Positions 1-33,467 of a stretch of 33,467 bases of DNA are shown in pieces. Position 1 is the first letter of the stretch; each line of letters begins with the position of its first letter. The notes under the pieces were generated by a model. That model ran no database searches, was not told the DNA's origin, and saw only the letters and a program-made list of their open reading frames with translations. Both the position numbers and the translations under genes were made by a program. Location: NCBI GenBank assembly GCA_016926755.1, contig JAFGNZ010000187.1:1-33467 (forward strand). The letters are read 5' to 3'. This DNA is from Myxococcaceae bacterium. Lineage in GTDB: Bacteria > Myxococcota > Myxococcia > Myxococcales > Myxococcaceae.

Positions 1-12
1 AACTTCTGCTCC

Positions 13-252
13 ATGGCGACCAAGGAAGACCTCCTCTCGGATGTGCTGCGGCTCCCTCCCGAGGAGCGCGCCGAGGTTGCCCACAAGCTCCTGCTCAGCT
101 TGGAGGAAGGGGTCGAGGACCCGGAGGCCCAGGCCGAGTGGTCCGCGGAACTGGAGCGCCGGGCTCGTGAAGTGCTCGACGGGAGCGTGAAGACGGTTCC
201 CTGGGAGCAGGTCGAGGAGCGCATCCGTGCCCGGCTCGGTCAGCGGCGGTGA
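13..252 (+). CDS. Addiction-module antitoxin-like protein (TIGR02574 type)
   Basis: A 79-residue acidic, helical protein. Its opening residues carry the pattern LRLPPEERAEVAHKLLLSLE (13-32), typical of the TIGR02574 putative antitoxin family, whose members neutralise RelE/ParE-type toxins. A helix rich in Glu and Arg follows (EWSAELERRAREVL), then a PWEQVEERI segment near the C-terminus, also typical. Such antitoxin genes normally overlap a toxin gene. Here the stop overlaps a GTG that opens only a 36-codon frame without toxin features. The gene sits beside other defence genes, which suits an island setting. The family assignment is good; the partner and activity are unknown. Confidence 0.8.
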   Translation: MATKEDLLSDVLRLPPEERAEVAHKLLLSLEEGVEDPEAQAEWSAELERRAREVLDGSVKTVPWEQVEERIRARLGQRR

Positions 253-359
253 AGCTCCGCCTCTTCCTTCTCTCCATGGACTCATCCTCCCTCGTTTCGA
301 CTCATCTGGGGTGTCCACGAAATCGGGGCAGGCTCAAAGTCGTCAACGTTGCTCGTTAG
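249..359 (+). pseudogene. Possible decayed toxin start downstream of the antitoxin
   Basis: A GTG at 249 overlaps the antitoxin stop in a GTGA arrangement, the usual coupling of antitoxin and toxin. It opens a frame of 36 codons beginning VKLR, which resembles how some RelE/ParE-type toxins begin. The rest shows no toxin motif and ends at TAG 357-359. It may be the scar of a deleted toxin or chance. The stretch up to 386, where the convergent DprA-like gene ends, shows nothing else. Confidence 0.2.
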
Positions 360-386
360 CGCGGTCCTTGGAGTCCGGGCTGGCTC

Positions 387-1382
387 TCAGATGGGTAAAT
401 CGGACTGCTCGGGTGGGAAGGCGAGGGCTTCGCCCGCCACTGTGGATTTACGGCGGAGCCAGGTGCCCCACTCCGATGCTCCCTCCACGTCCTCCGACTT
501 GAGCGGTATGCCGCCACGCTCGACGAGGCGGGAATTTCCCTCCAGCGTGCCTGGCTCGGCTCGGACGAAGAGTGGTACCCAGCGCGCCTGGAGGTTCTCC
601 AGCGCCCCCGCCCATGTGCCGCCCTTGTTAAAGTCCGAGCTCACGACCACACCGAAGTCGCTGAGCGCGTAGACGTCCTTGTTGCGATCCATGGCGCTCC
701 AGACCGTGAAGCGCGCGCCAGGATCGTAAGGCGACAGCAGCGTCATTCTCTCGTCTTCGAGCGCCTTCCGGAATGTCTTCTCGAGCGCCGCGCGCTCCAG
801 ATCTCCCGGGAGGACGCCGATCACGCGCCCCCCCGCGGCGAACGCCGCTGTCATCGCCTCCCGGTCCACACCCTTCGCGCCCCCCGAGATCGTCACCAGT
901 CCAGCCCTGGCGCAGCGCTGCGCGAGCCGTTGGGTGAACTGAAGCGCCGCGACGTCCGCGGCTCGCGAACCCACAATGGCTACGCCCCCAGCGTCCAGTC
1001 CCGATCTCGCCCCCGCGCCGAACAAGAGTGGCGGGGCCTCGCGGCGCAGCTTCTGCTTGAGTCGACGGGGGTAGTCCGAATCTCCGCGCCCGATGACCCA
1101 CAGACCCTTCGAGAGCCAGCCCTCCAGCGCCAAACCGAGGGCACCACCCCGATCCAGCAGGGCTTCCACCCTGTCCCCATCCACGAAGCGGACGGCTCCT
1201 TGCCGCAGCCTCGTCCGGCCTTCCGCTCGGAGGAGGTCCCCCGGACGGAGTCCCTGGTGCTGGAGCCAGAGGGCCAGCTGATCGTAGTCCTTCGCGGTCA
1301 GCGGTGCAGGCTCTGCCCGCGACTGCCCGAGCCGGCTCAGCAGCAACAGCAGGGCTTGAGTATCTGGAGTCGGCTGCACCAT
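387..1382 (-). CDS. DprA/Smf-like Rossmann-fold protein
   Basis: A 331-residue protein with a DprA-like core at about residues 90-295. The segment VAIVGSR (134-140), the loop ISGGAKGVDREAM (165-177) and IGVLPG (188-193) match the nucleotide-binding Rossmann fold of DprA, which loads RecA on single-stranded DNA during transformation. KGGTWAGA (253-260) and GNSRLVERGGIPL (282-294) match the later DprA motifs. Residues 1-90 are helical and could be a SAM-like or linker domain. It starts at ATG six bases after the helicase-PRTase stop, with GGAG upstream, so the two are almost certainly co-transcribed and probably act together. Pairing with a PRTase helicase beside RADAR suggests a DNA-sensing defence role rather than housekeeping transformation; that role is inferred. 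Confidence 0.8.
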   Translation of the reverse strand: MVQPTPDTQALLLLLSRLGQSRAEPAPLTAKDYDQLALWLQHQGLRPGDLLRAEGRTRLRQGAVRFVDGDRVEALLDRGGALGLALEGWLSKGLWVIGRGDSDYPRRLKQKLRREAPPLLFGAGARSGLDAGGVAIVGSRAADVAALQFTQRLAQRCARAGLVTISGGAKGVDREAMTAAFAAGGRVIGVLPGDLERAALEKTFRKALEDERMTLLSPYDPGARFTVWSAMDRNKDVYALSDFGVVVSSDFNKGGTWAGALENLQARWVPLFVRAEPGTLEGNSRLVERGGIPLKSEDVEGASEWGTWLRRKSTVAGEALAFPPEQSDLPI

Positions 1383-1388
1383 CGTGGC

Positions 1389-3482
1389 TCAGTCTCCACC
1401 CTGATGGGCCGTATTGGCGAGCGCGAAAGGGTGGACTGGACCTGCGCCTGCCTCGCGCAGTTCCGCAGCGAGCACTGTGAAGGTCCACCGGGAGTCGACA
1501 ATGTCGTCCACCAGGAGCACGGGCTCGGTGCGAACCAGGGCCGCATCCACTTGGAACGCGCCATCCAGGTTGCGCTCCTGGTGGTAGCTGTTGCCCATCG
1601 ATTTCTGGGGCGCCGTGTTCTTCACCTTGGTGATGCACGCCACGAACGGGAGCTGAAGCGCCGTCGCGAGACGGGCGGCGAAGTCCTGGACTAGCGTCTT
1701 CTCGCGGAGTGATGGGACGCAGGTCACCCAGGTGGGGCTTGGTGTGGGCTTCCAGCGGCTTCGAATGAGCTCGGCCGCGGCCGCGACCAGCCCCTCATCG
1801 AACCGATGGGTCCTCTGTTTCCCCTCGCGGACGACATCGCCCCAGCCCCCATCCGCCCAGGCGCAGAGTGCCCGTCCTCCTTCAGCGAGGAGTTCTGGTT
1901 TAATCGTCCCGCGGCGTTCGAGGAGCCCTCCCTGCCATCTCTTGCGCGGTGAGATGACCTCCGCGTGCTGCTTCAGGAACTCATGCGCCCGAGTCGCGAG
2001 CGCAGGGGCATATTGGGCGTCCACGATGGGCTTGCCGGTGCAGTTCGCACATCTGCCGCACTGTGGGACCGTCGAGTCTCCGAGCTCCTTCGCGAGGAAC
2101 TGCATCAGGCAGTCGCGTGTGCTCATGTACACCTGCATGACGCGTTGCTCCTCCTTGCGCAGCGCGAGGAGCTTGTCGATCCGCTCTTGATCATGGGTGT
2201 AAAGCACCGGAGTTCGCTTGTAGCGGGAGCCCTGCTTCGTTACCGGAGCAGGCACCAGCGTCTCCGCAAGAGTCAGGACCTTCTCGAGTGTTCCTTGGGA
2301 AAGGTTGAGTGACGCCTGAAGCTCTGGAATGGAGGCACCGTCGTCGGCCTGCTCCAGTGCGGCGAGCACCTCCGCCATCTGTGCCGCGGGTGGAAAGGCG
2401 GACTCGATGAAGTACTCGGCGATCTCGTCGTCCTCGGCGCCGCCGAGCAAGATGCCCACCGCGTTGTCGAGCTTTCGCCCCGCGCGGCCTACCTGCTGAT
2501 AGTAGTGGACGACGGAGGCAGGTCGCTGGAAATGGACGACGAAGCCAATGTCGGGCTTGTCGAAGCCCATCCCCAGGGCTGACGTCGCGACGAGGGCCTT
2601 CACTTTGTTGCCCAGCAGCGCCTGCTCGAGCACGGGGCGCTGCGTGTCATCCATCTGGCCAGAGTAGACGGGCGCGGCAATGCCGTTGCGCTCAAGCCAT
2701 TCACTCACGCGGCGAGCGTCCCGCACCGTGAGGCAATAGATGATGCCAGTGCCAGGGAGCTTGCCCAGGTGTTCCACGAGCCACGCCAGCCGGGCCGGTT
2801 GCGTCGGGAGCTGGAGCGTCTGGAGCCTGAGGCTCTCGCGGACGAGCGGCCCCCGCATGACATGGAGCTTTCCGCCGAACTGCTCTTGGACGTCCTCGAC
2901 GACGCGTGCGTTCGCCGTGGCTGTCGTCGCGAGCACCGGCACGGTCGGCGGCAGGAGCTTGAGGAAGGAGATGATACGCCGGTACTTCGGGCGAAAGTCG
3001 TGGCCCCAATCCGAGATGCAGTGCGCTTCGTCGATGACGACCATCCCCATCCGCGAGATTACCGGAAGCAGCACTTCGTCCTGGAAGTGCTTGTTGAACA
3101 GCTTCTCGGGGGAGATGACGAGGAGGTGGGCCGCTCCAGAGAGTACCTCCTGCTTCGCGCTCTCCCAGTCCTCCATGTTCGCCGAGTTGACGGTCACGGC
3201 GTTGAGCCCGACGCGACTGGCCGCATCGAGCTGGTTCGTCATGAGGGAGATGAGCGGTGAGATGACGAGGGTCACACCTCTCCCCTGGCGCCGCAGCAAC
3301 TCGGTCGCCACGAAGTAGACCATGCTCTTGCCCCAACCCGTCCTCTGCACCACCAGGACGCGCGCATGGTGGCTGACCAGGGCCTCGATGGCCTCCCATT
3401 GGCCGTCGCGAAACTCCGCCTTCGGGTTGGCCTCTGCGCTGCGGAGGATCTGGAGCGCTTCCTGCTTGAGTGCCGTCTTCAT
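1389..3482 (-). CDS. RecQ-like helicase fused to a phosphoribosyltransferase domain
   Basis: A 697-residue protein. Residues 1-345 form a superfamily 2 helicase core of RecQ type: Walker A QRTGWGKS (46-53), DEAH (151-154), TTATA (187-191), [12 protein letters not shown] (301-312) and the arginine-finger region QQVGRAGR (329-336). A RecQ zinc-binding region follows, with Cys458, Cys475, Cys478 and Cys481. After a linker or winged-helix-like stretch (about 500-570), the C-terminus (about 575-697) resembles ComF-type phosphoribosyltransferases. Its PRPP-loop signature is [13 protein letters not shown] (655-667), two acidic residues followed by a Ser/Arg/Thr loop. Standard RecQ has an HRDC domain here instead. 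Expected activities are 3'-5' DNA unwinding and PRPP or nucleotide chemistry, the latter inferred. It is the first gene of a two-gene unit with the DprA-like gene. Confidence 0.88.
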
Positions 3483-3503
3483 GCGCCTTGCTCGCTTGCC
3501 CGC

Positions 3504-3640
3504 TCAGTCCAGCCCGCGCTCCCACAAGTCGTCCTCGTCCAGCCCCACCAGGTGAACCACCTCATGCATCACCGTGATGCCGATCTGCTCGATCAGCTCC
3601 TCGCACGTCTTCGCGAAGTGAGCATAAGACGAATAGGGTC
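3504..3640 (-). pseudogene. C-terminal remnant of a zincin-like metallopeptidase
   Basis: The minus-strand frame ends in a segment with HEVVH, an HExxH zinc site, followed by LVGLDEDDLWERGLD. This resembles the C-terminal end of the small zincin-like metallopeptidase family PF06262 (DUF1025), in which an HExxH is followed by FGLDEDDL. Those proteins are usually about 100-130 residues. Here only about 40 C-terminal residues (from about AHFAKTCEELI) look related. Upstream the frame runs into proline-rich non-homologous sequence and the tandem repeat at 3632-3662, with no convincing start codon. A short functional protein starting at 3710 is possible but unlikely. Confidence 0.55.
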
Positions 3641-3662
3641 TCTGTTTAATAGGGTCTCTGTT
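3632..3662. repeat. Tandem direct repeat, two 15-bp copies
   Basis: AATAGGGTCTCTGTT occurs at 3632-3646 and again at 3648-3662, separated by one T. The pair lies exactly where similarity to the metallopeptidase remnant ends and just before the RADAR operon end. It is less GC-rich than its surroundings. It may mark a recombination or insertion boundary. Confidence 0.8.
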
Positions 3663-3717
3663 GAGGGTGGTGGGCTGGAGCGGAGGGGGCGGGCCGCTGA
3701 CGGGGGCCACCTAAGGC

Positions 3718-6525
3718 TTAGTGCACCGTCCGCCGGAGCCGTGAGCGCTGGAGGTAGTCGCCGAGCTCGTCCTCCAGCCGCTGCGCGAGTCCCGGCGGCC
3801 AGGGCACGGTGAAGCGCGAGTCCAGGCCCATGCGCCGGATGCGCTGCAGCCAGTCATGCACCGTGCGCTCCGGGTAGCCCGCGGACAAGGCCGCCTCATA
3901 CAGCAGGGTGTACTCGCGCATCAGCCAGGTGCTGAAGATGATGGGATCGTCGGAGCCCACGGCGATGGGCACCGGCGGCGGCGCGCCGTCCTCGGGCTGC
4001 GGCGGGTAGAGGCGGAGCACCGGGTGGTTGCGCAGGTCCAGCAGGTCGCCAATCAGCAGGTTGCTGGAGGGGTTCACCTCCACCACCAGCCCCCGCAGGC
4101 CCACCGCCCGGCGCAGCGCGTTCTGCACCGCGTAGAGCGCGGCGATCTCCGAGCCGTCCACGGTGATGTCCACCGGCTCCTGCCCCCGGAGGAACACCTG
4201 CTCGTCCTCTCGGTACCGGGTGAGCAGCTTGCTCACCAGGCTGTGGCAGCGCACGTGCTCGGGGTCCAGCATCTTCACCGCGCGGGAGAACCCGTCCAGG
4301 CTGCCTCCCGCGGGCACCCGCGCCACGGGGCGGCACAGCTGCAGGTGCAGCACATGGTGCAGCTCCGCCAGCACCTGTGGCTCGTAGCTGTGGCGGAAGA
4401 TGCTGCTGGAGAGCTGGCGGATGAGGTTCTCCACCTGCTCGGGGCGGCCCGTGGGCGCCTCCGCTCGCATGTCCGGAGTGATGGCGTAGCTGCTGTACAG
4501 CCGCCACTCGAAGACGAGATCCCACAACCGGTCCTCGGCCGTCATCATCACGGAGCCCGCGGCCTGCGCCCAGACGTAGGGCTCGACGCCGAGCGCGGTG
4601 GCATGCCCCAGCCGGCCGCCAGAGTGGCCCAGCAGGTAATGCATGCACTCGAAGATGTGGCGCAGCCCCTCCATGAGGTGGCGGAAGTCCTCGCCTACGT
4701 GGGCCGTCAGCCGCAGGGGCGGGGGCTGCTGGTGGCCCAGCCGGGCGGCCGCCGCCGTCGCGGCGAGGTTCGCTTCTGAGTGCACGTAGCGGTAGAGCGG
4801 CACCAGCACCCAGGTGGGCTCGCCCAGCTCGTCCGAGGCCACGTCCAGCCCCCGCAGCAGCCACAGCACCCGTGGCACCGCCCGCAGCAGGTGCACCATC
4901 GCCCGCGCCCGCACCGCCTGGTTGGAGAAGTAATCCGCGTAGCGGCCTCCCATGCGCAGGGTGCCCAGGGGCTGGGGCTCCGCGTGAGTGTACCGGTCTC
5001 CCGCGGGAGGGGCCCCGGCCGCCCACCGCAGCTGGGGGTCGCGCTCCTTGAGGATGTGAACGACGACGCCGAACTCGGGCTCGCCCAGGCCCCGGTGCGA
5101 GGACGAGGTCGCCCCGATGACGTTGCGCCATGAGTGCAGCAGCTCCTGCAGCTCCCCGGCCAGGATGAAGGAGGTGTCCCCGGGCGGGATGCGCACCTCC
5201 AGGGCCCGCAGGGGCTCGCCCCGGCCCGCGACGTGGAAGGAGATCTCGGCGCGCGCGGCGTGCAGCGGGGTGCGCACCCAGCCCAGCCTGCCGGCGAAGC
5301 GAGTGAACCACTGCAGGCCCGCCGTCATCGGCCGCTGGATCACCGTGCGGTAGTAGATGCAGCGCATCCGCAATGCCTGCCAGAAGAGCCTCGCGAAGAG
5401 GGTGTCGCCGGGGGGAGCCCGGCCCCGCCGTTCCTGCTGCTCGGCCTGGAGCTCCTGCTGCGCGAGGTAGGCCAGCCCGTGGCGCATCAGCCAGCGCTCT
5501 CCGCCGTTGTGCCCTCGCAGCTCCAGGCGCACGGCGATGGGATCACACACGCGCCACACCTCATCGAGGGTCTCGGGGGGCTCGGCGCGCAGGGTGGTCC
5601 CTACCGGGTGGAGTTCCCCGTAGAGATCATGCAGTTGGTAGAAGTCGGGCAGCTCCGCGTCCGTGCCGTGCGCGAGGGCGCGCAGCGTCTGGTGCAGCGC
5701 GCGCAGCCGCGGGGGGCTCCATACCGGAAAGTGGCTCAGCGACTCCACGAAGTCCTGGAGCTGGGCCGGGGCGGTGTGGCCGCGGTGGATGAGGAACTCG
5801 GCGAGCACGCAGCGCGCGATGGCTGCCGCCAGCAACCAGCTCAGCAGCTGCTCGGAGCCGAAGGGCAAGGCGGGGCTGTCCAGCGCGCCGTGGGTGAGCA
5901 GGGGGTCCGCCAGCTCCGCCTGCAGCGAGGCCCACAGCAGGGAGAAGTCCATGCCCGCCCCAATGTGGTGGTGGATCTCGGCCACCCCGGTGTCCACCAA
6001 CTGCTGGTGCAGCAGGGGCGGATCCGCGCTCACGTGAGTGGGCGGGGGTTCCACGCATGTGGCGGACAGCAGCAGGTCCTCCGGCAGCGCGAAGGTGAGC
6101 CAACGGTAGTGGAGGGAGGCGTCGAAGGCGTTGGCGTCGGTGCTTTGGAAGAGCTCGGTGAGGCCGGGGCGGGCCTCCAGGAAGCTCTTGGCCAGGTTGC
6201 GCAGGTAGCGCCGCAGGGAGACGGGCGCCAGGGTGGAGACCCTCCGGCGGCCCGGCACCTCACCAAACCAGAAGAAGTCACGGGCCAGGATGAGGCGATC
6301 CAGGGACCAGCCGCTCGCGTGCTGTGACAGCTTCTCCTCGCACTCCATCCACAGCTCCCGCGTCCGCCCCCGCTTGGTGTCCAACTCCGGGTTGAGCTCC
6401 ACCATGGCGTGTCGGAAGGCCTTGAGGCTGGCCAGGGGAAAGCTGGCGATCTCCGCCCGGATGTAGGGCTCTGGAGTGCGCCGCGGGGCCAGGGGCACGC
6501 TGCCGGGAGGTTGGATGGCGCTCAT
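3718..6525 (-). CDS. rdrB: RADAR adenosine deaminase RdrB
   Basis: A 935-residue divergent adenosine deaminase. The metal-dependent deaminase signatures appear in order: AEIHHHIGAGMD with His185 and His187 (HxH site), HVGED with His609 and Glu612, GRLGHA with His641, NPSSN (818-822) and VGSDDPIIFST with Asp859/Asp860. Ordinary adenosine deaminases are about 350 residues. The roughly 420-residue insertion between the HxH motif and HVGE, plus an N-terminal extension of about 180, matches the oversized deaminase of RADAR. RdrB converts adenosine nucleotides or RNA adenosine to inosine during phage infection, with the ATPase RdrA. Its start lies three bases after the rdrA stop, so the genes are translationally close. 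All the expected catalytic residues are visible, so the enzyme looks intact. Confidence 0.92.
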   Translation of the reverse strand: MSAIQPPGSVPLAPRRTPEPYIRAEIASFPLASLKAFRHAMVELNPELDTKRGRTRELWMECEEKLSQHASGWSLDRLILARDFFWFGEVPGRRRVSTLAPVSLRRYLRNLAKSFLEARPGLTELFQSTDANAFDASLHYRWLTFALPEDLLLSATCVEPPPTHVSADPPLLHQQLVDTGVAEIHHHIGAGMDFSLLWASLQAELADPLLTHGALDSPALPFGSEQLLSWLLAAAIARCVLAEFLIHRGHTAPAQLQDFVESLSHFPVWSPPRLRALHQTLRALAHGTDAELPDFYQLHDLYGELHPVGTTLRAEPPETLDEVWRVCDPIAVRLELRGHNGGERWLMRHGLAYLAQQELQAEQQERRGRAPPGDTLFARLFWQALRMRCIYYRTVIQRPMTAGLQWFTRFAGRLGWVRTPLHAARAEISFHVAGRGEPLRALEVRIPPGDTSFILAGELQELLHSWRNVIGATSSSHRGLGEPEFGVVVHILKERDPQLRWAAGAPPAGDRYTHAEPQPLGTLRMGGRYADYFSNQAVRARAMVHLLRAVPRVLWLLRGLDVASDELGEPTWVLVPLYRYVHSEANLAATAAAARLGHQQPPPLRLTAHVGEDFRHLMEGLRHIFECMHYLLGHSGGRLGHATALGVEPYVWAQAAGSVMMTAEDRLWDLVFEWRLYSSYAITPDMRAEAPTGRPEQVENLIRQLSSSIFRHSYEPQVLAELHHVLHLQLCRPVARVPAGGSLDGFSRAVKMLDPEHVRCHSLVSKLLTRYREDEQVFLRGQEPVDITVDGSEIAALYAVQNALRRAVGLRGLVVEVNPSSNLLIGDLLDLRNHPVLRLYPPQPEDGAPPPVPIAVGSDDPIIFSTWLMREYTLLYEAALSAGYPERTVHDWLQRIRRMGLDSRFTVPWPPGLAQRLEDELGDYLQRSRLRRTVH

Positions 6526-6528
6526 GGC

Positions 6529-9279
6529 TCAGCGCCCCTTGCGTTGGGAGGGGCGCTGGTTGCGTCTCCTCGTCTTCGCGGGGGGCGTGCTACGGGGAGA
6601 GGGGTAGACCATGAGCTCCAGCCAGTGGTCGCGCGCCTCCTGGAGCCATTCGCGCACGGCGAGGGCGTCGCCCGTGCCGGCGCTGTAGGTGCCCCACAGT
6701 TGCTGACCGGCTTCGGAGTCCCTCAGTGTCTTGAGGACCAGCTCGCGCCGGGAGGCCTCCACGAGGGCGGCGTTGTCGTCCCATCGCGTCTTCAAGAGCG
6801 CCTGGGTCCGCAGGTTCTTGAGGGGCTCGAGGCATGTATCCGGGATGAACTCGGGCTTGAGCAGCAGGGGCAGCGCCTGGTCGAGCCAGACCTTGGCAAT
6901 GGCGAGCCTCGCGTAGGTGCTCACGTCGGCGGCCTTGGCGAAGAGGCAGTTCACATGTTTGGAGACGTCACTCACGTAGGCGGGCAGCTCGGACTCTTTG
7001 AACACCTGGCCATCGGGGCCCTCGCCTCGGGGCACTACGCCCGTGAGCTTCCGCCAGCACCAGCCACCGCGCTGATCGCTGGCCACGGAGCAGACGTTAT
7101 CGATCCACGCGGCCAGCAGGAAGGCGAAGCGGTTGGCCGCGATACTCTCGCTCTCCTTCCTGTCCGCGAGCTCGCCCTTCCTGGGCTCGAGGTGTTCGCG
7201 GACGCGGTGGACGAAGGTCTTCCACTGCGCTGTGAAGATGGCGAAGTCGATGAAGGTGTCCCAGCTGGGGGGGAGCCACCAGAAGCCGACCTGGGCGAGG
7301 CCGATGGGCTCGAGCTGCGCCATGTGCAGCGTCACCGCCATGGCGGGGATCGTGTCGTAGGGCGTCACCGAGACGTTCAGCACGCGCTGGTTCGGGGAGA
7401 ACACCAGCAGGTCATGGAGCAGCATGAACCAGCCGGCAACCAAGGGAGGCAGGGGGACTCTGCGGCCGGACTCCTCCTGGTCGTGCAGCTCGAGGATGTC
7501 ATCCTTGAAGTGCCGCAGGTGCAGCTCGGTGCGCAGCATGCAGGAGCCACCCTCCTTGGAGACTCCCTCGCTCATCTTCGTCTGGGGAGTCCACGTGGGA
7601 TGCCACAGTACGTCCGACAAGGCGGTGACCTTGAGCCGACGAATGGGCTTGCGGCTCAGGTCCAGGACGATACGGCCCTGCATGTTCCTACGCATGATGC
7701 GGTTGAGGAGCTGCTCGCTGGCCCAGCCCGGCAGGTCGCTCTCGTCGATGGCAGCGCGGAGCATGGACTCGGCGATTTCGATGGACAGCTCCTCGCAATC
7801 CTCGCAGCTGTGCTCGGTGGCATTATTCATGCCTCGGGTGTGGATCTTCCACTGCTGGTATTTGCCCTGCGCGCTTTGCCAGAGCTCCAGGGCGGTCCGA
7901 GCTGACTGGGTGAGGGCGAGCCGCGCCGCGTAGGTGAAGACGGGACCCTCGGCTTCCCCATGGGGCCCCTCGTTCTCCTGGATCCGGTACTCTTTCAGGA
8001 GTGTATCGGGTGCCTGCTCCACACATGTGTCAGCACATTCGTCACGCAGCCGGCCTGAGATGTCGAAGAGATCAGCGAAGCTCTTCATGCCGTGGGAGCC
8101 CGTCCTCCTGCATGCCAGAGGGAGCTCCCTCAGGAATTCGAAGAGCCGCTGTTCCCCCTGTGAGTCACCCACCACCAGGGCGGGAGCCCTGTATTTCCAA
8201 GCCTCAAGGGGGGTGACCTGATCGATTGGGATGCGGTGGACGTGGGGCAGCACGCGGCGCATGGCGGCGGCGGCCTGTCGGCGGGCGATGGACAGCAGCT
8301 CTTCCCGGTCCCTCGTCCCGAGCGTCACCTGGCCCGCGTCCGCCAGCTCCTTCTGGAAGGTCCGCTCCAGGAAGAGCTGGAACTCGGAGCGCCCGGAGGC
8401 GAGGACGAACCAGAGCCGCCGGCTGGCCACCATCCGCGTCAGCTTGAGGATCATGCCCAGGTGCTGCGGGCTGCGGTCCACGTTGTCGATGGGCAGCACC
8501 AGGAGGACCTTCTCCTGGGTGTTGTGGCCGAAGTTGCGCGCCGCGAGCAGGCGGGAGACGGACTCCATGGCGCCGAAGAAGTCGCGTCGAAAGCTGGCGT
8601 AGATTTCGGCGGCCTTGATTTGCTGCTCTGTACGCTGGCGGGGATCCTGTCGCTCGCTCGGGCTCTCCTCCCACATGAAGGTGGCGTCCCGGACAAGCTT
8701 GTCGATGCGCCCGTAGGGATCATCGATGCCCTCCTCCAGCAGCGAGGGAGGCACCCACCGGCCTTCCCGGTGGTGGGTGAGGTCCAGCGCATTGCGCACG
8801 CGCACCAGCAGCGTCGCCAGGATGTTGGCATCCGTGGGCAACGGCTCCATGTCCAGAGTGTCCAGCCAGATGATGCGCTGCTCGAGATCCTTGAGCTTGC
8901 TGCGCAGTCCTTCGGTGCGCGACGGCTCCCCGTCGCCGGGTAGTAGAGGGAGGAACTCCGTGGGCTTGCGCAGGGCGTAGGCGGACGTCAGCAGGATGGT
9001 GGTCTTTCCATAGCCGCGGTCGCCAGAGACGAGCAGGCTCGTGGCGAGCTGTTCCTCGGAGACCTGCTGTTGGGTGTCCGCACCACCCAAGCCGTCCGCT
9101 GCCGTGTCCTTCGCCGATGGGCTCTTTGTGTAGGCGCAGTGCAGCCAGTTGATGAGCCCCTCCATCGTGCGCTGCGTGTTGGGCAGCAGATCACTCCACT
9201 TGAGCGCGGCGGCCTCCGGCCTGGGACCGATGGACGGCCCGGGAGTTGTCTGGGGTAGGTTGCTCGTCTTCGGATCCAT
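6529..9279 (-). CDS. rdrA: RADAR ATPase RdrA
   Basis: A 916-residue P-loop ATPase. Walker A is SGDRGYGKTT (85-94), Walker B is VLLVLPIDNVD (258-268), and a sensor-like FVLASGRSEF follows (291-300). The long C-terminal region (about 330-916) has no motif I recognise and is mostly helical. Size, ATPase type, and position directly before the oversized deaminase and after a small membrane protein all match RdrA, which assembles with RdrB into a large complex needed for phage restriction. The start is ATG at 9279, with GGGAGGG about ten bases upstream. No disabling mutation is seen. Confidence 0.9.
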   Translation of the reverse strand: MDPKTSNLPQTTPGPSIGPRPEAAALKWSDLLPNTQRTMEGLINWLHCAYTKSPSAKDTAADGLGGADTQQQVSEEQLATSLLVSGDRGYGKTTILLTSAYALRKPTEFLPLLPGDGEPSRTEGLRSKLKDLEQRIIWLDTLDMEPLPTDANILATLLVRVRNALDLTHHREGRWVPPSLLEEGIDDPYGRIDKLVRDATFMWEESPSERQDPRQRTEQQIKAAEIYASFRRDFFGAMESVSRLLAARNFGHNTQEKVLLVLPIDNVDRSPQHLGMILKLTRMVASRRLWFVLASGRSEFQLFLERTFQKELADAGQVTLGTRDREELLSIARRQAAAAMRRVLPHVHRIPIDQVTPLEAWKYRAPALVVGDSQGEQRLFEFLRELPLACRRTGSHGMKSFADLFDISGRLRDECADTCVEQAPDTLLKEYRIQENEGPHGEAEGPVFTYAARLALTQSARTALELWQSAQGKYQQWKIHTRGMNNATEHSCEDCEELSIEIAESMLRAAIDESDLPGWASEQLLNRIMRRNMQGRIVLDLSRKPIRRLKVTALSDVLWHPTWTPQTKMSEGVSKEGGSCMLRTELHLRHFKDDILELHDQEESGRRVPLPPLVAGWFMLLHDLLVFSPNQRVLNVSVTPYDTIPAMAVTLHMAQLEPIGLAQVGFWWLPPSWDTFIDFAIFTAQWKTFVHRVREHLEPRKGELADRKESESIAANRFAFLLAAWIDNVCSVASDQRGGWCWRKLTGVVPRGEGPDGQVFKESELPAYVSDVSKHVNCLFAKAADVSTYARLAIAKVWLDQALPLLLKPEFIPDTCLEPLKNLRTQALLKTRWDDNAALVEASRRELVLKTLRDSEAGQQLWGTYSAGTGDALAVREWLQEARDHWLELMVYPSPRSTPPAKTRRRNQRPSQRKGR

Positions 9280-9348
9280 GGTGTTGTTCCCTCCCGGGGA
9301 CCAGCCCCGGAGTCGTGATGAGTCATGGGCGAGGGAGCCGCCGGGGCC

Positions 9349-9945
9349 TCAAGCCGCCTGCCGGCCCATCCGCACCGAGAAGGAGCGGAAGTCCGACCCG
9401 AGCAGGACAATCAGGAGCGCGCCCACGAGCCAGGGGGCGATGCCCCTGTCCAACTTCCCCCGGATGAGAGGGACGAGCAGCAGGGCGACCGCGAGATTCC
9501 AGCCGAGGCTGGAGAGGTTCCACAGGTAGAGGGAGAGCTCGCTCGCTTCTCGATTGTAGGGCTTGTTTCCCGTCTCGTCCTGGGGGTGCTGGAAGAGGAA
9601 CGTCACCACATGCTGGTAGGGGCGCCCCATGAGGCCGCCCACCCGGGCCAGGATCGAGCCCAGGATGCGCACGATGGCATGGCAGAGCAGGCCGGCCATG
9701 AACGCCGCGACGACGAGGGCGATGACGGCCACGAGCCCGAACAGCCAGCTCTGGGCATCACTCCCACTCTGGAAGGCCGAGGACACGGTGTCCTGGGGCC
9801 GCTCCCACAGCTCGGGGCGGAACCACCAGAGGGCGAACAGGACGAGGGCGCCCGGCATGAAGAAGGCGATGTCGAAGGCCCGGAAGAATCCACTGACGGA
9901 TTTGACGCCCTCGCTTGTTACCCTGCTCACCTGCTGTGCGGCCAT
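9349..9945 (-). CDS. RADAR accessory membrane protein (RdrC/RdrD-like)
   Basis: A 198-residue protein with about four membrane segments: around residues 24-43, 66-95 (probably one long or two short helices), 148-160 and 168-184. Between the second and third lies a soluble stretch with HPQDETGNKPYNREASEL. RADAR loci often carry an extra membrane protein, either Csx27-like (RdrC) or SLATT (RdrD). The position as first gene of the operon fits, but I cannot tell from sequence alone which type it is. The start ATG has a strong GGGAGG seven bases upstream. The gap to rdrA is 69 bases. Confidence 0.78.
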   Translation of the reverse strand: MAAQQVSRVTSEGVKSVSGFFRAFDIAFFMPGALVLFALWWFRPELWERPQDTVSSAFQSGSDAQSWLFGLVAVIALVVAAFMAGLLCHAIVRILGSILARVGGLMGRPYQHVVTFLFQHPQDETGNKPYNREASELSLYLWNLSSLGWNLAVALLLVPLIRGKLDRGIAPWLVGALLIVLLGSDFRSFSVRMGRQAA

Positions 9946-9961
9946 GGCGCACCTCCCCGCG

Positions 9962-9975
9962 GTCTCTGAAGAGAC
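9962..9975. promoter_or_regulatory. Inverted repeat upstream of the RADAR operon
   Basis: GTCTCT-GA-AGAGAC is a perfect inverted repeat with six-base arms. It lies about 16 bases upstream of the membrane protein start, close to its ribosome binding site. It could be an operator or an mRNA hairpin in the RADAR leader. No promoter boxes were identified with confidence. Confidence 0.4.
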
Positions 9976-10070
9976 GTCCTCGCTCAGAACTGCTCACGAC
10001 TCTTCACGGTGACAGGGCCCGGCATTGAGGAGCCCTGGGGCCTGAGAGGAGCGGAGGAGGGAGTGCTGGC

Positions 10071-10096
10071 GGCCATGCGCCTGTGCGCACATGGCC
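10071..10096. promoter_or_regulatory. Hairpin in the kinase/RADAR divergent region
   Basis: GGCCATG (10071-10077) and CATGGCC (10090-10096) form a seven-base inverted repeat, with an inner CGC/GCG pairing. It lies between the divergent RADAR operon and the kinase gene. There is no T-run, so it is not a typical terminator; a binding site or leader structure is possible. Confidence 0.35.
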
Positions 10097-10154
10097 TGGC
10101 GGGCCGCTTCATCTCCTCTATGCTGCTCGGGTCCATGCACCCGCGGAAGCTGAC

Positions 10155-11861
10155 ATGAAGCCAGTCGTCGATGAGCGTCCACAGAAGCCAGACTCCAGGC
10201 GCGACCTGGCGACAGCGCAGCTCGACGTGCTGATGAACATGTCCGCCGGGGTCGTCTTCCTCGACCTGGAGCTCCGCTTCCTGCGCATCAACCAGGTCCT
10301 GGCCGATATGCACGGGATTCCCATCGAAGCGCACCTGGGCAGGACCGTGGCCGAGGTTCTCCCACCGGGCGAGGGGAGGGACGCCATCACCCAGCGCCTC
10401 CAGCACGTCATCGCGACGGGCCAGCCGCTCACGAACCTCGAAGTGGAGTGGGAGGCGCCAGGGTCGCCGCCCCGGCGCAAGTTCTCCCGGGCGGGGTACT
10501 TCCCTGTCCACGATGGCGTGGAGGTGGTGGGCGCCTGCGCCTACGTCGAGGACATCACCGCCCAGAAGCTGGCGGATGAGGCGCGCAGGGCGAGCGAGGA
10601 CTGGCTCAGGCGGTTGTTCGAATCGGGCCTCATCGGCATCCTCGTGTGGGAGAGGAAGGGCGGCATCCTGGATGCCAACGGCAAGTTCCTCGAGATGGTG
10701 GGCTACAGCCATGACGACCTGAAGGCCGGGCGCCTCGACTGGGCCGTGTTGCTCCCTCCCAAGAACGAAGGCCCCGGCGCGCGCGCCTCTGAAGAGCTGC
10801 TCACCGCGCATGCGTCCTCCGAAACGGAGCTGGTCCGCAAGGATGGGACTCAAGTGCCCGTGCTCAGGGTGGGCACCTTCTTCGAGGGTTCCAGGACGGA
10901 GGGGGTCACCTTCTTCCTCGACATCACCGTGCAGAAGCGCGCCCAGGATGCCTTGCGCCGTGCCAATGATGAGCTCGAGCGGAGGGTGTGGGAGCGCACG
11001 CTGGAGCTCAAGAAGACCCAAGCCCAGGTCGTGGAGATGGCGCGCGCGGCGGGGATGGCCGAGATTGCCTCGAATGTGTTGCACAACGTTGGCAACGTCC
11101 TCACCAGCGCTGTCATCAACACCGAGCAGGCGCGCAAGGAGGTGGAGTCCTCGCGGGTGAGCCGGATGGCGCAGCTCTCCACCCTCCTCGAGGAGCATCG
11201 CGACAACCTGGCGGACTTCCTCACCCGGGATCCTCGCGGCAGCCGCATGCCAGCCTACATCTCTGCCCTCAGCGAGGAGCTCCTCCGCGAGCAGGAGAAC
11301 CTGCGAGGGTACCTGGAGACGCTGAGCCGGCACATCGAGCACATCCGCGCCATCGTCCAGGTGCAGCAGACCTATGCGAAGGCATCACTCATCCTCGAGG
11401 AGTGCGACCTCTCGCAGCTCATCGAGGATGCCTTGCACATCCAGGCCCCCGCGCTGCAGCGCCACGGCATCTCGGTCACGCGTGAGTTCACTCCCCTGGC
11501 CAAGGTGCGGGTAGACAAGCACAAGGTGTTGCAGATCCTCATCAACCTCATCAGCAACGCCCGGCACGCCCTGGATGGGGTCCCCGAAGGGCAGCGGCGC
11601 CTGCTGGTGCGTCTCACCACGGAGGGGCAGAGCGTGCGCATCCAGGTGGTGGACAATGGCACGGGGATCGCGCCAGAGATTCGCGGGAAGCTCTTCTCGC
11701 ACGGCTTCACCACGCGCAAGGAAGGCCATGGTTTCGGCCTGCACTCGAGCGCGCTGACGGCGCAGATCCTGGGCGGGCACCTCCTGCTGGAGAGCGAGGG
11801 GCCAGGCCGGGGCGCCACGGCCACGCTGGAGCTTCCGCTCCAGTCCCTGCTGGCCAGGTAG
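10155..11861 (+). CDS. PAS-PAS sensor histidine kinase
   Basis: A 568-residue soluble kinase. Two PAS domains span about residues 20-140 and 145-260, followed by a coiled coil (about 260-300). The phosphoacceptor is His310 in VLHNVGNVL, followed by an unusually long helical region. The ATPase domain has an N box [10 protein letters not shown] (about 464-473), G1 DNGTGIAPE and G2 HGFGLHSSA. The start at 10155 is preferred over the longer frame at 10083, because GGAAG sits five bases upstream and the PAS region begins soon after. No transmembrane segment is seen, so sensing is probably cytoplasmic. No receiver domain is encoded beside it, so it may be an orphan or share the regulator at 15541. 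Its kinase core closely resembles that of the kinase at 12980. Confidence 0.88.
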
Positions 11862-12019
11862 CCCTCCTCGATGGGCGCCGGGCGCAGGGACACCGGAGGA
11901 GCGCCGTACGAGCGGGCGGGCCCATGCCCCCCTTGCCTGAGGGCGCGGTGAATCCTCTCTTCGTGGCCAGGCTCTTACCCAGTAAGGGAGATTCCGCTGA
12001 ACCCTCGTGGAGCCATGTC

Positions 12020-12913
12020 ATGAAGATCGAGACCTTTTACGACCCCAAGACGTACACCCTCACCTACGTTGTCTTTGACGAGGCCACACGGGACGCCGTC
12101 GTTATCGATCCCGTGCTCGACTACGACCCGCTCGCCTCGCAGACCACGACCGAGTCCGTCCAGAAGGTGGCGGCCTTCCTGAAGGAGCAGGAACTCCGGC
12201 TGCACCTCATCCTGGAGACGCACGCGCACGCCGACCACCTGTCCGGCTCCCAGTACCTCAAGCGCTACTTCGAGGCCCCGGTAGCCATCGGCGAGCACAT
12301 CCGGGTGGTGCAGGAGACCTTCAAGGACCTGTTCGATCTGGGCCCCGACTTCAAGACGGACGGCAGCCAGTTCGACCGCCTGCTGAAGGACGGCGAGGTC
12401 TTCCAGGCCGGCTCGTTGAGCATCGGGGTCATCCACACGCCCGGTCACACGCCCGCCTGCGTCACGTACAGGATCGGGGACGCCCTCTTCACCGGGGATG
12501 CCCTCTTCATCGAGGACTACGGCACGGGCCGTTGCGACTTCCCTCGCGGCAGCGCCGAGGCCCTGTACCGCTCCGTGCACGATCGCCTCTACGCGCTGCC
12601 GGATGAGCTGCGCGTCTTCGTGGGCCATGACTACCAGCCCAACGGTCGTCCGCTGCGCTATGAGACGACCCTCGGCGCCTCCAAGCGGCAGAATGTCCAG
12701 CTCCGAGCGGAGACGACCCAGGACGAGTTCGTCTCCTTCCGCCAGAAGCGTGACGCCACGCTGGCGCCGCCGCGGCTGATCTTCCAGAGCGTGCAGGTGA
12801 ACGTGAACGCGGGGAGGTTGCCCGGGCCCCACGCCAACGGGCGGCGTTACCTCCACATGCCGCTGAACCTCTTCCACCCCACGGACGAGATCGGCGAGCC
12901 CAGGTCCGCCTGA
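12020..12913 (+). CDS. Metallo-beta-lactamase-fold hydrolase, Blh/persulfide dioxygenase-like
   Basis: A 297-residue MBL-fold protein beginning [18 protein letters not shown], typical of the Blh/ETHE1 group. The metal site is THAHADH with His68, His70, Asp72 and His73, followed later by HTPGHTP, FTGDALF and [18 protein letters not shown]. The last segment is characteristic of Blh-type proteins linked to BigR sulfide regulation, unlike the GRTVTSIGEE of the ETHE1 copy at 30857. The expected role is oxidation of glutathione persulfide or related sulfane sulfur in the cytoplasm. The ATG at 12020 has GGAG seven bases upstream and is preferred to the longer frame from 11924. It stands alone between two kinases, far from the sulfide locus in this window. 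Confidence 0.87.
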
Positions 12914-12979
12914 GCGCCCTGGGCCCGGTAGCCGCCAGCGCGAGCCGGGTGACACAGGCTCGCCTCGCGGGGAGTCCGC

Positions 12980-15220
12980 TCACCCCGCCTTCCTGGCCGC
13001 GTGGCAGGGCAGCTCCAGGGTGAAGGTGGCCCCACGCCCCAGCCCCTCGCTGTGCGCCGTCAACGAGCCCTCCATCTCCTGCGCCGCCAGGGCGCTGGAG
13101 TGCAGGCCGAAGCCGTGCCCCTCCTCGCGGGTGGTGAAGCCGTGCTGGAAGATGCGCGTGAGCAGCTCCGGGGCGATGCCCTCGCCCGTGTCGCTGACCT
13201 CGATGCGGATGCGGTCGGCCGCGGGCTGCTCCAGCTTCAGCCTCAGGATCCGCTCACCATCGGGCTTCTTGTCCAGGGCGTACTTGGCATTGCTGATCAG
13301 GTTGACCAGGATCGTCAGCAGCCGGTGCTTGTCGAGCATCATCGGCGGCAGGTGCTGCAGGTGCCGCTCCACCTTCACCTCGTGGCGGCCGAGCGCGGCC
13401 TCGTTGATGCGCAGGGCGTCCTCCATCAGCTCCGCCAGATCGACCGATTCTTGTAGCGAGCCCATCCTGGCATAGCGCTGCTGCAGCTTGACGATGGTGC
13501 CGATGTGGTCGGAGTACCGGAGGATGTCACCGAGCAGCGTCTGGAGCTCCTGGCGCTCGCCCTTCAGGTGCTCCCCCAGCTCCTTGAGGAAGGGCAGCAT
13601 TCGTTGCCCGCGCCCGTCCTGGGTGAGGAAGGCGGCGAGGTCGCTCTGGTGCTCCTCGAGCAGGGTCACCGCCCGGCTCACGCTCTCGAGCTTCAACCCA
13701 CCCAGCCGCTCCGCCGCTACCCGCGCCGAGGTGTGGACGCTGTTGAGCACGTTGCCCACGTTGTGCAGCACGCTGGTGGCGATCTCCGCCCGGCCGGCCT
13801 GTCGTGCCGTCTCCAGCAGCCGCTGGTGGACCTCCTTGAGCTCGTGGGTGCGCTCGTCGACTCGCTGCTCCAGCCCCTCGTTGGCCCGCCGCAGGGACTC
13901 CTCGCGCTGCTGGACCTCGCCGGCCATCAGCTGGAAGGCCTGTGACAGCCGCCCCAGCTCGTCGCCTCGCGACGTGTCCAGCTTGAGCTTGAAGTCCCCG
14001 GCGGCCACCCGATCCGCGGCCTGGGTGAAGGTCAACAGCGGGCGGGTGATCTGCTGCCTGAGCACCCAGTACATGATCATCAGCTCCAGGAGCAGCGACC
14101 CCACGCCAAACAGCAGCACGTAGCGCGAAGCCGCGAAGGCGGCCGAGCTCACCACATGCCCGGGGAGCACCGTGACGAAGTTCCAACCGGGGCCCTTCAG
14201 CCGCGCCACGGCGATGTACTCGTCATACCCTGGCAGATGCAGCACGACCTGGCCCGGCTTCCGGTTCTTCACCAGCTCGAGGATGCTCCTCAGGTGTTCC
14301 CGATTCTCTCCGGCGTCGAGCCGCGCTTCCCCGGGGTGCGCCTCGGTGCTCAGGATGTGGAAGCCGCTGGTGGCGCCTTCCGTCTTCATCGCGGGGTGCG
14401 CGATGAGCTGGCCGTCATCGCGCAGGAGCATGTTGTACGCACCGGGCAGGTTCTCCTGGATGGTGCGGGTCATCAGCTCCGGGAGGAGAATATCGTGGTT
14501 GATCGTCGCGACGTGGCGGCCGTTCATGTCCAGCGGGGTGGAGGCGGAGACCCCCCACAGCTTGGAGACGGGCTCCGCGATGATGCCACTCCAGACCGTC
14601 CGCCTCTGCGGGTTGTTCTCGGGCGCGCTGATGGTGAAGTACTCGTGGGAGGTGATCGGCAGGTCGGGCGGGGCCTCCAGGCACCAGGTGGCGGCCTCCG
14701 GCCAGTAGCCCAGCGCCACCCCCTCGGGCAGCATGACGTAGGTGTTCATGAAGCGGACGTGGAAGGCGGGCCCGTACTGCTCGGTCACCTCACGCGCGGC
14801 CAGGATCCGGCGGCGCAGCTCCGCGTTGACGTTCACGCCCCTGACGACGAAGACGCACGACATCTTCGTGCCGTCGAAGCTCTCGGGGCGGTTGCGGATG
14901 GTGCCGTCGGGCAGCCGCGCGAGCACGCTGTCGAAGCGGGCGCTCGGATCCTCCTGGCCGAAGGAGCGGATCCGCTCCTCCAGGGCGTTCTTGAGAATGG
15001 CGAGGTTGTCCTCCGCCTGCACGAAGAGGGCCTGCTCCCGCTGGGTGCGCTCCGTGACGTACCGGTCGAGCTGCTGGAGGGTCTCGGCGCGCATGGCGCT
15101 GAGCATGTGGAGGTAGCTGAAGAAGGTGGCCAGGGCGATGACCACCGCGATGCGCACCCCCATGCTGAGGAGCGTCGAGCGGGCGAGCGAGGTGCGAGGG
15201 CTGGATGGAGGGGAGGTCAT
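12980..15220 (-). CDS. Membrane-bound sensor histidine kinase (periplasmic sensor, HAMP)
   Basis: A 746-residue kinase from the ATG at 15220. Membrane segment one is about residues 20-40. A large extracytoplasmic region (about 42-360) has the look of a Cache-type sensor, including ITSHEYFTISAPENNP and LWGVSASTPLDMNGRHVATINHDI. Membrane segment two is about 366-387, then HAMP (388-440), a coiled coil, phosphoacceptor His486 in [11 protein letters not shown] box NLISNAKYAL, DTGEGIAPE and HGFGLHSSA. An ATG at 15250 is an alternative start; neither has a strong ribosome binding site. It is divergent from a stand-alone receiver at 15541, its likely partner. It is convergent with the Blh gene. The ligand is unknown. 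Confidence 0.87.
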   Translation of the reverse strand: MTSPPSSPRTSLARSTLLSMGVRIAVVIALATFFSYLHMLSAMRAETLQQLDRYVTERTQREQALFVQAEDNLAILKNALEERIRSFGQEDPSARFDSVLARLPDGTIRNRPESFDGTKMSCVFVVRGVNVNAELRRRILAAREVTEQYGPAFHVRFMNTYVMLPEGVALGYWPEAATWCLEAPPDLPITSHEYFTISAPENNPQRRTVWSGIIAEPVSKLWGVSASTPLDMNGRHVATINHDILLPELMTRTIQENLPGAYNMLLRDDGQLIAHPAMKTEGATSGFHILSTEAHPGEARLDAGENREHLRSILELVKNRKPGQVVLHLPGYDEYIAVARLKGPGWNFVTVLPGHVVSSAAFAASRYVLLFGVGSLLLELMIMYWVLRQQITRPLLTFTQAADRVAAGDFKLKLDTSRGDELGRLSQAFQLMAGEVQQREESLRRANEGLEQRVDERTHELKEVHQRLLETARQAGRAEIATSVLHNVGNVLNSVHTSARVAAERLGGLKLESVSRAVTLLEEHQSDLAAFLTQDGRGQRMLPFLKELGEHLKGERQELQTLLGDILRYSDHIGTIVKLQQRYARMGSLQESVDLAELMEDALRINEAALGRHEVKVERHLQHLPPMMLDKHRLLTILVNLISNAKYALDKKPDGERILRLKLEQPAADRIRIEVSDTGEGIAPELLTRIFQHGFTTREEGHGFGLHSSALAAQEMEGSLTAHSEGLGRGATFTLELPCHAARKAG

Positions 15221-15540
15221 GGCTCGGGTGGGCGGTGAGAGCTGCCGCATCGTATCGCGTCGCGCCTCGGGCGCTTCAGGCCCAGGTGCTCTCGCCGAGA
15301 GGCCCGCCTGGTGCTCGGCCAGCCGCGCGTGCGGCCTACCCTGAAGATCATTCCCTGAGCCGCCCTGAGCAGCTCCACTCACCCGCCCAGAGTGGGTGGG
15401 GAACTGGCAGGCAGGCACGAGAGCGCACGAAGGTCGTAGCCATGAGACACGAGGGCTAGATATAGCAATGATACCGGACGGCCTCGGTACGTGACGGGCT
15501 ATCGCCTCAGGCTCGCCATCTCCTGGCTGAGGAGCTGTGC
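15221..15540. other. Divergent intergenic region, kinase/response regulator
   Basis: 320 bases between two divergent genes, so promoters for both are expected here. Around 15374-15400, CCACTC pairs with GAGTGG, and CACCC pairs with GGGTG, giving two mutually exclusive small hairpins. Near 15450-15475 the sequence is locally AT-richer (GATATAGCAATGATA). I could not assign clear -35/-10 boxes. No coding frame looks real. Confidence 0.5.
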
Positions 15541-16035
15541 ATGAGTGAGACGAAGAGACGCATCCTGATCATTGACGACTCCGAGGCCATCCACACCGAC
15601 TTCCGCCGGGTGCTCTGCCCGAAGCCCCCCAACCGCGGCAAGGTGCTGGACCTCATGGAGGAGGAGCTCTTTGGCGAGGACTCCTCCCGCGAGGTGCCTT
15701 CCGAGCTGGAGTTCGAAGTGGACTCCGCCTTCCAAGGCCAGGAAGCGCTCGCCATGGTGAGGCAGGCCCAGGAGGCCGGCCGTCCCTATGATCTGGCCTT
15801 CCTGGATTACCGGATGCCTCCCGGCTGGAACGGCTTGGAGACCTTGCGACACCTGCGGAGGGTGGCCCCCTCGCTGCCGGTGGTGCTCTGCTCGGCCTAT
15901 TCGGACTACTCCTGGGAGGAGATCCTCCGGGAGTTCGGCGAGTCCCAGCTGCTGGAGGAGATGAGGAAGCCCTTCGACAGCCAGGAGCTGCGCCAGCGGG
16001 CGCTGGCTCACGTGTCCTCGAGCGCGGCTCCGTAA
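15541..16035 (+). CDS. Stand-alone response regulator (receiver domain with insertion)
   Basis: A 164-residue CheY-like receiver with no output domain. The acidic pair is Asp12-Asp13 (ILIIDDSEAIH), the phosphoacceptor is Asp89 in FLDYRMPPGWNG, Ser118 lies in LCSAYSD, and Lys143 lies in MRKPF. About 35 residues (24-58) are inserted between the first helix and second strand, rich in acidic residues. Receivers are usually about 120 residues. It starts at ATG 15541, with AGGAG six bases upstream. It is divergent from the membrane kinase, which suggests a two-component or phosphorelay pair passing phosphate to another protein. It is convergent with the prenyltransferase gene. Confidence 0.9.
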   Translation: MSETKRRILIIDDSEAIHTDFRRVLCPKPPNRGKVLDLMEEELFGEDSSREVPSELEFEVDSAFQGQEALAMVRQAQEAGRPYDLAFLDYRMPPGWNGLETLRHLRRVAPSLPVVLCSAYSDYSWEEILREFGESQLLEEMRKPFDSQELRQRALAHVSSSAAP

Positions 16036-16071
16036 CTCAGCTCGCGCGGCGGCTGCTCGGGGGCTGTGGCC

Positions 16072-17922
16072 TCAGGCGGCGCTGAGCTGCTTGGCCGGCT
16101 GGAAGATCGTGGCGTCCGGCACCTCGGGCAGGAAGAACGCCGGGGCCGCCGATTCACGCGGGGCCAGCACGCCATAGGCCTCGGTGGCCAGGTAGAAGGT
16201 GGTGCGCACATGGCCGTCCTCGCGGCGCATGGAGGCCCACTGGATGAGGCCCACGCCCGCATCGAGCGGCCGGTTGGCCAGCGCCCACACGGCCCGGTCC
16301 AGCACCGCGTGGCTCTTGGGATCGAGCACCGTGCGGATGCGGCGCAGCGCGTCCCGATCATTGTCCGCGTAGCAGCGGATGGGGCAGTGCATCGTCGCGC
16401 TGTAGGGCCGGGCGTCATCGTCCGAGGTGAAGGCCCAGCAGGTCTCCGTGGAGCGGGGCGCCGAGTAGCACTCATCCTCCCCCTGGATCGCCCGGCAGAA
16501 CGCCTGCACCTCGCCAGGCAGGTACTCCTTGGCCTGGGACATCGCGTACTCGAGATCCGCCGGCCCGGCGTCCCGGTGGGCGATGTAGATCTTCACGCGG
16601 GAGACCTTCTGCCCCGACAGATCCAGGGAGAAGTAGTGGAGGTAGTCCTTGGCGCCGCGCCGCATGACGACCTCGGAGAGGAAGCGCCAGGCGTTGGCGA
16701 AGCCCAGGCGGGCCAGCGCCTCCTTGACCAGCGCGTTGGCGTGCTCGGGGCCGCGCGCCTGCGGGTTCAGGTAGAGCTTGATCTCGGCTCGGCCGTCAGG
16801 CTTGAGGCAGAAGGCGTGCCAGAGCGAGAAGCGCGCCTGCGGGTTGCGCGGCTCGAACAGATCCTTGACCTGCTCGAAGCGCTCCAGCGGGACGCCGAAC
16901 TCCTGGTTCAGGCGCTGGTTGAGGGCCAGGCCGTCATCCCAGCTGGACTGGAGGGTGGTGGCGCTGTTCTGCGCCTCGATGAGGAAGCGGATCTCCGGCC
17001 GGTCCGCCTCCAGGGCCAGCGACAGCTCGAAGGGGGTGTGGTCGTCCGTGATGTCGGACTTCCACGGCGAGCTCTCACCGATGCGGCGCGTCCCCCAGGG
17101 GCTCGCCATGAAGGTGAAGTAGCGCTGCACCTTCTGGGTATCCGCGGAGGTGAAGCCGCACGCCCTGCACAGGGCCTCGATGCGCGAGTTGCCGAACTCC
17201 AGGAAGGTCTGCTCGGCGATCCAGTCGGAGACGGACGGAGGCCGGAGGGGCTTCTCCTGGCACTGGAACCAGCGCATCACGTAGTCGAGCAGGTGGTCGG
17301 CCACGTGGCCGACGATGGCGAAGACCTCGTCGATGCTGGCCAGGATCTCCTGCTCGAGCTCCGGAGACACCGCCTCCAGCTCGACGTCAGCGGCGCGCCA
17401 GGGGCGCAGATCGAAGGCCGCGCGCAGCGAGCGGATGCTGGAGATCTGCTTGCGGGTGCTGGCCTCGAACTCGCGCGCCACCTGCTCCAGGGCCGCGAGG
17501 CACTCGGCGCCCACGGTCTCGAGGGTCAGCAGCAGCACCCGGCGACGGGCGGAGTCCGTCTCGATCAGGGCCAGGGACATGACGTCGTGGAGCGTCTCGC
17601 GCACCAGGCCGCAGTCCTCGCCCCACAGCAGCTGCAGCATGGAGTTCAAGTTCGCCAGCGAGTGGAGATCCAGCGACTGGAGATCCTTGAGGAACGGGGC
17701 CCAGTGAGGGTTCTCCGCGGGCGACAGCTGCTCCTCGGGGAGCTCCTCACCGCGGAGGCTGCGGGCCAGCTCGCCAGAGCCCATGACCAGGGGCGCGACG
17801 CAAGGCAGGAAGCGGAGGCGATCTTGAGGGGCGAAACTGGAGTCCCGGAGGAAAGTCAAGAAGGGCGAAACGGCAAAGGCTTGTTGCTGCTCCTTCAGGT
17901 ACTCCAGGACCCGCGTCGTCAT
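16072..17922 (-). CDS. DMATS-type aromatic prenyltransferase with N-terminal heme-oxygenase-like helical domain
   Basis: A 616-residue fusion. Residues about 230-616 are a DMATS-type (ABBA) prenyltransferase. They contain TDDHTPFELS (292-301), with Glu299 at the place of the catalytic glutamate of fungal enzymes; IRFLIEA (Arg312); KLYLNP (Lys382, Tyr384); SRVKIY (Arg442, Lys444, Tyr446), the diphosphate-binding set; a CPIRCYADND segment (513-522); and FYLATEAY (576-583). Such enzymes attach dimethylallyl groups to indole or other aromatics in natural products. Residues 1-220 are helical and resemble heme-oxygenase-like proteins (PFLTFLRDSSFAPQDRLRF, then NPHWAPFLKDL). Metal ligands there are uncertain. 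The strong ribosome site GAGGGAGG lies five bases before the ATG. The gene is isolated, with no biosynthetic cluster beside it. Substrate and product are unknown. Confidence 0.82.
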   Translation of the reverse strand: MTTRVLEYLKEQQQAFAVSPFLTFLRDSSFAPQDRLRFLPCVAPLVMGSGELARSLRGEELPEEQLSPAENPHWAPFLKDLQSLDLHSLANLNSMLQLLWGEDCGLVRETLHDVMSLALIETDSARRRVLLLTLETVGAECLAALEQVAREFEASTRKQISSIRSLRAAFDLRPWRAADVELEAVSPELEQEILASIDEVFAIVGHVADHLLDYVMRWFQCQEKPLRPPSVSDWIAEQTFLEFGNSRIEALCRACGFTSADTQKVQRYFTFMASPWGTRRIGESSPWKSDITDDHTPFELSLALEADRPEIRFLIEAQNSATTLQSSWDDGLALNQRLNQEFGVPLERFEQVKDLFEPRNPQARFSLWHAFCLKPDGRAEIKLYLNPQARGPEHANALVKEALARLGFANAWRFLSEVVMRRGAKDYLHYFSLDLSGQKVSRVKIYIAHRDAGPADLEYAMSQAKEYLPGEVQAFCRAIQGEDECYSAPRSTETCWAFTSDDDARPYSATMHCPIRCYADNDRDALRRIRTVLDPKSHAVLDRAVWALANRPLDAGVGLIQWASMRREDGHVRTTFYLATEAYGVLAPRESAAPAFFLPEVPDATIFQPAKQLSAA

Positions 17923-18037
17923 TGTGCCTCCCTCTGTCGTGCTCGGGACCTTTCCGAGCGCTCCCGCTGCTGCCCCCCCATCCTTCGGCTCATTTCAGGA
18001 TCTGGATCGACCCTGTGACGCCAACTTATGGGTTCAA

Positions 18038-18066
18038 CGAATACCGCACTTTTCTGCCAGAGTCAA
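18038..18066 (-). promoter_or_regulatory. Candidate sigma70-like promoter of the prenyltransferase gene
   Basis: On the minus strand TTGACT (18061-18066) is followed after exactly 17 bases by TATTCG (18038-18043). The -35 box matches five of six consensus bases and the -10 only three of six. It lies about 115 bases upstream of the prenyltransferase start, in a strikingly AT-rich stretch for this genome. A transcript start mapping would decide. Confidence 0.4.
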
Positions 18067-18073
18067 AAGTTTA

Positions 18074-18088
18074 GGGAACGAAATTCCC
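18074..18088. promoter_or_regulatory. Inverted repeat next to the candidate -35 box
   Basis: GGGAA-CGAAA-TTCCC is an inverted repeat with five-base arms, lying eight bases upstream of the candidate -35 of the prenyltransferase promoter. This position suits an activator or repressor site. Confidence 0.35.
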
Positions 18089-18111
18089 AGAATTTGTTAA
18101 AAATGGCGTGA

Positions 18112-18125
18112 ACCAAGGCCTTGGT
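18112..18125. promoter_or_regulatory. Perfect 14-bp palindrome
   Basis: ACCAAGGCCTTGGT is a perfect palindrome upstream of the prenyltransferase gene and downstream of the PilZ gene. It could be a dimeric regulator site. Confidence 0.4.
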
Positions 18126-18156
18126 GGAATCGGAACTAAAGCAGAATTATCTGTAA

Positions 18157-18173
18157 TTCAGGAATATTCTGAA
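18157..18173. promoter_or_regulatory. Hyphenated AT-rich palindrome
   Basis: TTCA-GGAATATTC-TGAA forms an interrupted inverted repeat with an AATATT centre, in the same AT-rich upstream region. Its function is unknown; it is the third symmetric element within 100 bases. Confidence 0.3.
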
Positions 18174-18205
18174 GAGAGATGACTCACCGGACAGGAGCGC
18201 CCCTG

Positions 18206-18538
18206 TCAGTGGGTCACTTTTGGATCCGCTTCCTGCTTCTCGGCGAGCCGGCTGATGGAAGGCTCGTCGGCCAGGAGCTCTTCAAAGCACGTGGCCACCA
18301 TGTGCCCCGAGGCCGTCGAGTCGCAGCGCAGCACACGCAGCCTGGCGCGTGGGAGGTTCAGCTCGGGGATGCTCACCTCGAGCAGCTCGCCGGCCTGGAG
18401 AGGGAGCGCCGTCATCAAGAGGCAGCCGCTGGCCGAGGCGTTGACGATGGAGGCGTCCAGTTGCTCACTCCCGCGGTGGAGCTTGATGGCCAGGCGCAGG
18501 GTGTAACGTGGGTGCCGCCGCCGTTCGTGTTGAGACAC
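18206..18538 (-). CDS. PilZ-domain protein
   Basis: A 110-residue single-domain PilZ protein. The cyclic-di-GMP binding motifs are present: an arginine-rich N-terminal RRRHPR (Arg7 and Arg11 as RxxxR) and NASASG (33-38, NxSxxG). It should bind c-di-GMP and act as a cytoplasmic effector, perhaps on motility or envelope processes, but no partner is encoded nearby. The start is GTG at 18538, with AGGAG about seven bases upstream. It reads in the same direction as the prenyltransferase gene but is separated from it by 283 bases with their own promoter-like signals. Confidence 0.88.
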   Translation of the reverse strand: MSQHERRRHPRYTLRLAIKLHRGSEQLDASIVNASASGCLLMTALPLQAGELLEVSIPELNLPRARLRVLRCDSTASGHMVATCFEELLADEPSISRLAEKQEADPKVTH

Positions 18539-18678
18539 AGTCGCTCTCCTGGGCTGCCCTACGCCTGCGGATCGGTGGGCTGTTCCGGGTAGAGTGTAGC
18601 GCGGCCGTGGGCGACCGTCATTCCACGACGCTGCTCCGCATCATGGGGAGGGCGGGCACGATGCCTGAGGCTTGACGC

Positions 18679-19698
18679 TCAGGGCCGAGGCGGCTCTGCC
18701 AGGCGCTCGAAGAGGGCCTGGACCCGGGCGGCGCCGGACTCAAGGTTGAGCGCGAAGTACCAGTAGCGCTCCAGCTCGATGGCGCTCCTCCGGAGCTGCA
18801 TCACCCCCTGGGTCTTGTGCTCGGCGATCGCCCAGTCGACCACGATGTTGTAGTCGAGCCGGTCGCGGAACCCGAACCTCCGCGTGCGATCGAACTCGAA
18901 CACGCACCCCGGGCGCACGTCCGCCCGCGGCTGGCCCGGCACGCCGGCGTACGAGAAGTCCTCCGCCTCCGGGATGGGGAACCCCTGCCGGTGCTCCTCG
19001 GCCACCGCCCTCCGGCGGGTATGCCCGGAGGTGCCCAGGACCAGCGGCCGCTCGTGTGGCGCCAGGCCCGCCACCACCTCCAGTGCGAGGAGGGCCGAGG
19101 CGCGGTGGTGGGAGTGCGTGAGCGGCAGGGGCAGCATCACGAAGAGGAAGTCGTACCGGCCCTGGAGCAGCAGCTCCCCCAGGCGCCGCCGGATGAAGTC
19201 CGTGTCCCAGCCCTCGATCGCCGTCGCGCCCGCCGCGTCGATGGTGAAGCCGGGATCCGGCTGATCCAGGAAGACACACTCGCGCAGCCCGAGGATCCGA
19301 GCCGAGGCTCGAAGCTCCTGCTCGCGGATGCGCGCCAGGTGGACGCGGGCGACCTCGGGGTCCGTGAGCTTCAACCCATAGAGAGGCTCGGCCAGGGTGG
19401 CGGCTCGGTATCCCCCCTCTCCGCGGGTGAGCACTGCCAGGTCCACCTGCCCTCCGTGCGAGTGGGAGAGCTTGTACACCGCGCCCCCGAAGAGCGTCTC
19501 GTCGTCGGGGTGGGCAGTCACGATCAGGACGCGCGGGGGGCGGTCCTCCAACACCGGGCCCGGAGGAGGAGAGGGAGGGGAATGCACGGGGGCAGCAGAT
19601 AGGAGCCTCCGTGCATGGTCAAGCGCGGCCCGGGGACGCGGGCGCGCCCAGCCGTCGGTCCATGAGCTGAGCTCAGGCGTGTGCCGATGCTCCGGCAT
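18679..19698 (-). CDS. PIG-L family deacetylase
   Basis: A 339-residue zinc hydrolase of the PIG-L/LmbE family. The hallmark TAHPDDE (61-67) supplies the zinc ligands His63 and Asp66, and the catalytic Asp65. A distal HSHHR supplies the second His cluster. These enzymes remove N-acetyl groups from amino sugars, mycothiol precursors or glycolipid/antibiotic intermediates. The first about 50 residues are proline-rich, not conserved in type, and could be an over-long start; no strong ribosome binding site supports the ATG at 19698. That start overlaps the end of the upstream SRPBCC gene by 26 bases, so the two are probably one operon. The substrate is unknown. Confidence 0.85.
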   Translation of the reverse strand: MPEHRHTPELSSWTDGWARPRPRAALDHARRLLSAAPVHSPPSPPPGPVLEDRPPRVLIVTAHPDDETLFGGAVYKLSHSHGGQVDLAVLTRGEGGYRAATLAEPLYGLKLTDPEVARVHLARIREQELRASARILGLRECVFLDQPDPGFTIDAAGATAIEGWDTDFIRRRLGELLLQGRYDFLFVMLPLPLTHSHHRASALLALEVVAGLAPHERPLVLGTSGHTRRRAVAEEHRQGFPIPEAEDFSYAGVPGQPRADVRPGCVFEFDRTRRFGFRDRLDYNIVVDWAIAEHKTQGVMQLRRSAIELERYWYFALNLESGAARVQALFERLAEPPRP

Positions 19699-21520
19699 CG
19701 GGCCGGGAGGGCAGGGCCTCCGATGGCCGCCTGCGCGCTGCTTCGACGCGCTGCTTCAGCCCCCGCAGCATGCGCCGGTCCATCACGAACCCGATCGACT
19801 CGATGAGGTACGGGCCGTACAGGACCCGCTGGCGCAGGCCCTCGCCAGAGTAGGCCAGGCGGAAGCGGCTGATGAAGCGGGTGCGCCCGCCGGGCAGCGG
19901 CTCGAGGAAGAACAGCCAGGAGGCAGCGATCCGCTCCGGGCCGGACGCTTCCGGCGTCTCACCCTTGGTGGACCACGAGTCGGCGTGGGCGCTGATCCAG
20001 CGGCCGGGCTCGACGGCGACGATGGGGATCACAGGCATGCGAGGGTGCAGTCGCAGCACGTCGCCCGGTGAGATCGCCAGCCACTCGGGATGGATGCGGT
20101 CGGCGTTCTGGATGTCGCAGCCAGCGAGGTTCTCCAGGAACTGGTAGCTGTAGAGGCCGCCCTTGTCCTGCCCCATCTGCGCCACCCAGGGCCAGACCTG
20201 TTGGGGCGGAGCATCGATCTCGATGCCGTGGGTCCAGCTCCACTTCGGGCGGGGGATGCGATCATCGCCGGGGTACGGGCGTGATGCGGTCGCTTCATCG
20301 AGCCCCCAGTGCGAGCGGAGCGGGCGGAGGAACGGCGTGGCCAGGTCGAACAGGATCCCGAGCGCCCCGAGGATCCCCTCGCCCACGTCCCGTGCCGTGT
20401 CGTGCGAGCGGCGCAGGCGCCCCTCGGCACGTGCCTTGAGGTTGCGCAGCTGCTCGGCCTGCATGAAGTGGTGCACGGGGCGTATCCACAGGGCGTGCAG
20501 CCGCGCATCTTCCGGGAAGTTGACCCGTCCTCGGGCATGGAGCCGGGTGGTGCGCGCATCGCGCGGCTCGAGGACGAAGGCCCACGTCACCTGCCAGTAC
20601 TTGAGGGGGCGCTCGGAGGAGGCAAAGGGGAGCTGGCGCTGGTGCTCGAGATCGTACAGGCCCCCGAGCACCAGCGCGCGAGGGGCATCTACTCGGAGGA
20701 CCTCGAAGCCGTCCGTGCCTTTCGGGGTGCCAGGGAGCACGTCGCCTGGCTTGATGGCTTGGAGCTCCGGGTGGAGCTCACGCGCGCTCGGGACTCCCGC
20801 GTTGTCGAGGAAGTCATAGCTGTACCAGCCTGCGCGGTGGCAGCCCATCTGGACGAGCCACGGCCAGATCTGCTCCGGCGGAGCGTTGATGGTGATGGCG
20901 TGCGTCACCTGCGCGGGAGAGCCGCCGAGCAGCTCGTCGCCAGCAAGTGCGAGCTCCTCCTCTGCGGACTCCGGCGTCCCCAGCTGCCTGCCCAGGATCG
21001 CCAGCATGTGCCTCCGGATGAAATGCGAGAGCGGGGCGATGAGGCGGTGGTAGCGGCGGAGCTCGCGCCACGACTCCTCGTCCGTGGCGGTCAGCCGCAG
21101 CTCGAACACCATGCGTGAGCCGGTGCCGCCGAGCGGCTCGACGCGGACGCACCAGGCGACCTTGCCCCAGCCGGGTTCATCGAACTGGGCGAACTGCTCG
21201 GGGGCCACTTGCTTGAATGGAATCCGCAGCTCCCAGAACCGCCCGATGGCCCCGACGACGAACCCCCGTCCCGGCTGATCCGCGAGGAAGCGAAAGTCCG
21301 AGGCCTCGTTGGCGAGGTCGTCGAGGCTCAGGCGCACGGGCCCGCTCGCCCGCCCCATGAGTCGATCCGGCACCGTGCGCACGGCAAAGAGCCCACGGAC
21401 GAGGGAAGAGGACGCGAGGTCCATGTGCCGTGCCGCCTGGTAGGCGGTCTCGGGGGGGACGGCGAGATCGAGGTGATCGACCTCGATCAGTCGGGGCTCT
21501 GGAATGAATGGCTCGAGCAT
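19673..21520 (-). CDS. Triple SRPBCC/START-like domain protein
   Basis: A 615-residue protein with three ligand-binding-fold (SRPBCC) units in tandem. Domain one is about residues 1-215 ([20 protein letters not shown]). Domain two is about 225-430 ([40 protein letters not shown]). Domain three is about 450-615 ([39 protein letters not shown]). Domains two and three are clearly related repeats. The fold binds hydrophobic ligands and includes polyketide cyclases and START proteins; no catalytic residues are evident. The ATG at 21520 is chosen because GGAGG lies four bases upstream, and the longer frame to 21922 has low-complexity sequence. It is followed by the overlapping PIG-L gene. Confidence 0.82.
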
Positions 21521-21955
21521 GATGCCTCCAGGCGGAGATGCGGGGGCGGGGCCGTGGCTGGGCGCGGGCGGGCTCCTGGGCCTCAGGCTCATGGGTGCAC
21601 ACCCTCCGCACCGGGGGCGCCACCGCGCGTGGCAAATGCCAGCAGGGGGAGCAGGGAGGCGGAGGCCCGGCTCCTCCCAGGCCGAAGCGCGCAAACGCAG
21701 CACCTCGGCGCTCACCGGCGCAGCCCTTGCGGGCTTCACCGAGTCACAGCCCTGGCGGGCGTGGGCACACGCGGTGCAATGCCTGACTGGACCCGATTCA
21801 CCGAGGGGTTGAGGGTGGTGCGGGCGACCGCTGGGCGCGCAAGGCGTGCATCCAAGCCTGGCCACCCGCAGGCCTTGCGTGCGAGCGCCAGTGCTCCAGG
21901 CGGTCCCCGTGGGCACCCTCATTGCAGTGACCGACTAGAGGAGGGCTCAGGCTCC
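21521..21955. other. 435-base divergent intergenic region
   Basis: Lies between the SRPBCC gene (leftward) and the exporter operon (rightward), so it should hold promoters for both. It contains CGCAAGGC near 21838 and its complement GCCTTGCG near 21873, able to form an eight-base stem. The plus-strand frame is open throughout but has no coding character. No clear promoter boxes, terminators or RNA gene were recognised. Confidence 0.5.
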
Positions 21956-22689
<734 letters not shown>

Positions 22690-22696
<7 letters not shown>

Positions 22697-25059
22697 GGGC
22701 GATCGATCGCAAGCTGCTGAGGGATCTGTCCCTGCTGAAGGGGCAGGTGGCGACGATCGCGCTCGTGGTGGCGGCGGGCATCACGGCGTACGTGTCCACC
22801 TTCAGCATCTACCGCTCGCTGTCCACCTCGCAGCAGGCGTACTACGAGCGGGCGCGGTTCGCGGACGTCTTCGCCCGGCTGGAGCGGGCCCCCAACGCCG
22901 TGATGGAGCAGGTGGCGACGCTGCCCGGCGTGGCGCAGGCGGAGGCGCGGGAGGTGGAGACCGTCCTGCTGGACATGCCGACCCTGGCCGAGCCGGTGGT
23001 GGGGCAGATCGTCTCCATCCCAGGCAGGGGCCTGCCGCTGCTCAACCAGCTCCACCTGCGCGCGGGGCGCATGGTGGAGCCAGGGCGCTCCAATGAGGTG
23101 GTGGTCAACGAGGCCTTCTTCGAGGCGCATGGCCTCGAGCTGGGAGATCGCATCCTGGCGCTGGTGAACGGCCGACGGGTGGCCCTGCGCGTGGTGGGCG
23201 TGGCGCTGTCCCCCGAGTTCGTCTACGCCGTGCCGCCGGGCGGGTTCTGGGACGACAACCTGCGCTTCGGCATCTTCTGGATGGACCGCGACGTGCTGGC
23301 GGCGGCCTTCCGGATGGAGGGGGCCTTCAATGATGTCATCATCCGGTTGGCCCCGGGCGCCAACCCCGAGGCCGTGGTGGACGCGCTGGACCGGGTGCTG
23401 AAGCCCTATGGGGGGCTGGGGGCGTACCCCCGGGACAAGCAGATCTCGGATCGGTACGTCACCTCGGAGATCCAGCAGCTCAAGGGGAACGCGACCGTGG
23501 TGCCCGTCATCTTCCTGGGCGTGGCGGCCTTCCTCGTCAACGTGGTGCTCTCCCGGCTCATCGGCACGCAGCGCGAGCAGATCGCCGCGCTCAAGGCGCT
23601 CGGGTACTCGGATGTGACGGTGGGGGCGCACTACCTGAAGCTGGTGATGGTGGTGGTCGGGCTGGGCGCGGTGGGGGGCGTGGCCATGGGCGTGTGGGCA
23701 GGGCGCGCGCTGATGGGCCTGTACACCGAGGTGTTCCGCTTCCCGCTGCTGACGTTCCGGCTGGATCTGGGGACGGTGGTGGGCTCCATCCTCTTCAGCG
23801 CCGGTTCGGCGGTGGTGGGGGCGCTCGCGGCGGTGCGGCAGGTGGTGCGGCTGCCTCCCGCGGAGGCCATGAGGCCGCTAGCGCCGCCCACGTACCGCCC
23901 GTCGCTCCTGGAGCGCAGCGGCTTCCACCGGCTGTTCTCCCAAGGGGGGCGGATGGTGCTCCGGGATCTCGAGCGGCGTCCGGTGCGGCTGCTGCTCTCC
24001 TCCCTGGGCATCGGGCTCGCGGTGGCCATCCTCATCGTGGGCAGCTTCTCCATCGACGCGGTCCGCTACCTGATGGACGTCCAGTACGGACAGGTCCAGC
24101 GCGAGGCGCTCTCGCTGACCTTCTCCCGGTCGGTCCCGGATCGCGTGCGGCGCGAGCTGGAGCACATCCCCGGCGTGCTGCACACCGAGCCCTTGCGCAT
24201 GGTGCCGGTGCGCCTGGTGGCGGGCCCCCGGAACTACGAGACGGCCATCCAGGGGCTGCCCGCGGGGGGGGAGCACCGGCAGGTGCTGGACGCGGAGCGG
24301 CGGCCGGTGGCGCTGGCGGGGGAGGGGTTGATGCTCGGCCGCGAGCTGGCGCGGCGCCTGGGCGTGGGCGTGGGGGATGCGCTCCGCGTCGAGGTGCAGG
24401 AGGGCGGTCGGCCCGTGCGCGAGGCCCGGGTGGTGTACCTGGTGGACGATCTGATCGGGCTCTCGGCGTACATGGAGATCGGAGCGCTGGATCGACTGAT
24501 GGGGGATGACCGGACCATCACGGGGGCCACCCTGTCCGTGGACCGGGCGCGGATGGACGAGATCTACGCGCGCATCAAGGAGCTGCCCCTGGTGGCGGGC
24601 GTCGGGCGGACGGACCTCTTCAAGCAGCAGTTCGAGAAGCAGGTGGCCGAGGTGATGGTGGTGTTCACCTTCGTGCTCGCGGTCTTCGCGGCGGCCATCG
24701 CGGTGGGCGTCGTCTACAACAACGCGCGCATCGCCCTGGCGGTGCGCGCCCGGGATCTCGCCAGCCTGCGCGTGCTGGGGTTCACCCGGCGGGAGATCTC
24801 CCTCATCCTGCTGAGCGAGATCGCCGTCAGCCTGCTGCTGGCGCTGCCCATGGGACTGGTGCTGGGCAAGGTGTTCGCCATCGGGGTGGCGAGCGTGGCC
24901 GTGGACTCGGAGCTGTTCCGCCTCCCCCCGATCATCGAGCCGAGCACCTACGCCTTCGCCGTCCTCGTGGTGCTGGCGGCCGGCGTGGTGAGCGCGCTGC
25001 TCGTGCGCAGGCGGCTGGATCACCTGGATCTGATCGGCGTGCTCAAGACGCGAGAATAG
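22690..25059 (+). CDS. ABC transporter permease with two FtsX modules
   Basis: A 789-residue permease. A first membrane helix (about 20-38) is followed by a periplasmic domain (about 40-265). A three-to-four-helix FtsX module spans about 268-396 and contains [13 protein letters not shown] second helix lies at about 430-457, followed by a second periplasmic domain. A second FtsX module covers about 652-772 and contains [14 protein letters not shown]. This duplicated layout is common in exporters of hydrophobic molecules or lipoproteins. It works with the coupled ATPase upstream and the membrane fusion protein ten bases downstream. The substrate is unknown. The outer-membrane channel is not encoded in this window. 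Confidence 0.9.
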
Positions 25060-25068
25060 GAGCCATCC

Positions 25069-26271
25069 ATGAAGAAGAAGTGGATCAAGAGAGCCCTGCT
25101 CGCGGTGCTGGTCCTCGGCCTGGTGGGGGCCATCGCCTCGGCGTACCGGCCACGGCCCGTGGAGGTGGATGTGGGGGAGGTGACGCGCGGGCCCTTCGAG
25201 GTGACGGTGACGGAGCCCGGCAAGACGCGGGTCAAGGATCGGTACGTCATCTCCGCGCCGGTGGGCGGGCACCTGGAGCGCATCACCCTGCGGCCCGGGG
25301 ATGCGGTGGAGGCGGGGCAGGGGATCGCCCGGCTGGGCTCGCTGGATCCGCCGCTGCTGGACGCGCGCTCTCGGGCCCAGGCGGACGCGCAGGTGCGGGC
25401 GGCGGTGGCGGCGCGGGAGCAGGCGGAGGCGGGGCTGAAGCGGGCCCAGTCGGCGCTCGAGTTCGCGCGGGTCGAGGTGGCGCGGCAGGAGAAGCTCGCG
25501 GCCGCGGGGAGCGTGACGGCGCAGGCCCTGGAGGCGGCCCAGTTCGAAGAGCGCAGCCGGGCGCAGGAGCAGGCCTCCGCCCAGTCGGCCGTGCGCATCG
25601 CCGAGCAGCAGCTCGAGATGGCGCGCGCGGCGCGAGGGCGGATGGAGCGGCGGCCAGAGGCGCACGAGCAGCTGGAGATCCGGGCGCCTGTCCAGGGCTG
25701 GGTGCTGCGAGTGATGCAGGAGAGCGAGGGGGCCGTGGCGGCGGGAGCGCCGCTGATGGAGATTGGCGATCCGGCGATCCTCGAGGCGGTGGTGGACGTG
25801 CTGTCCCAGGACGCGGTGCGCATCCAGCCCGGGGCGCGCGTGCGCATCGAGCATTGGGGTGGGGAGCATCCGCTCGCGGGGCGGGTGCGCCGGGTGGAGC
25901 CCGCGGCCTTCACGCGGGTGTCCGCCCTGGGGGTGGAGGAGCAGCGCGTCAACGTGGTCATCACCCTGGAGGAGCCGGTGGAGCGGCGCAAGGCGCTGGG
26001 GGACGGGTACCGGGTGGAGGCGCGCATCACGCTGTGGGAAGGGGCGGAGGTGGTCCAGGTGCCCGAGAGCGCGCTGTTCCGCCAGGGGGAGGGGTGGGCG
26101 GTGTTCCTCGCGCGGGAGGGGCGCGTGCGCTTGCACGCGGTGAAGCTGGGGCAGCGCAACGGCCTCCGGGCGCAGGTGCTGGAGGGGCTGGCGCCAGGGG
26201 ATCAGGTGATCGTCCACCCCGGTGATAGCGTGAAGGATGGGGTAGCGTACACAGAGCGGCCCAAGGCTTGA
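25069..26271 (+). CDS. Membrane fusion (HlyD/RND-type) periplasmic adaptor
   Basis: A 400-residue adaptor with an N-terminal anchor (about residues 8-27). A lipoyl half-domain (VISAPVGGHLERITLRPGDAV) is followed by an alanine/glutamate-rich alpha-helical hairpin (about 100-205). The second lipoyl half has IRAPVQGWVLRV. A beta-barrel and membrane-proximal domain end in GLAPGDQVIVHPGDSVKDG. It should bridge the FtsX permease to an outer-membrane channel of TolC type, completing a tripartite exporter. The gene directly follows the permease in the same operon. Confidence 0.92.
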   Translation: MKKKWIKRALLAVLVLGLVGAIASAYRPRPVEVDVGEVTRGPFEVTVTEPGKTRVKDRYVISAPVGGHLERITLRPGDAVEAGQGIARLGSLDPPLLDARSRAQADAQVRAAVAAREQAEAGLKRAQSALEFARVEVARQEKLAAAGSVTAQALEAAQFEERSRAQEQASAQSAVRIAEQQLEMARAARGRMERRPEAHEQLEIRAPVQGWVLRVMQESEGAVAAGAPLMEIGDPAILEAVVDVLSQDAVRIQPGARVRIEHWGGEHPLAGRVRRVEPAAFTRVSALGVEEQRVNVVITLEEPVERRKALGDGYRVEARITLWEGAEVVQVPESALFRQGEGWAVFLAREGRVRLHAVKLGQRNGLRAQVLEGLAPGDQVIVHPGDSVKDGVAYTERPKA

Positions 26272-26322
26272 GGACGCGGTGCCGGGTTTGCACCGGACAA
26301 GGAAACCCCACGGAGGCAGCCC

Positions 26323-27372
26323 CTGGACCCACACTCGCAGCAACGTGATCTCGCCATCTGGGGCTATGCCTTCGGCTACTTCGCCTGCTACGCGCCGTAC
26401 AGCGCGCTGACGAAGGCCCTCTCGAGCGGCTCGCTGGAGGGGATGACGCGCGGCATCTCGGGCTTCGAGCTGCTGCCCGCCAGCACGATGGCCTCCCTGG
26501 TGGGCATGTTCCTCTTCCTCACCATGAAGGGCTGGTGGCGGTATGCGAGCCACCGCACGGTGCTGGGGGTGAGCCTCCCGTGCCCGGGGCGGTGGACGTT
26601 CATGTCCGGGCTGTGCTCGGCGGCCATCATCGGGACGACGACCCTGGCGTACACCTTCGATGGCACCTCCATCGTCTTCATGATGTTGCTGATGCGGGGA
26701 GGCGTGCTGATGATCGCCCCCATCGTGGACGCGGTGAGCCATCGCCGGGTGCAGTGGCCGTCGTGGGTGGCGCTTGGGCTGAGCCTCGGCGCGGTGGGCG
26801 TGGCCACGGGGCCTGGGGCGGACCTGCGGCTCTCGCTCGCGGCGCTGCTCGATCTGGGGGTGTACCTGCTGGCCTACTTCTTCCGGCTGCGGGCCATGAG
26901 CCACCTGGCGAAGTCGGAGGATCCGGAGGTGAGCATCCGCTACTTCGTGGAGGAGCAGATGGTGGCCACGCCCGCCATCGTCCTCTCGCTGGCGGCGCTG
27001 GCGCTGGTGGGGGAGGGCGGCGTGCTGCTGGCCATCCGTGAGGGCTTCACCCACTTCCTCGCGCGGGGGCGGATGCTCGAGGAGGTGGGCATTGGCCTGC
27101 TGTCCCAGGGGACGGGCGTCTTCGGCGGCCTCATCCTGCTGGATCACCGGGAGAACGCGTTCACCGTGCCGGTGAACCGGGCGTCGAGCATCCTCGCCGG
27201 CGTGCTGGCCACCGCGGGGCTGTCGTTCTGGCTGGGCCAGCGGGGCGTGGGCGCGCGAGAGCTGCTGGGGGCCGCGCTGGTGATGGCCGCGATGGGGGTG
27301 CTCAGCGCGCGCACGGTGCTCAAGGCGCTGCGGGGCCGATCCGCAGCGGGAGCGTCCGCTCCCCTCGGCTAA
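26323..27372 (+). CDS. Multi-pass DMT/EamA-like transporter with a probable CTG start
   Basis: The coding frame runs from the in-frame TGA of the preceding gene (26269-26271) with no ATG, GTG or TTG until ATG 26443. Codons before 26443 already read as protein (DLAIWGYAFGYFACYAPYSA), a good first membrane helix. CTG at 26323 is preceded by GGAGG six bases upstream and is the best start, giving 349 residues. About ten hydrophobic helices in two halves suggest the drug/metabolite transporter fold, for example SIVFMMLLMRGGVLMIAPI and VPVNRASSILAGVLATAGL. The substrate is unknown. It lies 51 bases after the adaptor gene and may belong to the exporter operon. A start at 26443 would lose helix one. 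Confidence 0.72.
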   Translation: MDPHSQQRDLAIWGYAFGYFACYAPYSALTKALSSGSLEGMTRGISGFELLPASTMASLVGMFLFLTMKGWWRYASHRTVLGVSLPCPGRWTFMSGLCSAAIIGTTTLAYTFDGTSIVFMMLLMRGGVLMIAPIVDAVSHRRVQWPSWVALGLSLGAVGVATGPGADLRLSLAALLDLGVYLLAYFFRLRAMSHLAKSEDPEVSIRYFVEEQMVATPAIVLSLAALALVGEGGVLLAIREGFTHFLARGRMLEEVGIGLLSQGTGVFGGLILLDHRENAFTVPVNRASSILAGVLATAGLSFWLGQRGVGARELLGAALVMAAMGVLSARTVLKALRGRSAAGASAPLG

Positions 27373-28340
27373 TCGTGGACCAGCCACGAGACGATGGCGA
27401 AGTAGATGAGCAGGCTCAGCACGTCCTGGATGATCGTCGCCAGCGGCCCCGAGCCGAACGCTGGATCCTTCCCGGCCCGGAAGAGCAGCCAGGGGAAGAA
27501 CAGGCCGATGGCCGTCGCCATGCACCCGGCGGCCACGACGGCGAGCGCTACGGACAAGGCCAGCCGCGGTTCCCCCACGGCCAGCGCCACCACGGGGAAG
27601 ACGATCACTCCCATCGTCAGCCCGATGAGCACTCCCGTGCGCAGCTCTCCCGCGAGCATCCGTGGGAAGGACCCCTGGCTCAGCGAGAGGAAGCGCACCA
27701 CGACCGCCTCCGTCTGCGTGCCGATGGCGTCCGCCAGGTAGACGATGCCCGGCACGAAGAAGGCGATGAGGAGGTTGGTCCGGAGCTCCTCCTCGTAGCG
27801 CGCCATCACCATGGCTGACAGCACGCTGCCCAGCACCCCCACCAGCAGCCAGGGCAGGCGGTGGCGGGCACGCCGGGCAGGGGGCTCCTCCATCGCGTCT
27901 CGCGCCAGCGCGGACTCGCGGCGGATGCCCGCAAGGCGGTGCAGATCCTCGATGTGTTCGCGACGCAGGATGCCCAGCAGCGCCTCCGCGGGCACCGCGC
28001 CCAGCAGGCGCCCGTCAGCATCGATGACCGGCACCGCGGGCAGCTCGTACTGGAGCGCCAGCGCTGCTGCCCGCTCCTGATCATCCCCTGGATGCACGGA
28101 AGGGAAGCGCCGCAGCATCACGCCCCGCAGCGTGTCCGTGGGCGCCAGGCCCAGCAGGTCCCTCGAGCGCGCCACCCCCAGCAGCCGCCCCTCGAGGTCG
28201 ACCACGTAGACGACATCCACCGAGTCATAGGGCCGCGCCAGCAGCCGCTTCAGCACCTCTCCCGCGGCCTCCTCTTCGCGAGCGACGGGCACGTGCGTGG
28301 CGAGGTATCGTCCAGCGGTCTCGGGTGCGTAGTGGTTCAC
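27369..28340 (-). CDS. MgtE-like magnesium/cation transporter lacking the N domain
   Basis: A 323-residue protein with two CBS repeats (about residues 1-135) and an MgtE-type membrane domain (about 163-323) of five helices. Conserved pore-region sequences are present: DAIGTQTEAVVVR and GKDPAFGSGPLATIIQD. Classical MgtE (about 450 residues) has an additional N-terminal helical gating domain of about 130 residues; this one begins directly with CBS-like sequence. Transport of Mg2+ or another divalent ion across the inner membrane is expected. The start is GTG at 28340, with a weak ribosome site. Its stop codon overlaps the stop of the convergent DMT-like gene. Confidence 0.87.
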   Translation of the reverse strand: MNHYAPETAGRYLATHVPVAREEEAAGEVLKRLLARPYDSVDVVYVVDLEGRLLGVARSRDLLGLAPTDTLRGVMLRRFPSVHPGDDQERAAALALQYELPAVPVIDADGRLLGAVPAEALLGILRREHIEDLHRLAGIRRESALARDAMEEPPARRARHRLPWLLVGVLGSVLSAMVMARYEEELRTNLLIAFFVPGIVYLADAIGTQTEAVVVRFLSLSQGSFPRMLAGELRTGVLIGLTMGVIVFPVVALAVGEPRLALSVALAVVAAGCMATAIGLFFPWLLFRAGKDPAFGSGPLATIIQDVLSLLIYFAIVSWLVHD

Positions 28341-28398
28341 GATGGCCTACCGTTGAGCCGCCAAGGCTTTCCAAGAGCCGCCCGGCGGGTGCGCGACT

Positions 28399-28854
28399 TC
28401 ACGGGGGAGTGAGGCCTCCCCCGGGCTCCGGAGCGGCCGCCCGCGAGCGCTCCCACCACCCGAGGAGCCACATGCCGCCGAACATGGAGGAGACGAAGAG
28501 CACCACCAGGCCGCTCTCCGAGGCGAGCGAAGTCAGCGCGGGGCCCGGGCAGTAGCCCGCGAGCCCCCAGCCCGCGCCGAACAGGGCGGCCCCGGAGAGC
28601 AGGCGCTTGTCCACCCGCGTCTGGGAGATCACAGGGAAGGCTGGGGCCAGCACGGGGGCCCGACGGCGGCGGATGAGCCAGGAGAGGGGCGCGTGCACAG
28701 CGAGCGCTCCCCCCATCACGAAGGCGAGGGTGGGATCCCAGGCGCCCGCGACGTCCAGGAAGGCCTGCACGCGGGCCGGCTCCGTCATCCCTCCCAGGCC
28801 CAGTCCCAGCGCGAAGAGGAGCCCGGCCACTCCGGCGGTCAGCAGCGAGCTCAT
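28399..28854 (-). CDS. YeeE/YedE-family protein, second half (PmpB-like)
   Basis: A 151-residue membrane protein of about four helices. It carries [13 protein letters not shown] with a conserved Cys, the hallmark of the C-terminal half of YeeE/YedE (TsuA) thiosulfate transporters; single-chain members are about 350 residues. Its ATG overlaps the stop of the first-half gene as ATGA, so the two half-size proteins are made together and probably pair. It is the last gene of the sulfide-oxidation operon. Confidence 0.85.
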
Positions 28855-29279
28855 GGCGCACCTCCGAGGACGTGACGGACGAGGAAGACAGTGACGGCGC
28901 CCGTCGCCATGAAGGTCAGGGTCGCCACGATCGAGCGGGTGGCGCCGCGGGAGATGCCGCACACGCCGTGTCCGCTGGTGCAGCCGTTGCCCAGCTTCGT
29001 GCCGATCCCCACCAGGAGCCCGGCGGCCACCACCCACGCCGCCCCGGGGACGGTGGGGGCTCCCAGCGCCTGGGGCCAGAGGGCCCGGACCAGGAAGCCA
29101 CCACCCACCAGGCCGAGCAGGAAGGTGATGCGCCAGGACAGCTCGGCGCGGGTGCGGTGGGCAAGGAGGCCACCCGCGATCCCGCTGATGCCGGCGATCC
29201 GGCCATTGAAGAGGAGGAGGAGGGAAGCGCTCAGGCCAATGAGCGCGCCCCCCATGAGCGCGGTGAGGAAGGGGTGCAT
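28851..29279 (-). CDS. YeeE/YedE-family protein, first half (PmpA-like)
   Basis: A 142-residue membrane protein from the ATG at 29279. It carries [15 protein letters not shown] with two Cys, the conserved sulfur-relay motif of the N-terminal half of YeeE/YedE transporters. These import thiosulfate or related sulfur species by successive cysteine contacts. A TTG at 29315 would add 12 residues but overlap the upstream gene. It lies ten bases after the TSUP stop, within the operon. Confidence 0.85.
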
Positions 29280-29289
29280 GGTGAGAACT

Positions 29290-30225
29290 TCAAGGAGCAG
29301 GGGTGGAGCCGTCAATCACGGATTTGGGTGTGACGGCGGGCTCGCCAGGGCGGGAGCCTGCCCAGCGCGCCCCCACGAGCGACAGGCTCGCCAGGACGAG
29401 CACCAGCACGGCGAGGCCAGCGCCCAGGGCCGTCGCCCACCCGGAAGACAGGTGGAGGAGCAGCGTGGACAGCTCGCGCGAGAGGATGAAGACGCCGAGC
29501 GCCAGGGAGAAGATCGCGAAGCCCCTGCGCAGCCGATCAGGGGAGAGGCCTTTGCCCAGCCGGGCCCCGAGGAGCGTGCCGATGATGGAGGCCGCCGACA
29601 TCCCCCCGGCGAGCGCCCAGTCCACGCTCGCGCCGGCCTGGGTGGCGCTGACGAGCCCCGAGCCGGAGTTGAGCGTGATGACGAGCAGCGAGGTGGCCAC
29701 GGCGCGAGGCATGGACAGCCCGCCGAAGAGGGCCAGCGCGGGCACCACCATGAAGCCGCCCCCCGCGCCCACCAGGCCCGTCAACAGGCCCACGCCGAAG
29801 CCGTTGCGCAGCACGACGGACAGGCGCCGCTCCGCAGGAGGCTCCTCGGAGCGGGGATCCTGGGCGGGGCGCTTGCGCAGCAGGGCCCGGGCGGTGGTGA
29901 GGACCATCACCGCGAAGGCGGCGAGCAGCAGCGCCGGGGGGACGAACCTCCCCAGGTGGCCCCCCACCGCCGCGCCCACCATGCCCGCGGCGCCGAAGAG
30001 CAGCCCCACCCGCCACTCCACCCGTCCGGCCCGCGCGTGCGAGAGCGCACCGATCGCGCTCGTCACTCCCACCACCACCAGGGAGGTGGCGATGGAGTCG
30101 CGTGGATTCACGCCGAGCACGTACACGAGGATCGGCACCGTCAGCAGCGAGCCCCCGCCGCCGAGCAGCCCGAGGGAGAGGCCCGCCACCAGCGAGAGGG
30201 CCGCGCCGAGCACGAGCATCATCAT
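29290..30225 (-). CDS. TSUP (TauE/SafE) family permease
   Basis: A 311-residue permease with eight to nine helices and the two-fold repeat typical of the family: [20 protein letters not shown] near the N-terminus and [20 protein letters not shown] in the second half. TSUP proteins export sulfite, sulfoacetate or other sulfur anions. The N-terminal ATG ATG ATG run begins at 30225 and overlaps the rhodanese stop as ATGA; the longer frame to 30456 merely reads antisense to nothing useful and is rejected. Context suggests removal of sulfite or thiosulfate produced by persulfide oxidation. Confidence 0.9.
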
Positions 30226-30824
30226 GACCGGGGCTCCTCCGGCTCCGGGACGAGCGCCACCCGATCCCTCATCCGCCGCAGCAGGTGCTCGATGGCGTCC
30301 GCGGCCATGCCATCCGCGCGGGCCCGCGCCCCCACCCGCTCGAGCGCCTGGAGGAGCTCCCTCCGGGTCGGGCTGGGGAAGGCAGAGGGGCCCTCGAAGA
30401 AGCTCTCGCAGGGAGGCGGGGTGAGGGGGCCATAGAGCTCGCGCACCGCGGCGCACAGGGCGTCGCGCACCTGGCCGGCGCTCACGCGCGTGCCTGGGGA
30501 CTGGCCTTCGATCTCGAAGCCCGCCTCGTTCACCGCGAGCATTCCGCCCTCGAGGTTGTAGAGCGCTTGGAAGCCCATCGCCTCCAGCAGCCGCGCCGCC
30601 TTCATGGAGCGCGCGCCCGAGCGGCAGATCAGCAGCAGCGGCTCGGTTCGCAACCAGGGCTGCGCGACGATGGTGAGGGTGGAGAGCGGGACCAGCTCGG
30701 AGCGAGGCAGGTGCCCGAGGATTCCCTCGAACTCGTCCGGCTCGCGGACGTCGATGCGGCGGATCGAGGGGGGCAGGGTGTGCAGCTCACGGGGAACGAT
30801 GGAGTGGATCGGCGCAGAGGACAT
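30222..30824 (-). CDS. Rhodanese-domain protein with C-terminal extension
   Basis: A 200-residue protein. Residues 1-103 are a rhodanese domain with IDVREPDEFEG and the active-site loop CRSGAR (Cys67-Arg72), followed by LEGGMLAVNEAGF. The cysteine carries persulfide sulfur, moving sulfane sulfur between glutathione persulfide, sulfite and thiosulfate. Residues 104-200 form a helical extension with PFxSPTRREL-like content (PSPTRRELLQALERV) that I do not recognise as a named domain. It lies 32 bases after the persulfide dioxygenase gene and overlaps the TSUP start. Confidence 0.87.
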   Translation of the reverse strand: MSSAPIHSIVPRELHTLPPSIRRIDVREPDEFEGILGHLPRSELVPLSTLTIVAQPWLRTEPLLLICRSGARSMKAARLLEAMGFQALYNLEGGMLAVNEAGFEIEGQSPGTRVSAGQVRDALCAAVRELYGPLTPPPCESFFEGPSAFPSPTRRELLQALERVGARARADGMAADAIEHLLRRMRDRVALVPEPEEPRS

Positions 30825-30856
30825 GAGGTTCTCAGGTGGGCGTGCGAGCGTGGCGC

Positions 30857-31555
30857 TCAGGCCTGGGGCGTCGTGGAGCTGAGGCCGCAGGCGCGGTTGG
30901 CGGGCACCGCGAGATCGAGCTTCTTCGGAGGTGGCAGGTGGAGCTCGGCCATGATCTGGATGAAGTCGTCGCGAGTCTTGCCGGCCAGGCGAGGGTTGAA
31001 GCGCCTCTCCTCTCCGATGCTCGTCACCGTGCGGCCCTTGTAGTCATGGCCGGGGTACACCAGCGTCTCGTCCGACAGCTGGAAGAGCACCTGGGTGATG
31101 GCGTCGTAGAGCTGCCCGGCGTTGCCGTTCTGGAAGTCCGTGCGCCCGTTGCCGCGCACCAGGAGCGCGTCTCCGGTGAAGACGCGGTCCTCCAGCAGGT
31201 AGCTCACGCTGTCATCCGTGTGGCCCGGCGTCGCGAGCACCTGGAACGTGAGCCCGCCCACGTGGAGGCGCTCGCCGTGCCGGGCATGGACGTTCGCGCA
31301 GGAGGCCCCCCCCGCGCCCGCCACCACCGTGCACCCGGTGCGCTCACGCAGCTGGCCCGAGGCCGTCACGTGGTCCGCGTGCACGTGCGTCTCCAGCACG
31401 TGCGTCAGCGTCAGCCCCAGCTCCTTCACCAGGGTGAGGTCCCGCTCGAGCTGCTCGAGGACGGGATCGATCAGGGCCGCCTGTCGGGAGACGGGATCGG
31501 CAACCAGGTAGGTGTACGTCGAGGACTCAGGGTCGAAGAGCTGTCGGAAGATCAT
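30857..31555 (-). CDS. ETHE1-type persulfide dioxygenase
   Basis: A 232-residue metallo-beta-lactamase-fold protein. The signature is THVHADH (His57, His59, Asp61, His62), followed by ATPGHTDDS, FTGDALLVRGNGRTDFQNG and HDYKGRTVTSIGEERRFNPRL. These are hallmarks of ETHE1-type Fe(II) persulfide dioxygenases, which oxidise glutathione persulfide to sulfite. Length matches the family. The ATG has AGGAGGG about seven bases upstream. It is first gene of a leftward operon (dioxygenase, rhodanese, TSUP, YeeE pair) and has a sigma54-type promoter upstream. Confidence 0.93.
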   Translation of the reverse strand: MIFRQLFDPESSTYTYLVADPVSRQAALIDPVLEQLERDLTLVKELGLTLTHVLETHVHADHVTASGQLRERTGCTVVAGAGGASCANVHARHGERLHVGGLTFQVLATPGHTDDSVSYLLEDRVFTGDALLVRGNGRTDFQNGNAGQLYDAITQVLFQLSDETLVYPGHDYKGRTVTSIGEERRFNPRLAGKTRDDFIQIMAELHLPPPKKLDLAVPANRACGLSSTTPQA

Positions 31556-31582
31556 GGATCATCCCTCCTGGCCCGTGCTCAC

Positions 31583-31598
31583 TGCGAGCCGCGTGCCA
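31583..31598 (-). promoter_or_regulatory. Sigma54 promoter of the persulfide dioxygenase operon
   Basis: On the minus strand TGGCACGCGGCTCGCA fits the -24/-12 consensus: GG (31596-31597) and GC (31584-31585) are exactly ten bases apart, and TGGCAC is a perfect -24 box. It ends 28 bases from the start codon, leaving room for the ribosome site. Enhancer-like sites lie about 65-85 bases further upstream. Confidence 0.8.
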
Positions 31599-31659
31599 GC
31601 GGATGAAAGCCCAGGATACCCACGAGAGTTCAATGGGTTGCGGGGCGCGTGTCCGTTAC

Positions 31660-31683
31660 TGAAACGTTCCACGAAACGTTTCA
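31660..31683. promoter_or_regulatory. Tandem activator-binding sites (leftward operon)
   Basis: Two adjacent 12-base near-palindromes, TGAAACGTTCCA (31660-31671) and CGAAACGTTTCA (31672-31683), each differ by one base from TGAAACGTTTCA. They lie upstream of the sigma54 promoter and overlap the stop codon of the activator gene. They are probable upstream activator sequences. Confidence 0.7.
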
Positions 31684-33021
31684 GCGGGGCTTGCTCTCCT
31701 CCGCCTCCCGGAGCCGTCGCCAGAGCGTCACCCGGCTGATGCCCAGCAGGGAGGCGGCGCGCGCCCGGTTGCCCCCGGTCTGCGCGAGTGCCCGGCGGAT
31801 GTCCTCGAGGTGGAGCTCGTGGGCCGCCGCGGGCGCCGGGCTGGCGCTCTCGGGAGAGAGGGGGAGGCTCACCGGGCGGAGCTGCTCGTTGAACTCGGGG
31901 GGCAGCTCGGCCTCGGTGAGCGTGGGGCCCTCGCCCATGACGTGGGCATATTCCATGACGTTGCGCAGCTCACGCACGTTGCCGGGCCAGGGGTACTCCT
32001 CGAGCTGGCGGCGGGCCCGGGAGGAGATGCGCAGCACCCGCCGGCCTCCCCGTGCATTGAGCTCGGCCAGGAGGCGCTCGGCCAGCGGGAGGATGTCCCC
32101 GGGGCGCTCCCGGAGCGCGGGCAGGAAGATGGGGATCACTCGCAGCCGGTACATGAGATCGGCGCGGAAGCGGCCCTGCTCCACCTCGCGGCGCAGGGCG
32201 CGGTGGGTGGCCGCCACGATGCGCACGTCCACCGAGATGGACTCGCGTCCTCCCACGGGGATGACGGTGCGTGTCTCCAGCACGCGCAGCAGCTTGGCCT
32301 GGAGCTCCAGGGGCAGCTCCGCCACCTCGTCCAGGAGGAGCGTCCCCCCCTGCGCCAGCCGGAAGTGGCCGGGGCTGTCGCGGACGGCGCCGGTGAAGGC
32401 GCCGCGCACGTGGCCGAAGAGCTCGCTCTCCAGGAGGCTGGGCGAGAGCGCCGCGCAGTTGATGGCCCGGAAGGGGCCTCGCGCCCGGGGCGAGAGGGTG
32501 TGCAGGGCGTTGGCGACCAGCTCCTTGCCCGTGCCGCTCTCCCCACGGACCAGGACGTTGGCCTCCGTGCGCGCGGCCTTCTCGATGATGCGGAAGATCC
32601 GCCGCACGCGCAGATCCTGCGTCCACAGGCCGTGGAAGAGCTCCTCCCGGCTATTCGGATCCACCTGGCAGGGCGCCAGCTGGACGGCCCAGCCCGTGCT
32701 CCGGGTGCCCTCCGTCAGCGCCATGGAGCGCACGCGCAGCGACCGAGACTTCCCTCGCTCCTCGCGCCCACCGAGCGGGAAGACGGCCTCGCGCTGGGCG
32801 CGCAGCGCCGCCCGGAGCTCTTCCTCCGTCCCGGAGAAGCCCTCGTGGAACCGCTGCCCGGGGGACAAGCGCCCCCCCAGCAAGGCCCGCGCCTCCGCTC
32901 CCAGGGCGAGCACCCGAGCCTGCGGATCGATCAGCACCGTGGGGCCCGCGAATGCCTCGAGCGCCCGCAAGGATTGTTTCAGTGCCCCTTCCGGCGGGGA
33001 TTCGGGTCTCGTCTCCTTCAT
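31681..33021 (-). CDS. Sigma54-dependent transcriptional activator of sulfide/persulfide genes
   Basis: A 446-residue enhancer-binding protein. The N-terminal about 115 residues look like a PAS-type sensor ([22 protein letters not shown]). The AAA+ domain has Walker A GESGTGKE (160-167), the sigma54-contact loop GAFTGA (207-212), Walker B LLLDEV (228-233) and the R-finger region [16 protein letters not shown]. The C-terminal Fis-type helix-turn-helix is [22 protein letters not shown]. There is no receiver domain. Gene order is like FisR regulators of sulfide oxidation. FisR senses sulfane sulfur through N-terminal cysteines, but this protein has only Cys118 and Cys189, the latter in a conserved AAA+ position. 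The gene lies between two operons with matching sigma54 promoters. Confidence 0.9.
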
Positions 33022-33058
33022 GAAGGATTCATAGCCCGGACGTCGTGTGCGCGTGTTG

Positions 33059-33093
33059 CGGATCGTTTCACGAGGGTTTCATGAAGCGTTTCA
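33059..33093. promoter_or_regulatory. Tandem activator-binding sites (rightward gene)
   Basis: Three contiguous units end in GTTTCA: CGGATCGTTTCA (33059-33070), CGAGGGTTTCA (33071-33081) and TGAAGCGTTTCA (33082-33093). The last differs from TGAAACGTTTCA by one base. The spacing of 11-12 bases places them about one helical turn apart. They lie about 60-95 bases upstream of the sigma54 promoter of the flavoprotein gene. Confidence 0.65.
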
Positions 33094-33151
33094 GCCGAAC
33101 CCCGAGGGCCCGCGCCCAGGATGCGCCCAGGGGGCGGCGGGGCGAGGCAGT

Positions 33152-33168
33152 TGGCACGCTCCATGCTT
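33152..33168 (+). promoter_or_regulatory. Sigma54 promoter of the SQR-like gene
   Basis: TGGCACGCTCCATGCTT fits the -24/-12 consensus: GG (33153-33154) and GC (33165-33166) are exactly ten bases apart, and the -24 box TGGCAC is perfect. It lies about 50 bases upstream of the start codon and downstream of the GTTTCA repeats. Confidence 0.82.
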
Positions 33169-33217
33169 CAGGGAGGGGTAAAGGTTAACCCTCGAGTAAT
33201 CAGGTGAAGGAGACCCC

Positions 33218-33467
33218 ATGAATACCGAACCGACCCCTCAGGCCCCCGCCTCGCCGCTGGCTCCTGCGCCCACGCGCGAGCGCTTTCGCGTGCTCCTCAT
33301 TGGAGGCGGCACGGCCGGCATCACCGTGGCGGCCCAGCTCCGGCGCCGCGGGGTGAAGGACGTGGCCATCATCGAGCCCTCTGGCAAGCACTACTACCAG
33401 CCGCTGTGGACGCTGGTGGGGGCGGGGGTGGCGCGCGCGGAGGACAGCGTGCGGGAGGAGGCCGACT
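33218..33467 (+). CDS. Sulfide:quinone oxidoreductase-like flavoprotein (partial, cut by window end)
   Basis: The first 83 residues of a gene running off the window. After a proline/alanine-rich leader of about 20 residues comes an FAD-binding Rossmann fold, [18 protein letters not shown], and then [22 protein letters not shown], a pattern typical of sulfide:quinone oxidoreductases. These oxidise sulfide to sulfane sulfur at the membrane and feed quinone. The ATG has GAAGGAG five bases upstream. The catalytic cysteines lie beyond the window, so the exact type cannot be judged. Confidence 0.85.

Follow-up and report, generated by a model that had tools for sequence, protein, structure and literature searches.

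What might a protein do in which a heme-oxygenase-like (HO-like) domain is joined to a prenyltransferase of the DMATS type? This question is raised by an open reading frame in a 33,467-nucleotide stretch of DNA from a member of the Myxococcaceae (contig JAFGNZ010000187.1), referred to here as the window. An initial annotation of the locus suggested that this one protein might oxidise and prenylate the same aromatic substrate. Our analysis points instead to a tryptophan dimethylallyltransferase carrying a pseudo-oxidase module derived from an AetD-like enzyme, with the side chain of the prenylated tryptophan being removed in trans, and we put the probability of this reading at roughly two in three. 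In the following, HDO designates an HO-like diiron enzyme and psiHDO its pseudo-oxidase derivative.

The fusion gene and its prenyltransferase half

The reading frame is uninterrupted over 616 codons and is preceded by a putative ribosome-binding site, GGGAGGCACAATG. The gene and the parts of its prenyltransferase half are located as follows:

16072..17922, (-) strand: psiHDO-DMATS fusion gene, 616 aa, ATG start, stop codon at 16072-16074
17257..17922, (-) strand: N-terminal domain, residues 1-222, AetD-like HO fold, degenerate in catalytic residues
16141..17211, (-) strand: DMATS prenyltransferase domain, residues 238-594, delimited by profile, sequence and fold matches
17026..17049, (-) strand: TDDHTPFE, residues 292-299, including E299, read from the sequence
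16762..16782, (-) strand: IKLYLNP, residues 381-387, including K382 and Y384, read from the sequence
16576..16599, (-) strand: RVKIYIAH, residues 442-449, including R442, K444 and Y446, read from the sequence

The claimed joining of an HO-like domain to a DMATS domain is real. Five further full-length copies of the same architecture, 53-77% identical, were found in the window genome (G000) and in two relatives, and the fusion is therefore not due to chance; an artefact created by a lost stop codon was rejected because there are six full-length copies.

The C-terminal part matches Pfam PF11991 at 4e-15 (56.5 bits, above the cut-off of 25) and NCBIfam TIGR03429 at 8.5e-30, but the latter score of 104.3 bits lies below the curated cut-off of 163.85. 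With a full-length model of middling quality (pLDDT 79.1, pTM 0.62), the top structural matches were the bacterial enzymes 6-DMATS, 5-DMATS, PriB and IptA, with a TM to target of 0.88-0.91 (for 6zrx, E 1.1e-22 and TM 0.90), and the PDB titles of the best-matching DMATS structures name tryptophan or indole prenyltransferases. The 6-DMATS of Micromonospora (6zrx), the 5-DMATS of S. coelicolor (6zrz), PriB (5inj) and IptA (7w8u) are 28-32% identical to the window domain and have the catalytic and prenyl-diphosphate residues in common with it. However, the solved bacterial DMATS chains are only ∼345-405 residues long and are matched over almost their full length, whereas the window protein adds a 220-residue N-terminal pseudo-oxidase domain.

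We take E299 of TDDHTPFE to be the catalytic glutamate, and K382, Y384, R442, K444 and Y446 are presumably the prenyl-diphosphate residues, with roles as in FgaPT2-type enzymes. All of these, together with R312, are present in the window protein, and the whole set is retained in 23 of the 24 related domains, window included. The motifs initially reported are present, TDDHTPFE at residues 292-299 and RxKxY as RVKIY starting at R442, but the label 'fungal-type' given to the former is not correct, since this motif is common to bacterial DMATS and the nearest solved relatives are bacterial, not fungal. Judged from these sequence features, the C-terminal half is most likely a bacterial L-tryptophan dimethylallyltransferase that would prenylate the benzene ring at C5 or C6.

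An AetD-like fold that has lost its iron site

AetD is a nitrile synthase that converts tryptophans into indole-3-carbonitriles and acts on ring-brominated tryptophan. Residues 1-222 of the window protein match AetD by sequence at 2.1e-11. When the N-terminal domain was modelled separately from 5 sequences (pLDDT 76.7, pTM 0.77, again of middling quality), Foldseek returned AetD first at 1.3e-6, all 21 matches at E up to 0.001 being AetD chains, and VIA-align gave AetD a Z of 15.7, with BesC next at 10.8. The predicted structure thus bears out the HO-like fold that had been proposed for this half and specifies it as AetD-like, AetD coming ahead of all other families. This seven-helix fold is shared with AetD (8ji3, 8tww) over residues 1-221, at 21-23% identity.

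In AetD, a dimer (PMC10654658, PMC11611611), the iron ligands are described as D76, H79, E140, H172, E176 and H179 (PMC10654658), and Y167 as holding the substrate carboxylate (PMC10654658, PMC11611611). The corresponding stretches of the window protein are:

17701..17715, (-) strand: ENPHW, residues 70-74, remnant of the alpha1 ligands (AetD D76 and H79 are E70 and H73)
17509..17523, (-) strand: LETVG, residues 134-138, remnant of the alpha2 ligand (AetD E140 is E135)
17398..17442, (-) strand: SSIRSLRAAFDLRPW, residues 161-175, the place of AetD Y167, H172, E176 and H179

The alpha1 ligand pair and the alpha2 glutamate are still recognisable in the window protein, so that three of the six iron ligands are kept (E70, H73 and E135). 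In contrast, none of the three ligands of helix alpha3 remains: Y167, H172, E176 and H179 of AetD have become S162, R167, D171 and P174 in the window protein, which lacks this set and is fused to a DMATS domain. Of 28 HO-like domains tabulated, the 22 that are not psiHDO-DMATS all have the six-ligand set (with D or E at position 76), whereas no psiHDO-DMATS copy has more than one of the three alpha3 ligands left, and all six have S or C at the Y167 position. No histidine is invariant across the six copies in the columns of residues 1-225. A misalignment of alpha3 was considered as an explanation, but HxxxExxH is absent from the alpha3 stretch of all six copies and there is no invariant histidine in this half. 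As a diiron oxidase, the N-terminal half looks dead.

In a tree of HDO domains, the six psi domains group together (100/100) inside a 19-row AetD-like clade (100/100); L053, L037 and L026 sit on long branches of the tree. In the DMATS tree, the AetD-linked class groups with the psiHDO class (10 rows, 99/96) and the Nostoc DMATS joins them next (95/91), but the psiHDO class alone has a support of only 84/77. Both trees and tables use 8 outgroup loci and omit L017 and L029, judged by eye to be near-copies of L018 and L028.

The N-terminal half contains no internal stop in any of the six copies, which come from two genera and all retain the psiHDO domain. Between these copies, pN is lower than pS in all 15 pairs. 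By the Nei-Gojobori method, which is rough for such GC-rich genes, dN/dS is 0.35-0.65 for the N-terminal domain and 0.22-0.56 for the DMATS domain; dN is higher in the N-terminal domain in all 15 pairs, but dN/dS in only 10 of them. This rough measure suggests that the domain is under purifying selection and is not plainly decaying.

Pairing of DMATS and HO-like genes

We surveyed 195 genomes of the phylum with PF11991 at E up to 1e-6 and obtained 15 loci in 9 genomes, the genes around them being called with a crude custom GC-frame script. At every one of the 15 loci, the DMATS gene is fused to an HO-like gene, overlaps one or has one no more than 5 kb away. Twelve are fused to an HO-like domain (6 psiHDO-DMATS, 2 DMATS-AetD-like and 4 DMATS-HDO of another subfamily); an AetD-like gene overlaps the DMATS gene by 4 bases in G043 and G046 and lies 4.5 kb from it in G081. 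Since a DMATS-bearing genome contains 3 to 12 HO-like matches, the chance of meeting one no further than 5 kb from a randomly chosen position is ∼0.3-1.4% per genome and locus, by a naive count that includes overlaps.

Both halves are intact by sequence in the sister fusions L008 and L009, as well as in L003, a DMATS-HDO fusion on contig C210 of the window genome. A sixteenth protein, L026 of G083, is the mirror image of the window protein: its HDO ligands are intact, with F replacing Y167, and its DMATS half has W, F, E and H in place of K382, Y384, K444 and Y446. It is encoded at L026:937-2727 on contig C4. Additional myxobacterial loci came from a named genome collection searched with two narrow peptide patterns, which yielded two DMATS-HDO fusions in L037 and one each in L038 and L039; in L036, an HO-like gene that scores 22.4 bits, under the Pfam cut-off, lies next to the DMATS gene. 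In one of the L037 fusions, the HDO belongs to another subfamily and has degenerated separately; an intact AetD-like gene comes 32 bases after this fusion. Together with the second DMATS-HDO fusion, these genes occupy ∼6 kb of a Polyangiaceae MAG (L037:9899-15958). PF14518 recognises L003, L011, L037b, L038 and L039 above its cut-off and L004, L008, L026 and the neighbour of L036 below it; it gives no match to the degenerate L037a, the window psiHDO or L053.

Beyond the Pfam-detected loci, no HO-like gene was found by profiles among the called genes of L121 and L122, near two distant DMATS-like genes of G062; these genes (29-30% identical) were missed by Pfam at 1e-6, and neighbourhood scoring of the two loci scored only the C1110 copy as DMATS. 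A short DMATS frame in L041 (Nannocystis) is without an HO-like match by custom profiles, which also missed the gene beside the L036 DMATS, first spotted by eye. L040 is truncated at its contig end. In L035 (Nostoc), a tryptophanase stands beside the DMATS gene, and there is no HO-like match on the 10.8-kb contig. Taken by sequence, tryptophan prenyltransferases and HO-like oxidases appear to have been fused repeatedly and in either order, and the fusions include intact proteins as well as proteins in which the oxidase or the prenyltransferase half looks dead.

Other genes recur in these neighbourhoods. In all six psiHDO-DMATS loci, the next upstream gene on the same strand is of the PilZ family, in the window as follows:

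18206..18538, (-) strand: PilZ-domain protein, 110 aa, GTG start (PF07238, 1.5e-11)

PF07238 is found in four of the other five PilZ-family genes, that of L042 being assigned by similarity only; relatives also occur near the AetD-like-only loci L054 and L055, and a regulator is possible. Six neighbourhoods of AetD-like or DMATS genes share a protein of ∼198 aa without a Pfam or NCBIfam match, represented by L042:11337-11933 on the (-) strand. FAD-linked oxidases of one family are found near the DMATS genes of L036, L037, L052 and L053, the L053 member matching cytokinin dehydrogenase. At L039:8966-13013, the DMATS-HDO fusion is followed by kynureninase-like and methyltransferase-like genes, which suggests a kynurenine/anthranilate branch, and L003:1477-3234 overlaps an O-methyltransferase gene (L048:11361-12428). 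In the window itself, the following further genes were noted:

12980-16035: sensor kinase (-) and response-regulator gene (+) beside the fusion
19673-21922, (-) strand: 749-aa frame with an SRPBCC (Polyketide_cyc2) match at 337-500 and no other Pfam match
22001-26271, (+) strand: ABC ATPase, MacB/FtsX-like permease and adaptor in a row, which look like a tripartite export pump
28399-31555, (-) strand: sulfur-linked run of DUF6691, Sulf_transp, TauE, rhodanese and metallo-beta-lactamase-fold proteins

A candidate prenyl-indole pathway and its alternatives

The prenyl-indole clusters of actinomycetes described in PMC3617294 combine a prenyltransferase with a tryptophanase (Type A) or a flavin mono-oxygenase (FMO; Type B), and Type B leads to 5-dimethylallylindole-3-acetonitrile. 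The myxobacterial loci likewise join a tryptophan prenyltransferase to a side-chain-processing enzyme, but in them the prenyltransferase is usually accompanied by an HO-like diiron oxidase, in many cases as a fusion, rather than by the tryptophanase or FMO of those clusters. By analogy, an AetD-like HDO could fill this place in myxobacteria, acting on prenyl-tryptophan as AetD does on ring-brominated tryptophan. The DMATS half would transfer a dimethylallyl group to tryptophan, and a second enzyme would then cleave off the side chain of the prenyl-tryptophan in trans: either an intact AetD-like HDO, yielding a prenylated indole-3-carbonitrile or a skatole, or a tryptophanase, yielding a prenylindole. 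The side-chain-cleaved product would be further oxidised, and the dead domain would persist as a module for structure, dimerisation or docking. The likely role of the window protein is prenylation alone; we infer its substrate and the function that the dead domain now has, as well as the order of the steps and the product.

Pfam searches of all 24 called genes of the window revealed neither a tryptophanase nor an FMO nor a second HO-like gene, so that any partner of the window copy would act in trans. The window thus lacks the tryptophanase or FMO that stands beside the prenyltransferase in Type A and B clusters, and the one tryptophanase match of G000 lies on contig C103. There it adjoins the second psiHDO-DMATS copy of this genome (L002), which also has P450 and StyA-like genes within 6 kb. 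Among the nine Pfam-DMATS genomes, G000 and G082 alone have a tryptophanase (E up to 1e-50), which in both adjoins a fusion (two of the six fusions). Besides L002, the window genome carries the intact DMATS-HDO L003 and a separate intact AetD-like HDO, L004, whose position numbering coincides with that of AetD. In G083, the fusion has a separate AetD-like gene at a distance of 1.3 kb, in which all ligands are present. Among the three psiHDO-DMATS genomes, G082 has a tryptophanase and no intact AetD-like gene, G083 shows the converse and G000 has both. G082 carries two psiHDO-DMATS fusions; its third HO-like match, on C17, falls into the other HDO subfamily, with whose rows it shares 54-56% identity, against no more than 31% with AetD-like rows.

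The proposal that one polypeptide oxidises and prenylates the same aromatic substrate finds a basis in the presence of an AetD-like fold and a DMATS domain in a single chain, and it does fit the sister fusions L008, L009 and L003, which are intact by sequence in both halves. For the window protein it fails, because three of the six iron ligands are gone and no histidine is invariant: inspection of the metal ligands gave no support for diiron chemistry, the whole alpha3 set and Y167 being replaced and no copy keeping more than one alpha3 ligand. An active diiron oxidase was accordingly rejected here, and we give a truly bifunctional enzyme next to no credence. The three residues that remain (E70, H73 and E135) might instead hold a mononuclear iron or another metal for a different chemistry, and a mononuclear deviation of HDOs is described as arising through the loss of two alpha3 ligands (PMC13108848). 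This is very improbable, since the alpha2 glutamate is K in L006, H in L002 and D in L019, and in the last of these the histidine is also replaced, by N.

If the domain has no chemistry of its own, it could serve for docking, as a subunit that associates with an intact AetD-like HDO and passes on prenyl-tryptophan. The dimeric state of AetD (PMC10654658, PMC11611611), the neighbouring AetD-like gene of G083 and the one that follows the DMATS-degenerate HDO fusion of L037 would agree with this, but the sole candidate partner found for the window copy is on another contig (C137), and G082, with two fusions, has no intact AetD-like gene. Docking to such an enzyme therefore cannot be the general role of the domain and was rejected as such; as an explanation of the domain we regard it as unlikely. 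The domain could also be a functionless left-over, carried along by fusion to a useful prenyltransferase, as its widely lost iron ligands and pocket residues and its higher dN than that of the DMATS half would suggest. However, pS exceeds pN in every pair, the fold is still recognisable and the domain persists in six of six copies from two genera, which makes this reading distinctly unlikely. The preferred reading, a tryptophan dimethylallyltransferase with a retained pseudo-oxidase module, has its own difficulties: a window with no recognised tryptophanase, FMO or second HO-like gene, a TIGR03429 score below the curated cut-off, the higher dN of the N-terminal domain in all 15 pairs, the missing AetD-like partner in G082, the support of only 84/77 for the DMATS halves of the six copies and models of middling quality.

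The separate AetD-like partners proposed in this reading would act like SktA, a skatole-forming HDO on ring-substituted tryptophan (PMC13108848). Position 146 is a ring-clamping Ile and position 142 an Ala in AetD (PMC10654658), and the latter is Thr in SktA (PMC13108848). The DMATS-linked AetD-like HDOs have Gly146 in 5 of 7 cases and, unlike SktA, Ala142 in 6 of 7 (as AetD; G in L053), whereas 5 of 6 without a known DMATS link combine Ala146 with the Thr142 of SktA. L004, near a contig end and with no known DMATS link, has Gly146 and Ala142. These residues give a weak hint that prenyl-tryptophan may be the substrate of the linked HDOs, a pattern that shared ancestry could explain. Myxobacteria do make prenylated indoles, as the indiacens of Sandaracinus illustrate (PMC9306752), the likeness to the DMATS-HDO family lying in the class of product proposed for the latter.

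As a tentative extension, to which we give somewhat less than even odds, DMATS and AetD-type or other HO-like oxidases may act on the same tryptophan in a third prenyl-indole pathway leading to ring-prenylated indole-3-carbonitriles or skatoles, with repeated fusion in both orders and with the dead halves of the window protein, L037 and L026 serving as scaffold or docking partner for an active enzyme in trans. There are hints that this pathway is not yet described. Among the matches listed in the open-access literature, we found no description of DMATS-HDO fusions and no report of prenylated indole nitriles or skatoles from myxobacteria, and the words 'prenyl', 'fused' and 'fusion' are absent from the text of the HDO review PMC13108848.

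One odd protein thus becomes a member of a small and testable family of tryptophan prenyltransferase/HO-like oxidase fusions. This family predicts a class of metabolites, the prenylated indole nitriles or skatoles, and offers a natural set in which the passage of a fused enzyme domain into a pseudoenzyme can be studied. It also suggests the HO-like oxidase as a third type of partner, beside the tryptophanase and the flavin mono-oxygenase of the actinomycete clusters.
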